Shown: piece after piece, positions 1-54,924 of the stretch | Layout: the number at the start of each line of letters is the position of its first letter | Numbering within the stretch: position 1 is the first letter of the stretch | Origin: Spirochaetaceae bacterium | GTDB lineage: Bacteria; Spirochaetota; Spirochaetia; Treponematales; Breznakiellaceae | Assembly (NCBI GenBank): GCA_031281945.1 | Contig: JAITER010000074.1 | Location: forward strand, 1 to 54,924 | DNA length: 54,924 nucleotides | Direction: 5' to 3' | Translations under genes and position numbers: made by a program | Notes under the pieces: model-generated | What the model saw: only the letters and a program-made list of their open reading frames with translations | Databases searched by the model: none | Told to the model about the DNA's origin: nothing

Positions 1-1443
1 ATATTGGGCGCTACGGCGCAACTTGTATTAAGCGCAGGCTCGATTAATTTAGGCGGCGCGGTTTCCGGCCCGGCGGCTGTAAGCGGAAACGCGGTTTTAA
101 CCTCAACCGCCGCCGGAACCATAGGCGGCCTTCTTGATTACGACTCAAGCGCCGCCTCCACGGTTGGCGGGCGGGCCGGGAGCCTCTCGGTAAAAGCCGG
201 AGAGTTGCGCTTCCAGGGCTCCGTCGACTCAAACGCCGCCGTCTCAGGCGGGACGCTGGTTATGGACTCCGCGGCCTCCGTCGAAGGCTCCCTCGGCGTG
301 TCGGGAGGGGCGGCGAAAATAGCCGGAACGCTCGGCGCTCTCGCTATACAGGCCGGAACCGTCGAAACAGCCGCCCAAACGACAATCACAGCCCCGTCAA
401 CAGCCTCCCTAACAGGCGGCTCCCTCGCCGTAAAACATAAGCTCACAGCGCAGGTCAATGCGGAGGGCGGCAACTTTGTTATATCTGGCGATGGGGCGGT
501 AAACGGGACGATAACTCTTTTTAACGAGAAAACGGTGGAAGTAAACGGCTCTCTTTCCGCCGCTAACGCCGGAACAATCAAATTTGCGAATTCGGGTAAA
601 TATGCTTACGGCGCTCTTTGTCTAACAGGCTCTGGAACTTCCGGCGCAAAATCTAAATTTACACTGGACCAAAATCAGTGGAAAATAAAAAGCAATGGTA
701 CACTTTCCCGTATTCCGGACGCCCCGGCCAATTTAACTTTGAGCGTTCCCGAAACTGGCGCCGTTATAAATTTGAGTTGGGGGGCCGTAACGGGGGCCGA
801 ATCCTACATTGTATATCAGGGGACGTCCTCCTCAAACATTGCCACGAACCTGGGAACATTAACCGGAACAACCTTTACAAATTCCGGTCTTGCCGAGGGT
901 AAAACATACTATTATGCGGTAACGGCAAAAACGGAAATAGGCGAAGGAAGCAAAAGCGCCTCCCAAAACCGCATGACAAAAGTAAACGCGCTGTACGGCC
1001 TTACTGTTGAGCATAATGAAAAAAACTCCGGCACTATTGTGCCGGACGGTTACACGCAACTTGGCCTGGACGGTAACAAGGGGCTGACTGGTTATGTGCG
1101 TGTAGGCTATAAAATAGGCTGGTGCGAGCGTTCTGCGGTTATATACAATATAGCTGTTTCTAAAGATGATCCGCCCAGCGGCAAAGGTTGGACGAAGATA
1201 GGTGCGGATTTAAACAAATATATTGTAGATACGCCTTGTCTATATCTTTGCTACAAAAAAGGCGATTCTACCACTCCTATTTGCGAACTTAATTACAACA
1301 ACGATGCCTCCCAAAATCAGACCATGTCTGATTTTACAAGAGTAGGCGGAGTTGGCGACGGGAATGACGGGAATGGCGATTTTAATCAGGAGTCAAAGGG
1401 AAAGTACGTTTATTTATACTATAAAACAAAAACTGTAGGTTAA
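1..1443 (+). CDS. Repetitive surface/adhesin-like protein with FN3 domain (5' truncated)
   Basis: The reading frame is open at the left window edge, so the true start lies upstream and at least 480 residues of the C-terminal part are visible. Roughly the first 235 residues are low-complexity, rich in Gly, Ala, Ser, Thr and Val, with alternating short beta-strand-like units as in adhesin or autotransporter passengers. Residues of about 238-325 (from PDAPANLTLS to TAKTEIGEGS) match a fibronectin type III domain, including a W-G-x-V-x-G-A-x-x-Y core and a G-x-x-Y-Y-Y-A-V strand. The last 130 residues contain GWTKIGADLN, LYLCYKK and YVYLYYKT, a pattern resembling beta-prism repeats of MABP/Vps62-like proteins; that resemblance is my inference. 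No membrane anchor or barrel is seen at the C terminus. A secreted or surface location is likely, but substrate or ligand is unknown. Confidence 0.7.
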   Translation: MLGATAQLVLSAGSINLGGAVSGPAAVSGNAVLTSTAAGTIGGLLDYDSSAASTVGGRAGSLSVKAGELRFQGSVDSNAAVSGGTLVMDSAASVEGSLGVSGGAAKIAGTLGALAIQAGTVETAAQTTITAPSTASLTGGSLAVKHKLTAQVNAEGGNFVISGDGAVNGTITLFNEKTVEVNGSLSAANAGTIKFANSGKYAYGALCLTGSGTSGAKSKFTLDQNQWKIKSNGTLSRIPDAPANLTLSVPETGAVINLSWGAVTGAESYIVYQGTSSSNIATNLGTLTGTTFTNSGLAEGKTYYYAVTAKTEIGEGSKSASQNRMTKVNALYGLTVEHNEKNSGTIVPDGYTQLGLDGNKGLTGYVRVGYKIGWCERSAVIYNIAVSKDDPPSGKGWTKIGADLNKYIVDTPCLYLCYKKGDSTTPICELNYNNDASQNQTMSDFTRVGGVGDGNDGNGDFNQESKGKYVYLYYKTKTVG

Positions 1444-1629
1444 TTGCGGTTTTTTAGTTGCCGATTTGCCGCCGTTTTAAGCGTTTTGCGTGTAGCCGCG
1501 CGTTTTTTTGTTTGGCCGCTAAAAACGGTTGCGCAATCGTTAAGACTGTGTAAAACTCCATTTATGTAGCCTAAAAGGTCTCTTTCCTGCATTTTTAGGC
1601 GTAATTACGTTTTTTAAAATATAAATCTG

Positions 1630-1659
1630 TTGACTGTTGCGATGTAAAAACGATATAAT
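1630..1659 (+). promoter_or_regulatory. Sigma-70-type promoter of the V-ATPase operon
   Basis: TTGACT at 1630-1635 and TATAAT at 1654-1659 are separated by 18 nt. They lie about 30 nt before the atpE start, which has a GAGGAAGG ribosome binding site at 1682-1689. The rest of the gap 1444-1629 shows no gene and no convincing terminator for the upstream surface-protein gene. Confidence 0.75.
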
Positions 1660-1691
1660 TTTATCCAATCTGACCAGAAACGAGGAAGGCG

Positions 1692-2309
1692 ATGGACATT
1701 CAACTGCAAGAATTAGTAGAAAAAATAAAAAAGGACGGGATAGAAAGCGCCGGCGAAGAGGCGTCCAAAATCAAGTCCCAGGCGGAAAGGGAGGCTAAAA
1801 AAATAATTGAAGAGGCGCAAAAAGAAGCCGCGGATATTATTGCCAAAGCCAAAGCCGGCGCCGCCCGTTCTGAAGCATCGGGTGTTGCGGCTGTTGAACA
1901 GGCCTCCCGCAACACTATACTTGCGTTTAAATCCGAAATTCAGCAACTTTTAGATAAAATCGTGCTTAAACATACTGGCGATGCGCTGGATTCCGGTTTG
2001 TTGAAAACTGTTATCCCAGAAATGTTAAAAAACTGGGCTGTAAAAGGCGGCGGCGCTGTAGACGTACTGCTTTCGCAAGGCGATCTTTCAAAACTTGCCC
2101 CGTATTTTCAGGAAGTTCTTTCCGAAGAAATTAAAAAAGGCGTTGAATTTAAGCTTGGCCGCAACATAGACGCCGGATTCCGCATAGCCGAAAAAGATGG
2201 TTCGGCGTACTACGATTTCAGCGCGGAATCTGTGGCGGATTTCTTTTCCGCATACTTAAACCCGCAATTGGCCGCGACTCTAAAAAACGCCGTCAAAGAA
2301 AAGGCGTAA
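1692..2309 (+). CDS. atpE: V-type ATP synthase subunit E
   Basis: A 205-residue protein beginning the V-ATPase operon. Residues of about 10-90 are strongly charged and alanine-rich with heptad character (EEASKIKSQAEREAKKIIEE), as expected for the peripheral-stalk coiled coil. The C-terminal half is globular and would bind the A3B3 head. The family is normally close to 190-210 residues, so the gene is complete. It has an SD sequence (GAGGAAGG) and is followed after 3 nt by the DUF2764 gene. Assignment rests on the coiled-coil pattern plus its position in front of clear A and B subunits. Confidence 0.9.
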   Translation: MDIQLQELVEKIKKDGIESAGEEASKIKSQAEREAKKIIEEAQKEAADIIAKAKAGAARSEASGVAAVEQASRNTILAFKSEIQQLLDKIVLKHTGDALDSGLLKTVIPEMLKNWAVKGGGAVDVLLSQGDLSKLAPYFQEVLSEEIKKGVEFKLGRNIDAGFRIAEKDGSAYYDFSAESVADFFSAYLNPQLAATLKNAVKEKA

Positions 2310-2312
2310 GCG

Positions 2313-2894
2313 GTGGGCGGTTACTACTATTTTGCGTCCCAGCTTCCCGCTATTTTTTATGGCGACGTCCCGCCTATGAGTTCAGTTGAATTCCGTGAGC
2401 TTTGCGCCGCTTTACTCAAGCCTTCCGATTTTGCTCTTGTAAAATATTGTACGTTGGATGCGGATGTTGTTTTGGAAACCGTCGCCACTACAGGTTGCGC
2501 GTTTATAGACGAGTGGCTGGCCCGCGAGCGCAACCTTCGCGTTAGCCTCGCGGCGTTTCGTTCCGGTAAGCTACACCGTTCATTTTCCGGCGACGCGCCG
2601 GACGAAGCTTCGCGCTCTGAATCTGCCGCCGCCGCATTCGCCATGGACGACCCTCTGGAAGCGGAGCTTTTTATGGACAAAGCGCGGTGGGATGCGGTGG
2701 AATTGATGGCCGGTATAGACTATTTTGATGTAAACAACATTTTTAGCTACTTAATCAAGTTGCAACTTTTGGAAAGAAAGCAATTGTTCAAAACCGAAGA
2801 AGGGTTTTCGGAATATAAGGCGTTATACGCTTCAATCATGGATGCGTCCAGGTCTGTGTTGAACGTGGATGCGGCCGTAACAAAACTGGAGTAA
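2313..2894 (+). CDS. DUF2764 family V-ATPase operon protein
   Basis: A 193-residue protein starting with GTG (N terminus GGYYYFASQLPAIFYGD), located between subunits E and A. A gene of this type at this position is usual in the V-ATPase operons of spirochaetes, Chlamydia and Bacteroides, which lack recognisable C and F subunits. The protein is mostly helical, with the closing stretch LIKLQLLERKQLFKTEEGFSEY. It has no signal peptide or membrane segment, so it should be cytoplasmic. A role as substitute for the C-type subunit connecting rotor to membrane is plausible but inferred. It ends 4 nt before atpA, so translation is probably coupled. Confidence 0.8.
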   Translation: MGGYYYFASQLPAIFYGDVPPMSSVEFRELCAALLKPSDFALVKYCTLDADVVLETVATTGCAFIDEWLARERNLRVSLAAFRSGKLHRSFSGDAPDEASRSESAAAAFAMDDPLEAELFMDKARWDAVELMAGIDYFDVNNIFSYLIKLQLLERKQLFKTEEGFSEYKALYASIMDASRSVLNVDAAVTKLE

Positions 2895-2898
2895 CTGA

Positions 2899-4656
2899 AT
2901 GAAAGGAACAAAGGGAAAGGTTGCCGGTGTAAACGGCAATATGGTCGCCGTTAATTTTGACGGCGTCGTTTCTATGAACGAAGTGGCCTATATAGGCGTT
3001 GAGGGTAAAAAACTTAAAAGCGAGGTTATACGCATAAAAGGCGATACTTGTTCAATTCAAGTTTTCGAGATTACAAAAGGCGTTACGGTAGGCGATCCTG
3101 TTGAGTTTTCGGGCGATATGCTTGCCATAGAACTGGGGCCCGGTTTGCTTACCCAGGTTTTTGACGGCCTTCAAAACCCGCTCCCCCGGTTAGCCGAAAA
3201 ATGCGGTTTTTTTCTGGAGCGCGGAGAATATCTAGACCCCTTGCCTTTGGATAAAGAATGGGCGTGGACTCCCAAAGCCAAGGTTGGCGACAAGGTGGCG
3301 CACGCCGACGCCCTTGGAACTGTGCCGGAAGGTATTTTTACCCATAGGATTATGGTTCCGTTTTATTTGCTAAAAGAATACACGGTTAAATCAATAAAAG
3401 AAGCAAGCAACGTGAAGCTTCATGATGTGGTTGCTGTCATTACGGACGAAAAAGGCGAAGACGTCAACATAACGCTTTCGTTTTTTTGGCCTGTTAAACG
3501 CGCAATCAATTGTTACGAAGAACGTTTTAAGCCTACGGAACCGCTGGTAACCCAAACTCGAATCATCGATACTTTTTTCCCTGTGGCGCGAGGCGGCACC
3601 TACTGTATACCAGGGCCTTTTGGCGCGGGAAAAACTGTTTTACAGCACACTACTTCCAGAAACGCCGATGTGGATATTGTGGTTGTGGCGGCCTGCGGAG
3701 AACGCGCCGGCGAAGTTGTCGAAACGCTTAAAGAATTCCCCGAATTAACCGACCCCCGCACGGGTAAAAGCCTTATGGAGCGCACGGTAATCATCTGCAA
3801 CACGTCTTCAATGCCTGTGGCCGCCCGCGAGGCCTCTTTATATACCGCTATTACTATGTGCGAATACTACAGGCAAATGGGGTTGAACATACTTTTGCTG
3901 GCCGATTCCACAAGCCGTTGGGCGCAGGCTTTGCGTGAAATGTCCGGGCGTTTGGAAGAAATACCCGGAGAAGAAGCTTTTCCCGCTTATCTTGAATCTA
4001 CAATTGCTGGTTTTTATGAGCGGGCCGGCATAGTGCGTCTTAAAGACGGTTCTATTGGTTCCGTTACTGTGGGCGGTACGGTTTCACCCGCCGGCGGCAA
4101 CTTTGAAGAGCCGGTTACACAGGCTACGCTTAAAGTTGTAGGCGCTTTCCACGGCCTCTCCCGTGAGCGCTCCGACGCTCGCAAGTTTCCCGCCATCCAT
4201 CCTCTTGATTCTTGGTCTAAATACGGCGGCATAATCGAAGCGCGTAAAGTCGCCTACGCCCGCCGTTTTCTTGTCCGCGGCGCCGAGGTTGAGCAAATGA
4301 TGAAGGTTGTGGGCGAGGAAGGCACCAGCATAGATGATTATCTGATTTATTTAAAAGGCGATATGCTAGATGCCGTTTATTTACAGCAAAACTCGTTTGA
4401 CGAAGTTGATCAAGCTGTAAGCGTGGACAGGCAAATGTATGTTTTTGCCATAATTTTGCGTATACTTGCGACAAAATTTAGTTTTTCGGATAAAAATGAG
4501 GCCCGTACATGGTTTGCGAAGCTTCGCCAGCAGTTTATTGATTTCAATTACGCTCCTTTCAACGGCGGCGAGTTTAAGGCGCAAGAAAAAGATATAACTG
4601 AAATGGTTGCCGGAAAAGCCGCCGGAATTGACGGCGCCGCTGAAAAACTGCTGTAA
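2899..4656 (+). CDS. atpA: V-type ATP synthase subunit A (catalytic)
   Basis: A 585-residue catalytic subunit of the A3B3 head. The P-loop GPFGAGKT occupies residues 239-246, with the expected catalytic glutamate in CGERAGE (E268). LLADSTSRWAQALREMSGRLEEIPGEE is the conserved DSTSRWA region of A-type/V-type subunits, and the long non-homologous region specific to A subunits precedes the P-loop. Length agrees with bacterial V-type A subunits (about 580-590). It has an SD (GGAG) inside the end of the previous gene and lies 15 nt before atpB. The enzyme couples ATP hydrolysis or synthesis to H+ or Na+ transport across the inner membrane. Confidence 0.97.
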   Translation: MKGTKGKVAGVNGNMVAVNFDGVVSMNEVAYIGVEGKKLKSEVIRIKGDTCSIQVFEITKGVTVGDPVEFSGDMLAIELGPGLLTQVFDGLQNPLPRLAEKCGFFLERGEYLDPLPLDKEWAWTPKAKVGDKVAHADALGTVPEGIFTHRIMVPFYLLKEYTVKSIKEASNVKLHDVVAVITDEKGEDVNITLSFFWPVKRAINCYEERFKPTEPLVTQTRIIDTFFPVARGGTYCIPGPFGAGKTVLQHTTSRNADVDIVVVAACGERAGEVVETLKEFPELTDPRTGKSLMERTVIICNTSSMPVAAREASLYTAITMCEYYRQMGLNILLLADSTSRWAQALREMSGRLEEIPGEEAFPAYLESTIAGFYERAGIVRLKDGSIGSVTVGGTVSPAGGNFEEPVTQATLKVVGAFHGLSRERSDARKFPAIHPLDSWSKYGGIIEARKVAYARRFLVRGAEVEQMMKVVGEEGTSIDDYLIYLKGDMLDAVYLQQNSFDEVDQAVSVDRQMYVFAIILRILATKFSFSDKNEARTWFAKLRQQFIDFNYAPFNGGEFKAQEKDITEMVAGKAAGIDGAAEKLL

Positions 4657-4671
4657 CGAAGGAGAATATAG

Positions 4672-5967
4672 ATGAAGAAGGTGTATAGCAAAATAGAATC
4701 GATTACAGGGAACGTTATCACAGTTCGCGCCGAAGGCGTTCGTTACGGCGACCTTGCCAAAGTAGAGACGGCTTACGGCGTTTCTCTTGCCGAAGTAAAC
4801 AGACTTGCGGGGGATTTGGTTAGTTTGCAGGTTTTCGCGGGCGGTCGCGGCATCGCCACCGGCGACAGCATTGAATTCTTGGATAGGCCTATGCAAGTGT
4901 CTTTTTCGGAAAACTTGCTGGGCCGTGTTTTTACGGGTTCCGGCGCCCCAAGGGATAAAGGCCCCGCTCTTAGCGAAAACCTCATCCCTATAGGCGGGCC
5001 TTCTGTAAATCCGGCGCAACGTATTATTCCGCGCAATATGATAGAAACCGGCATACCTATGATCGATCTTTTTAATACCCTTGTAGTCTCGCAAAAGTTG
5101 CCGATTTTTTCGATTTCTGGAGAACCTTACAACGAACTGCTCGCCCGCATAGCGATGCAGGCTAAAGTTGACGTTATTGTTTTGGGCGGAATGGGTCTTA
5201 AATTTGACGATTACTTATATTTTAAGGACACGCTGGAAGAAGGCGGCTCGCTTTCAAAAACCGTTATGTTTGTGCATACGGCCGCGGATCCTACGGTTGA
5301 ATGTTTAATGATACCGGATATGAGCCTTGCTGTTGCGGAACAATTTGCGTTACAAGATAAAGACGTGCTGGTTTTGCTTACCGATATGACTTCTTTTGCA
5401 GACGCCATGAAAGAGATTGCGATTAGCCAGGAGCAAGTGCCTTCCAACAGGGGTTATCCGGGGGATCTTTACAGCCAACTGGCGTCGCGTTACGAAAAAG
5501 CGGTTGATTTTGAAACCGCCGGCTCAATTACGGTTCTTGGCGTTACAACCATGCCTGGCGATGATGTTACTCACCCTGTTCCAGACAACACCGGCTATAT
5601 TACCGAAGGGCAATATTACCTGCGCGGCGGGAGAATAGAACCTTTCGGCTCCCTTTCCCGCTTAAAACAGCAGGTTAACAACAAAACCCGCAAAGATCAC
5701 CGCGCTTTGATGGACGGTATGATAAAGCTTTATTCGAGTTACAAAGATACGCTCGAAAAAAAATCAATGGGTTTTAATATGAGCGCTTGGGATGAAAAAC
5801 TTTTAAATTATGGTGAAAGATTCGAAAGGCAAATGATGGATCTTTCGGTAAATATTCCATTGCTAAAGGCTTTGGATTTAGGCTGGGAAATTCTTGCCGA
5901 ATGTTTTAATCCTGAAGAAACAGGATTGCGTACGGAATTGGTAAACGAATTCTGGCCTAAAAAATAA
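4672..5967 (+). CDS. atpB: V-type ATP synthase subunit B
   Basis: A 431-residue non-catalytic B subunit. It keeps the family features [31 protein letters not shown]-like region (here [12 protein letters not shown] then SGEPYNELL instead of a P-loop), [28 protein letters not shown] and [13 protein letters not shown]. The absence of a Walker A motif distinguishes it from subunit A. An AAGGAG ribosome site precedes the ATG. It is the fourth gene of the operon; a 110-nt gap with two hairpins separates it from atpD. Confidence 0.97.
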
Positions 5968-5976
5968 GGTTTCCAG

Positions 5977-6042
5977 CAACCGGGTTACGCCGGTTGTAAG
6001 TTTTCCAGACGTTTTCGCCGGTCTGCCGTAAGAAAGTCTGGA
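5977..6042 (+). promoter_or_regulatory. Two intercistronic hairpins between atpB and atpD
   Basis: CAACCGG (5977-5983) pairs with CCGGTTG (5990-5996), and TCCAGAC (6004-6010) pairs with GTCTGGA (6036-6042). Neither is followed by a T-run, so they are not ordinary terminators. They occupy the only long gap inside the operon and could be processing or mRNA-stability elements that set the ratio of head to stalk subunits. Confidence 0.5.
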
Positions 6043-6077
6043 TGGTGGTTGAAATGCGCTAGTGTAAGGAACCTAGA

Positions 6078-6677
6078 ATGGCTAAATTAAAACTTACGAA
6101 AAATGAACAAAAAAAACAAAAAGACAGTCTAAAAATGTTTCAGCGTTATCTGCCAACGCTTATGCTTAAGAAACAGCAATTGCAGGCTGAAATTCGCGGC
6201 GTAGAAATTCGTGTAAAAGAATTGCGCGAACAAAAAGCGAGGGTTGACGAATCTTTCAAAAAATGGATAGCCGTTTTTGGCGAAAAAGGGGTTTTTACGC
6301 CGGACGTTTTGCGGTTAAAAAAATTAATTACACGGGAAGGCAATATAGCCGGAGTCCCTATCCCTGTTTTTGAAGGGGCTGAGTTTGAGGCCGCTCAATA
6401 CGATTTGTTGAAGAAACCGTTGTGGCTTGATTTAGCCGCCGAATACATGGAAAAGGCTATGCTGATTGATCTTGAAGCGCATTGTTTGGAAGAACAGCAA
6501 CGGCGTTTACAAAAAGAATTGCGAACGACCAGCCAGCGCGTCAATTTGTTCGAGAAAATCAAGATACCGGAAGCTAAGGCGAACATAAAAAAAATAGCCG
6601 TTTATCTGGGTGATCAGCAAACTGCGGCGGTTGTTCGAGGTAAAATCAGTAAACGCGGCATGGAGAGGGTGAGCTGA
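6078..6677 (+). CDS. atpD: V-type ATP synthase subunit D
   Basis: A 199-residue central-rotor subunit. The N terminus KLKLTKNEQKKQKDSLKMF followed by a long basic helical region and a matching C-terminal helix fits the antiparallel coiled coil of subunit D, which turns inside the A3B3 head. Length matches the family (about 200-210). The ATG follows an AAGGAA ribosome site. The last base of its TGA stop is the first base of the atpI start codon, so the two are translationally coupled. Confidence 0.93.
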   Translation: MAKLKLTKNEQKKQKDSLKMFQRYLPTLMLKKQQLQAEIRGVEIRVKELREQKARVDESFKKWIAVFGEKGVFTPDVLRLKKLITREGNIAGVPIPVFEGAEFEAAQYDLLKKPLWLDLAAEYMEKAMLIDLEAHCLEEQQRRLQKELRTTSQRVNLFEKIKIPEAKANIKKIAVYLGDQQTAAVVRGKISKRGMERVS

Positions 6678-8545
6678 TGATAGTTCCAATGAAAAAACTG
6701 TCTTTGTTTGTGTTAGACAAGCAAAAAGAAGACGCGCTAACTAAAATTCGTGATTTGGGACTCGTCCACATTGAACGAAAAACCGTTTCTTCCACAACAA
6801 TAAGCGATTTAAACGACAGGAAAAATCGTGTGGATTTAGCTTTGAATATTCTAAAGAATTTCACTCCTCAAAAAGGCGAAAAACTGCTTCCCGTAGCTAA
6901 TGCGCCCAGCGTGGATAAAGACTTAATTAACAGGATAATCAAACTTTCTGAAACCAGGAAGGCTTTGGGCGACGAGATTTTTAATAACACGCGGGATATA
7001 AGCCGTTTTGATAAATGGGGAAATTTTAACCCCAAAGATATAAAGCGCCTTAACGAGCATAATGTTACCTTTTTGCTTTATGAAATTTCTTTTACCGAAT
7101 ATGAAAGCCTTAAAGAAGAACGGGTCATCGTACTGGGTAAAGACAAAAAAAAGAAAAAAGTGCGCTTGGTTGCGTTTGATAAATTGCAATGTGGAGAGCC
7201 TTATCAGACGCCGGATAAATCTATACCCGAAATAGAGGCGCTCTCAAATGAGAAGCGGGCTGAAATCGCTGTAATAGAAACCGAATTAAAGTCGTTTTAC
7301 AAGTTTATTCCAGAAATTGAAAAACGCAAAAAATGGCTTGACGCCGAAATTGAATTTGAAAGCGCGCGAGTCGGCATGGAGCCGGTTTTCCTGGGGGATG
7401 ATGCGGGAGCGGCTCGTTATGCGATTTCATTGTTTTCCGGTTATGTTCCGGCGAACAGCGTAGGCGTTTTAAGGCGGGCGGCAAGCGAGAACGGCTGGGC
7501 GCTTTATGCGGATGATCCCGCCGAAGACGATTTTGAAGTGCCTACAAAATTAAAAAACAACAAATTCGTAAGCCTTTTGTATCCACTCACCGATTTTCTG
7601 GAAATTGTGCCTGGTTACCGCGAAGTTGATATAACGGGCGCATTTCTTGTGTTTTTCTGCGTTTTTTTTGGAATGATATTCAGCGACGCCGCTTACGGTC
7701 TTGTACTTGCGGCCGTTGCGATTATCGGGATGGTGAAAACCGCGGGGAGAGTTCCGGCGTTTTTTAAGATGTTGCTTTTGCTGGCTATATGTAATATAGG
7801 CTGGGGGGTTCTTACCTGTACATGGCTTGGGTTGGACGTGGGGCTTCTTCCGGATTTTTTAAGGAACATATCCCTGCCGCTCATCTCTAACGTCGAGGCG
7901 GCGAAAGGGCCGTTGGAAAAAGCTGTTGTAGACCAAAACTTGATGATTCTTTGTTTCTCGCTTGCGTTGCTTCATTTGGGTTTTGCTCGTTTGCGCAGTT
8001 TTTTGGCTTGTTTGCTCAAAAAAAACCTAAAATTTTTCTCGGAATTAGGGCAGTTGTCCATGCTTTTGGGTATGTTCAATGTGGTTTTGTTCCTGGTTGT
8101 TAGCAACAGTTACCGTAAAATACCGCTTTTACCAATTTCTTTGTACTTGTTGATTGGCGGTTTCGCCTTGGTGTTCATTTTTGGTAATTACGAAGGCAGT
8201 GTTATAAAATCAATTTTATCCAGTTTTGCTAACTTTATATCCACGGTTTTGGGGATAACCAATGTTTTTTCAGATATTATGTCATACATAAGACTGTGGG
8301 CGGTGGGTCTTGCCGGAGCTTCTGTGGCTTCTACGGTCAATTCTATGGCGGGGCCTATGATGGGGCATTTTTTGATGTTTGCCGCTATTGTTCTTTTGAT
8401 AGTAGGACATGGGTTTAACATGGCGCTGAATACACTGTCTGTAATTGTTCACGGCGTTCGTCTTAACACATTGGAATTTTCCAGTCATATTGGATTAACT
8501 TGGTCGGGTATAGCATATAAGCCGTTTGCAAAGCGGCTTAAATAA
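6677..8545 (+). CDS. atpI: V-type ATP synthase subunit I (membrane stator)
   Basis: A 622-residue protein. The first 320 residues are soluble and charged, the cytoplasmic arm that binds the peripheral stalks. The rest holds about seven to eight hydrophobic segments (for example AFLVFFCVFFGMIFSDAAYGLVLAA, LMILCFSLALLHLGF, LYLLIGGFALVFIFG). The channel signature FSDIMSYIRLWAVGLAGASVAS, carrying the essential arginine, lies about residues 530-550. Length fits the family. It starts inside the atpD stop codon with a GAGAGGGTGA ribosome site. Confidence 0.95.
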   Translation: MIVPMKKLSLFVLDKQKEDALTKIRDLGLVHIERKTVSSTTISDLNDRKNRVDLALNILKNFTPQKGEKLLPVANAPSVDKDLINRIIKLSETRKALGDEIFNNTRDISRFDKWGNFNPKDIKRLNEHNVTFLLYEISFTEYESLKEERVIVLGKDKKKKKVRLVAFDKLQCGEPYQTPDKSIPEIEALSNEKRAEIAVIETELKSFYKFIPEIEKRKKWLDAEIEFESARVGMEPVFLGDDAGAARYAISLFSGYVPANSVGVLRRAASENGWALYADDPAEDDFEVPTKLKNNKFVSLLYPLTDFLEIVPGYREVDITGAFLVFFCVFFGMIFSDAAYGLVLAAVAIIGMVKTAGRVPAFFKMLLLLAICNIGWGVLTCTWLGLDVGLLPDFLRNISLPLISNVEAAKGPLEKAVVDQNLMILCFSLALLHLGFARLRSFLACLLKKNLKFFSELGQLSMLLGMFNVVLFLVVSNSYRKIPLLPISLYLLIGGFALVFIFGNYEGSVIKSILSSFANFISTVLGITNVFSDIMSYIRLWAVGLAGASVASTVNSMAGPMMGHFLMFAAIVLLIVGHGFNMALNTLSVIVHGVRLNTLEFSSHIGLTWSGIAYKPFAKRLK

Positions 8546-8567
8546 GGATTTTGTTAAGGAGACAAAT

Positions 8568-8999
8568 ATGTTAGGATTAATTGGCGCGGGTCTTGTTATG
8601 GGCATTGCCGCCCTTGGTTCAGCTGTTGGTATCGGCGTTGCCGGACAAGGCGCGATTGGCGCATGGAAAAGGTGTTACAAGGCGAATAAACCTGCTCCAA
8701 TGCTTTTGATGACGTTTGCCGGCGCGCCGCTTACGCAAACATTTTATGGATTTATTCTAATGCAACAAATGAAAGCGGCGGCGCTTGTGAATGTTGAACA
8801 GGGGGGCTTATACCTTGGTTTTGGTATTGGTTCCGGTTTGGCGATGGCTTTTTCGGCTATAGCGCAAGGGCAAGTGGGAGCTGCGGCCTGCGACGCTCAG
8901 GCTGAAACTGGTAAAGGTTTTGCCCAATATATTGCTGTTGTAGGTCTTTGCGAAACTGTAGCTCTGTTTGCTATGGTTCTTTCTATGACCAGTTTATAA
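8568..8999 (+). CDS. atpK: V-type ATP synthase subunit K (proteolipid ring)
   Basis: A 143-residue membrane protein with four hydrophobic helices, a duplicated c-type hairpin. I chose the ATG at 8568, which has AAGGAGAC 5 nt upstream; an upstream in-frame start would lie inside atpI. The last helix carries the ion-binding glutamate in GLCETVALFAM, whereas the equivalent place of the first hairpin has Gln in APLTQTFYGF. One carboxylate per two hairpins is typical of V-type rings and lowers the ion-to-ATP ratio. It is the last gene of the operon. Confidence 0.93.
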   Translation: MLGLIGAGLVMGIAALGSAVGIGVAGQGAIGAWKRCYKANKPAPMLLMTFAGAPLTQTFYGFILMQQMKAAALVNVEQGGLYLGFGIGSGLAMAFSAIAQGQVGAAACDAQAETGKGFAQYIAVVGLCETVALFAMVLSMTSL

Positions 9000-9002
9000 C
9001 AA

Positions 9003-9034
9003 AAAAGCCTCTGGAAAACATCCAGGGGCTTTTT
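9003..9034 (+). terminator. Rho-independent terminator after atpK
   Basis: AAAAGCCTCTGGA pairs with TCCAGGGGCTTTT (one G-T pair) around a short loop and continues into a T-run, immediately after the atpK stop codon. Confidence 0.88.
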
Positions 9035-9110
9035 CTGTATTGTTTGCGACGCCGCCGTCACTTCTAATTATTTGTTTAATATTAAATTATAAAAATATGA
9101 ACAACTCTAC

Positions 9111-9138
9111 TTGAAAATGATGATGGTGTTGGTATATA
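9111..9138 (+). promoter_or_regulatory. Probable promoter of the first potD-like gene
   Basis: TTGAAA (9111-9116) and TATATA (9133-9138) have a 16-nt spacer. A small hairpin, ATTTCAG (9151-9157) with CTGAAAT (9168-9174), lies in the presumed leader. GAACAACTCTA just upstream, near 9099, equals the end of the family-1 repeats and may be a remnant of one. Confidence 0.5.
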
Positions 9139-9208
9139 CATAAAAACAATATTTCAGGGCGTTGCGTCTGAAATAAATTTGTATCACGGGTTAAAATAAG
9201 GAGAATTC

Positions 9209-10303
9209 ATGGTTAAGTATTTGTTGCGGGCGGGAAAATTTACCGTTCGCATGATGGTTTTCGCCGTTTTTGCGGCAATTGTATTCGGAGGGTGTTCACC
9301 CAAAAAAGCCCCGTCCGCTTCAACGGGAAACAAGTTGTATATTTACAACTGGACTTATTATTGTCCGGATTCTGTGCTGGATAAATTCCGCATGGAATAT
9401 AATGTGGAGCTTATTTATGACCAGTATGCTTCAAATGAAGATATGTATGCAAAAATACAGGCGGGCGGCAGCGGATATGATATAGTGTTCCCTTCTGCGG
9501 ATTTTATGGAAATCATGACGAAGCAGGGTATGTTTGCAAAAATTGATCATTCTAAATTGAGCAATTTAAAGAATATAGATATAAATATAGTGAATCAGGC
9601 GTTATGGGACCCGGATATGGAATATTTTGTTCCGTACTATTACGGTGCGGCCACCATAAGCGTAAATACAAAACGTGTATCTAAATTTGATGATTCGTGG
9701 AAAAAATGGAATATTTTTGAACGTGCGGAATATCAAGGTAAAATGACTATGCTTGATGATTCCAGGCAAGTTTTGGGCGGAGCCTTGATGAGTTTGGGGT
9801 ATAGCCCTAACGAAACGGATGCTGAAAAAATTAATAAGGCCCGTGATTTGGTGGAAGGAAAATGGAAGCCGAATTTGACCCGCTTTGATTCTGAGGCTTT
9901 TGGCAAAGGTTATGCGAATGAAGATTTTTGGATTGTACACGCTTTTTTTGAGGGTATAAGAGAAGAAATAGGCGATAATGCTGAACTTCTTGAAAACACT
10001 GTGGTTTTCCTTCCTGAAGAAGGCGGGCCGGCTTATCTGGATGGTATGTGTATTCTAAAAGACGCAAAACATATTGATTTAGCGCATGAGTTTATAAATT
10101 TTATACATCGTCCGGAAATATACGCGGAATTCTGCGACTACTTTGGGTTTCCCGCTACGGTAAACATTCCAGCCCGTTCTTTGCAGAAAGAAGAACCTTT
10201 TCTTCCCGCGGAAGAGCTTGTCGCCAAAAGTAAACTTTATTTTGATGTAGGCGAAGCTATAGACGTTTACAACGCCGCATGGTTTGACACAATAAGGCGC
10301 TAA
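9209..10303 (+). CDS. potD: PotD-like spermidine/putrescine-binding lipoprotein, copy 1
   Basis: A 364-residue periplasmic substrate-binding protein of an ABC polyamine importer. The N terminus has a signal peptide ending in a lipobox (VFGG-C, Cys at about residue 29), so it should be lipid-anchored. KLYIYNWTYYCPDSVLDKF and YDQYASNEDMYAKI are typical of the PotD/PotF family start; YDIVFPSADFMEIM and PYYYGAATISVN follow the fold. AAGGAGAATTC precedes the ATG. It is about 70 percent alike by eye to the gene at 10774. No permease or ATPase genes (potABC) adjoin, so the partner transporter must be encoded elsewhere. The exact ligand cannot be read from the sequence. Confidence 0.88.
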   Translation: MVKYLLRAGKFTVRMMVFAVFAAIVFGGCSPKKAPSASTGNKLYIYNWTYYCPDSVLDKFRMEYNVELIYDQYASNEDMYAKIQAGGSGYDIVFPSADFMEIMTKQGMFAKIDHSKLSNLKNIDINIVNQALWDPDMEYFVPYYYGAATISVNTKRVSKFDDSWKKWNIFERAEYQGKMTMLDDSRQVLGGALMSLGYSPNETDAEKINKARDLVEGKWKPNLTRFDSEAFGKGYANEDFWIVHAFFEGIREEIGDNAELLENTVVFLPEEGGPAYLDGMCILKDAKHIDLAHEFINFIHRPEIYAEFCDYFGFPATVNIPARSLQKEEPFLPAEELVAKSKLYFDVGEAIDVYNAAWFDTIRR

Positions 10304-10330
10304 ACTGAATTTGCGGAAACCTAAAAAAAG

Positions 10331-10350
10331 CGTCCTGGCGTTTCCAGGAG
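10331..10350 (+). terminator. Weak hairpin after the first potD-like gene
   Basis: TCCTGG (10333-10338) pairs with CCAGGA (10344-10349). It follows an A-run but the downstream T-run starts about 10 nt later, so termination is uncertain. Confidence 0.3.
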
Positions 10351-10492
10351 AAAATTGCTGATTTTTTATTGTATAACAATTAAGTAAATGCGGTTTTCTT
10401 TATGCGGAGAAATAGCGCGGGGAGCGGCGTTTTTTAAAAACTTCGTTCCCTAAATAAATTTTATAAAAAATTGAAGTTTTAAGATTGGATTT

Positions 10493-10664
10493 GTTCAATA
10501 ACCATGTTGGTTATTGAACTTGTTCGCCAACCCGATTGGTTGGCGAACAAGTCTTTGCAAAATGTTCACATTTTGTTGTTTTTAGCGGTTGTTGGCCGAG
10601 TTAAAAGCCTGGTTGCCATGCTTGGTTTGCGGAAACCTAAGTTTCTGAACAACTCTATTCTATA
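10493..10664 (+). repeat. Family-1 hairpin repeat, copy A
   Basis: A non-coding block of consecutive hairpins: GTTCAATAACCA with TGGTTATTGAAC (10493-10519, 3-nt loop), CTTGTTCGCCAACC with GGTTGGCGAACAAG (10519-10551, perfect 14 bp), CAAAATG with CATTTTG (10558-10575), and a degraded GGAAAC/GTTTC end followed by GAACAACTCTA. The order matches copy B at 12088, but the middle is longer and the first hairpin is extra. The remainder of the 470-nt gap holds TTTATCCG (10673-10680) paired with CGGATAAA (10696-10703) in the leader of the next gene, and no gene. Confidence 0.75.
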
Positions 10665-10773
10665 AAAAAAAATTTATCCGCCCAAATAAGTTTGACGGAT
10701 AAACGCCGGGCGGCGTCCGCTCCCGGTTAAATTCAATAAATTTAATTTATTCTTAATCTAACAGGAGGTAAAA

Positions 10774-11880
10774 ATGATTAAGTTTCTTAAAAGCCCAAAA
10801 ATTAATGAAGGCTTTATGGTTTTGTTGTTTGCGGTGATTTGTCTGCAAGCTATAGGTTTGACCGCCTGCTCTAAAAAACAATTCGCAAGCGGGAATGATT
10901 CAACTTTGTATATATATAACTGGACATATTATTTGCCAGATTCGATTATTGATAAATTCAAAGATGAATACAATGTAAAAGTTATTTATGATCAGTATGC
11001 GTCCAACGAAGAAATGTACGCAAAAATTAAAGCCGGCGGAAGCGGCTACGACCTTGTTTTCCCATCTTCTGATTTTATAGAAATGATGATGAAGCAAGAT
11101 ATGCTTGAAAAAATAGATCATTCTAAATTAAAGAATACGGGGAATATAGACCCAAAAATAATTGAACAGGCTAAATGGGACCAGAACATGGAGTATTTTA
11201 TTCCTTACCATTATGGCGCGGCAAGTATTATCGTAAACACAAAACGTATACCTGAATTTGACGATTCGTGGAAGAGTTGGAATATATTTGAACGCGCACA
11301 ATATAAAGGTAAAATGACGATGCTGGACGATATACGCCTTGTTATGGGCGGCGCGTTAATGTACCTTGGATATAGTACAAATTCCACAAATGAAAACGAA
11401 ATAAATGAAGCGCGAGACCTTATAAAAAGCCGCTGGAAGCCCAACTTAACTCGTTTTGACGCCGAAGCGTTTGGTAAAGGATATGCAAACGAAGATTTTT
11501 GGATTGTTCACGGTTATTTTGAGGGTGTAAAAGAAGAAATGTCGGGAAACACCGGGCTTTCTGAAAACACCGTTGTGTTTATACCCAAGGAAGGCGCGCC
11601 GGCGCAGTTGGAAGGGATGTGCATATTGAAAGGGGCTAAACACCCGGATTTGGCGCACGCCTTTATAGATTTTTTCTTGCGTCCTGAAATCTATGCGGAG
11701 TTTGCGGATTATTTTAGTTTTCCCGCAACGGTAAATGTGCCGTCTCGCGATCTTCAAAAAGAAGCCCCCTTTATTCCTGTTGATGAGTTTATGGCGAAAA
11801 CTTCGCTTGATTACGATGTAGGCGAGGCGATACAGTACTACAATGAAGCTTGGTTTGATTCTATACGAATAGGTGAATAA
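10774..11880 (+). CDS. potD: PotD-like spermidine/putrescine-binding lipoprotein, copy 2
   Basis: A 368-residue paralogue of the gene at 9209, aligned along its whole length (LYIYNWTYYLPDSIIDKF, YDQYASNEEMYAKIKAGGSGYDLVFPS, NEDFWIVHGYFEGVKEEM). The signal peptide ends in lipobox LTA-C at about residue 32. A strong AGGAGGTAAAA ribosome site precedes the ATG. The differences are spread over the sequence, which suggests an old duplication instead of recent gene conversion. The two lipoproteins may deliver different polyamines to one shared permease. A perfect 13-bp hairpin terminator follows. Confidence 0.88.
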   Translation: MIKFLKSPKINEGFMVLLFAVICLQAIGLTACSKKQFASGNDSTLYIYNWTYYLPDSIIDKFKDEYNVKVIYDQYASNEEMYAKIKAGGSGYDLVFPSSDFIEMMMKQDMLEKIDHSKLKNTGNIDPKIIEQAKWDQNMEYFIPYHYGAASIIVNTKRIPEFDDSWKSWNIFERAQYKGKMTMLDDIRLVMGGALMYLGYSTNSTNENEINEARDLIKSRWKPNLTRFDAEAFGKGYANEDFWIVHGYFEGVKEEMSGNTGLSENTVVFIPKEGAPAQLEGMCILKGAKHPDLAHAFIDFFLRPEIYAEFADYFSFPATVNVPSRDLQKEAPFIPVDEFMAKTSLDYDVGEAIQYYNEAWFDSIRIGE

Positions 11881-11936
11881 CGCTTGTTTTAGTATGTAAA
11901 AGACTTTTTGGGGCGATAGATTTAGTCCCGCAAAAT

Positions 11937-11974
11937 CAAGGAAAGGAAAACAGTTTTATGATTTCCTTTCCTTG
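11937..11974 (+). terminator. Hairpin terminator after the second potD-like gene
   Basis: CAAGGAAAGGAAA (11937-11949) pairs perfectly with TTTCCTTTCCTTG (11962-11974) and is followed by TTTGCTTTT. Confidence 0.75.
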
Positions 11975-12087
11975 TTTGCTTTTAAATAAAAACAACTTTT
12001 ATACAAAATAAAATAAATATGGCGGAACCTGTCTTTGGTGGAGCTGCGCTAACACAAAACTTTTATACGGACTTTTATTTTGGTTCA

Positions 12088-12198
12088 ATGGACTTGTTCG
12101 CCAACCCGGTTGGTTGTCGCCCAAGTCTTGCAAAATGCTGCGCATTTTGCGTTTTCAAGCGGAAGTTGTTCGGAAACTTTAAGTTTCCGAACAACTCT
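12088..12198 (+). repeat. Family-1 hairpin repeat, copy B
   Basis: A 110-bp element between convergent genes. It contains an imperfect CTTGTTCGCCAACC hairpin at the left, GCAAAATGC (12130-12138) paired with GCATTTTGC (12142-12150), and a near-palindrome AGTTGTTCGGAAACTT (12164-12179) with AAGTTTCCGAACAACT (12181-12196). Its reverse complement matches copy F at 54006-54113 with only a handful of changes, so the same element exists at distant sites in both orientations. A short apparent ORF (12019-12231) is only a reading through the repeat. Confidence 0.85.
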
Positions 12199-12222
12199 AA
12201 TAATAAAAATGAAAATTGGACT

Positions 12223-13569
12223 TTAATTTAATGTTGAAAAATCCAAAGAAGAAGCCATTTTTCGCACTTTGCTTAAAGCGTCTTCTATGGTTCCAAAATC
12301 TATAGAGGCGCCGCTTTTAAGGACGTTGTCTTCTATGCGCACTATTTCCGCAAGAAACTGGTTTTTGGTGTTGAACATGGCTATCTTGCCGCTTAAAACA
12401 TAGTCGGCTTTTGTAAGCGCCGTTTTGTCGTCTTCCGCGGGGGAAGGCGGCGGCGTGGCGGCGGCGGACGGTGGATTTTCGGGCGCTTTTGTGTTTTCGT
12501 CTGAATTTTCTTCTTTTGGCGCTGTAATTTTAACGGCGCCGCCGCCGGAGTCCCTTGGAAATACGGCGTAGGCGCCGGCGTTTGCTATGTCCGCTCCAAG
12601 CAGATTGGAGAGAACTTCAGCATCGCTTGATGTAACGCCGGATTGTGGGGCGGATATGGTTCTAACAGCGAGTTTAGGTTTTTCGAGTTCTTTTATGTTT
12701 TTATTCGCCACAGATATTATACGTTTAATCATCACCGGGAAAAGGCCCGGTATTTGCTGAATGTTAAGGTAGGACTGGTAATCGCCCGCGATAAGCTGGC
12801 CTGTTTTTGAATCCAGCATAACTATTAAAATTAGGGCCTGGCTTCCAATTTTGCAGGAATATCCGGCGAATACATAATCGGTTTCTAATTCGCCGCTTAT
12901 GTTTAGCGCGGTGTTATAATACACATGATTGTAATCTAACAGCAATTCTTCGTTCATTTTTTTTCGGACGTTTGGCGTAATGGGGGCCACCGCATAATTT
13001 TTTGTTATGTCCGGCAAATTGGCTAGATGCCAGGCGAAAGTTTCGCCTTCGTCTTCGTTAATTCCAAAGCCCGTAAACGGGACTACCGCCGCTTTTTTTA
13101 AGCCAGAATTGCCGTTTGAAGATGTTGTTTGCGGAGCCCATATTCTAAGTTGGGAAGCGTAGAATCTGCCGGCTTGAACCCCGTCTTCAAATTGAAGCGT
13201 ATAGTCGTCCATTGTGTCGTAAACGCGGGCTATTCTGGCGACTTTCCCGTTGAGAGGGCCGCTTGTAACTATAACGACGTCGCCTTCTTTAAAAGTCGAG
13301 CGTTTTCCGGCGGTGGATTGCAACTGATTCCAGTACAGGCGGCTGACTTGCACGCGGTTTTCAAAATCGACCGTGTACCAGCTGCGGTCGGAGGCGTACT
13401 CAATTATTTTTCCGCTGAGGCCTGTGAATTCGCCGGAGATTACCGTTACATAATCGCCAAGGTTATAAACGCGCTCCGGGGCTGTAGTAATTGTTTTGCA
13501 TGAAAATACGGCCAAAGAAAAAATAGATATGAACAAAAAAACAGGCGCTTTTTCGCCTAAAAAAATCAT
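12223..13569 (-). CDS. Lipoprotein with two KOW-like SH3 repeats and a C-terminal LpoB/CsgG-like region
   Basis: A 448-residue predicted lipoprotein. The signal peptide ends in lipobox VFS-C (Cys near residue 24). Two tandem KOW-like motifs follow: GDYVTVISGEFTGLSGKI at about 37-54 and GDVVIVTSGPLNGKVARI at about 97-114, each trailed by a Y-x-V-x-F or Y-x-L-x-F strand and an R-L-Y-W or R-F-Y-A motif. From about residue 158 (KKAAVVPFTGFG) the sequence resembles the opening beta strand of LpoB/CsgG/TolB-N-like periplasmic domains. About residues 345-390 are a Pro/Glu/Ala-rich linker. KOW motifs are normally in ribosomal or transcription proteins, so their use outside the cytoplasm is unusual. 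Function unknown; a cell-wall-associated role is possible. Confidence 0.65.
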   Translation of the reverse strand: MIFLGEKAPVFLFISIFSLAVFSCKTITTAPERVYNLGDYVTVISGEFTGLSGKIIEYASDRSWYTVDFENRVQVSRLYWNQLQSTAGKRSTFKEGDVVIVTSGPLNGKVARIARVYDTMDDYTLQFEDGVQAGRFYASQLRIWAPQTTSSNGNSGLKKAAVVPFTGFGINEDEGETFAWHLANLPDITKNYAVAPITPNVRKKMNEELLLDYNHVYYNTALNISGELETDYVFAGYSCKIGSQALILIVMLDSKTGQLIAGDYQSYLNIQQIPGLFPVMIKRIISVANKNIKELEKPKLAVRTISAPQSGVTSSDAEVLSNLLGADIANAGAYAVFPRDSGGGAVKITAPKEENSDENTKAPENPPSAAATPPPSPAEDDKTALTKADYVLSGKIAMFNTKNQFLAEIVRIEDNVLKSGASIDFGTIEDALSKVRKMASSLDFSTLN

Positions 13570-13637
13570 TTAATCGCCCCTTCCGATTGCTTTTACAGCA
13601 GGTTTTTAGCGCGGGAAACAAAGTTTACAACAGCCAA

Positions 13638-13744
13638 GCGCAAGGGATAGGAGCGGGAATTACACATAAATTCGCCAAGCGGATTTATGTGTAATTTTAG
13701 CGTATAGCCCGGTTTTTGGCGTGAAACGCCAAAAATGCGCCCTT
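13638..13744 (+). repeat. Family-2 compensating-hairpin element, copy 1
   Basis: Constant flank GGATAGGAGCGGGAATT, then hairpin 1 with AATTACACATAAAT (13658-13671) opposite ATTTATGTGTAATT, then the constant linker TTTAGCGTATAGCCCGG, then hairpin 2 TTTTTGGCGT (13713-13722) with ACGCCAAAAA (13726-13735), then constant end TGCGCCCTT. Located between divergent genes. I see no gene in the rest of 13570-13930. Confidence 0.8.
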
Positions 13745-13930
13745 AATTTGTAAATAACATTTGGCGGCTTCCCTAAAAAATAAATTGGAAATCGCTTGAA
13801 AACTTGGTTTTGAGCCAATAAAACCACGCTGTACAAACATTTTACCCTTCATAATATCGGTGTTTTTAAGTAAAATCTTTAGAAGGTCCTTGTTTCTACC
13901 GATAGTGTAAAGGGGCCTTATTTAAACTAA

Positions 13931-14833
13931 ATGACTAAAAGATTTTTTTTGGCTGTCGCGATTTTGTTTTTATTTTATAATTATGCTTTTTCAAAAGGTA
14001 AAAAAGAAATAGACCCGGCTTCCATTGTTGTTATAGACCCCGAAATAAAAGATAAAAATATAAAACGTGAAATTGAAAAGCTTATTTCCCCGCCCAAAAA
14101 AGAATTTTTTTTTGATTTAGGTTTTAACGCCGCCTTTTATCAGGAATTAAATTTTTTATATCAGGAATGGAAGTGGTTTGAAAGTACAGAAGCGACCGAC
14201 AGAATTTACCGGGAAGAAGTGCTGGACACAAGAATTATGCTGAATCTGCTGTCCAAAAGCGGAGATTATATTATAAATGCGGGATATAACTTTAATAACT
14301 TTTTTGGCGCGGGGCTTAACGCCCAGGCTATTCTTTTTCCGTTTACAGAACGTGATGAATACGGAGTGATTCCGGTTTTTCGTTTTGAGCTTACCCCCTA
14401 CGCTTTGTTCGGCTTTGACGCGGCTGATTTTTTTAACATTTCGCTGGGCGTAGGGCCGCATCTTGGATTTTATGATTACAAACTGGTTGCGGATAATCCA
14501 AATAAATACAATGTTGGATTGATGGTTGTTGAAACAAAAATTTTTGTATTGGGCGCGGCGCTTATTCCGCAAATTAGATTTAATGTCAGCGATATGTTCT
14601 ATTTTGGGATGCGGCTTCAAATTATATACGATCCGGTTGGATTTGATCCGGCCATAGAGCGAAGGGGATATTTGCCTTCTCCGGGCGGAACGGAAAACGC
14701 ATACAACGCTTATTTTTTTGGAGGTTTTATGGTTAAAGGCGGCCTTTACGCCGGCCTCTCGTTGCGGAAAAAGCCTGTTTACAGGGCCTTTGACCCCTCC
14801 ACCCAAACAGGCGGCGCTTCTGGCGGGAATTAA
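13931..14833 (+). CDS. Predicted outer-membrane beta-barrel protein
   Basis: A 300-residue protein with an N-terminal signal peptide (hydrophobic FFLAVAILFLFYNYAFS, cleavage probably near residue 21, before KGKKE). Residues of about 55-285 alternate polar and aromatic residues with many Tyr, Phe and Gly (INAGYNFNNFFGAGLNAQ, FRFELTPYALFGFDAADFFNISLGVGPHLGFYDY reads as barrel hairpins), consistent with an outer-membrane barrel or a periplasmic barrel-like protein. It ends in STQTGGASGGN and not in the aromatic residue usual for BamA-targeted barrels. I do not recognise a family. No clear ribosome site is close to the ATG. Confidence 0.5.
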   Translation: MTKRFFLAVAILFLFYNYAFSKGKKEIDPASIVVIDPEIKDKNIKREIEKLISPPKKEFFFDLGFNAAFYQELNFLYQEWKWFESTEATDRIYREEVLDTRIMLNLLSKSGDYIINAGYNFNNFFGAGLNAQAILFPFTERDEYGVIPVFRFELTPYALFGFDAADFFNISLGVGPHLGFYDYKLVADNPNKYNVGLMVVETKIFVLGAALIPQIRFNVSDMFYFGMRLQIIYDPVGFDPAIERRGYLPSPGGTENAYNAYFFGGFMVKGGLYAGLSLRKKPVYRAFDPSTQTGGASGGN

Positions 14834-14848
14834 AAAAATTAGAGGCGT

Positions 14849-15022
14849 CCGGAAACTTCAGTTTACGCAAGCTGAATCAAGCTCAGGGCTTGATTACCAA
14901 GCTCAGGGCTTGATTGCCAAGCCCTGAGCTTGGTTCAGCCGGCTTCCGTTTAAGAAGCGCAAAATGTTGCGCATTTTGCAAAGACTTCGGCGGCGCAACT
15001 GGGTTGGCGAACAAGCCCATTG
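14849..15022 (-). repeat. Family-1 hairpin repeat, copy C, with an internal 20-bp repeat array
   Basis: Opposite orientation to copy B. It keeps the GGAAACTTCAGTTTACG start, the CTTCCG link, the GCAAAATG/CATTTTGC hairpin (14959-14979) and the GGGTTGGCGAACAAG end. A foldback module is inserted: CAAGCTCAGGGCTTG at 14878-14892 and again at 14898-14912 (20-bp period), then CAAGCCCTGAGCTTG at 14918-14932 in inverted orientation, enclosed by GCTGAATCAAGC and GCTTGGTTCAGC. It ends 12 nt before the next lipoprotein gene. Confidence 0.7.
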
Positions 15023-15033
15023 ATTGGATTTTT

Positions 15034-15456
15034 ATGAAAAATATATATTTAATTTTTTTATGTTTAACTTTTTTTTCATGCGCGCAGGATAATATGACCG
15101 ATGAGCCTTTGGATACGCCAAAAGAGCTTTTGGGTTCGTGGGGGCTTACAGAAAATGAAAAATCAAAACACCCTATTAGCGTATTGAAAGTTTCTCCCAC
15201 GCGTCTTGTAATTAGCGGCCTCTATTTTGAGTTGCAAAAAGTTGAATACGAAAATTTTACACGCGGGGCGTATATTCAAACCGGAAATATATACACAAAA
15301 GGCCCCGGAAAAAGCGGATTGTTTAGCGCATACAGAATAGCTCGTAAAGAATTAGACGGAAATAAAACTGTAAATATTCTTTATTTGGACGGCGGGGAAA
15401 TTATGTACGGGCCGCTTTCGTCCACCCTGACGTTTATTTCCTCCGCTTATGAATAA
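15034..15456 (+). CDS. Small lipoprotein of unknown function
   Basis: A 140-residue protein. I start it at the ATG at 15034, since the upstream 40 codons of the open frame are repeat copy C and not protein. The N terminus KNIYLIFLCLTFFSC is a short lipoprotein signal with lipobox FFS-C (Cys at residue 15). The mature part is short and mixed, beginning with DEPLDTPKELLGSWGLTENE, which looks like the start of a lipocalin-like or META-like beta fold (GSW motif). It overlaps yqeC by 8 nt, so the two are co-transcribed and coupled. No recognised family. Confidence 0.6.
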   Translation: MKNIYLIFLCLTFFSCAQDNMTDEPLDTPKELLGSWGLTENEKSKHPISVLKVSPTRLVISGLYFELQKVEYENFTRGAYIQTGNIYTKGPGKSGLFSAYRIARKELDGNKTVNILYLDGGEIMYGPLSSTLTFISSAYE

Positions 15457-16234
15457 AACGCTCCACGAAAAAGAAGTTGCGCTTGATGTTTATTTTAAAA
15501 ACCTGTTAAACAAAAACGCTAAAAATGTTGTAACAATTATAGGATGCGGCGGCAAGACGTCGCTTTTGTGGTTCCTGGCTTCTCGCGTTCCCGCGTTTAG
15601 GACTCTTGTTACCACAACTGTAAGATTTAATTTACCGCCGTATTCTTGCGGTTTGTACGCTAATTTTTTTAACGAGACGCTTGCGGAAAGTTTTTCCGCC
15701 GGATTTTTGCCGCCGCCTGGGGTTAGCGCCGCCGCCAAAGGAAACGCGGGAGAGGCGGCTTCTTCGTTGAAGACGGAAACGCTGGAACGCATTATCCCGC
15801 TGTTTGACGCCGTTTTTATTGAAGGAGACGGCTCGCGCCGGCTTCCGTTAAAAGGCTGGGCGGATTACGAGCCTGTAATTCCGGGCCAAACAACGCTTAC
15901 CGTGGGAATTCTGCCGTTGTGGACGCTTGGCGAGAGTGTTTGTGAAAAAATAGCCCACAGATTGCCGCTTTTTTGCGAGCAGTCTGGCGCGGCGGCGGGA
16001 GAAAAATTGCGGCCTGTACACATAGCGCGTCTTGTGAGCGGCCCGGACGGACTTTTTAAAAGCGCTCGCGGCGAAAAATTGCTTCTTTTTAATCAAATTG
16101 AGGATGAAAAAAGCCTTGAAAACGCTTTGCTTGTAACAAAAGAGCTCCCGCCGGAATTTAGACGGAACATCGCCGGGATAGCCGCCGTAAGTATATGCCA
16201 AAACCGGTTTGCGGATTTAACTTGCGCCGTATAG
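15449..16234 (+). CDS. yqeC: YqeC-family protein (selenium-dependent hydroxylase accessory)
   Basis: A 261-residue protein with a P-loop-like GCGGKTS at about residues 31-37 and the family hallmark EGDGSRRLPLKGWADYEPVIP-type segment (EGDGSRR near 122, then KGWADYEPVI). YqeC proteins are encoded with selenium-dependent molybdenum hydroxylases and are thought to help mature their cofactor, perhaps by nucleotide-dependent steps. No hydroxylase, yqeB or selenophosphate gene is in this window. The ATG lies inside the end of the preceding lipoprotein gene. It faces purN convergently with a 27-nt gap. Confidence 0.8.
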   Translation: MNKTLHEKEVALDVYFKNLLNKNAKNVVTIIGCGGKTSLLWFLASRVPAFRTLVTTTVRFNLPPYSCGLYANFFNETLAESFSAGFLPPPGVSAAAKGNAGEAASSLKTETLERIIPLFDAVFIEGDGSRRLPLKGWADYEPVIPGQTTLTVGILPLWTLGESVCEKIAHRLPLFCEQSGAAAGEKLRPVHIARLVSGPDGLFKSARGEKLLLFNQIEDEKSLENALLVTKELPPEFRRNIAGIAAVSICQNRFADLTCAV

Positions 16235-16261
16235 CGCACTGTAATTATAAGGCAAGCCTTC

Positions 16262-16915
16262 TTACAAGTCTTTTTTTTGAAGGATGAGGCTCGCGCAGAG
16301 CGCTTCCAGGGCTTGGGGTAGAATAACCCATTCGGCTTCTTCCATAACACGGCGTTGCAGGGTTTCCGGCGTATCGCCTTGTTTTACATCTACAGCTTTT
16401 TGCATAAGAATTTCGCCGCCGTCTGTAACATCGTTTACAAAATGAACTGTAGCTCCAGTTATTTTAACGCCTTTTTTTAACGCCGCCTCGTGTACGTATA
16501 GCCCATAGAAACCGTCCCCGCAAAACGACGGGATAAGGCTGGGATGGACGTTTATTATTTTGTTTTTGTAAGCGGAAAGCAAAGGTTCGCCCAAAATAAC
16601 GAGAAATCCGGCCAAAACAACAATCTGGATTTGGTTCTTCGCAAGAATAGATAAAAGATTGGCGGAATAACCGGTTTTGTTGAAAAACCCGTTGTTCAAG
16701 TAATCTTCTTCCTGTAAAACGTATGTTTTTACTCCGGCTTCCGCGGCCCGTTTAAGGGCGTAAGCGTCCGCGCTGGAGGAAACCGTAAGGCTTATTTCCG
16801 CGGATTTTAAAAGGCCGCTTTTTTGCGCGTTAAGAAGGGCTTGCAAATTGGAGCCTCCTCCCGAAACCAAGACGGCGGCGCGCAACCGTTTATCGTATTT
16901 TAAAAATGGCGGCAT
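16262..16915 (-). CDS. purN: Phosphoribosylglycinamide formyltransferase 1
   Basis: A 217-residue enzyme that formylates GAR with 10-formyl-tetrahydrofolate in the third step of purine synthesis. It shows VLVSGGGSNLQALL near the N terminus for phosphate binding, the catalytic region INVHPSLIPSF (Asn and His), HFVNDVTDGGEI (catalytic Asp) and the folate-pocket strand VVLAGFLVIL. Length fits the family (about 190-220). No ribosome site is evident; TACAAT ends 5 nt before the ATG, so a leaderless mRNA is possible. Confidence 0.93.
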   Translation of the reverse strand: MPPFLKYDKRLRAAVLVSGGGSNLQALLNAQKSGLLKSAEISLTVSSSADAYALKRAAEAGVKTYVLQEEDYLNNGFFNKTGYSANLLSILAKNQIQIVVLAGFLVILGEPLLSAYKNKIINVHPSLIPSFCGDGFYGLYVHEAALKKGVKITGATVHFVNDVTDGGEILMQKAVDVKQGDTPETLQRRVMEEAEWVILPQALEALCASLILQKKDL

Positions 16916-17048
16916 ACCAGATTGTATGCTTTTAAAAGGCTGTTTTGTAAGTGAGCTTTGGTCTTGCTTTTACATGACGCCGCATGGAATTCCAACCCGG
17001 ACGGAAGCGCCCTAGCCCTCTGTTTTTAAGTTGGTTATAGTTAGCCCC

Positions 17049-19907
17049 ATGTCTTCTCCGCTTTTTCTTTTGGATTCTTACGCGCTTATTTACCGCGCTT
17101 ATTTTGCTTTTATTTCAAAGCCTTTACGAAACCGCGCCGGCGAGAATGTTTCCGCCCTTTTTGGTTTTAGCCGTATTGTAAATAGCTTGATTTCGGACGG
17201 ACGCCCAAAAATAGTAGCGGCTGTTATGGATTCCAGAGGGCCGACTTTTCGCCACAAAGAATACCCTGAATATAAAGCTACACGACAAAAAACGCCGGAA
17301 GACCTGCGTAGCCAGGTTCCGCTTGTTGAGACTTTTCTTAAAAGCCTGGGCGCGCCGGTTTTGCAATCCGAGGGTTGCGAGGCGGATGATGTTATTGCGG
17401 CTTTGGCGTTAAGATGCCGCGCGGAAAACCGCGAGTGCTACATAGTTTCCGGCGACAAAGACCTTTTGCAGTTGGTTGGGAACGGGGTTTATGAACTTCG
17501 TCCGCTAAAAAGGCCTTCCGCTGTTTCTGGTGGCGAGGTTCCGGCGCAAAACGGGGCTTCTGAACGGGAGTGGCTTTCTTTAAAAAAATCCCCGTTGGCG
17601 GGTTTTGAGGTGATTGACGAAGAAGACGTTATAAAAGAATGGGGCGTCCCCCCGTCTAAAATACTGGATTTTTTGGCTCTTACGGGGGACAGCTCGGACA
17701 ATGTGCCTGGCGTTAAAGGTATAGGCGAAAAAACCGCGCTTAAACTGATAACCCGCTTTGGAAGCCTAGAAAATATTTATTCAAATATAGCCGGAATTGA
17801 AGGCGCCGCCGGAAAAAAGCTTTGCGCGGGAGAAAAAGACGCTTTTCTTTCTAAAAAACTAATTTCTCTTAAAACGGATATTGTTTTTGATTTTGACGGA
17901 ATAGATTCGTTAAAACCGCCTGAATACAATTACGCAAAGGCTGTGGAATTTTTGCTTGGGCAAGAAATACGGTCTGTAGCGCGGGATATAGCCCGCCTTG
18001 ACGCAAGCTTAAAGACGCCGGAAGCCGGTAAAAATGAAGAACCGCCGAATGAAAACGGTCTTGACGCGGAAAGCGAAGAACCGGCTACGGATATTCCAAA
18101 AACGGACGCCGTGTATCGTTGTATTACAGAACTTGGCGAGCTAGACGATTTTTGTAAAAGAGCGAAAAAACAAGGCTTTTTCGCTCTTGATTTTGAAACC
18201 GACTCACTTGATACTAGCGCCGCGCAAGTTGTGGGATTTTCTCTTGCGCTTAAATCGAAAGAAGGTTTTTATGTGCCGGTTATGGCGCACGGCCCGGACG
18301 CCGATTCGGCGTTTTTGCCGTCTGAAGAGGCCAGATCCCGTATAGCCGGCCTTCTTTCGGATCCAAACATTACGGTTATAGCCCATAACGCAAAATTTGA
18401 CTACAAAATAAGCCGCACCTGGGGGTTGCCGCACTGGAAAGCCAAAATTTTTGATACGATGATAGCGGCCTGGATTATTGACCCTGATTTCGCTTCTTAT
18501 TCTTTAGAAAAAGTAAGTTATTTTTATTTAGATTATAAAGACGCTATTCATTACAAAGACATTGTTCCAAAAGGAATGCCTTTTAATGTTGTTCCGCTTG
18601 AATTGGCTTGCCGTTATTCCGCGGAAGATGCGGATGTGTGCGTAAGGTTGCGGGAATTTTTTTTGAACGGCGATTATTTTTCCGTTGACGCCGCAAAGGT
18701 GTTTTTTGACCTGGAGATGCCGCTTTTGCCTATTTTGGCTGAAATGGAAATCGCCGGTATAAAAATCAATAAAGAAGAGCTAAAAAAATACGGCGAAGAT
18801 TTAACTAAAGAGCTTTCTTCCATTCAATTTGAAGCCTGGGAGATGGTTGGCCGCGAGTTTAATTTGGCGTCTCCAAAACAGCTTCAGGATATACTGTTTG
18901 TTGAACGCGGCCTTAGACCCACTAAAAAGACGCCAACCGGCTTGTCTACGGATATGTCCGTGTTGGAAGAGCTTGCCTCCGAGGATGAACTTTGCGCTAA
19001 AATTTTAAGTTACAGGACGGCGTCAAAATTGAAATCCACCTATGTGGATTCTCTTTGCAATCTGGCTGATGAAAACGGGCGGCTTCACACCACTTTTTTT
19101 CAGACTGGAACCGCCACTGGCCGGCTTTCCAGCCGGGATCCAAACTTGCAAAACATACCGGTTCGTGAAACCGAGGGGCGGCGTATTCGTGAAGCGTTTA
19201 TAGCGGAAGAAGGCAAACTTCTTATTTCCGCGGATTACAACCAAATTGAATTGGTGGTGCTGGCTCATCTTTCCGGCGATAAAAATTTGTGCGAGGCGTT
19301 TAACAACGGCGAAGACGTTCACAGTCAAACTGCGGCGCTTATTTTTGGCGTTCCTGTGGAGGATGTAACCGGCTCTCAGAGGCGGGCGGCTAAAACAATA
19401 AACTTTGGAGTGATGTACGGAATGAGTTCCTACCGGCTTTCTAAAAATCTAAAAATAAGCGCTGAAGAAGCGTCCAGATTTATAAAAGCCTATTTTAAAA
19501 CCTACAGCGGCGTCAAAGAATTTATTGAAAATGTTATAGCCGACGCCGAAAAAAATGGTTTTGTAACAACGATGTTCGGGAGGCGGCGGGCGATTAAACT
19601 TATTAATTCCAAAAACAAAGTGGAAAAAGCCGGCGCGAATCGCATGGCCGTGAACACGCCCATACAGGGCGGCGCCGCCGATATTGTAAAGCGGGCGATG
19701 TTAACGCTTGACGCCGAACTACAGGCCAGAAATTTGGGCGCGAAAATCTTGCTTCAGGTTCATGACGAACTTATTTTGGAAGCGCCGGAAGAAATCGTTG
19801 AAGAAACAGCCGCCGTTGTGCGCAGTGTAATGGAAAATGCGGTAAAACTTTCGCCGCCTTTACGTGTAAGTCTTGAAATTGGAAAAAACTGGGGCGAATT
19901 TCACTAA
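17049..19907 (+). CDS. polA: DNA polymerase I
   Basis: A 952-residue enzyme. I prefer the ATG at 17049 to the TTG at 17031 because the family begins close to LFLLDSYALIYRAYFAF. The 5'-3' exonuclease spans about residues 1-300 (LLDSYALIYRAYF, GDKDLLQL, TGDSSDNVPGVKGIG). The 3'-5' exonuclease is intact: D381 and E383 in LDFETDS, D451 in NAKFD, Y523 and D527 in YSAED. The polymerase domain has DYNQIEL (D729), RRAAKTINFGVMYG and the VHDE motif (D906, E907). So repair synthesis, nick translation and proofreading should all be active. No ribosome site is seen; TATAGT lies 7 nt before the ATG. Confidence 0.97.
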   Translation: MSSPLFLLDSYALIYRAYFAFISKPLRNRAGENVSALFGFSRIVNSLISDGRPKIVAAVMDSRGPTFRHKEYPEYKATRQKTPEDLRSQVPLVETFLKSLGAPVLQSEGCEADDVIAALALRCRAENRECYIVSGDKDLLQLVGNGVYELRPLKRPSAVSGGEVPAQNGASEREWLSLKKSPLAGFEVIDEEDVIKEWGVPPSKILDFLALTGDSSDNVPGVKGIGEKTALKLITRFGSLENIYSNIAGIEGAAGKKLCAGEKDAFLSKKLISLKTDIVFDFDGIDSLKPPEYNYAKAVEFLLGQEIRSVARDIARLDASLKTPEAGKNEEPPNENGLDAESEEPATDIPKTDAVYRCITELGELDDFCKRAKKQGFFALDFETDSLDTSAAQVVGFSLALKSKEGFYVPVMAHGPDADSAFLPSEEARSRIAGLLSDPNITVIAHNAKFDYKISRTWGLPHWKAKIFDTMIAAWIIDPDFASYSLEKVSYFYLDYKDAIHYKDIVPKGMPFNVVPLELACRYSAEDADVCVRLREFFLNGDYFSVDAAKVFFDLEMPLLPILAEMEIAGIKINKEELKKYGEDLTKELSSIQFEAWEMVGREFNLASPKQLQDILFVERGLRPTKKTPTGLSTDMSVLEELASEDELCAKILSYRTASKLKSTYVDSLCNLADENGRLHTTFFQTGTATGRLSSRDPNLQNIPVRETEGRRIREAFIAEEGKLLISADYNQIELVVLAHLSGDKNLCEAFNNGEDVHSQTAALIFGVPVEDVTGSQRRAAKTINFGVMYGMSSYRLSKNLKISAEEASRFIKAYFKTYSGVKEFIENVIADAEKNGFVTTMFGRRRAIKLINSKNKVEKAGANRMAVNTPIQGGAADIVKRAMLTLDAELQARNLGAKILLQVHDELILEAPEEIVEETAAVVRSVMENAVKLSPPLRVSLEIGKNWGEFH

Positions 19908-19958
19908 AATCAATATCTTGAAAGGCGCAATCAGTTTTGTTAAACTCTGCCTGTAATT

Positions 19959-20045
19959 GGAGCGGTGTCCGAGCGGTTGAAGGAGACGGCCTTGAAAGTC
20001 GTAGAGCTCGCAAGGGTTCCGAGGGTTCGAATCCCTCCTGCTCCG
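19959..20045 (+). tRNA. tRNA-Ser (anticodon UGA)
   Basis: Acceptor GGAGCGG (19959-19965) pairs with CTGCTCC (20038-20044), with G as discriminator at 20045 and no encoded CCA. Anticodon stem ACGGC/GTCGT holds loop CTTGAAA, giving anticodon TGA at 19993-19995, which reads UCA and other UCN codons. A long class-II variable arm (AGAGCTCGCAAGGGTTCC) and the T arm GAGGGTTCGAATCCCTC confirm serine. Confidence 0.96.
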
Positions 20046-20093
20046 AAATAAAGGGAGGGATTCGAAGGGTTACACCCGCCCGCGCAAAGCGGG
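20028..20093 (+). repeat. Direct repeat, left copy (contains tRNA-Ser 3' end)
   Basis: About 65 bp starting with the T-arm and acceptor of tRNA-Ser (CGAATCCCTCCTGCTCCG) and continuing into AAATAAAGGGAGGG, an inverted copy of the T stem, then a stretch rich in CCCGCCCGCG. It recurs almost unchanged at 20169-20233. GAATCCCTCC and GGGAGGGATTC can pair, competing with the tRNA T stem. Confidence 0.8.
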
Positions 20094-20168
20094 AAAAGCC
20101 GCCATGGATGGCGGCGGCAGGGTGGAACCCCGGCCTGTAAGGAGCGGCAGGAAGCCGCGACTGGAAGG

Positions 20169-20233
20169 CGAATCCCTCCTGCTCCGAAATAAAGGGAGGG
20201 ATTCGAAGGATTGCACCCGCCCGCGCAAAGCGG
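20169..20233 (+). repeat. Direct repeat, right copy (tRNA-Ser 3' end fragment)
   Basis: Second copy, 141 bp from the first, containing the 3' 17 nt of tRNA-Ser without the rest of the tRNA. The 75 bp between the copies encode nothing evident and include CCGCCATGGATGGCGG. The arrangement resembles attL/attR of a lost element or a local tandem duplication. The right copy is followed by GGCCGCCATTCATGGCGGC, another palindrome, and then by the LUD gene ribosome site. Confidence 0.8.
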
Positions 20234-20286
20234 CCGCCATTCATGGCGGCTATTCCTATTTCAAGAATAGATAAGCAGGAGGCGTC

Positions 20287-20934
20287 ATGTCTGAACAATA
20301 CAAGCATATAAGAGCTTCAAAGTTGGGGCCGGTTGTGGTGGAAGCGCTTAAATCGCGTCATTTTGATGCTTATTATTTTGATGAAATCCATGAAGCGCTG
20401 GAAAAAATTTGGCAACTTACACCAAAAACGGATGTTGTCGCCTGGGGCGGTTCGCTTACTTTTGACGATGTGGGCGGGCTTACTAAAATGGCCGCGCAAA
20501 AAGGATATATGGTTATAGACAGAGACGCGGCCAAAGACGCCGAAGAAAGAAACCGGCTTCAATACGAAGCTCTTGGTTGCGGCACATTTTTAACCGGCGC
20601 AAACGCTATAAGCGAAGACGGCCAAATAGTAAATATAGACGGAATGGGCAACCGTGTAGCCGCTATGATTTACGGCCCGCGCCAGGTTATCGTAATTGCG
20701 GGCGTAAACAAAATTGTAAAAACTGTAGAGGACGCGACGGCCCGCGCCCGCAATTTGGCCGCTCCTCTTAACGCCCAGCGTTTTAAAAATATAAAAACGC
20801 CGTGCGCTTTAACAGGGGCCTGCGCTGACTGTAAATCTTTAGATTCAATCTGCACTTACATTGTAACAACTCGTCTTAGCCGCCCGGCTGGAAGAATTAA
20901 AGTTATTCTAATAGGAAAAACTTTAGGTTTTTAA
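20287..20934 (+). CDS. LUD-domain protein (lactate-utilisation LutC/YkgG-like)
   Basis: A 215-residue protein of the LUD (DUF162) fold. It shows VAWGGSLTFDDVGG, LTGANAISEDGQIVNIDGMGNRVAAMIYGP and VIVIAGVNKIV, all typical of the stand-alone LUD family related to LutC. The C terminus adds four cysteines (CALTGACADCKSLDSIC), as in family members with a small metal or Fe-S site. The role of stand-alone LUD proteins is uncertain; lactate oxidation by a LutABC complex needs partners that are absent here. AGGAGG precedes the ATG. Confidence 0.85.
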   Translation: MSEQYKHIRASKLGPVVVEALKSRHFDAYYFDEIHEALEKIWQLTPKTDVVAWGGSLTFDDVGGLTKMAAQKGYMVIDRDAAKDAEERNRLQYEALGCGTFLTGANAISEDGQIVNIDGMGNRVAAMIYGPRQVIVIAGVNKIVKTVEDATARARNLAAPLNAQRFKNIKTPCALTGACADCKSLDSICTYIVTTRLSRPAGRIKVILIGKTLGF

Positions 20935-20972
20935 GTTGTTTCGCCAAAATCACATCACAACATTGTAAAAAA

Positions 20973-20994
20973 AGCCGCCTTTGTATAGGCGGCT
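20973..20994 (-). terminator. Intrinsic terminator of the ABC-exporter operon
   Basis: On the minus strand AGCCGCCT and AGGCGGCT form a perfect 8-bp stem with a 6-nt loop, followed by TTTTTTT. It lies just beyond the stop codon of the ABC gene at 21001. The plus-strand LUD gene converges on it, so it may serve both. Confidence 0.88.
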
Positions 20995-21000
20995 CCGCCC

Positions 21001-22749
21001 TCATTCTGGAACGCCCACGCTCCAGCCCAGGTTTTCTTGCTGAATAGCGTAGAGCCGCGCAAAAAGGCCGTTTTGGGCGATAAGCTCTTTACCGCCGCCT
21101 TCCTCCACGAGCCGCCCGTTTTCCAGCACGGCGATTTTGTCCGCGTTTAACACGGTGCGCAGGCGGTGCGCGATGACGATGACGGTGCGCCCCTTGACCA
21201 GTTCCGAAATAGCCGCCTGAATTCCCGTCTCGTTTTCGGGATCAAGGCTGGCGGTGGCTTCGTCCAGCAAAACGATGGGGGCGTCTTTTAAAAGGGCGCG
21301 GGCTATCGAGACGCGCTGCCGTTCCCCGCCGGAAAGGGTTGAGCCGTTTTCTCCGATGACCGTCTTGTAACCTTCCGGCATGGCGCGGATAAATTCATCG
21401 CAACGGGCGTTTTTTGCGGCGCGGTACACATCTTCGTCCGTTGCGCCCTGCTTCCCTATGCGTATGTTGTTCATCACCGTGTCGTTAAAAAGAACGACGT
21501 CCTGAAATACGAAACTCATTGATTTCATCAGCGCCTGGGGTTCTATATCGCGGATGTTTTTTCCGCCCACCGTTATTTCGCCGCTTTGCGCGTCATAAAA
21601 ACGGGCGATAAGGCGGGAAACGGTCGTTTTTCCGCTACCCGAAGGCCCAACCAGGGCGGTTACGCTGTTTTGCGGGATGGAAAGCGACAGGTTTTTGACA
21701 ACCGCGTCTTTCTGATAGGCGAAAGTAACGTTTTTTAGCTCGATGTTGTAGTTGGGAAAAACAGGGTTTTCCTCCCCGTCCATTACCGGCTCTTTGCGCA
21801 ACGCTTGCATACGGGACGCGGAAACGAGCATAAAAAACAATTCCGGCAACAGCGTTAAAAGAACAAGAAACGGCCCGTATATTTTCGCGCTTACCAGCGC
21901 AAAGAAAATGAGTTTTACCGGGTTTAAAACGCCGCCTGATATAAGGATTACGCCGGTAACGGCGACAACGCCCACGCCAAGCTGCAAAATCATCTGCGCC
22001 GACACAACAAAAACGCCGGATATAAACTCAAAACCAATCGCTTCCCGCGTCATCTTTTGAAGCGTTTTTTTAAGAGATTCAAACTTTTCACCGGCAAGCC
22101 CGAAAGCTTTTACCACCTTTATCCCTTCAAAATACTCCTGCATACGGTTTGCGGCCTCTAACTTCACTTTCACGACACGTTCTCCCCGGAGGGTTTGTAT
22201 CTTGCGGGATAGCAGGACAAGGGCTATGGAAACCGGCAACCCCGCGAAAAGGGCGCAGGAGAGCCGCCAGTCGTACAGGGCGAGGAGGAGGCAGGTGAGG
22301 GCGGCGGTGATGATGTTTGCCGCCAGGCCCGGGACGACGTGGCTTAACGTATGCTCGATAGTCGCGCAGTCCGCCATTATGTTTGTGGTAAGTTCCGATA
22401 AATCTTTTTTGTTAAAAAAACTAAGCGGCAGGCGGCGTATGCGTTCACAGACATCCAGCCGGATTTTTTCCGATTCGTTGTACGCCGCTTCGTATGTTTT
22501 GCGGTATTCGTTACGGTAAGCGAAAAAATAAACGGCGGCGGCTCCCAGGGCGCAGAACGAGAACACCCAGAGGTTGCGAGCGTCCAGACTGGAAAACCCG
22601 CCGCCTGAAAGCGGCTTAACCAAAATAAACAGTATGTTGAGGATGACGGCGAAAGACAGGAAAAGCGCCATATTCGCCGCCACACAAGCCGTAATGGCGC
22701 GATTCAACATCTTTCGACCCGCTTTGTCCAATCCCAATAGTTTATACAT
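21001..22749 (-). CDS. ABC transporter, fused permease/ATPase, second half of heterodimer
   Basis: A 582-residue half-transporter. I choose the ATG at 22749, which has AAGGAGAACGTC before it, over a start eight codons upstream. The N-terminal 320 residues contain about six transmembrane helices. The ATPase domain has LVGPSGSGKT (Walker A), LSGGERQRVSIARALL (signature), VLLDEATASLDPENE (Walker B with catalytic Glu) and AHRL (H loop). It overlaps the upstream ABC gene by 8 nt, so the pair probably forms a heterodimer. By motif style it belongs with YbtP/YbtQ- or multidrug-type exporters; the substrate cannot be told. Confidence 0.88.
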   Translation of the reverse strand: MYKLLGLDKAGRKMLNRAITACVAANMALFLSFAVILNILFILVKPLSGGGFSSLDARNLWVFSFCALGAAAVYFFAYRNEYRKTYEAAYNESEKIRLDVCERIRRLPLSFFNKKDLSELTTNIMADCATIEHTLSHVVPGLAANIITAALTCLLLALYDWRLSCALFAGLPVSIALVLLSRKIQTLRGERVVKVKLEAANRMQEYFEGIKVVKAFGLAGEKFESLKKTLQKMTREAIGFEFISGVFVVSAQMILQLGVGVVAVTGVILISGGVLNPVKLIFFALVSAKIYGPFLVLLTLLPELFFMLVSASRMQALRKEPVMDGEENPVFPNYNIELKNVTFAYQKDAVVKNLSLSIPQNSVTALVGPSGSGKTTVSRLIARFYDAQSGEITVGGKNIRDIEPQALMKSMSFVFQDVVLFNDTVMNNIRIGKQGATDEDVYRAAKNARCDEFIRAMPEGYKTVIGENGSTLSGGERQRVSIARALLKDAPIVLLDEATASLDPENETGIQAAISELVKGRTVIVIAHRLRTVLNADKIAVLENGRLVEEGGGKELIAQNGLFARLYAIQQENLGWSVGVPE

Positions 22750-24556
22750 GACGTTCTCCTTTTTCGCCGCCAAAAGTCCAGCCCAGGGCGGTGTTGTAAT
22801 CGTCCCACATCAGGCGGTAGCGGCCTTCCTGTTTGACCAAGCCGTCGTGCCGGCCTTCTTCCACAACGGCGCCCTTGTCCACCACCACAATTTTGTCCGC
22901 GCCGCGTACGGTGGAAAGCCGGTGCGCGATGATGATAACCGTCTTGTTCCGCATGAGTTTTTCCAGCGCCGTCTGAATTTCCCGCTCGTTTTCCGGGTCG
23001 GCGAAAGCGGTCGCCTCGTCCAAAACCAGAACGGGCGCGTTTTTGAGTATGGCCCGCGCAATCACCACGCGCTGTCTTTCGCCGCCCGAAAGATGTACGC
23101 CGCTTGCGCCTATCACCGTGTCGTAGCCGTCCGGCAGTTTCGCGATAAAACCGCCGCATCCGGCTGCCTCCGCGGCGGCTATCACCTGTTCGCGGCTTGC
23201 TGTTTTGTTTCCCGCCAAAATATTATCCGCTACGCTTTGTTTGAACAAAAACACGTCCTGAAACACGAAGCTCACCAGGTTCAAAAGGTAATCATTCGCC
23301 ATATCGCGCACATCTACGCCGCCTATCCTTACCGCGCCCTCCGCAACTTCATAAAAACGCGGAATAAGGTGGGCTATCGTGGATTTTCCACCGCCCGAAG
23401 GCCCCACAAGAGCCGTTACCGCCCCCTGTTCCGCCGTAAAACTCACCCCCGAAAGAGCCTCCGCCTCCCCTTCGCCGTTGTACGAAAAGGAGACGTTGGT
23501 AAAAGAGACCGTGTAGGAAGAAACGGTTTTGGGCTGGGCCGGTTCTGCGAGCGGCGGCGCGTCCAGGGCTTTGTCCATGCGTTCTATGCCGTCGGCGATT
23601 TGGTTTCCCAGGGAAGCGGTGTACATTAGTTTGGTAAAAGGAGTGGCGAGACTGAAAGAAAAAATGAGGTAAAAGATGGAGGCCGCCGCGAAATCCCCAT
23701 AGTCCGCAACCCCGTCGGCCAGCAGGATGATGACGGGCGTCAGGAATAGGTATACATGGTGAATAACCGTTAAAAAGAGGGTCATGTATATGCCAAATGA
23801 ATTTGTGTACTCTTTTACAAAACGCCCGTAGGCGGCGATAGCGTCATGAAGTTTGCGGAACGAAGACGCCGTTTGTCCAAACGCCTTTACCACAGAAATG
23901 CCGCGCACATATTCCACGGCGGCGTTGTTCATATCCTCCAGCGCGTTTTGATATTGAAGGACAAAAGACCGCGCCGCCTTGCCGCTAAAGGCCAGCGTCT
24001 GTATCGCGTAGGCCGCGATAACCGGCGCGAGGCTCGCGAGTCCCAGCCGCCAGTCAAACACGAACAGTATCACGAGCGAGGCTAACGGCGCGGCGACCGA
24101 ACCGGCCAGGTCGGGAAGCTGGTGGGCGATGAAGCCTTCCAGTTTTTCGATGTTTTCGTCCGCCGTTTTACGCAGTTTGCCGGTGGAGGAGGCGGTGTGA
24201 AAGCCGAGCGGCAACATCGCCGTATGCCGTAAAAACGCCAGTTTAAGGTCGTATATCGTGGTGAACGCGGCTATGTGCGAGCAGAGGAGCGCGAACCAGT
24301 ACACCAGGATGGACGCGATTGCGCCGAGAGCCGCAAAAACGCCGAGTTGTATCAGACGCGCGCCCGCCGCCGCGTCCAGGCCGGTAAAATGGGCGGCCAG
24401 TTCCCGCACGATGTAGTAAATAGCGATGTACGGCGAAAACGACAACGCAACGCTCGCCGCCGCCAGAACACAGGCGCTTATAGCCAGAGCCTTTTTGGTA
24501 AAAGCCAGTTCCAAAAGCCGCGCCATGCCTGTTTTTCGTTTTGTTTGGGTCTTCAT
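22742..24556 (-). CDS. ABC transporter, fused permease/ATPase, first half of heterodimer
   Basis: A 604-residue half-transporter. The open frame runs 158 codons further upstream, but the ATG at 24556 has AAAGGGG before it and begins at the usual place ahead of the first membrane helix; the upstream part does not look like protein. Six helices are followed by an ATPase with LVGPSGGGKST, LSGGERQRVVIARAIL, VLDEATAFADPENE and IAHRLSTV, all intact. The EATAFADPENE wording is seen in siderophore-type half transporters such as YbtP, which hints at that group. Its start overlaps the stop of a 23-codon ORF (ATGA). A decayed copy of its membrane domain lies at 25150-25320. Confidence 0.87.
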   Translation of the reverse strand: MKTQTKRKTGMARLLELAFTKKALAISACVLAAASVALSFSPYIAIYYIVRELAAHFTGLDAAAGARLIQLGVFAALGAIASILVYWFALLCSHIAAFTTIYDLKLAFLRHTAMLPLGFHTASSTGKLRKTADENIEKLEGFIAHQLPDLAGSVAAPLASLVILFVFDWRLGLASLAPVIAAYAIQTLAFSGKAARSFVLQYQNALEDMNNAAVEYVRGISVVKAFGQTASSFRKLHDAIAAYGRFVKEYTNSFGIYMTLFLTVIHHVYLFLTPVIILLADGVADYGDFAAASIFYLIFSFSLATPFTKLMYTASLGNQIADGIERMDKALDAPPLAEPAQPKTVSSYTVSFTNVSFSYNGEGEAEALSGVSFTAEQGAVTALVGPSGGGKSTIAHLIPRFYEVAEGAVRIGGVDVRDMANDYLLNLVSFVFQDVFLFKQSVADNILAGNKTASREQVIAAAEAAGCGGFIAKLPDGYDTVIGASGVHLSGGERQRVVIARAILKNAPVLVLDEATAFADPENEREIQTALEKLMRNKTVIIIAHRLSTVRGADKIVVVDKGAVVEEGRHDGLVKQEGRYRLMWDDYNTALGWTFGGEKGERHV

Positions 24557-24624
24557 GCCCGTCCCCTTTCCGCGATAAATCCTTGTTCCAAAAGCCGCCC
24601 TCCGGCGGCTTCCGCTTTGCTCAT
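24553..24624 (-). CDS. Short ORF (23 codons) coupled to the ABC operon
   Basis: An ORF too short for standard prediction, with a perfect AGGAGG ribosome site 6 nt upstream. The peptide begins MSKAEAAGGRLLEQGF and ends with ERGRA. Its TGA overlaps the ATG of the ABC gene in an ATGA arrangement, so ribosomes that finish it could restart on the transporter. It could be a leader peptide or the worn remainder of a gene. There is no evidence beyond signals and position. Confidence 0.5.
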   Translation of the reverse strand: MSKAEAAGGRLLEQGFIAERGRA

Positions 24625-24818
24625 ACAAGCCTCCTAAAATGTGGTATATACAGTCTGGCCGCGCATATTCGTTTTGCCGGACATATATAAAAAAACCCGC
24701 GCCCGCTTTTCGCCTCTTTAAGCTCATGCCGCAACGGAAAAAGCGCCGCCGTTCTGTAAATATTCCGCGAGCTTTTCCGGCGTTTTGCGTATTCGCCAAA
24801 AGCCGCATCCCGTTCACG

Positions 24819-24830
24819 CCCCCCCCCCCC
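24819..24830 (+). repeat. C12 homopolymer (G12 in the exporter leader)
   Basis: Twelve consecutive C on the plus strand, hence twelve G in the sense strand of the ABC-operon leader, between its promoter and the first start codon. Treponemes are known to vary gene expression by changes in poly-G tract length near promoters. Confidence 0.85.
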
Positions 24831-24941
24831 GCCCCGGAACGGCCTTTGCCGGTAGCGGGGCGCCGGAAACAATGCGGCGGACGCCCCTGTTGCGGATAAC
24901 CGGGAAAGCCCGGTTTTATGCGGAAATTCCGCGCGCCCTTA

Positions 24942-25015
24942 AAAACGCTGAACCGGACGCGAAACTTTTTATGGAGGAATATGTTGCGCAATACGATTCT
25001 CGCGTCCGGTTCAGC
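24942..25015 (-). promoter_or_regulatory. Terminator-like hairpin in the ABC-operon leader (possible attenuator)
   Basis: On the minus strand GCTGAACCGGACGCGA (25015-25000) pairs perfectly with TCGCGTCCGGTTCAGC (24962-24947) and is followed by GTTTTTA. The 37-nt loop contains TTGCGCAA and CCTCC. It stands about 35 nt after the predicted transcription start and some 390 nt before the first start codon, where it could end most transcripts unless relieved. It may alternatively end a separate small RNA. Confidence 0.6.
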
Positions 25016-25042
25016 TGACAATACCCGCAATCAGTAATATCA

Positions 25043-25079
25043 GTTAGTTTATTCTAACAATATTAGACTAAACTAACAA
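25043..25079 (-). promoter_or_regulatory. Promoter overlapped by a palindromic operator, ABC operon
   Basis: Minus strand: TTGTTA (25079-25074), 17-nt spacer, TAGAAT (25056-25051). The same bases form an inverted repeat with arms GTTAGTTTATTCTAA (25043-25057) and TTAGACTAAACTAAC (25063-25077), 14 of 15 positions paired. An operator covering both promoter boxes is typical of repression by a TetR- or MarR-type dimer. No such regulator gene is in the window. Confidence 0.6.
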
Positions 25080-25149
25080 GTATGTATCAAGAGCTTCCGG
25101 CAAAGCTGTAAAACAGGCGCTTTGTTTTTTGAGGTTGCTCCAAAAGCGG

Positions 25150-25320
25150 CGTGGGCGGAGTTTTCGCGCAAGACCGGCTCTTTGCGGGGCGAAAAGAACG
25201 CTGGGATTGCGGCGGGCCGGCGTCTGGGCGGCATAGGCCGTGATAGCCGGCGCGAGGCCCGCCAAGTCCCAGCCGCTAGCTGAACGTGAACAGCATCGTG
25301 AGCGATGGCGCGGCGGAGGA
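25150..25320 (-). pseudogene. Fragment of an ABC-transporter membrane domain
   Basis: About 105 bp (25212-25310) align by eye at roughly 80 percent with 23989-24085 inside the intact ABC gene; weaker similarity extends leftward. The conserved peptide FDWRLG is interrupted: its Trp codon TGG is TAG here (25278-25276). A one-base insertion follows and moves the next part (LAPAITAYAAQT, compare LAPVIAAYAIQT) to another frame. So it is a dead copy of the upstream transporter domain or of a lost paralogue. Confidence 0.7.
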
Positions 25321-25474
25321 GCGCGATCGCGCCTGTTTCCAGTTTTTTGAAGGGCGCCCGCCATTTGTCTTTACCAGCGGCTTTTTGTTTGCGTATAGTA
25401 ACAAATATGGCCGTGTAAGCGCCGCAAATTTATTGACTCCGCCGTCTGTATGCTTCATTATTAAAAAAGGACGT

Positions 25475-26788
25475 ATGAATCAAAACTTAAATATTATGGT
25501 TATAGGCGGCGGGGCGCGGGAACACGCTATAATCAAAAAATTAAAATTTTCCGCCAAAATTGATGAAATAATTGCGCTTCCAGGAAATGGAGGTATTGCG
25601 CGTGACGTTCAGTGCGTAGACGCCGACCCGTTTAATATAAGCGCTGTTATTAACGAATGTAAAAAAAGAAAAATTGATTATGTTGTGGTAACGCCGGACG
25701 ATCCGCTGGCGCTTGGCATGGTGGATGAGTTGAGCGAGGCGGGAATTCGTTCATTTGGCCCGGTAAAAGCGGCGGCCATGCTAGAATCCAGTAAAATTTT
25801 CGCAAAAAATCTAATGAAAAAATACAATATACCTACCGCCGCCTGCGAAATTTTTACCGAAAGCGCCGTTGCTGTAAATTACGCCCGCCAATGTTTTAAA
25901 AGCGGGAAAAAAGCTGTTGTTGTAAAAGCGGACGGGCTTGCTTTGGGAAAAGGAGTTGCGGTTTGCGGTTGCGTAAAGGAAGCCGAAGAAGCGATTTGTA
26001 ACGCAATGGAGAAAAAAGTTTTTGGCAAAAGCGGCGAGCGTATAATAATTGAAGAATGTTTAACGGGGCCGGAAGTAAGCGTGCTTTCGTTTTGCGATGG
26101 GCGTATTGTTGCGCCTATGATAAGCAGTATGGATCATAAGCGTTCCCTTGACGGCGATTTGGGGCCTAATACGGGCGGTATGGGGTGCATAGCGCCAAAC
26201 CCGTTTTACACGCCGGAAATCGCGGAAATCTGCGCCCGTGATATATTTTCCCCCACTATAAAAGCCATTGCAAAAGAAGCGGCTCCTTTTAAAGGTTGCT
26301 TGTATTTCGGCCTTATGCTTACAGCGGACGGCCCAAAAGTAATTGAATACAACTGCCGATTTGGGGATCCGGAAACTCAAGCGGTTTTGCCGCTTTTGGA
26401 AACAGATTTGTTTTCAATAATGACCGCTTGTACGGACGGCGCTCTTTCGCCAGATATGGTGCGGTTTAGGGCCGGGGCTTCGGCTTGCGTTGTAGCGGCC
26501 TCGCAAGGGTATCCTGGGCCTTACGAAAAAGGCTTTTTAATCGAAGGCTTGGAAGACGCGGAAGCTGGCGGCGCCGTTGTGTATTGCGCCGGAGTAAAAC
26601 AGGAAGAAGCCGGCCTTGCGTCATGCGGCGGACGAGTTTTGTCTGTTAGCGCAACGGCGCCTTCTCTTGAAGGCGCTGTAGAATCAGCATATTCCGGCAT
26701 AAAAAAGATTAGCTTTCAAAACAAATATTTTAGAACTGATATTGGCGCTTCCGCTCTACAGGTTTTAAAAAAAAGCCCCGCTTTATAA
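25475..26788 (+). CDS. purD: Phosphoribosylamine-glycine ligase
   Basis: A 437-residue ATP-grasp enzyme making GAR from phosphoribosylamine, glycine and ATP, the step before purN. I start at 25475, where the family motif MVIGGGAREHAI follows directly; the longer frame to 25286 runs into the ABC pseudogene. It shows LPGNGGIA, the ATP-grasp core VVKADGLALGKGV, GPEVSVLSFCDG, DLGPNTGGMGCIAP and EYNCRFGDPETQ. All expected catalytic regions are present, and length is normal (about 425). A weak AAAGGA ribosome site lies 8 nt ahead. Confidence 0.95.
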   Translation: MNQNLNIMVIGGGAREHAIIKKLKFSAKIDEIIALPGNGGIARDVQCVDADPFNISAVINECKKRKIDYVVVTPDDPLALGMVDELSEAGIRSFGPVKAAAMLESSKIFAKNLMKKYNIPTAACEIFTESAVAVNYARQCFKSGKKAVVVKADGLALGKGVAVCGCVKEAEEAICNAMEKKVFGKSGERIIIEECLTGPEVSVLSFCDGRIVAPMISSMDHKRSLDGDLGPNTGGMGCIAPNPFYTPEIAEICARDIFSPTIKAIAKEAAPFKGCLYFGLMLTADGPKVIEYNCRFGDPETQAVLPLLETDLFSIMTACTDGALSPDMVRFRAGASACVVAASQGYPGPYEKGFLIEGLEDAEAGGAVVYCAGVKQEEAGLASCGGRVLSVSATAPSLEGAVESAYSGIKKISFQNKYFRTDIGASALQVLKKSPAL

Positions 26789-26829
26789 AAACGCATAAAA
26801 ATTACGGCCAAAACAAAGCGCGAAAATGA

Positions 26830-26905
26830 ATAGAGTTGCTCAGGAATGTCAGTTTCCGCAAACTGAACCAAGCCCGGTTTGGTTCAGCCAACTTCCGCTT
26901 TAAAA
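26830..26905 (-). repeat. Family-1 hairpin repeat, copy D (truncated)
   Basis: Starts AGAGTTGCTCAGG, close to the AGAGTTGTTCGG end of copy F. CAGTTT pairs with AAACTG (26850-26865), and CTGAACCAA pairs with TTGGTTCAG, the same module found in copy C. It then keeps CAACTTCCGCTT and stops; the GCAAAATG and GGTTGGCGAAC parts are missing. Confidence 0.6.
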
Positions 26906-26972
26906 CGAAACCCGTCGAGTTTGCAATGTTAAACGGCTGTTTGACAGTATGTTGTTACTGAATATTTTTAAA

Positions 26973-26984
26973 TATAATAAAAGC
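26973..26984 (+). promoter_or_regulatory. -10 element 6 nt before the SDR start codon
   Basis: TATAAT at 26973-26978 is followed by six bases and the ATG at 26985. TTGTTA at 26952-26957 (15-nt spacer) is the best -35; TTGACA at 26941 is too far. Transcription would start at or next to the ATG. Confidence 0.5.
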
Positions 26985-27800
26985 ATGAAAAAAATAATTA
27001 TAATTACGGGCGCCAGTTCCGGCATGGGCGCGGAATTCGCCCGCCAGTTAAGCGTCCGAAAATGCGAGGATGGCGGTAAAATAGATGAAATTTGGATAAT
27101 AGCCAGGCGCGAAGACAGGCTTAAAGAACTTTCGGCTGAATTAACCGGGGGAAGCGGGGCCTTTGTCCCGCTTATAAAGCCAATCGCCGTGGATATAGGC
27201 GGTAGAAAGGGCGGTGAAATTATAGGCGGGCTTCTTGCTAAAGAAGCCGGCGGCGTTGTAATCGACACGCTGGTAAACAACGCCGGATTTGGCACGTACG
27301 GGCGTTTTGATTCAACAGATATTAAGTGGCAGCTTGACGAAATAGACCTAAACGTAACATCTCCCACCGCAATTACCTGGGCGGCTTTACCGTACATGGA
27401 GCGCGGCTCCCGTATCATAAACACGGCGAGTCTTGCGGCTTTTTCCGCTATGGGTTGTTTCGCCATTTACGCGGCTACAAAAGCGTATATGCTTAGTTTT
27501 ACTTTGGGGCTTGCCGCGGAGCTTCATTCCAAAGGCGTAAAAGTAATAGCTCTTTGCCCTGGGCCTGTAGATACAGAATTCTCGCAGGTTGCGAGTGAAG
27601 GCGTGCGCAATAAGGTTTTGCACGGTAAAAAACCTTATGCGGTTGTGCGCCATTGCTTGCGTTCTTTAGAAAAAGGTAAAAAAATCGCCGTTATGGCGCC
27701 AAAATGGAAATTCAAAGCCTTTTTGCCGCGCCTTTTTGGGCGGTACTTTACGGCTAAAGTAACAATGCTTACAGAAAAACGCCCTTCAAAAAAAGACTAA
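26985..27800 (+). CDS. Short-chain dehydrogenase/reductase
   Basis: A 271-residue NAD(P)-dependent oxidoreductase of the classical SDR family. I start at 26985, where KKIIIITGASSGMGAEFA gives the TGxxxGxG cofactor site near residues 8-15. NNAG follows (LVNNAGFGTYG), and the catalytic set is Ser in NTASLAAFSAMG, Tyr-x-x-x-Lys in YAATKAY, then CPGPVDTEF. The C terminus is basic. The substrate cannot be assigned; this subgroup (YqjQ/DltE-like by eye) acts on diverse lipids and small ketones. Confidence 0.9.
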   Translation: MKKIIIITGASSGMGAEFARQLSVRKCEDGGKIDEIWIIARREDRLKELSAELTGGSGAFVPLIKPIAVDIGGRKGGEIIGGLLAKEAGGVVIDTLVNNAGFGTYGRFDSTDIKWQLDEIDLNVTSPTAITWAALPYMERGSRIINTASLAAFSAMGCFAIYAATKAYMLSFTLGLAAELHSKGVKVIALCPGPVDTEFSQVASEGVRNKVLHGKKPYAVVRHCLRSLEKGKKIAVMAPKWKFKAFLPRLFGRYFTAKVTMLTEKRPSKKD

Positions 27801-27804
27801 ATTG

Positions 27805-27844
27805 ATTATTCTAAAGGCCGTGTTGAGCGGCCGTTTAGAATAAT
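27805..27844 (+). terminator. Strong hairpin after the SDR gene
   Basis: ATTATTCTAAA (27805-27815) pairs with TTTAGAATAAT (27834-27844), extended inside by GGCCG (27816-27820) and CGGCC (27828-27832) with one bulged G. There is no T-run, so it may protect the 3' end more than terminate. Confidence 0.45.
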
Positions 27845-27892
27845 GGCGTTGCGAAAACACGCGAAAAACGCGCCCAAAATGGAATGAAGTTT

Positions 27893-27975
27893 GCCGGCCT
27901 GAGCCAAGCTATGCTTGCAAGCTTGGCCCCGCAGGTTAGTAGATAACCAGCCGGGTTGTTGAACAAGCCCAATAT
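27893..27975 (+). repeat. Family-1 hairpin repeat, copy E (degraded)
   Basis: Contains GCCAAGC paired with GCTTGGC (27903-27927), GGTTA with TAACC, and the family end GGGTTGTTGAACAAGCCC. Only partial similarity to copies A-C remains. It directly precedes family-2 copy 2. Confidence 0.45.
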
Positions 27976-27994
27976 TCTAAGCGCATCTCATTTT

Positions 27995-28112
27995 GCGCAA
28001 AGGATAGGAGCGGGAATTACACATAAATCCGCTTGCCGGATTTATGTGTAATTTGAGCGGATAGCCTGGTTTTTTGCCGGTTTGCGTAGCAAAACGGCAA
28101 AAAATGCGCCCT
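27995..28112 (+). repeat. Family-2 compensating-hairpin element, copy 2
   Basis: Same constant flanks as copy 1: GGATAGGAGCGGGAATT, TTGAGCGGATAGCCTGG and AAAAATGCGCCCT. Hairpin 1 keeps AATTACACATAAAT with a changed tip (CCG/CGG). Hairpin 2 differs: TTTTTTGCCG (28070-28079) with CGGCAAAAAA (28095-28104), lengthened by TTTGC/GCAAA. It lies between convergent SDR and ileS genes. No gene is seen in 27801-28187. Confidence 0.8.
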
Positions 28113-28187
28113 GATTTAACCGGAATCAAAGGCCGCCATAAATCGCGCGCTTTTTATCCAATGGCTATTGGTTTGGGACGGCTTAAA

Positions 28188-31100
28188 TTAGGCCTTTTCC
28201 AGGCTTACCAGCCAGTTTTCGTTTTCTAAGGCGATTGGGCGCTGGCCTGATTTTTCGCCCCATTCAATCGTTACAGCGAGAGTTTCTCCTGATATAAGAG
28301 ATTCTTTTTCCCGCAACGCCTCTTTAAGGCGGGGGCTTCCAAAAAGATACAGTTTTATGCGGTCGCTTACGTTAAGGCCGGCTTCTTTGCGCATATTTTG
28401 CACTCCGCGTATAAGATCACGCACATCCCCTTCGCGAGCCAGTTCGGCTGTAATTGTAGCGTCCAAAGCGACTGTAATATCGCCTTGGTTTAGCACTTTT
28501 AGCCCGGATTTTTCTTTTCGTTTAATTTCCAGTTTTTCGGCTGTAATTTCCACAGTTTTGCCGTCTATTTCCAGTTGCAAGGCGGCGCCTTCTAAAACAG
28601 CGGTAATTTCTTCGCGTTTAAAGGCTTCTATTTTTTCCGCGGCGGCTTTCATTAGCGGCCCTAATTCTTTACCCAAAACGCGGAAATTCGCTTTCGCCTG
28701 ATAGTCCACCAAATCTTCTTCGTTGGAACTAAATACTACTTCCTTTACATTTAGCTCCTCCCTTATAGAGTCTTCCATTTCCACCAAAGCGGTTTTTGCC
28801 TCGGTGTTTCGCGTAACGATTTTTACAAGGGCCAGAGGCTGGCGTACTTTGATGTTTTCCTGCGAGCGTAAAGAACGGCCTATTGAAACCGCCTTTTGCA
28901 CCGTCTCCATTTTAAATTCAAGTTTAGCATCTATAAAATCTTTACGCGCTCTGGGAAAATCGCAAAGATGTATGGAAAGCGGGTCGTCTTTTTGTTTTAA
29001 GTTTTGATATATAGCCTCTGTAATAAAAGGCATAAACGGCGCGGCGGCGGCTATAAGCGTTTTTAACACGGTGTATAAAACATTGTACGCTTCCTTTTTA
29101 TCGGCGTCGTTTTCCGTTTTCCAAAACCGCCGGCGGGAACGGCGTATATACCAGTTGTTCAAACTGTCTATGAATGTAACTAACGGGCTAACCGCACGGC
29201 TTAAATCGTATGCGTCAAGCGCGGAGCTTACCTGCGAAATTAGAGTTTGCGACGCCGACAGTATCCATTTGTCCAGAGGGTTTTCTGGTATACGCGCTGT
29301 TTCTTGCACCCTGGCGCCGTCTATGTTTGCGTACGTTACAAAAAAGCTGTAAGCGTTCCAAAGCGGCAATATAATGCTTTTTAAAACATCGCGCACACCT
29401 TCATCCGTATACCGCAGGTCTTCGGCTTTTACAACGGCGCCGTTTACCAAAAAAAGCCGCAACGCATCGGCGCTAAAAGTGTTCACAACCTCCATGGGAT
29501 CGGTGTAGTTGCGCAGACTTTTGCTCATTTTTTTGCCGTCTTGCGCAAGAACAAGGCCGGAGACGATACAGTTTTTAAAAGCCGGCTTTTTAAAAAGGGC
29601 CGCGGATAAAATCGTAAGCGTGTAAAACCAGCCGCGAGTTTGGTCCAGGCCTTCGTTTATAAAGTCCGCCGGAAAATTGTTTTCAAAAACAGTTTTGTTT
29701 TCAAAAGGATAATGGTTTTGAGCGTAGGGCATGGCCCCCGATTCAAACCAGCAATCCAGCACTTCCGGTATGCGCCGCATAACGCCGGAACAGTTTTCTC
29801 CGGTTTTTGCGCATGGAATTGTAATATCGTCCACAAAATGTTTGTGTAAATCATGCGGTTCTTTTCCGGAAAGTTCTTTTAGCTCGGCTATGCTTCCCAC
29901 GCATATAGTTTTGCCGCAATCCGGGCATTTCCAGATTGGAAGCGGGTTGCCCCAATACCGGTTCCTGCTTATAGCCCAGTCTTTAGCGCCTTCCAGCCAT
30001 TTGCCAAAACGCCCTTCTTTTATGTGTTCTGGAATCCAATGTATTTGTTTGTTTGCTTCCAAAATGTCTTGTTTTATTTTTTGTACGTTTACAAACCAGC
30101 TTTCAACGGCGCGGTAAATTAACGGGCTGGAACACCTCCAGCAATGCGGGTATGCGTGAAGTATTTGATCCCGTTTTACAAGTTTGCCTTCGGTTTTTAG
30201 CCGTTCGATAATTTCTTTATCGCAATCTTTTACAAAGCGCCCCGCATAATCCGGTACGGCGGAGGTGAATTTACATTCAGCGTCCACAGGGCAAATTACA
30301 GGGACGCCAGTCCCCTGAAGCGCCCGCGCATCGTCTTCGCCAAAACCGGGCGCCGTGTGAACAATGCCTGTACCGTCTTCGGTGGACACAAAATCGGCGG
30401 AATAAACGCGAAAAGCGTTGTTCGCCCGCGCTTGCTCAAAATATGGGAAAAGCGGCTCGTACTGTATGCCGGTAAGTTCCGTTCCTTTTCCTTTCCACAA
30501 GATGCTGTAATCTCCGGCTTCTTTGTAGTAGGCGGAAAGCCGCGCCTGAGCTAGCACAAAACGTTTTTCACCGTCCTGCACTATCACATAATCAATATCC
30601 GGCCCAACCGTAAGGGCCAGGTTTGACGTCAGCGTCCAGGGCGTTGTAGTCCAGGCCAAAAAGAAACTGTCGCCGCTGAACGGCAGGTTTGAACGGTTTT
30701 TTTTCGTTATTATTTTAAACTGGACTGTAATAGCCGGATCGTGTACGTCTTTGTATCCGCCAAGATTCAACTCGTGGTTGGAAAGAACAGTGGAACAACG
30801 CGGGCAGTATGGCAGTATATAATGGCCTTCGTATAAAAGCCCACGCTCCCAAAGGCTCTTCATCACCCACCAGATTGATTCCATGTACGGGTTTTCCATC
30901 GTTTTATAGTCGTTGTCAAAATCCACCCAGCGCCCCAGCCTGGTGATTATACGTCTCCATTCAGAGGCGTAACGAAGGACGGAAGCGCGGCAGGCTTCGT
31001 TAAAACGGGCTATCCCGTATGCTTCAATGCTTGTTTTTGAATTGAGCCCAAGCTCTTTTTCTATAAGATTTTCTACGGGAAGCCCGTGGCAGTCCCACCC

Positions 31101-31367
31101 AAAACGGCGTTCAACCCGTTTGCCTCGCATGGTTTGGTAACGCGAAATAATGTCTTTTATTGTGCTTGGAACAAAATGCCCAAAATGAGGCAAGCCGTTT
31201 GCAAAAGGAGGGCCGTCGTAAAAAACATAACTGGAATTGGAACCGTCTGAGCCGGATGCTTTCCGTTGATCTATTGATTTTTTAAAAACATCATTTTTTC
31301 GCCAAAATTCCAGGATTTCTTCTTCCAGCTTTGGGAAGCTAACTTTTGTATTTACCGCATTAAACAT
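28188..31367 (-). CDS. ileS: Isoleucine-tRNA ligase
   Basis: A 1059-residue class I synthetase. The HIGH-type motif is HFGH in NGLPHFGHFV near residue 60, and KMSKS is in KKMSKSLRNY near 615. The editing (CP1) domain includes AWTTTPWTLTSNLAL. Wording such as RFGWDCHGLPVE, and the length, place it with the long, eukaryote/archaea-like IleRS type usual in spirochaetes, which is generally less sensitive to mupirocin. A C-terminal extension of about 150 residues is present. There is no ribosome site; the promoter abuts the start codon. Confidence 0.96.
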   Translation of the reverse strand: MFNAVNTKVSFPKLEEEILEFWRKNDVFKKSIDQRKASGSDGSNSSYVFYDGPPFANGLPHFGHFVPSTIKDIISRYQTMRGKRVERRFGWDCHGLPVENLIEKELGLNSKTSIEAYGIARFNEACRASVLRYASEWRRIITRLGRWVDFDNDYKTMENPYMESIWWVMKSLWERGLLYEGHYILPYCPRCSTVLSNHELNLGGYKDVHDPAITVQFKIITKKNRSNLPFSGDSFFLAWTTTPWTLTSNLALTVGPDIDYVIVQDGEKRFVLAQARLSAYYKEAGDYSILWKGKGTELTGIQYEPLFPYFEQARANNAFRVYSADFVSTEDGTGIVHTAPGFGEDDARALQGTGVPVICPVDAECKFTSAVPDYAGRFVKDCDKEIIERLKTEGKLVKRDQILHAYPHCWRCSSPLIYRAVESWFVNVQKIKQDILEANKQIHWIPEHIKEGRFGKWLEGAKDWAISRNRYWGNPLPIWKCPDCGKTICVGSIAELKELSGKEPHDLHKHFVDDITIPCAKTGENCSGVMRRIPEVLDCWFESGAMPYAQNHYPFENKTVFENNFPADFINEGLDQTRGWFYTLTILSAALFKKPAFKNCIVSGLVLAQDGKKMSKSLRNYTDPMEVVNTFSADALRLFLVNGAVVKAEDLRYTDEGVRDVLKSIILPLWNAYSFFVTYANIDGARVQETARIPENPLDKWILSASQTLISQVSSALDAYDLSRAVSPLVTFIDSLNNWYIRRSRRRFWKTENDADKKEAYNVLYTVLKTLIAAAAPFMPFITEAIYQNLKQKDDPLSIHLCDFPRARKDFIDAKLEFKMETVQKAVSIGRSLRSQENIKVRQPLALVKIVTRNTEAKTALVEMEDSIREELNVKEVVFSSNEEDLVDYQAKANFRVLGKELGPLMKAAAEKIEAFKREEITAVLEGAALQLEIDGKTVEITAEKLEIKRKEKSGLKVLNQGDITVALDATITAELAREGDVRDLIRGVQNMRKEAGLNVSDRIKLYLFGSPRLKEALREKESLISGETLAVTIEWGEKSGQRPIALENENWLVSLEKA

Positions 31368-31373
31368 AGCCGT

Positions 31374-31402
31374 AGTATGACATAATGGGATGTTTACGGC
31401 AA
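31374..31402 (-). promoter_or_regulatory. ileS promoter adjoining the start codon
   Basis: Minus strand TTGCCG (31402-31397), 17-nt spacer, CATACT (31379-31374), then six bases to the ileS ATG. Transcription would begin at about the A of ATG, giving a leaderless mRNA. Confidence 0.55.
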
Positions 31403-31455
31403 TCTTACCCTATCTAACGCTATGATTTTGACGTTAGTTCCAGGGTTTTTGCGTT

Positions 31456-32487
31456 TTAACGCCTGCGCTTGCGGCGGTTTCTAAGCGCGTTGCGGTTTTC
31501 TTTTTGGTGATTTTCTTCTTTTACGGTTTCTTCGCAAAAATAAGAAAATCGGCTGTTAGGATAACGCTTGCTTATGATCCAAATACATATTCCGGCGAGC
31601 GCCATAAAAAATGAAAGCAACTGTCCGGTAGAGATGCTTGTTAGCGGATGCGCGTAAGCTATAGGCAAGTTGTTTGGAATAAATTCTATGGCGTAACCAA
31701 TATCGGCGTCCGGTTGGCGGAAGTATTCAATAATAAAACGGATTAAACCGTATCCTACCGCGTATAACCCGAAACAAAACCCTTTAAAGGGGCTTTTTTT
31801 TCGTACAAGCCAAATAACGGCCCACAAAAAAACGCCTTCAAAGAACGCTTCGTACAATTGCGATGGATGTCTTGGCAAATTGACTAGTTGAAACGGCCCG
31901 ACCGGTGTAAGGCCTGTTTTTTCGGCCATTTCCGCCACCCACGCCGTTTTTGCGGACAATTGCCCGGCTTGCGGAAAAATCATGCCTATTGGGGAAGCCG
32001 TCGCCCGTCCGTATAATTCACCGTTAATAAAGTTGCCTATACGCCCGAATGTGTAGCCTATTGGTATAGCCCCCGCAAGCATATCGGCTATTTCCCTAAC
32101 ATCCCGTTTTTTACAAATAGACCAAAGCAAAAAACCGGCAATACAGCCTATAACGCCGCCGTGATAACTCATGCCCTGCAATCCGGTAAAACGCCCGTCC
32201 CTAAAAGGCCAAAAAATAAGCCAGGGTTCTCGGCGGTAAATGGAGCTTGTTTCGTAGACTATCGTTGAAAATATACGAGCCCCAAGAAGAAGGCCGAGAA
32301 TAGACCATGTAAAAAGACTTGTAATATCATCGTCAGTCATTGGGAAGCGCCGTTCTTTCACCTGCTTTCTGTAAAAGAAATACGCGACGCTAAACGCGAC
32401 GATGTACATAAGCCCATACCACCGGAACGGAAGGTTAGGGATGATTTCCGGCTTTATAAAATCCGGAAATTTAATGTACAGAAACAT
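31456..32487 (-). CDS. lgt: Prolipoprotein diacylglyceryl transferase
   Basis: A 343-residue inner-membrane enzyme adding diacylglycerol to the lipobox cysteine of prolipoproteins, such as the four lipoproteins in this window. It has about seven transmembrane helices, YGLMYIVAF near the start, GMSYHGGVIG (catalytic His region) and the signature GRIGNFINGELYGR. The C terminus is strongly basic (NRRKRRR). Slightly longer than the usual 270-330 residues. TATACT ends 6 nt before the ATG and no ribosome site is seen. Confidence 0.96.
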   Translation of the reverse strand: MFLYIKFPDFIKPEIIPNLPFRWYGLMYIVAFSVAYFFYRKQVKERRFPMTDDDITSLFTWSILGLLLGARIFSTIVYETSSIYRREPWLIFWPFRDGRFTGLQGMSYHGGVIGCIAGFLLWSICKKRDVREIADMLAGAIPIGYTFGRIGNFINGELYGRATASPIGMIFPQAGQLSAKTAWVAEMAEKTGLTPVGPFQLVNLPRHPSQLYEAFFEGVFLWAVIWLVRKKSPFKGFCFGLYAVGYGLIRFIIEYFRQPDADIGYAIEFIPNNLPIAYAHPLTSISTGQLLSFFMALAGICIWIISKRYPNSRFSYFCEETVKEENHQKENRNALRNRRKRRR

Positions 32488-32649
32488 AATTTTAGTATAT
32501 ATAAATAAAACAAGTGGTGAAAGACACGGATTTTTTATACAGCAACGGCTTCCGGTTTAAATTTGCCGTTGAGTCGGGCCGGGCTTAAATATGCGTCCCG
32601 CGCCCGCAGCCCGCCGTGTTCAGTTCCTGCTTTTTGCCGAAACGCCGTT

Positions 32650-34032
32650 TTAAACGGCTGTTTGGGCGGTTCTGGGGTACGGAATGCAGTCCCGGATATT
32701 GGCCATTCCGGTAACGTATTGCACCAGCCTTTCAAAACCCAAGCCAAAGCCGCTGTGCGGAACGGAGCCGTAACGGCGTAAATCCAAATACCATGTGTAG
32801 TCAGCTGTTTTCATGCCTAATTCGTTTATACGGTTTTCCAGCAAATCCATATCTGTCTCGCGTTCAGAGCCGCCTATAATTTCACCTAATTTTGGAACCA
32901 GGACGTCCATTGCGCGTACGGTTTTTCCGTCTTTGTTTTGCTTCATGTAAAAAGCTTTTATTCCTTTTGGGTAGTCTGTAACAATCACCGGTTTTTTTGC
33001 GACGGTTTCGGTTAAAAATTTTTCGTGTTCGGTTTGCAGGTCGCAACCCCAAAACGGTTTAAATTCAAATTTTTCTTTATTTTTTTCAAGTTCTAAAACA
33101 GCGTCCGTGTATGTAATGCGTTCAAATTTTACTTCCGCCGTATGTTCCAAATTTTTGATAATTCCTTTTTCCACATATTCATCAAAAAAAGCCATGTCTT
33201 CTTCGCAGTTTTTTAGAACGTCTGCAAAAAGGTATTTTAAAAAATCTTCAGCCAACTCCATGTTAAGGTGAATATCAAAAAAAGCGGCTTCCGGTTCTAT
33301 CATCCAGAATTCGGCTAAATGGCGGGAAGTGTTCGAGTTTTCGGCGCGGAACGTCGGCCCAAAAGTGTAAATGCGCGAAAGGGCTGTAGCGTAGGTTTCC
33401 CCCTCCAATTGACCGGACACCGTAAGGTAAGCTTTTTTGCCAAAAAAGTCTTGTTTATAGTCTATAACACCGTCTGCGGTCCATTTCGCCGCTGTTTTTT
33501 TCAAATCCAGCGTTGTTACCTGAAACATTGATCCCGCGCCTTCCGCGTCGTTGGTTGTAATAACCGGCGTGTGTATGTAAAAAAAGCCGCGTTCCTGAAA
33601 AAAGTTATGGGTTGCGTAAGCAAGGCGGCTTCTAATTCGCATAACGGCGCCAATGGAACGGGTTCTGCCGCGTAAATGCGGTATAGTCCGCAAGAATTCA
33701 AGGCTGTGGCGTTTTTTTTGCAACGGATAATCCGCCGCGCCGGCTTCGCCCAAAATCTCGATTTCTTTACAAGCCGCTTCCACTTTTTGCCCGGTTGCGG
33801 GAGACGGCGTTAATAGGCCGGTTATGCGAATCGCGGCCCCTGTTGTAATACGCTCTACAGTTTCGTCCGCGCCGCCGCCTAAGGCGTAAACGCATTGTAT
33901 TCCCGCAAGGCAAGAACCGTCATTCACCTCAATAAACGTCATGTTTTTCATGGCGCGTTTTGTGCGCACCCAACCCTGTATTTCAATTTTCTGATTTTGC
34001 GGTTCAAGTTTTAATATATCTTTAATTTGCAT
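32650..34032 (-). CDS. asnS: Asparagine-tRNA ligase
   Basis: A 460-residue class II synthetase. The N-terminal OB fold begins IEIQGWVRTKRAMKNMTFIEVNDGS. Class II motif 2 is TFRAENSNTSRHLAEFWMIEPE, and motif 3 is GFGLGFERLVQYVTGMANIRDCIPYPR. The residue choice in these motifs fits AsnRS and not AspRS. It follows the small gene at 34052 by 19 nt and is probably the last gene of the bamA-to-asnS group. Nothing recognisable lies between 32488 and 32649. Confidence 0.96.
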   Translation of the reverse strand: MQIKDILKLEPQNQKIEIQGWVRTKRAMKNMTFIEVNDGSCLAGIQCVYALGGGADETVERITTGAAIRITGLLTPSPATGQKVEAACKEIEILGEAGAADYPLQKKRHSLEFLRTIPHLRGRTRSIGAVMRIRSRLAYATHNFFQERGFFYIHTPVITTNDAEGAGSMFQVTTLDLKKTAAKWTADGVIDYKQDFFGKKAYLTVSGQLEGETYATALSRIYTFGPTFRAENSNTSRHLAEFWMIEPEAAFFDIHLNMELAEDFLKYLFADVLKNCEEDMAFFDEYVEKGIIKNLEHTAEVKFERITYTDAVLELEKNKEKFEFKPFWGCDLQTEHEKFLTETVAKKPVIVTDYPKGIKAFYMKQNKDGKTVRAMDVLVPKLGEIIGGSERETDMDLLENRINELGMKTADYTWYLDLRRYGSVPHSGFGLGFERLVQYVTGMANIRDCIPYPRTAQTAV

Positions 34033-34051
34033 ATTATTTTTAAAGTGAGTC

Positions 34052-34387
34052 CTAGCCGGAAATGTCTAAATGTTTGCCTAAATCGGGATCGCGAAATTCG
34101 GCTAATTTTTGTTCATCTTCCGTTTCTTCAGCGTTTTGTTTTTTGCCGTGTTTCTTTTTACCCGAATCGTTTTGTTTTTCGCTTTCTCCCGCCTGTATGC
34201 CGGAAAGCCCTTCCCCGGTTTGTTCGGCTTCCACAACGGCTTGCATCCGCTCTTCGTCCTTTTTGTGTATCATTTCTCCGCGAATCGCTTTGTGCAATAT
34301 GGCGCCGTCTTTAACCGCGCTTTGTTCTTTGCCTACTTTTTCTATTTGTAAAAATAAAGTTTGTAAATCTAAGGGTGATAAGGCCAT
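34052..34387 (-). CDS. Conserved spirochaete hypothetical protein
   Basis: A 111-residue hydrophilic protein without signal peptide. The first 45 residues (LSPLDLQTLFLQIEKVGKEQ) look helical, and the rest is Glu/Lys-rich and probably disordered. AAGGGAG precedes the ATG, and it lies 10 nt after fapA. Genes of this sort accompany fapA and whiG in treponemes, so a motility-related or regulatory role is possible but not shown. Confidence 0.65.
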   Translation of the reverse strand: MALSPLDLQTLFLQIEKVGKEQSAVKDGAILHKAIRGEMIHKKDEERMQAVVEAEQTGEGLSGIQAGESEKQNDSGKKKHGKKQNAEETEDEQKLAEFRDPDLGKHLDISG

Positions 34388-34397
34388 TTGATCTCCC

Positions 34398-36344
34398 TTA
34401 GGACGGTGGCTTTTCCGTCCCCGATTCTATGTATTTAGTAGTACGCACCAAGCCTTGTTCAAGTATAAACGATGTAGCTTTGTATTCTTTGCGTATTTTT
34501 TCTTTTGCGTCGCGTATACAAATAACAACGTTTGGATACACTTTAGCCGCCGCAGAAACTCTGCCGAGCGTTGTAAGTGAGCTTAATCTATCTTGCAACT
34601 CTCTGATTTTTTCGTCAAGTTCTTTGATTTTTTTGGAAAGATCTGATTTTTTATTTAATAGTTGATTAAAAAATTCTTCTCTGTCTGGAGTTAGCCCGCC
34701 GTGCTGGTTTTTATGGTTTTCCAAAGTTTGTACATTCAAAAGCACATCGTCAAATTCACTTGCGGTTGTTTCCCATTCGCGGCTAAGGTCTTCCAGCTCT
34801 GATTTGCTGTGCGGGTCGTAGGCCACCTCGCATATTGTTTCCGAAGAACCCCCAACCGCGCCTAAAGTTTTACAATTTATTTCTTCCGAAGCCCTCAGCC
34901 TTCCGCCGACTATGCTGGCGCGCCTGCCCTGGCACAGTATTTTTTTGGAGGCGTCTACATAGGAGTTTATAATGCCGTCCGAAACAACCACAATATTTCC
35001 AGATTTAATCGTCGCGTTTTCTATGAATTTCGCCCAAACCGACCGGTTAGACTTTATAACGGCGCCTTCTTTGCCGTATATGCCTTGTTTTACAATTATG
35101 TCGCCTTCCGCGATAAGCGTAGCTTTGTTTACGGCGCCGTTCACTTCTATGTTTCCGGAGGCTTCAACGGTAAAGCCTTCCAAAACATCGCCTTTTATAA
35201 ATACGTTGCCCAGGAATTTTATGTTTCCTGTTTTTAGGTTTACATCGCCTTCCACTTCGTAAATCGATTCTACGTTGATTTTGCCGTTTTTTAATATAAC
35301 TTGACCGTTTATGTTGGCGATGATGGTTTTGCCGTCTGGAGCGAGTCTTACATTTTCGCCTATTTCCAGAACGCCGTCTTTGCCTGGCTGCGCCATAAGA
35401 ATCCTGCCGGTTACGGTTTCGCCGTTCTCGCCTTTTTCGGCAGGATGCCAGATAGCGATTTTCTCGTCCTGGTGAATGTTTTGTATAATATTTGTTTCTT
35501 TAAAATCTATACGCCCGTCTTCGGATTCTTTTAATTTAATTTTTGTTTGGTCTATTTCAAAAAAGTATTCCATGTATGAATTTGAACCGTCAATGGGTAA
35601 ACGGCCTTTAGCAATACATATCCTTTCATTGTAAATTGGGTTGTCGGCGAATTCGCTCAAGAACTTTTCGTCAAACCCTGAAATTACGCCGTGCATTTCC
35701 AGCACTTGTTTTATTCCAGAAAGCATTATATCCGCGCCGTTTTGCCCGGGCGGGGTCGCCTGTATGAACGCCCGCATTTCGTCTTTAGTTACATCAAGGC
35801 TTAACATCGCGTTGTTCGCCGGATTGTTGCTGTAATCGCCTATCCTGATATATTCATTCGCTTGTTTTTCTATAGCCTGGTTCAGCAGATTTTCGTCAAA
35901 CTTCGTAAGTTTTAATTTTGAAAGTTTGTGTTTGGCGTCTTCAATATGCGCGGGCCTGCCTTCGCCCAAAGGCGGGACTACTTTTATAAATACACCTTCA
36001 GAAATTCGTTTTATAAAGACTTCGCCGTCAATATCCTTTATTTCTTCAACTTCCTCCAGTTTTTTCATTTCTTGCGCCGCAGCCGCCGCTTCTTCTTCTT
36101 TTTTACGTTTTATTTCGGCGCTTTCATACCCGCGTATTTTGCAAACGTTTTTACCAAAACCCATAAAAATGGTTTTATGGACAAGCACTTCATAATCAAG
36201 GTTTTTTATAGGTATTCCTAAAATGGCCGCCGCTTCGTGCACGGCTTCTTCCAGAGTAGGCATTTCAACTTCTACGGATTTTATTTCGAGGTCTTCTTCA
36301 AGACGTTTTTTTACAATTTCGGTAAGTTTAGCAAAGTCTATCAC
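34398..36344 (-). CDS. FapA family protein (DUF342)
   Basis: A 648-residue protein starting with GTG. An N-terminal Jag-N/KH-like segment (EVEMPTLEEAVHEAAAILG) precedes a charged linker. A central beta-helix of repeated hydrophobic strands follows, such as GDVNLKTGNIKFLGNVFIKGDVLEGFTVEASGNIEV-type repeats, about residues 330-480. Residues of about 520-600 form a coiled coil. FapA-like proteins are linked to cell-surface polymer and motility regulation; biochemical role uncertain. It begins 8 nt after whiG, so they are co-expressed. Confidence 0.85.
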   Translation of the reverse strand: MIDFAKLTEIVKKRLEEDLEIKSVEVEMPTLEEAVHEAAAILGIPIKNLDYEVLVHKTIFMGFGKNVCKIRGYESAEIKRKKEEEAAAAAQEMKKLEEVEEIKDIDGEVFIKRISEGVFIKVVPPLGEGRPAHIEDAKHKLSKLKLTKFDENLLNQAIEKQANEYIRIGDYSNNPANNAMLSLDVTKDEMRAFIQATPPGQNGADIMLSGIKQVLEMHGVISGFDEKFLSEFADNPIYNERICIAKGRLPIDGSNSYMEYFFEIDQTKIKLKESEDGRIDFKETNIIQNIHQDEKIAIWHPAEKGENGETVTGRILMAQPGKDGVLEIGENVRLAPDGKTIIANINGQVILKNGKINVESIYEVEGDVNLKTGNIKFLGNVFIKGDVLEGFTVEASGNIEVNGAVNKATLIAEGDIIVKQGIYGKEGAVIKSNRSVWAKFIENATIKSGNIVVVSDGIINSYVDASKKILCQGRRASIVGGRLRASEEINCKTLGAVGGSSETICEVAYDPHSKSELEDLSREWETTASEFDDVLLNVQTLENHKNQHGGLTPDREEFFNQLLNKKSDLSKKIKELDEKIRELQDRLSSLTTLGRVSAAAKVYPNVVICIRDAKEKIRKEYKATSFILEQGLVRTTKYIESGTEKPPS

Positions 36345-36352
36345 TTCGCTTC

Positions 36353-37141
36353 CTACATAATTCCTTTGCGAACGTTTGTTAGTTTTTGAAGTATGCGTTG
36401 AATTGCTTTTGTATGAAGTTGTGAGACGCGAGATTCAGTGATGTCTAAAACTTGGCCGATTTCTTTTAATGTAAGGTCTTCGTAATGGTATAAAACCATT
36501 ATTTTTTTCTCTTTGTCGGGCAGGTTGTTTATCACATCAATTACAATACGGCGTATTTCTTCTCTTTCTACTATTACATCTGGATTAAGGCTGGACGGCG
36601 CTTCTATGCTGTCGCCTATGGAAACTTTATCGTTTTCATCGCCGGAAAACCATACGTCGTTTAACGAAAGGACTGACGTACTGGATATTTTCATCATGGT
36701 TTTAAGGAATTCGGTTTCGTCCATTTTTAGGTATTCGGCGACTTCTTTTTCGGTGGCGGGGCGTCCGTAATGCGACTCCAGCGTTCCCGATGCTTCCTCA
36801 ACCTCACGTATTTTTTGCCGGACGGAACGCGGCACCCAATCCGCCGCGCGAAGTTCGTCAAAAATTGAACCCCGTATGCGTGTTACGGCGTAAGTTTTGA
36901 ATTTTATATCCCGTTCCGGGTCGTAGCGCTCTATCGCGTCAATAAGACCGAATGTACCGCAACTTACAAGGTCGTCAAATTCAACGTTTTTGGGCATTCC
37001 CAAAGCGACTTTACCGGCTACGTATTTTACAAGAGGAGCATATTGTTCTATAAAGGCGTCGCGAATCTTGGGGTCCCGTGTTTTGCGGAATTCTAACCAG
37101 AGTTCGTCTTCTGTCTTTTTGGGCGGAAGGGAATTCCCCAT
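36353..37141 (-). CDS. whiG: RNA polymerase sigma factor FliA/WhiG (sigma-28)
   Basis: A 262-residue sigma-70-family factor without region 1.1. Region 2 spans about 30-95 (FDDLVSCGTFGLIDAIERYDPERDIKF is the core-binding and -10-reading part). Region 3 starts RSVRQKIREVEEA, and region 4 is the helix-turn-helix LTLKEIGQVLDITESRVSQLHTKA. In spirochaetes it directs late flagellar and chemotaxis genes. None of those genes are in this window. A CTAAA-N15-GCCGATAA-type promoter was not found here. Confidence 0.93.
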   Translation of the reverse strand: MGNSLPPKKTEDELWLEFRKTRDPKIRDAFIEQYAPLVKYVAGKVALGMPKNVEFDDLVSCGTFGLIDAIERYDPERDIKFKTYAVTRIRGSIFDELRAADWVPRSVRQKIREVEEASGTLESHYGRPATEKEVAEYLKMDETEFLKTMMKISSTSVLSLNDVWFSGDENDKVSIGDSIEAPSSLNPDVIVEREEIRRIVIDVINNLPDKEKKIMVLYHYEDLTLKEIGQVLDITESRVSQLHTKAIQRILQKLTNVRKGIM

Positions 37142-37150
37142 AATTAAATC

Positions 37151-37936
37151 CTATTCCTTTTTCAATATCGTCTGTATCGCGCCGGCCATTTTTTTACCGT
37201 CAAAACGCTTGAAACCGTCTTCTTTTTTAGGCCGGTTTCCAACTGACATTTCAACCGTCCCTACAGTTGCTTTTTTTTCGCCGCCGCTCTTTGCAAAAAA
37301 TGAAGCGTCTTCCATATCACCGGAATCAGAAGTTTTCCCGTTAAAAGAATCCAGCGCGGGCATACCCGGAACAAATTCCTTTGATTCTGTAAAACTCCGA
37401 GCCTTTTTTTCGGGGGAAGCCGCCTTAACATCTTGCAACTCAGATTCATCTTCGGAGGTTGCAACATCCCCAGCGTGATTGTATTCATAATTAGAACTTT
37501 GTTCTACTACCCTTGAAGGAGAGGCGTTTTCTGTTACGGAAGCTTTGCTTTCGGGTTTAGGGGGCCCCGCATCTTTTTTATTTGAAAAAAGAGCGTCTAT
37601 GTTGTCAATTTTGAAGCTCAAAATGGGTTCCACATCGCTTTCCTGCTGTTGAGGCTCGGAAGGCAATTCGTTTTCCGGTATCTTGAATTCCGAGCCAAAC
37701 AAATTTGTGTGGACGGAATCGCCTACGGTTATATCTACAGAATGATTTTCTTCTTCCGGCAGATAAAAAAAGGCGCTTTTAACATACCCAAGACCTATTC
37801 CCAAGCCAAAAAAAACGGCGCCAAAAATTAATGCGCGGATTATAATGTATACGAGCGTCGTGCCGCTAAGCAAGCCCAAAACAAAGGATATTAAAAAAGC
37901 AAAAAGCGCGGTGATAAGGCCTAATTTAATATTCAA
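37151..37936 (-). CDS. Membrane protein of unknown function before whiG
   Basis: A 261-residue protein using a TTG start (a weak ribosome site and no near ATG). Two hydrophobic segments lie within residues 3-60 (GLITALFAFLISFVLGLL and LIFGAVFFGLGIGLGYV). The rest is acidic, Ser/Pro-rich and probably disordered in the cytoplasm or periplasm. A short basic C terminus follows. In treponemes a similar two-helix gene stands between flhG and whiG, so a flagellar-cluster link is likely. It starts 4 nt after skp. Confidence 0.6.
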   Translation of the reverse strand: MNIKLGLITALFAFLISFVLGLLSGTTLVYIIIRALIFGAVFFGLGIGLGYVKSAFFYLPEEENHSVDITVGDSVHTNLFGSEFKIPENELPSEPQQQESDVEPILSFKIDNIDALFSNKKDAGPPKPESKASVTENASPSRVVEQSSNYEYNHAGDVATSEDESELQDVKAASPEKKARSFTESKEFVPGMPALDSFNGKTSDSGDMEDASFFAKSGGEKKATVGTVEMSVGNRPKKEDGFKRFDGKKMAGAIQTILKKE

Positions 37937-37940
37937 TATT

Positions 37941-38564
37941 CTACCGTTTTAATTTTGATGTTAAATTTGAAATTACTTTATCCGTAATATCCACAGACCT
38001 GCTATACCAGATAATTCCCCGCGTGTTTTTGTCTAAAACCATGGTGTAACCTTCGCTTTCCGCCGTTAATTCAATTTGAGTATTAATTTGTTTAAGCGTT
38101 TCCGGGGTGGCCGCAGTTGAATTCAGCCTGTTTTTATCGCCCTCAAGTTCGGCGAGTTTTTTTTGATGATAATCTTTTAAGGCTTCTGTTTTTTTAATAA
38201 TTTCGGATTTTAGCCGGTTTAATTCGGTTTGATGCTGCTTTTTTAAGGCGTTGTTTCGCGCATCGCCGCCCCCTGGGTTTTCCGCGTTTTCGGCTGAGGA
38301 TTCCGGAGTCTGGGTTTTTATCATTTCGTCTACGCGGGCGTACATATCTTCAATTTCTTTTTTTCGTTTATCTAATTCCGCCTGTATTTGGGCGCTTTTT
38401 TTTTCCAGATCGGCGAATGCGTTTGATTTTATATTTAGAGCGGCCAGTATACGGTTAAAATCGACTACCGCAAACCTTGTAATTTGTTGGGGAAAAAGCG
38501 GAACTGATGTAAAAAAGATAAAAAATAAAATTCCAACTGTTATTATGTGTATGTTTTTTTTCAT
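37941..38564 (-). CDS. skp: OmpH/Skp-like periplasmic chaperone
   Basis: A 207-residue protein with a signal peptide (HIITVGILFFIFFTSVPLFP) and RFAVVDFNRILAAL, the usual opening strand of Skp/OmpH. Long charged helices follow (LEKKSAQIQAELDKRKKEIEDMYARV), which form the tentacle-like arms that hold unfolded outer-membrane proteins. The final part, TLKQINTQIELTAESEGYTMVLDKNTRGIIWY, is the closing strand region. Longer than the E. coli protein (161) because of the arms. It lies 230 nt downstream of bamA, as in other treponemes. Confidence 0.9.
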   Translation of the reverse strand: MKKNIHIITVGILFFIFFTSVPLFPQQITRFAVVDFNRILAALNIKSNAFADLEKKSAQIQAELDKRKKEIEDMYARVDEMIKTQTPESSAENAENPGGGDARNNALKKQHQTELNRLKSEIIKKTEALKDYHQKKLAELEGDKNRLNSTAATPETLKQINTQIELTAESEGYTMVLDKNTRGIIWYSRSVDITDKVISNLTSKLKR

Positions 38565-38682
38565 AAAAAAATAAAGACTGTTTTTACAAAACGCTATAAA
38601 ACGGCCATTTCCTCCTGTTTATGTTTTTAGTGGAAGCCGTAAAAAAGTTTCTGAACGGCTTTGCTTTTAGAACACGGCGTTT

Positions 38683-38722
38683 ATTGCAACCGCGCGGTTT
38701 TTGGAAGAAACGCGGTTGCAAT
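38683..38722 (-). terminator. Hairpin between bamA and skp
   Basis: ATTGCAACCGCG (38683-38694) pairs perfectly with CGCGGTTGCAAT (38711-38722), 12 bp. On the minus strand it is followed by AAA and not by T, so it may act as a partial terminator or a processing site between the two genes. Confidence 0.5.
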
Positions 38723-38794
38723 TTTAAATCAACGCTTTTCGTTTTAGTCCGCTATCGCGGATTTTGCGGCGCGGAATTGTTTTCCGGGCGCATT

Positions 38795-41335
38795 TTAGTA
38801 TGTTGATAAGGCGAAAGACAGCACAAAATCAATACCGGAAGCCGGATCTGAGGCGTTCCCGCCTATGGCGCCCCTTTGCCATTCTATACCGCCGCCATCC
38901 GCGATTTTGAAGCGCTTTAGGAAAAGAAAACGGAACGGGAACTGCGGGATTGCGAAACGCAAGCCGCCGCCAAAACTAAAATGCATACGGTCAAAAAAGC
39001 CTCCGTTTTCCACGTCTACGGGGTCGTTTTTAAAAATGTAGGCGGGTTCGCTCGCAACCTCCGCCATGTCAAAAAACAGGTCTACGGCCAGAACGCCCGG
39101 CAACGCCGGCATACGCAATTCCGCCCAATTTTCCCACATGGCGAATCCCCTGTTGCTGCGCTGGTCGGTCCAGCCGCGCCCGGTGAACATACCGTCTATG
39201 TATAACTTGTTTGCGTCTTCCGCTACAGGGGCGCTGTTCCCCATATACGGGAACAGGAACGAAAGTCCTGAATGTACGCCGAAAACGCCTTTAAAAGCCC
39301 ATGTTTCAGTTACAGGTATATTCCAAAGCGTAAAGAAAACTTCGGCTTTTAATTCGTTGCGCATATAATATTCATCTTCGATTTTGTTCGGCAAAAGGCC
39401 GTATAGCCCAAACCTGCTTAATAAGTAGTAGCCTTTTGACGGGTCGTAATAAATGTCGCGGTTGTCCAGTGAAACGCTAACGGAAAATGACGTTGAAGGC
39501 GTCGGTTCGTTGTTTCTTTGGCGTAAAGTTGGATCGAAAGGCCGGTAAAGTTCGGCGTCGTACGAGTTTATTTTGAAGCCGCCGCGTAAATTCCCGCCCA
39601 CCCCTAAATTGCCTAAAAAAGTAAGCCAGCGGTAACCGGTGGAGAATCCTAATGAAAACCGCCATTGTTCGTAGGACATTAGATATTCGTCTGCAGGCAA
39701 TTTGCTTGCGGCCGCATATTCGTTGTAAGATGAAAAGCCGTCGGGGTAAGCGTAGGTTTCGTCCCCGTTAAAAAACGGCGCGTGATTGTTCATCGCCGCC
39801 CAGCGCTGTTGGTGCTGTACCGTAAAGTCGAAGCCGCCGGATAGCGGCAGGCCGAACAACCAGCGGTGCGTGTACTGTAACGAAGCGTTTTGCGTTGCGT
39901 CCGAAGCGTTTACTTCCACGCCAAAAATGTTTCCCCACCCTAAAAAATTGCGATCCGTCCACTTGAGCAAAATTGACACCGGCAACGCGTTAGGGTCTGT
40001 GGTTCCAGAGAAGGTGACGCCGGCTTGAATGTCCGTGGTAAATTGTTCTTCCACATTAATTACGAGATTCATTAGGTTTTCCGCGCTTCCAGGCGGGGTT
40101 TCGGGAATGATGTTGGAAAAATACTGCAAATTATACAGATTCCTTATGCCTTCCAGAACTTTTATCTTGGAAAAGACGTCGCCTTCTTCCAAAGGCATCT
40201 CGCGTAAAATCACCTCGTTGTGCGTCTTTTTGTTTCCCCGGACTATGATGCTTTCGATGTGAGCCCGGTTGCGTTCCACTATGTTAAGATTATATGAAAG
40301 CACGCCGTCTTCTTTTATTTCTTCCCGCGATATTGTGTTAAAAATATAACCGTCGTCGTAGTAGCGGTCGCTTATGCGTTGAAGGTCGGCTTCCAGCTTG
40401 CGGGCGTTTACTTCTTCTTTTGGCTTTGAATACACTAGTTTTTGCAATGTTTCCGTTGAAAAAATTGTGTTTCCGGTTATTGTAACCCCGCCGAATGTAT
40501 ATTTGCGGCCCTCGCGCAGACGGAAAGTGAGAGTAAGCCGGCTTCCTTTAGCGTCGCGGGAGACGTCTCTGGTTATATCCACAATGGAAGCGTCTATGTA
40601 GCCTCTGTCGTGGTAATATTGAACCAGCGTTTGCCTGTCCGCCGTAAGCTTCGCTTCCTGAAAAGCGCCGTCTTGCATAAACCCTTTAGGTCTTAGCGAA
40701 AGCATGGCCCGCAGTTTGCGTTCCGAAAAAATAGAGTTGCCTTCGAACCGTATCGCTTCGATTGTAACGCGCTCTCCTTCGTCAATTTTGAAAGTAAGAA
40801 TAACCGACCCGTCTTTGTTTGTTTGCGTTTCTGAGCTTACTTTTGCGTCTACATAGCCTTTTTCCAGATATTTGGCATGGATCGCTTGCTCGTCCATTCG
40901 TATTTTTAACGAATTTACAACATCCTGGGGTTTAAGCGTGATTGCGTCTAACATTTCGCTGCGCCTTAATCCGGCGTTTCCGCTGAACGTGATTCGGGAA
41001 AGCACTGGGCGTTCCGTAACGGAAAAATTTATAACCACGCCGTTGCGCGAGGCGTCGTCCAGGGTGGCGGGCCGGATTTCTTCAAAAAATTCCAGTCCGT
41101 ACAACGCTCCCAATAGTTCAAAAAACAGTTCGTCTGTAAAAATTTCGCCTATGTATTGGCTGGTTACACCCTCTATATCGGTTGCGCGGACGTGTTTTAA
41201 TCCGTCGAACGTTATTTCTGTTATAGGTTTGCCCAGATACCAGCTACTTTCTTGCGCGGTTAATTGGACTGCGGCGCATATAAAAAAAGCGGTTAGCGCC
41301 GCTCTGTAAATACGCTTGTAAAAGCAAAGTTTCAT
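38795..41335 (-). CDS. bamA: Outer-membrane assembly factor BamA
   Basis: An 846-residue protein inserting beta-barrel proteins into the outer membrane. I start at the ATG at 41335 (GGAGAATTG ahead), one codon after the TTG of the longer frame. A signal peptide covers about 1-27 (ends VQLTAQE). Five POTRA domains follow over about 30-420 (for example ITEITFDGLKHVRATDIEGV, IESIIVRGNKKTHNEVILREM). The C-terminal barrel spans about 440-846 and has the RGW and DNRDIYYDPSKGYY motifs. The last residue is Tyr in SFALSTY, as expected for a barrel. T. pallidum Tp92 is the known counterpart. Confidence 0.95.
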   Translation of the reverse strand: MKLCFYKRIYRAALTAFFICAAVQLTAQESSWYLGKPITEITFDGLKHVRATDIEGVTSQYIGEIFTDELFFELLGALYGLEFFEEIRPATLDDASRNGVVINFSVTERPVLSRITFSGNAGLRRSEMLDAITLKPQDVVNSLKIRMDEQAIHAKYLEKGYVDAKVSSETQTNKDGSVILTFKIDEGERVTIEAIRFEGNSIFSERKLRAMLSLRPKGFMQDGAFQEAKLTADRQTLVQYYHDRGYIDASIVDITRDVSRDAKGSRLTLTFRLREGRKYTFGGVTITGNTIFSTETLQKLVYSKPKEEVNARKLEADLQRISDRYYDDGYIFNTISREEIKEDGVLSYNLNIVERNRAHIESIIVRGNKKTHNEVILREMPLEEGDVFSKIKVLEGIRNLYNLQYFSNIIPETPPGSAENLMNLVINVEEQFTTDIQAGVTFSGTTDPNALPVSILLKWTDRNFLGWGNIFGVEVNASDATQNASLQYTHRWLFGLPLSGGFDFTVQHQQRWAAMNNHAPFFNGDETYAYPDGFSSYNEYAAASKLPADEYLMSYEQWRFSLGFSTGYRWLTFLGNLGVGGNLRGGFKINSYDAELYRPFDPTLRQRNNEPTPSTSFSVSVSLDNRDIYYDPSKGYYLLSRFGLYGLLPNKIEDEYYMRNELKAEVFFTLWNIPVTETWAFKGVFGVHSGLSFLFPYMGNSAPVAEDANKLYIDGMFTGRGWTDQRSNRGFAMWENWAELRMPALPGVLAVDLFFDMAEVASEPAYIFKNDPVDVENGGFFDRMHFSFGGGLRFAIPQFPFRFLFLKRFKIADGGGIEWQRGAIGGNASDPASGIDFVLSFALSTY

Positions 41336-41471
41336 CAATTCTCCAAATATAGTTTAAAAAAAATAGCGAATATTAAGTTACAGATTAGCGTTTTTGACGC
41401 CGGTATACAAGGTTGTCTTTCGCGGAATTTGAATTCACAGCGTAAAAACGTGATGGTGAAAATTTTTCTGA

Positions 41472-41500
41472 TTGTAAAAAGCAAGGTTTAATTTTAAAAT
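41472..41500 (+). promoter_or_regulatory. Promoter adjoining the PHP gene start
   Basis: TTGTAA (41472-41477), 17-nt spacer, TAAAAT (41495-41500), then five bases to the ATG at 41506. No ribosome site exists, so this is a further leaderless candidate. Confidence 0.6.
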
Positions 41501-41505
41501 ACATC

Positions 41506-42408
41506 ATGCAAACGCCATTCACTTTTATAGATTTACATACACATTCAACAGCGTCGGACGGCAAACTTAGCCCTCAAAACTTGATTCGGGAAGCGGCGGG
41601 GAAAGGGATTTCTGTTTTGGCCCTTACCGACCATGATGTAATAGACGGCGTCCCGGAGGCCTCTTTCGAGGCGAAAAAACAGGGAATCGCCTTTATTCCG
41701 GGGGTTGAATTGGCGGTGGACTGGCGTAATTTGCCGGGGTTCAACGAGGGCGGCGAGTTTCATCTGCTGGGGCTTGGGCTTTGGCGGCCGTCGGACGATT
41801 TTTTGGCCGAAATGAAAAAATTGAAAGAGTTCCGGCTTGAACGCAACCTGCAAATTCTGGAAAAAATGAAAGAGGCCGGCTGGAATGTTAATTATGACGA
41901 TTTGTGTGAAATCGCCGGAAATGAGTTTATAGGGCGCCCTCATATAGCGGAATATATGGTGCGTCTAAAAATCGTGCGCAACATGGAACAAGCTTTCAGC
42001 CGCTACCTCGCGAAAGGGCGCGATTTGTTCGTTCCAAAATACGCCTGCGAATTTTCTTGCGCGGTTAGAATTTTAAAAGAATCCGGCGCGCTTGCGGTTT
42101 TGGCCCATCCGTCAAGCCTTTTCATCTCGTGGGGCGTATTGCCCAGCCTTTTTGAAAGGCTAAAAGAGTTGGGGCTTGACGGCGTTGAGGCGTGGCACCC
42201 CGGCGCGACCAGGCATACTTGCAAGCGTCTGGAGGCCCTATCGCAATCAACCGGCCTTTTTGTAACCGCCGGCAGCGATTACCATGGTGAAGACCGGCGC
42301 GGCAGGCGTCTGGGCCGGACGGCCGGCGGCGAAAAAATACCCGCGTCTATATTGGAGGCGATACCTTCTTTGCGGGACGCCGCGCTGGCAGTTGCGCGAG
42401 ACGTTTAA
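41506..42408 (+). CDS. PHP-domain phosphoesterase (TrpH/RNase AM-like)
   Basis: A 300-residue metal-dependent phosphoesterase. The metal ligands appear in order as DLHTHST (residues 9-15), ALTDHDVIDG, PGVELAVDW, RPHIAEYM, LAHPSS and GSDYHGED. This pattern is that of the E. coli TrpH/YciV group, which degrades 3'-phosphoadenosine phosphate or trims 5' ends of RNA, so nucleotide or RNA turnover is the probable role. Cytoplasmic, with no signal peptide. Divergent from bamA. Confidence 0.85.
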   Translation: MQTPFTFIDLHTHSTASDGKLSPQNLIREAAGKGISVLALTDHDVIDGVPEASFEAKKQGIAFIPGVELAVDWRNLPGFNEGGEFHLLGLGLWRPSDDFLAEMKKLKEFRLERNLQILEKMKEAGWNVNYDDLCEIAGNEFIGRPHIAEYMVRLKIVRNMEQAFSRYLAKGRDLFVPKYACEFSCAVRILKESGALAVLAHPSSLFISWGVLPSLFERLKELGLDGVEAWHPGATRHTCKRLEALSQSTGLFVTAGSDYHGEDRRGRRLGRTAGGEKIPASILEAIPSLRDAALAVARDV

Positions 42409-42447
42409 CGGGCGCCAAGCGGCTTGCGCAAGACTTTAGCGCGGGTT

Positions 42448-43104
42448 TTAAGACGTCCAGGGCTGGAATTCGGGAGGTTGCGGGGCCTTTATTTCCAACG
42501 CGGCGCCGTTTTTCGTGGTAAAAATCAGGGCGTTGGCGTGCAACAGCATACGGCGCAAACCGGGCGTTTTTCGTAATTCTTTGTTAAGCCTAAAATCGCC
42601 GTATTTGCCGTCCCCCAGAATTGGGGCGCCTGATTTTTGCAGGTGTATGCGGATTTGGTGTGTACGGCCTGTTCCAAGCTCAAGTTCAAAAACCAAAAAA
42701 GGAACGCCTGTTTCAGTTTCACCGCGTTTTGTTATGGTGTAATGCGTACGGGCCGCTTTTTGCTTTCCGTGAACGTCCACCGCAAACGTTATAACGCCTT
42801 CATTTTTTAGATAAACGCCCGCGGCGCCTGAACAAACGGCTGTGTAGCGTTTTTTTACGGCGCGTGAGGCGATAAGGGCGGAATAAAAGGCCGCGTTTCG
42901 CCCGCCTTTCGCTGTAAGCAAAACGCCGGAGGTGTCTTTGTCCAGCCTGTGAACTAAAAGCGGGCGCAAGCCGCCTGGAAAAGCCGTCCGCAGAAGGGCG
43001 TCTACGCTAACCGGCGCGTTTTTTCCGCCCTGAACAGGAAGCCCCGCCGGTTTGTTGACGGCGAGACAGGTTTCATCTTCGTATAAAATTTCCAGATTTT
43101 TCAT
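42448..43104 (-). CDS. RluA-family RNA pseudouridine synthase
   Basis: A 218-residue enzyme with the catalytic motif HRLDKDTSGVLL (Asp of RLD) near residues 52-63, and ELGTGRTHQIRIHLQKSGAPILGDGKYG near 140-170. There is no N-terminal S4 domain, so it resembles RluA/RluE-sized members that modify 23S rRNA or tRNA. The exact target cannot be given. The start ATG has no evident ribosome site. Confidence 0.9.
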   Translation of the reverse strand: MKNLEILYEDETCLAVNKPAGLPVQGGKNAPVSVDALLRTAFPGGLRPLLVHRLDKDTSGVLLTAKGGRNAAFYSALIASRAVKKRYTAVCSGAAGVYLKNEGVITFAVDVHGKQKAARTHYTITKRGETETGVPFLVFELELGTGRTHQIRIHLQKSGAPILGDGKYGDFRLNKELRKTPGLRRMLLHANALIFTTKNGAALEIKAPQPPEFQPWTS

Positions 43105-43205
43105 AGGGTTTGTTTTATTAAACTTAAACTTTGCGCATATACGCGCAGGCGTTGTAGAAGAAGCCTACGCTTTTCTACGTTGCGGTTTTTTGTTAAAATT
43201 CCGCC

Positions 43206-45011
43206 ATGCAAAACCGTACTATACCCATTAGATCTGAAGTTGACGAAAAAGACCGCTGGGATCTTTCAAAATTATATCCAAACGATGACGCATGGAATAC
43301 AGACCTTGCAAAATACGAAAAGCTTTCAAAAAAAATAGCGCTTTACAAAGGAACTCTGGGCGCTTCCGCAAAGGCTTTGGCCGAATACCTTGATTTTGCC
43401 GAAGAACTGGGCCTTTTGGAAGAAAGGCTTTCGTATTACGCCGAACTGCGCCAGTGCGAAGACGAAGGCTCTGACGCCGCCCGCTCCATGACTGGGCGTT
43501 TTGTGATAATAGCTTCCCATGTAAACGCGGAAAGCGCGTGGGCCGCGCCGGAAATCCAGGGGATTCCAGATGAGCGCGTCTTTTCATTTCTTAAAGAAGA
43601 CTGCCTAAAAAACTATAAAGTATATTTAGAAAAACTTTTGCGTTTTAAACCCTATATTCTGAGTGAAAAAGAAGAACGGATTATAGCGATGCAAAGAGAA
43701 GCTTGCGGTTTGCCGTCCGAGGCTTTTTCCGTCCTTACTAACGTAGACTTTGATTTTGGCGCGGTGAATACGGATGGCGGAATGCAGCCGCTAACCCAGT
43801 CCACCTGGCAGGTTTTTATGGAACATAAAAACCGTTCTTTGCGCGAAACCGCCTGGAAGCAGTTTTATAACGTGTTTTCCGCCCACAAGACCGCATTAGC
43901 CGCCCTTTACGCCGGATCGGTAAAGCAGGACGCCGTGTCGGCGCGCATACGCGGTTTTGAATCGGCCAGGGCTTCGGCGCTTTTCCCTGATAATGTAAAA
44001 CTGGAAGTGTACGACAATTTAATCGCCTCTGTTAACGCGAATTTGGCGCCGTTGCACAGGTATTACAACTTGCGCCGCCGCTCGCTGGGCCTTAACAAAC
44101 TGGCTCACTGGGATGTTTACGTTCCAATTACGCAAACCGCCGAAAAAAACACTTGCTGGGAAGAAGCGGTAACCCTTGTTTCGGACGCGCTGGCCCCGCT
44201 CGGCGAGGAATATACCGGAGTTTTACGCGCCGGACTTATGGGCCGCTGGGCCGACCGTTACGAAAACAAAGGCAAACGCAGCGGGGCTTTTTCCGCCGGA
44301 AGTTTTTCCGCCGAACCTTATATTTTAATGAACTACAAAACGGATTCCGTAAGGGATATTTTTACGATGGCGCACGAAGGCGGCCATTCTATGCATTCGT
44401 GGTATTCGGCGCGATCCAACCCGTTTATGAGCTATTCTTATACAATTTTTGAAGCGGAAGTAGCCAGTACGTTTAACGAAGAGCTTTTATTCCGGCATCT
44501 GTTAAAAAACGCGCCGGACGGCGAATTCCGCGCCGCCATTATAGGCAAACGCATTGACGACATACTGGCCACTTTGTACCGCCAAACAATGTTCGCCGAA
44601 TTTGAAAAAAACACGCACGCTTTGGAAGAGAGCGGCGAAGCTCTTACCGTGGACGTGTTGCGCGGCGAGTACCGCAAGTTGCTGGAAAAATATTTTGGCG
44701 GCGATATGGAGCTGGACGCGCTTTCCGACCTGGAAGGATTGCGCATACCGCATTTTTACCGCGCTTTTTATGTTTACAAGTACGCGACCGGAATTTCGGC
44801 GTCTCTTGCGCTGGCGGAAAGGGTGCTTGGCGGCGGCGAAAAAGAAAAAGAGGATTATTTTACTTTTCTTAAATCCGGCGGTTCGCGCTTCCCTATCGAT
44901 TCTCTTAAAGCGGCCGGCGTTGATATGTCGTCGCCGGACCCTGTAAACGCCGCTTGCAAACGGTTTGACGCCCTTGTAAGCGAGTTAGAGAAAGCGATGC
45001 GGCTTGAATAA
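43206..45011 (+). CDS. pepF: Oligoendopeptidase F
   Basis: A 601-residue M3-family zinc peptidase cleaving short peptides in the cytoplasm. The zinc motif HEGGH is at residues 390-394, with the third ligand in EAEVASTFNE (E416/E418 region). The N-terminal helical domain and LDRE-free length match PepF (about 600). TAAAAT (43194-43199) ends 6 nt before the ATG and there is no ribosome site. Confidence 0.95.
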   Translation: MQNRTIPIRSEVDEKDRWDLSKLYPNDDAWNTDLAKYEKLSKKIALYKGTLGASAKALAEYLDFAEELGLLEERLSYYAELRQCEDEGSDAARSMTGRFVIIASHVNAESAWAAPEIQGIPDERVFSFLKEDCLKNYKVYLEKLLRFKPYILSEKEERIIAMQREACGLPSEAFSVLTNVDFDFGAVNTDGGMQPLTQSTWQVFMEHKNRSLRETAWKQFYNVFSAHKTALAALYAGSVKQDAVSARIRGFESARASALFPDNVKLEVYDNLIASVNANLAPLHRYYNLRRRSLGLNKLAHWDVYVPITQTAEKNTCWEEAVTLVSDALAPLGEEYTGVLRAGLMGRWADRYENKGKRSGAFSAGSFSAEPYILMNYKTDSVRDIFTMAHEGGHSMHSWYSARSNPFMSYSYTIFEAEVASTFNEELLFRHLLKNAPDGEFRAAIIGKRIDDILATLYRQTMFAEFEKNTHALEESGEALTVDVLRGEYRKLLEKYFGGDMELDALSDLEGLRIPHFYRAFYVYKYATGISASLALAERVLGGGEKEKEDYFTFLKSGGSRFPIDSLKAAGVDMSSPDPVNAACKRFDALVSELEKAMRLE

Positions 45012-45092
45012 AACCCGTGTTTGTAAAGGCGCGGCGGGGGCGGCGGAAAAGCCGCTTTAGCGGGTTGTAAGCGGGCGGAGCCGGCGGAAAAG

Positions 45093-45105
45093 CCCCCCCC
45101 CTCCC
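45093..45105 (+). repeat. C9 tract before radA
   Basis: Nine C (45093-45101), a T, then three C, about 70 nt upstream of the radA start and outside any ORF I accept. Confidence 0.6.
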
Positions 45106-45175
45106 ATAAGTTAAGGTGAATGCCGAGCCGCATTTAAAGCGTCTTCTTTGCGGAACAAATTGCCAGTTTAAAAAT

Positions 45176-46510
45176 ATGACCAAATCAAAAAAAATAAAAA
45201 CTACTGTTTTTAGGTGCGGCGTCTGTTCGCACGAAGAAGCAAAATGGCTGGGACGCTGCCCGTCTTGCGGGGAATGGAACACCCTTGTAGAGACGGCTGT
45301 AAGCGCGGGGGAAGCGGCTTATACAATAAGAGGTGGGCGGCGCATTCCAAAATCCATGCCGCTGGAAGGCGTAAGCGGCGAGGAAGGATTTAGGTTTTCC
45401 TGCGGGATTCCTGAACTTGATTCCGTGCTGGGCGGCGGCGTTATGCGGCGATCTGTGGTTTTGGTTGGAGGCGAGCCTGGAATAGGCAAATCCACCCTTC
45501 TTTTACAGGCCGCTTCTCTTGCGCGTGTAAAAGGGCGGGTTTTGTATGTTTCCGGCGAGGAGGCGGCGGGGCAAATAAAGATGCGCGCCGAAAGACTCGG
45601 CCTTAACTGTAAAAACATAGAAATCTTTTGTTCCGGCGTTCTTTCCGAAATTGAAACCGTTTTGGATGCGGTAAAACCAGTTTTGGTGATTATAGACTCA
45701 GCGCAAACTTTATACTCGCCGGACGCCGGCCTTGCTCCGGGAACCGTGAATCAAATGAAATTTTGCGTGTTTGAGGTAATAAACTGGACGAAAGAACACG
45801 ATGCGGCGCTCTTTTTTTCGGCCCATGTTACAAAAGAAGGGATGATAGCCGGGCCCAGAACCGTAGAACACATGGTGGACGCAGTTTTGTACTTTGAGCA
45901 GAATGATGGTGAAAACCGTTTTTTACGGGCGGTGAAAAACCGCTTTGGCTCTGTGGACGAGATAGGCATCTTTACTATGACCGAAACCGGCTTAAAGGCG
46001 GTTCCTGACCCGGCGGCGCTGTTCCTGGTTAGGCGCGAAAACCAGCTTCCTGCCGGAGTCGCCACCGCCGCCGTGCTGGAAGGCAGCCGTTGCCTGCTGG
46101 TGGAAATACAGGCGCTTACAGTAGGCGCCAAGGGCGCTGTAAGCCGCGTTTTTTCCGACAAAATTGACGGGGCGCGGGTTTCCCGCATTGCGGCCACTTT
46201 GGAAAAAAGCTTGAATTTACGGCTTGGAGACCAGGACGTCTATGTTAATGTGGCCGGCGGTATACGTTTGCGCGAAGTAGGGCTGGATTTAGCGCTCGCC
46301 GCAAGCATTTATTCGGCGAGAACCGGTTTGCCATTGCCTTATTCCAGCGCCGTCTGCGGGGAACTTACTTTAGCCGCGGAGGTGATGCCCGTAAAGCGGC
46401 TTGAAGGCAGAATCAAAACCGCCGCAAGTTTGGGCTTTAACCTTTTTGTGGGGCCGAATTCCGCAAAAAATCTAAAAGAAGCGATAGCCGCCCTGTTTAG
46501 CGCAAAGTAA
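45176..46510 (+). CDS. radA: DNA repair protein RadA
   Basis: A 444-residue protein for recombination intermediate processing. I start at the ATG at 45176; a longer frame (45116) adds 20 non-family residues. The C4 zinc finger is FRCGVCSHEEAKWLGRCPSCGEW, near residues 10-31. The P-loop GEPGIGKST is at 99-107. RadA-specific KNRFGSVDEIG follows near 265. The C-terminal Lon-protease-like domain (VAGGIRLREVGLDLALAASIYSA) lacks protease function, as in the family. Confidence 0.96.
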   Translation: MTKSKKIKTTVFRCGVCSHEEAKWLGRCPSCGEWNTLVETAVSAGEAAYTIRGGRRIPKSMPLEGVSGEEGFRFSCGIPELDSVLGGGVMRRSVVLVGGEPGIGKSTLLLQAASLARVKGRVLYVSGEEAAGQIKMRAERLGLNCKNIEIFCSGVLSEIETVLDAVKPVLVIIDSAQTLYSPDAGLAPGTVNQMKFCVFEVINWTKEHDAALFFSAHVTKEGMIAGPRTVEHMVDAVLYFEQNDGENRFLRAVKNRFGSVDEIGIFTMTETGLKAVPDPAALFLVRRENQLPAGVATAAVLEGSRCLLVEIQALTVGAKGAVSRVFSDKIDGARVSRIAATLEKSLNLRLGDQDVYVNVAGGIRLREVGLDLALAASIYSARTGLPLPYSSAVCGELTLAAEVMPVKRLEGRIKTAASLGFNLFVGPNSAKNLKEAIAALFSAK

Positions 46511-46516
46511 TCGTTT

Positions 46517-47290
46517 TTAGCGCCAGGACGCAAGGCGTTCCGCGGCCAGGGCGCAGGCGCTTATGCAGGCTGTTTCCGTGCGCAACGCCCGCTCGCCCAT
46601 GGAAACAAGGGTGAAACCGCCCGCTTCAAGGGCGTCCCGCTCGCTTTCCGACCATCCCCTTTCCGGCCCGACCGCGATGACGGCGGCGGCGAAACCCCGC
46701 CTTATTTCCGAAAAAGAACGGCTTGGCCGCGCATTGTCGCAAGCCGCCAAAAGCGCGCCGCCGTATGTGTTTTTTTCCCGCGCCGCGTCTTGTTGCGGGC
46801 CGCTCCAAAAAACCGCGTCCTTAATCCAGGATTCCAGGCTGTCAAAAACACGCAGTAGCGGGGGCGACGTTCCCCTGCTTTGGACGAGGCCTTCGTTTAT
46901 GGCCGCCTGAGCGCCTCCGTCTTTTAACAGATTGGTTTTTCTGTAATTTTCATCCCCTAGCTCTGTTTCTAAAAGGTCTATTTGCGCGGCGCCGAAACTG
47001 CTTGCGTCCCGTAAAAGCCGGCGTAATTGTATGGGGCGCGGGAAGCCCACCCCCAGCCTAAGCGGCAGGAGCGGCTTTGGCGGGCGGGTAAGTTCCAGGG
47101 TGAAAAAAACGTCTCCTTCCGGGGATACGGCTTTTATGCGTCCCGTTCCCGTGTTTCCTCCCAAGACGCCCGCTTCGAAAAAGTCGCCTTCGGTTTTTTT
47201 AAGATTTTTTAGAAGGCTTTTCGCCCGCGCGTCTTTGCCGTTTAACGGGCGGTTTGTTTCTTCCAGGCTGGAAAAAAGAACAAGATTCAT
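46517..47290 (-). CDS. rsmE: 16S rRNA (uracil-1498-N3)-methyltransferase
   Basis: A 257-residue SPOUT-fold methyltransferase. Family motifs are AVGPERGWSESERDAL, then FTLVSMGERALRTETA, forming the SAM-binding knot. It begins 3 nt after the TPR gene stop and converges on radA with a 6-nt gap. The N-terminal PUA-like part begins MNLVLFSS. Confidence 0.93.
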   Translation of the reverse strand: MNLVLFSSLEETNRPLNGKDARAKSLLKNLKKTEGDFFEAGVLGGNTGTGRIKAVSPEGDVFFTLELTRPPKPLLPLRLGVGFPRPIQLRRLLRDASSFGAAQIDLLETELGDENYRKTNLLKDGGAQAAINEGLVQSRGTSPPLLRVFDSLESWIKDAVFWSGPQQDAAREKNTYGGALLAACDNARPSRSFSEIRRGFAAAVIAVGPERGWSESERDALEAGGFTLVSMGERALRTETACISACALAAERLASWR

Positions 47291-47293
47291 TTT

Positions 47294-49300
47294 TTAACGT
47301 AAACTCCGTAGAAGCGATCTTAATTCGGGGTCTTTTACGGTTTCCACAGCTGTGTTTTTAGTTTCGCCTTCTTTGGGGGCTTGTTCAAAAATTTCATCTC
47401 CCGCGGCTATTGAATCAAAAAAACCTGAGCGTTCCAGGTCGCCGCCGGAAATAAGCTCGTCTATATTCTTAACGGTAAAGGTTCCGGTTACGTCTTGCGG
47501 CAGGTATTTTATTCCCACCCCTTCGTTGCTGATTTCGGCTTTTCCGGCTTTAACCACATTAAAAACGGCGTTTTCGGCTATTTTGTCAAAACGCCCCTTG
47601 TCTATAACGCCTTTTCCCGCGTCTCTGCGCAACAAGACGGCGCGAAACGGCAACGCAGCTGATATTTGGTCTACCAAAGTTTTACTTGCGCCGCGCAACC
47701 GGTCCGCCCCGGCGCGGAATACATTAAAAGAAGCCGCTTTGGAGCCGGTTCTTGAAACGTACATTTCCGCGTTTATTGATATATCGCGTTCATTTTCGGC
47801 TACGGATAAAACTATGAAATAATCGGCCTTGATTTCCCTCGCCGCGCGGAAAGCGGCTGAAAAAGATTCCCGTTTTATTGGAACGTCCATCACGCTAAAA
47901 TTCCGGTTGTGAACGCTTATATCTTTTATGTACGTGGAAACAATATAAGCCGCGTCCGCGTGATAAAATGAGGATTGTCCGGCGACTGAAAAGACGGCCG
48001 CATTCCAATGCGGTTTAATTTCGGAAGCGTCCACGGGATTTTGCGCGGCGAAGCTTGTCCGCAAAAGCGCGGTGTAGGTTTCTACGGCGTCGTTTACGGC
48101 TTTGTTCGCCTTGCCGGTTTCGTTTTGAATAAAAAGCATTTCGTCCAAATATTTCTGTTTATAGCCCTGCAAAAGCAGTATTTCCGCGTAATCCGCGCGT
48201 TGTTCCGCGTATGGGTTTATTCGCAAACCTCTTCTGTATTCAAAAAGGGCGTCTTCGTAAAGTTTACGCTGTTTGTATTGCGACGCCCTGGAGAAATGCC
48301 AGGCGGCCCAGCGGGCGCGTTCCGGACTTTCCACCCCGGTTTCGCGCAAAAGTGATTCTTCCAGAGCGGCGCGGGACCATTCATCGCCTGAGTCTATTCC
48401 AAGCGCGACCGCGAAAGAACGCCGTCCTTCGTCTCCTCTATCCAGCCGCGTCAGCGCCATGCCGCGTAAAAACCAGGCGCCGGAATTGTTCCGGTTTTCT
48501 GATATGGCGGCGTCCGTTAAAAGTATGGTTTCGTTATAGTCGCCGTTTTGGTAGCGTAAGGAGGCCAGCAAGTCTCTGGCTTCCTGGAAATTCGGTTTTT
48601 GATTGACTACGTTTTCCGCGTCTTCTATAGCCTCGCGTATTTGTCCGGCGCGGGCTTTAAGATAGCTTGCGTAGTAAGAAACGCGGTAGTCGCCGGGGTG
48701 CGCTTTTTGCGCCCGTTTTATGTAGTCCATGGAAGCCGCGGAGTCGCCAAGCGAACCCGTAACCAAAGCCAGAGATATTAAAAGCCGGCGGTCTTGCGGG
48801 TATAAACGCGCCGCCTCGCGGTAACGGCGCACCGCTTCGCCTGTTCTGCCGTTTGCTACGTCAAGTTCCGCGGCGGCGAACAGGGCTTTACGGTTGTAAG
48901 GCTCCTGTTTAAGCACGCCGGCGATTATAGGTTCCGCGGCGTCCAGGCGGCCCATAGCTATTAATATAAACGCCTCCAGATTTGCGGCGTCTGTAGACAA
49001 TCTGGAAAGGCTTTTTGCTTTTAGCGCCCAGTTTAGCGCTTCGTCGTATTCCGCGAGTTCGTAGTAACATTCCGCAAGCGAGTAGGCGGCTCCGGCGTGG
49101 GCCCCGTTGTATTTTAACGCTTCTAAAAAAGCTTCCGCCGCGCCGTACCAGTCTTCTTCCGCCGCGAAATTCAACCCTTTGTTATACGAGCTTTCCGCCG
49201 CGGGCGCGTCGAGGGTTGTTTGCGCGGATAAAGCCGCGGTTATGCAGAAGACCGTTAAAAGCAAGCTGATTTGCTGTAAAAAGCGGGTGTTGCGGCTCAT
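47294..49300 (-). CDS. Secreted TPR-repeat protein
   Basis: A 668-residue protein. I start at 49300, where a signal peptide begins (RFLQQISLLLTVFCITAALSAQ); a 35-codon upstream extension has no such character. Residues of about 30-400 are tetratricopeptide repeats (SYNKGLNFAAEEDWYGAAEAFLEAL, AYSLAECYYELAEYDEALNWA). From 450 to 620 lies a mixed domain (YFIVLSVAENERDISINAEMYV). Probably periplasmic and a scaffold for protein complexes. TATAAT (49315-49310) ends 9 nt before the ATG, allowing at most a very short leader. Confidence 0.75.
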   Translation of the reverse strand: MSRNTRFLQQISLLLTVFCITAALSAQTTLDAPAAESSYNKGLNFAAEEDWYGAAEAFLEALKYNGAHAGAAYSLAECYYELAEYDEALNWALKAKSLSRLSTDAANLEAFILIAMGRLDAAEPIIAGVLKQEPYNRKALFAAAELDVANGRTGEAVRRYREAARLYPQDRRLLISLALVTGSLGDSAASMDYIKRAQKAHPGDYRVSYYASYLKARAGQIREAIEDAENVVNQKPNFQEARDLLASLRYQNGDYNETILLTDAAISENRNNSGAWFLRGMALTRLDRGDEGRRSFAVALGIDSGDEWSRAALEESLLRETGVESPERARWAAWHFSRASQYKQRKLYEDALFEYRRGLRINPYAEQRADYAEILLLQGYKQKYLDEMLFIQNETGKANKAVNDAVETYTALLRTSFAAQNPVDASEIKPHWNAAVFSVAGQSSFYHADAAYIVSTYIKDISVHNRNFSVMDVPIKRESFSAAFRAAREIKADYFIVLSVAENERDISINAEMYVSRTGSKAASFNVFRAGADRLRGASKTLVDQISAALPFRAVLLRRDAGKGVIDKGRFDKIAENAVFNVVKAGKAEISNEGVGIKYLPQDVTGTFTVKNIDELISGGDLERSGFFDSIAAGDEIFEQAPKEGETKNTAVETVKDPELRSLLRSLR

Positions 49301-49452
49301 TTTACGCGAATTATACAATTTTACCCCTGTTTGTGGGAATGTGCTTTTAACGGCGCGGGTTTTAACAAAAACGTTGCGGGGCGTTGCGCGGGTTTTAAGC
49401 CGCAAAACGGTGGAATTTGAGGGCTTTAGGGCGAGCCTGCGGAAAGGTTTGG

Positions 49453-51822
49453 TTAGCGTTTATTTAAAATTTTACTGATAAGGTTTTTTAATTCCGGGTT
49501 GGTTCCCGCGTCATCCAGGCTGGAAAGGGTTTTTTTTTCGATGTAATGGATTCCATCTTGTTCCATGATGATTTCGTCCGCCGTTTCTTCTTCTACCAGG
49601 TCTTCTCTAAAAGGCTCCATTGCGGCGGAAGATATGGAGCCGTCTCGTCTTACCGGTATAAAGTCGTCGATTGGCGAAGATATGTCTATATCAAAGTTGA
49701 TAAATTCTTCTTCGGATTGATGTTTTGGCGGGCTTAAATCGATTTGTTTTGCAATCTTGTTTATGTCCGTGCCTTTGTGCGGATTCTCGAAAGTGTAAAT
49801 AGGCCCTTTAATTGGGGCGTTTGCGGCGTATTTTAGGTCGTCTTTTGTAACTTCTTCAAAGTTCTCCACATCCTCCGCATCAAACGAATCGTCATTTAAA
49901 TCCTCCGGCGGCTGAGGCTTGGCGGGTTGGTCTGGCGCCTCCTCCAGTTCCTCCAGGCCGTCGTCCTCCGGCGGCGGCTGAACGCTTCCGCCTGTAGCGG
50001 CGGGTTTTCCGGTTAAGCCGCCGGAGGACGACGGGGAAGGCCCGGCGTTGAATTCCCCGTAATCCAGGCGGCTTATTGAAAGGCCGTCTAAATCCGCTTT
50101 TTCGTAGTCTTCCAGTTTTTCCAGGGGTTCCGGGTCTTCAATGTCAACGGCTTCGGCTATCAGATCGCCGTAATTTAGGACGGCGGCGCTGTTTTGCGGC
50201 GGTTCCGGCGGCGGCGGCTTTCCGTGCTTGTGTTTTGGGGCGTTTTCGGCGAAAGGATCTTCCGCCAGTATATCCGGCAACTTTGTGTAGGCGGCTTTGG
50301 CTTTTTCGTCAGTTTTTTTGATGTTTATTTCGGATATAACCGCCTGTTTTAATTGTTGTTTAGCCATATCGGAAAGCCGCTGTTTCTCCGAGTCTTCCAA
50401 AGCGTTCCACCCGTCCGGTTTTTCCGCTTCCGTTGTAAAACTTTTTTCCGGATCTTCCGTTTTTTCATCTCCCCGCGATTTTTTTCGGGAGGCGCTTTTT
50501 GAGGTTTGTGAGTTTTGCGAAATTTGATTGGCGTTTAAATAATCCGGCAATAAAGCGCCTGTCGCGTCTAAAATACGGTTTAGTATATTTTCTAATTTTT
50601 CATCATCTTTTTCAGGAATTTCTCTCCGGCCTATGGCTGTAAGCAAATCGTTCCAGGATTTATCAAAAAAAGAATCTATATAGGCGTCCGTTTCCGAGCC
50701 TTTTTTTACGCGGACGCCGCGCCTAAGTTCGCGGAGTATTTCTTCGCGGCGCTGTTCAAGCTCCCATTGCCATTTAAGCCAGTCCTTATCGCCTTTTATT
50801 TCGTAATATTCTTCGATAAGGGCTACTTGCAGCGCTTTTAGCCGTGTTTGAATTAATACAACGGGGTCTTGTTTTATGTTGAACAGCAAGAAAAAAATGA
50901 TGAACATGGTGAATGCGGCGGAGAAAACCACTATCAACTTCATTGGCGGGGAAAATTCAAAAATCTTTTCGTCTACAAGCCGCCCCGTATAAAAGCCGCT
51001 TGCCGTTTGTTCCGAGATAAGCGCGAAGGAATCCTCGTTTTTGCTGGATATAAGGTTGAAGTCAAGGTTGCCGCCGCGCCAAACGGCTGATATTTGGCTT
51101 TTTATTTCCGCCGCCCCGGTCGCCGGAAGCCCTATAACAACGCCTTGCGGGCTGCTAATGATAGACATCGAGTCGCCTTGTTTTACCGTAGCGGCTCCAT
51201 GATAGCCAAGTATATAATCGACTATGGCGCTGGCGGAAATCGAAAATACCGCTATCCCCCGGTAGACGTCAAGCGCGTCATAAAATGGCAGATAAAACAA
51301 GATTTGCCCGCCGGATTCCTCAAACCGTATTTCGGGAGAGAATTCATTTCCCGAAGTTATTCTTTCTCCCAGCGGTATGTAGCCGGAGGCCTCATAATAA
51401 TTTATATAAGCGATGGAATTGCTGTCCTGGCGTAAAACATCCGCGCGGTCGGTTGAGTAATGAATCCTCATGCCGGACGGGTCTAGAAAACGCGCTCGCT
51501 GAAACCCGTTCGTGGAAGACATAAGAGAACCAAGGATGCGGCTGCGTTCATAAATTGATTCTTTTGTTTGGTCTAACAGAAAGCTTTCAGTTACGGCCGG
51601 CTTTTGAAGCGTTTGCAAAAATAGAGTTTGCAGTTCCGTAAAATAGCTTTCGATGATTTTCGCGTTTGTTTTCATCTCCTGTTGTATGCGCGAAACAACG
51701 GCCGGGTCGTAAAAACGCACCTCTAAAAAATTAAAAATGTGTGTAAACGCAAGTATGGCGAAACAGGAAGAAATGAGGACTGTTAAAAGCAGGCTTAAAG
51801 CAATTTTTCTGGCGGGACTCAC
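49453..51822 (-). CDS. Membrane protein with extracytoplasmic sensor-like domain and long acidic tail
   Basis: A 789-residue protein from the GTG at 51822; the frame is open to a TTG at 52035, so the start is uncertain. A membrane helix lies at about 5-30 (LSLLLTVLISSCFAILAF). A 260-residue periplasmic region with Cache-like wording (YERSRILGSLMSSTNGFQRARFLDPSGMR, GQILFYLPFYDALDVYRGIAVFSISA) precedes a second helix near 300 (IVVFSAAFTMFIIFFLLF). The cytoplasmic part is charged, then Pro/Glu/Asp-rich. No kinase, methyl-accepting or cyclase domain is recognisable, so the output is unknown. Treponemes contain proteins of this layout. Confidence 0.55.
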   Translation of the reverse strand: MSPARKIALSLLLTVLISSCFAILAFTHIFNFLEVRFYDPAVVSRIQQEMKTNAKIIESYFTELQTLFLQTLQKPAVTESFLLDQTKESIYERSRILGSLMSSTNGFQRARFLDPSGMRIHYSTDRADVLRQDSNSIAYINYYEASGYIPLGERITSGNEFSPEIRFEESGGQILFYLPFYDALDVYRGIAVFSISASAIVDYILGYHGAATVKQGDSMSIISSPQGVVIGLPATGAAEIKSQISAVWRGGNLDFNLISSKNEDSFALISEQTASGFYTGRLVDEKIFEFSPPMKLIVVFSAAFTMFIIFFLLFNIKQDPVVLIQTRLKALQVALIEEYYEIKGDKDWLKWQWELEQRREEILRELRRGVRVKKGSETDAYIDSFFDKSWNDLLTAIGRREIPEKDDEKLENILNRILDATGALLPDYLNANQISQNSQTSKSASRKKSRGDEKTEDPEKSFTTEAEKPDGWNALEDSEKQRLSDMAKQQLKQAVISEINIKKTDEKAKAAYTKLPDILAEDPFAENAPKHKHGKPPPPEPPQNSAAVLNYGDLIAEAVDIEDPEPLEKLEDYEKADLDGLSISRLDYGEFNAGPSPSSSGGLTGKPAATGGSVQPPPEDDGLEELEEAPDQPAKPQPPEDLNDDSFDAEDVENFEEVTKDDLKYAANAPIKGPIYTFENPHKGTDINKIAKQIDLSPPKHQSEEEFINFDIDISSPIDDFIPVRRDGSISSAAMEPFREDLVEEETADEIIMEQDGIHYIEKKTLSSLDDAGTNPELKNLISKILNKR

Positions 51823-51940
51823 TTTTTGTTCACTTATAGAAATCTTGTTATTAGACTTGCCCTGTAACCGGGCGTTCAAGTCTATCGGGATTATCCAGCA
51901 AGCAAGCGGTTTGTTGGATAGCTCTGTTAAACGTGAGCTA

Positions 51941-51969
51941 TGATAACAAAACAGCGCGGTTTTATCAAC
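51941..51969 (-). promoter_or_regulatory. Promoter of the sensor-like membrane protein gene
   Basis: Minus strand TTGATA (51969-51964), 17-nt spacer, TATCAT (51946-51941). Transcription would begin near 51934, downstream of the TTG at 52035, which supports a later start codon such as the GTG at 51822. Confidence 0.5.
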
Positions 51970-52129
51970 TTGTAAAGTTTTGGCCGCGCGCCCCTGTTGT
52001 AAATCGAAAATGTATATTTTATAAGGAATTAACAACTTTCGGACGGGCGTGTATGTTCATGGAAGCCGTATTTGGCGCCCGCCCCCAAAGCCGGCGCCCA
52101 AACTGCGTTTGCGGCTTTGCGGACGGGCG

Positions 52130-52203
52130 TTGCGGTTTCGCAAGGCTTTAGTCTTTCAAAACCGCAATAGCCTGTCAAAACCAACCGCGTTTTGGAACAG
52201 GCT
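52130..52203 (-). terminator. Hairpins after pyrC
   Basis: TTGCGGTTT (52130-52138) pairs with AAACCGCAA (52059 offset: 52159-52167), and AGCCTGT (52169-52175) pairs with ACAGGCT (52197-52203). Both lie within 120 nt downstream of the pyrC stop and could end its transcript, though no T-run follows. Confidence 0.4.
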
Positions 52204-52253
52204 CAATTCTCCGTTCCCGCGTTTGTTTAACGTTCTTTCCGCAAGGCCGGCGT

Positions 52254-53552
52254 TTATATACAGTCCGGGTGAATTAGCGAATATCCGTCGCCGTGTATGG
52301 TCATTATTACTTTTCCTGTAAGTTTTTTTCCAGAAAAAAAGTTGTTTTGCCCCCGTGACGCGCTGTTTTCATTGTTAAAAACCCAATTTTTGGACGGGTT
52401 TATTATTACTATGTCCGCTTTTAGGCCGTTTTGAAGCAAGCCCCTGTCTGTAAGCCCTAAAATTCGCGCCGGATTATAACTCATAAGCGCGGAAAGGCGC
52501 GAAAGCGGCAGTTTGTTTTCAAGCGTTAGGCTTTTGTAGCAGACGCTAAAAGCCGTTTCCAGGCCCGCAAACCCGGGCGAGCCTTTTTTTTTGTCATTTA
52601 TGGAATGGGGCGCGTGGTCTGTCGCGATTGCGTCTATAGCGCCGCTTATAACGCCTTCAATTAGGGCGAGCCTATCCGTTTGCGTGCGCAACGGCGGCGC
52701 GACCAGGCCCATGTCTTTTTCCCCGGCCTTTTTCGCGTCCTGGGCGGTAAGGGCCAGATGGTGCGGGGTCGCTTCGCAGGAAACCCAGGCTCTGGAGGTA
52801 AACGGCGTTTTTTGGCGCAGTTCCGCTTTCATTTTTTTTACAAGGTTTACTGTTTTTTTTGTGGATACATGGGCTATATGCACATGGGCTCCCGCCTGAA
52901 CGCCCAGGTTAAGCGCCCTTTCTACGGCTTCGTTTTCCCCGCCCAAATCGCAATGGCACGAGACCGGTATGTTAAGGCGGGCCGCCGCTTTAAAAGCTTT
53001 AGAAAACAACTCCGGTGATTTTATGTCTTTCCCGTCCTCCGAAAAAATAAGAGGCTTGTAGGGTAGTTTTTCGTAGGCGTCAGAATCGTTTAGCAGAGAA
53101 TCCATGCGGCTTATTTCCGACAAAGCTTTGCTTTCCATTTTTTTTGTAAGGGATATAGCCGGGTACAGGTCTATTAAATTTATGGCGTCCGAGCGTTTTT
53201 TTATTTCCGCCGCCATTTCCAGCCTGTCTATGGCCGGGTTTGTGTTGGCCATACAAACTACGGTTGTAAACCCGCCGGAAGCGGCCGCGAGGGAGCCGGA
53301 TTCAAGACATTCTTTCCATTCATAACCCGGCGCGCGAAAATGAGCGTGCATGTCAATAAAACCGGGCATAAGCAGAGCTTTACATTCACCGTCTAAAAGT
53401 ACGTGGGAATCGGTGACATAATCTTTAAGGCTTATTTTGTGTTTTTTGTTTTGCGGCATTACATCCACTATTTTGCCTTTATCTATAACTACGGTTCCAA
53501 TTTCGTCTGTATAGGCGTCGACTATTCTAAAATTCCAAAAAATTGTTCTCAC
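52254..53552 (-). CDS. pyrC: Dihydroorotase
   Basis: A 432-residue amidohydrolase closing carbamoyl-aspartate to dihydroorotate. Metal ligands are in PGFIDMHAHFRAPG (the usual H-x-H), the NTNP substrate segment is present in MANTNPAIDR, and the later His/Asp set is HIAHVSTKKT and ATDHAPHS. It starts with GTG, and its GTGA overlaps the pyrI stop codon, so both are translated from one mRNA. It is of the class I type, length 430. Confidence 0.93.
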   Translation of the reverse strand: MRTIFWNFRIVDAYTDEIGTVVIDKGKIVDVMPQNKKHKISLKDYVTDSHVLLDGECKALLMPGFIDMHAHFRAPGYEWKECLESGSLAAASGGFTTVVCMANTNPAIDRLEMAAEIKKRSDAINLIDLYPAISLTKKMESKALSEISRMDSLLNDSDAYEKLPYKPLIFSEDGKDIKSPELFSKAFKAAARLNIPVSCHCDLGGENEAVERALNLGVQAGAHVHIAHVSTKKTVNLVKKMKAELRQKTPFTSRAWVSCEATPHHLALTAQDAKKAGEKDMGLVAPPLRTQTDRLALIEGVISGAIDAIATDHAPHSINDKKKGSPGFAGLETAFSVCYKSLTLENKLPLSRLSALMSYNPARILGLTDRGLLQNGLKADIVIINPSKNWVFNNENSASRGQNNFFSGKKLTGKVIMTIHGDGYSLIHPDCI

Positions 53553-53983
53553 CTAAAATCTCCCGCGCCGCTTTCCTCGTCGCAATATTCGCAACGATAG
53601 GTTTCTGTTTCTTTGCCGCTAAGATGAAATATGTGGGGAACGTATTTTTCCGTAGATGTTATGCAACGCGGGTTTTTGCACATAAGTACGTTTTCCACTC
53701 TTTCCGGTAGTTGAAGGGGTATTTTTTGAATTACGAGCTCGTTTTTAATGATATTGACGGTGATGTTCGGGTCTATAAGGCCCAGCAACTCATAATTGAT
53801 TGAAATGGCGTCGTATATTTTAATGACGTCTTTTTTTCGCATAATTGACGACGAGGCGTTTACCACAAAAGCGACAGTGTGTTGCGACTTTCCTAAACCA
53901 AGCCAGTTGAATATTTTGATTCCTTGCCCGGCTTTAATATGGTCTATTACAATACCGTTTTGAATTTTTTCTATGATTAGCAT
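53549..53983 (-). CDS. pyrI: Aspartate carbamoyltransferase regulatory chain
   Basis: A 144-residue regulatory subunit giving nucleotide control to the ATCase. The allosteric domain begins GIVIDHIKAGQGIKIF. The C-terminal zinc domain has the four cysteines as C-x4-C (CKNPRC) and C-x2-C (CEYC), needed to bind the catalytic chain. The start has a GAGGGATTT ribosome site. No catalytic pyrB is adjacent; upstream of it is only repeat-rich non-coding DNA. Confidence 0.93.
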   Translation of the reverse strand: MLIIEKIQNGIVIDHIKAGQGIKIFNWLGLGKSQHTVAFVVNASSSIMRKKDVIKIYDAISINYELLGLIDPNITVNIIKNELVIQKIPLQLPERVENVLMCKNPRCITSTEKYVPHIFHLSGKETETYRCEYCDEESGAGDFR

Positions 53984-54005
53984 AAATCCCTCAAAAAAAA
54001 TAAAT

Positions 54006-54113
54006 AGAGTTGTTCGGAAACTTCAGTTTACGAACAACTTCCGCTTAAAAACGCAAAATGCGTAGCATTTTGCAAGGCTTGGGCGACAACCAACAGGGTT
54101 GGCGAACAAGTCC
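54006..54113 (-). repeat. Family-1 hairpin repeat, copy F
   Basis: Reverse complement of copy B with few changes: AGTTGTTCG (54008-54016) and CGAACAACT (54031-54039), GCAAAATGC (54053-54061) with GCATTTTGC (54065-54073), and the end GGGTTGGCGAACAAGTCC. It lies upstream of pyrI; no gene is seen from here to 54919. Confidence 0.85.
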
Positions 54114-54631
54114 AATTTAAGACTGTTTTAGAATTAAAGTTTAAACCGCGATCTTTCAAAACCGTAATTTAACTCCCCAGCCTTTAACTGCGTATACGCA
54201 AAAGCTTTTGCATAGCGGCGAATTAAAAAACTTAAAAATTTCACGGGGCTTTTGGTAGGCCGGCTTAGCCGCTATCTCTGGTCTTGAAATCCTAATGTGT
54301 TTTTTTAAGCTCCTGGAGCTGTGCGCCGCGAGCAGTTTAAACCCGCTAAAATCTAAAGCAAGGTTTTTATAAATCTATTATAAAAACAATGACAAATGCA
54401 ATGTCCCTCGCCTTCTTTTATATTATTATATATCTGTAAATTAAATAAAAGCAATTTTAAATCCGCATTATTTATAAAGGCGTGAATTCCGCTTGTTTAC
54501 GCCGCGAAACAGGCGTTGTTTTAGCAAAAACGTCTGTTTTTGAACGTTTAGGCGCGAAAGCTGGTTAAAGCCGGAACCCCAGCGGCGGTTCTGTCAGCGC
54601 TAACAAAACTGTAAATCTGCAAATGCTTCCC

Positions 54632-54658
54632 GAATAAGGGGAATAAGGGGAATAAGGG
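54632..54658 (+). repeat. Short tandem repeat GAATAAGGG
   Basis: Three near-perfect 9-10-bp units GAATAAGGG(G) directly beside family-2 copy 3. Too short and without spacers for CRISPR. Confidence 0.7.
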
Positions 54659-54761
54659 CGCATTTTTCGCCGCTTCGCGGCGAAAAACCGTGCTATCCGC
54701 TAAAATTTCGCGGGAAGGGCGAAGCCCTTCCCGCGAAATTCCCGCTCCTATCACTTGCGCT
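54655..54761 (-). repeat. Family-2 compensating-hairpin element, copy 3
   Basis: Read on the minus strand: GATAGGAGCGGGAATT, then hairpin 1 with AATTTCGCGGGAAGGGC (54740-54724) and its perfect complement, then TTTAGCGGATAGCACGG, then hairpin 2 TTTTTCGCCGC with GCGGCGAAAAA (54687-54663), then TGCGCCCTT. Flanks match copies 1 and 2, while both stems are different sequences and remain fully paired. Confidence 0.8.
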
Positions 54762-54825
54762 TCAAAACGAAAAAAGCTCCATGTTTTCCATGCCTAAATC
54801 CGTGCGATTCGGCTTCCGGCAAACC

Positions 54826-54854
54826 TTGCAAAAGTCATATTTCTAATATATTAT
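54826..54854 (+). promoter_or_regulatory. Promoter near the right edge
   Basis: TTGCAA (54826-54831), 17-nt spacer, TATTAT (54849-54854). The gene it would serve starts at about 54920. Confidence 0.55.
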
Positions 54855-54906
54855 TACAAAAAATGTAAGAATTATGGTTTTAAGCTTTATTTCCACAAAA
54901 AGAAGC

Positions 54907-54924
54907 GGGAGGTCTTATCGTGAT
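54907..54924 (+). other. Ribosome site and likely GTG start of a gene cut by the window edge
   Basis: GGGAGG at 54907-54912 is followed after 7 nt by GTG at 54920-54922. Two codons at most are visible, so no product can be named. Confidence 0.45.

Follow-up and report, generated by a model that had tools for sequence, protein, structure and literature searches.

Short palindromic elements with host-matched ends behind tRNA and tmRNA genes of spirochaetes: probable insertions at the T-arm

Here we describe a family of short, non-coding DNA elements in spirochaetes, each with a conserved hairpin core and with ends that copy the tRNA gene it follows. In broad kind this is a dispersed bacterial palindromic element; its members are probably mobile but non-autonomous, entering tRNA and tmRNA genes at the T-arm while keeping the host RNA gene whole. 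Anatomy, end fit, dispersal, empty sites, arrays, and truncated copies can all be observed directly in the genomes compared. Our point of departure is the window—a stretch of 54,924 nucleotides from a Spirochaetaceae bacterium, positions 1 to 54,924 of contig JAITER010000074.1—and all coordinates given without a locus name refer to it.

The window carries a tRNA-Ser(UGA) gene without encoded CCA at 19959-20045 on the forward strand (Rfam RF00005; ARAGORN gives 19958-20046). Open reading frames and Pfam matches identify its neighbours as a DNA polymerase I gene, which ends at 19907, and a LUD-domain gene, which starts at 20287. A first-pass annotation had noticed that the 3' end of this tRNA gene recurs downstream together with the sequence that follows it. 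This direct repeat is real, and its place and size are exact—20028-20092 and 20169-20233, 65 nt at 97% identity with a start-to-start spacing of 141—so that a chance origin is ruled out. The repeat begins exactly at C56 of the T-loop and therefore includes the final 18 nt of the tRNA, rather than the 17 first reported. Each repeat also contains an inverted T-arm copy, as the annotation had said; both (20054-20066 and 20195-20207) are perfect 13-nt reverse complements of 20026-20038, a segment that starts at T54. The full-length repeat occurs in the window's own genome at these two sites only, the other matches listed being 15 nt or shorter. What had been overlooked is the 102 nt between the inverted copy and the second direct copy: this is a conserved structured core, and the core is the real element.

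When loci of many tRNA isotypes are set side by side they share one plan, which runs from the tRNA 3' end through a spacer (S), an inverted copy of the T-loop and 3' T-stem of the host tRNA (iT), and a conserved hairpin region of about 105 nt (the core) to a direct copy of the host tRNA 3' end that begins at C56 (T'). The plan was recognised from a search of the tRNA and its downstream sequence in 97 relatives, in which some matches cover the downstream part only; among the 20 regions fetched from that search most match the downstream part only and two match both parts, and tRNA genes, of many isotypes, are present in all 20. In the window, where every feature lies on the forward strand, the source of T' is 20028-20045 (C56 to N73) and that of iT is 20026-20038, both within the tRNA gene. 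Unit 1 then consists of the spacer AAATAAAG (20046-20053), iT (20054-20066), the hairpin core (20067-20168, with outer helix arms at 20067-20077 and 20120-20130 according to the covariance model R1 and the predicted fold), and T' (20169-20186). Unit 2 has the identical 8-nt spacer (20187-20194), an iT located by inverted-repeat comparison (20195-20207), and a truncated core (20208-20250) that retains the 5' part and one hairpin and has no T'; unit 1 matches 20195-20250 at 84%. R1 matches 20054-20181 with an E value of 4.1e-24, this copy being among the 24 used to build the model. The window's repeat thus comprises two copies of a dispersed element, the first complete and the second truncated.

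Tandem and shortened copies are also seen elsewhere. The largest tandem array has four units behind a tRNA-Gln(CUG) gene (L386, 2155-2909, reverse strand), with a period of about 205 nt; in the genus to which G376 belongs, shortened elements (L374 and L372) behind tRNA-Met-like genes have lost part of the core and retain their host-matched ends. A reverse-strand open reading frame of 178 amino acids (19771-20307) spans the tRNA-Ser(UGA) gene and both copies in the window and is almost certainly spurious; frames that overlap elements likewise form the largest cluster of reading frames around elements in other genomes. Against the 4227 Rfam families at gathering scores, the window gave only the tRNA and a distant, marginal match to Flavo-1 RNA, the element itself being unmatched; the Flavo-1 match lies at 54682-54765 on the reverse strand, scores 42.6 bits against a cut-off of 42, and stands in a spirochaete genome. 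When 14 related loci were compared with Rfam at E values up to 1, tRNAs and one SRP RNA exceeded the cut-offs, and all else fell below them.

The annotation had offered a local duplication as one explanation of the repeat, which is not borne out: the core recurs elsewhere with different ends. It had also named another dispersed repeat family, present away from tRNA-Ser, as the outcome that would count against its reading, and this is what was found, with the core behind 28 anticodon types and tmRNA. The dispersal comes with a twist—the family is bound to genes that bear a T-arm, and its ends are fitted to each of them.

A strict core-pattern scan of 84,980 species returned 86 stretches, all 86 of them spirochaetal by record title or by a genus in Spirochaetota; the pattern derives from copies in spirochaetes, and diverged relatives elsewhere would escape it. 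So far, then, the family is known only from spirochaetes. R1 matches occur in at least 133 of 195 genomes from the family to which the window belongs and in at least 80 of 392 genomes drawn across the phylum, both counts being lower bounds because only part of the candidates in each genome was scored; in five genomes scored more fully there were 7 to 21 matches each. Counts throughout come from R1, a cruder first finder (47 of 158 tRNA genes) having contained false calls. The cultured isolates Breznakiella homolactica and Brucepastera parasyntrophica are among the pattern matches, so assembly error is not the explanation. Phage and plasmid collections gave no match with one element as the query, and in viral contigs the strict pattern found nothing while a looser one found five stretches, none of which R1 matches; a phage, plasmid, or viral origin was dropped, since the collections searched gave no element.

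To describe location we used 126 R1 matches, chosen by core only, in 80 of the 86 stretches (the last six were left out). Most of them, 88 of 126, follow the 3' end of a same-strand tRNA gene at a distance of no more than 120 nt; a further 21 lie within 150 nt of another copy, three at contig ends, and one after a masked stretch. The other 13 were read singly: four follow a tmRNA gene detected by ARAGORN (L149, L151, L155, and L162), five follow a tRNA 3' fragment recognised by eye, and four have no tRNA-like neighbour. The copies behind tmRNA suggest that the target is the T-arm as such, not tRNA genes only, and the five tRNA 3' fragments may be the edges of islands inserted in tRNA genes. 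In none of the 126 matches does the end of an opposite-strand tRNA gene face the element within 120 nt. One copy, L182 3449-3577, is nearly identical to the unit at L182 1923-2051, about 1.4 kb away, and adjoins no tRNA.

The fit of the ends was measured on 153 distinct elements directly behind 28 anticodon types, which were drawn from the 126 matches of the location sample and 74 of 138 in a second set, with the rest excluded by hand (overlapping loci, array copies, or partial copies). At either end the match to the host tRNA is far closer than the match to other tRNAs. T' is identical to its own tRNA at all 15 positions in 113 of the 153 elements, and its summed fit to its own tRNA is 2127, while the best of 200 permutations reached 1449; the corresponding values for iT are 1563 and 1255, again with 200 permutations. 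On average iT agrees with its own T-arm at 10.2 of 11 positions and with foreign T-arms at 7.5. Its length is 11-13 nt in 85 of the 153 elements, roughly the T-loop plus the 3' T-stem, within an overall range of 9 to 21 nt; it stops exactly at T54 in 93 elements and two bases further in 44. Where T and T' differ, iT sides with the tRNA in 24 of 24 elements, a count to be read knowing that six of these differ only at the junction base C56, that some other T' copies are decayed, and that iT was itself found through its resemblance to the tRNA.

The core is also conserved in its pairing. In an alignment of 24 hand-chosen elements the consensus fold has 36 pairs, 28 of which show double-sided changes; 94.5% of 856 cells are paired, a level reached in none of 500 shuffles and falling to at most 48% when the partner strand is slid. 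Among the 126 R1 matches 94.9% of 4187 cells are paired (93.8% in helix 1), with 906 double-sided changes against 252 in shuffles, although this alignment was made to R1 and so leans toward the model. By eye, the 24-element alignment also contains conserved unpaired purine-rich motifs, and no conserved tetranucleotide of the GTAG type was noticed adjoining a hairpin.

Covariation this strong invites a second explanation, namely that the element works in cis as a structured part of the tRNA trailer RNA, such as a switch for processing or regulation in which iT would pair either with the T-arm of the tRNA, blocking it, or with T', freeing it. The annotation had proposed that the mirrored T stem could pair with the tRNA, and the predicted fold of the window RNA agrees, pairing iT with the tRNA T-arm (z -6.6); it also suits this explanation that the element lies on the tRNA strand wherever a tRNA is within 120 nt. 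We nevertheless consider it unlikely, for the element is present only patchily at the same genes, one core is common to 28 anticodon types and tmRNA, and two further observations bear on transcription and pairing. Of the 98 spacers that measure 25 nt or more, 29 contain a terminator-like hairpin ahead of the element (0-4 in 20 shuffles), and copies behind such hairpins should be poorly transcribed from the tRNA promoter. Wobble pairs are rare: in the inner helices their share is 1.7% (bootstrap 1.2-2.2), whereas in 323 tRNAs from the loci examined, the sole baseline, it is 9.2% (8.6-9.7); counted per change, the contrast is weaker and only two-fold (0.074 against 0.15). This rarity fits pairing enforced in DNA better than pairing enforced in RNA, but it could instead reflect conserved GC-rich stems.

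Mobility at the T-arm, the reading we favour, is addressed by empty and filled sites. Between tRNA-Lys and tig the site is filled in G196, whereas an element 3' of tRNA-Lys is absent from all 11 loci, in 10 genomes, that have tRNA-Lys before tig; 20 regions were fetched for this comparison, and absence was confirmed with R1. The single R1 match in those 11 loci (L338) is upstream of tRNA-Lys and on the other strand. The tRNA-Asp site is filled in three loci and empty in a fourth, and a terminator-like hairpin comes after T' in two of the filled ones; at the proS locus tRNA-Asp is present in only three of 20 fetched regions. At the recA locus there is no tRNA upstream in the relatives shown, so this locus was dropped as having no bearing on empty sites. 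Two congeners with incomplete genomes, G001 and G002, each carry a tRNA-Ser(UGA) gene that lacks the element, though in a different gene order, and G002 has elements at tRNA-Trp and tRNA-Ser(GGA).

Relations among cores and spacers speak partly for movement and partly against it. The cores of one Gln and one Tyr element are 92.3% identical, a sign of movement between tRNA genes; with 10 of the 153 elements left out for core length, the nearest neighbour of a core belongs to the same isotype in 82 of 143 cases against about 26 by chance, which indicates that jumps between isotypes are not frequent. A direct repeat that spans essentially the whole spacer is plain in only 13 of 85 single elements, including the terminator-like hairpins behind tRNA-Met. 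These duplications comprise 18 nt plus 11 to 66 nt, with one end fixed at C56 and the other variable, and two of the 13 then show the apparent start of a lost second unit.

A third explanation, close to the attachment-site scar proposed in the first-pass annotation, holds that the repeats are remnants of islands whose integrases recombine at the T-loop or 3' end of tRNA genes. Direct repeats of the tRNA 3' end are what such scars would leave, and the tRNA 3' fragments before five elements can be read as island edges. In addition, four of the 153 elements have a palindrome in the 160 nt that follow them, and in three an open reading frame comes next; two of the three frames were tested and had no Pfam match, and their candidacy as integrases was dropped. 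These are the tRNA-Tyr elements L141, L168, and L189, where the palindrome AATTCCTT...AAGGAATTA and then the frame come directly after T'; an integrated island exploiting the spare tRNA 3' end may have its edge here. Palindromes were rejected as the cause of the element itself because they are too rare, at 4 of 153 against 2 of 226 element-free tRNAs. We regard the scar explanation as very improbable: an attachment site should suit one integrase, whereas the core is conserved and structured over 28 tRNA types, and the empty tRNA-Lys/tig sites have no core. Of the annotation's proposal, insertion at the tRNA 3' end stands, and a bare scar does not, given a core shared by 28 anticodon types and tmRNA.

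If the elements are mobile, as we think probable, the enzyme that moves them might be sought in or beside them. An autonomous version there was considered and rejected: 37 of 303 nhmmer matches are partial, and the eleven inspected are hairpin insertions, truncations, or contig ends. Among the reading frames within 3 kb of elements in 80 pattern-fetched loci there was no recurring transposase; of 69 clusters present in at least three loci only three adjoin at least three isotypes, and none of these is transposase-like, two overlapping the element and one being a histidine kinase. Among 20 genomes that carry the element 11 have an HUH Y1 transposase, as do 8 of 20 that lack it, a comparison in which the search model may have missed a partner; for reverse transcriptases (RVT_1) the counts are 7 of 20 and 6 of 20. 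Both were rejected as the mobiliser, since their presence does not track the element. That these comparisons yielded no mobilising protein weighs against our reading.

The lack of a candidate enzyme in the reading-frame, Y1, and reverse-transcriptase comparisons is itself an argument for a further explanation, in which no dedicated enzyme acts: the core would spread by template switching during replication at shared T-arm sequence, and palindrome correction would fit the ends. The near-exclusive Watson-Crick pairing, the variable length of the inverted copy (9 to 21 nt), and the agreement of iT with the neighbouring tRNA in all 24 cases that discriminate all accord with such a process. Against it, the purine-rich motifs seen by eye and the constant core boundary suggest that something recognises the element, and the restriction of the strict pattern to spirochaetes suggests a lineage-specific factor; on balance we find this account doubtful.

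Several known systems resemble the element in part. REP/BIME sequences with their RAYT transposases are short, non-coding, hairpin-forming, and dispersed, and are probably moved in trans as single-stranded DNA; the spirochaete element resembles them in all of this, but unlike them it is nearly always found behind genes with a T-arm, each copy having ends that match its host, and its presence is not tracked by Y1 transposases (the 11 of 20 and 8 of 20 above). Miniature inverted-repeat transposable elements (MITEs) are small and non-autonomous, with inverted ends and repeats of the target-duplication type, traits in which the spirochaete element resembles them, iT and T' being its terminal inverted repeats. 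In the element, however, the inverted end consists of sequence from the host tRNA itself, the duplication is fixed at one end and variable at the other instead of having a set length, and no parent transposon was found near the elements. Rickettsia palindromic elements are also palindromic, about 100-150 nt long, and spread in one bacterial lineage; they lie inside protein genes, however, whereas the spirochaete elements lie behind tRNA and tmRNA genes.

Other systems use tRNA genes as targets. Islands and satellites with tyrosine integrases integrate at the 3' part of a tRNA gene, so that the tRNA is restored and the 3' copy displaced; the element shares both outcomes but is about 130 nt long, with no integrase inside and no specificity for a single tRNA. 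Dictyostelium TRE retrotransposons and casposons also have tRNA genes as landing pads, with long or variable target duplications, in which they resemble the element; the element differs in having no coding capacity, and reverse transcriptases (7 of 20 against 6 of 20) do not track its presence. T-arm targeting combined with host-matched ends fits none of the families compared, which we set apart by their general definitions. A literature search, in which subscription journals were thinly covered, returned no earlier description of the element, and passages from PMC8040213 likewise gave none.

How insertion proceeds can be sketched from these features. The element may act as folded single-stranded DNA, or its palindromes may be kept perfect at the DNA level; action on DNA is suggested by the rarity of wobble pairs and by the copies that stand behind a terminator-like hairpin. 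A trans-acting enzyme or repair synthesis would cut at T55/C56, copy the core in, and duplicate the target. iT would arise when template switching copies the T-arm of the target, whether during insertion or afterwards through palindrome correction, and a copy made from the T-arm would agree with the tRNA even where T' has drifted. As a possible though tentative account we envisage a self-tailoring DNA hairpin, in which an enzyme acting in trans recognises the core in its folded state, cuts any T-arm at T55/C56, and copies the T-arm both ways in the course of insertion; each new copy would in this way gain ends matched to its new host gene and restore the tRNA or tmRNA.

If this reading is right, a bacterial phylum harbours a mobile element that can land without harm in many tRNA genes and in tmRNA, with ends matched to each. 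It would represent an unusual solution to the problem of inserting into essential genes, would point to an undiscovered DNA process directed at the T-arm, and would explain the spurious reverse-strand reading frames found beside tRNA genes. The natural pairs of empty and filled sites, together with the cultured hosts Breznakiella homolactica and Brucepastera parasyntrophica, offer material on which the mechanism can be tested.
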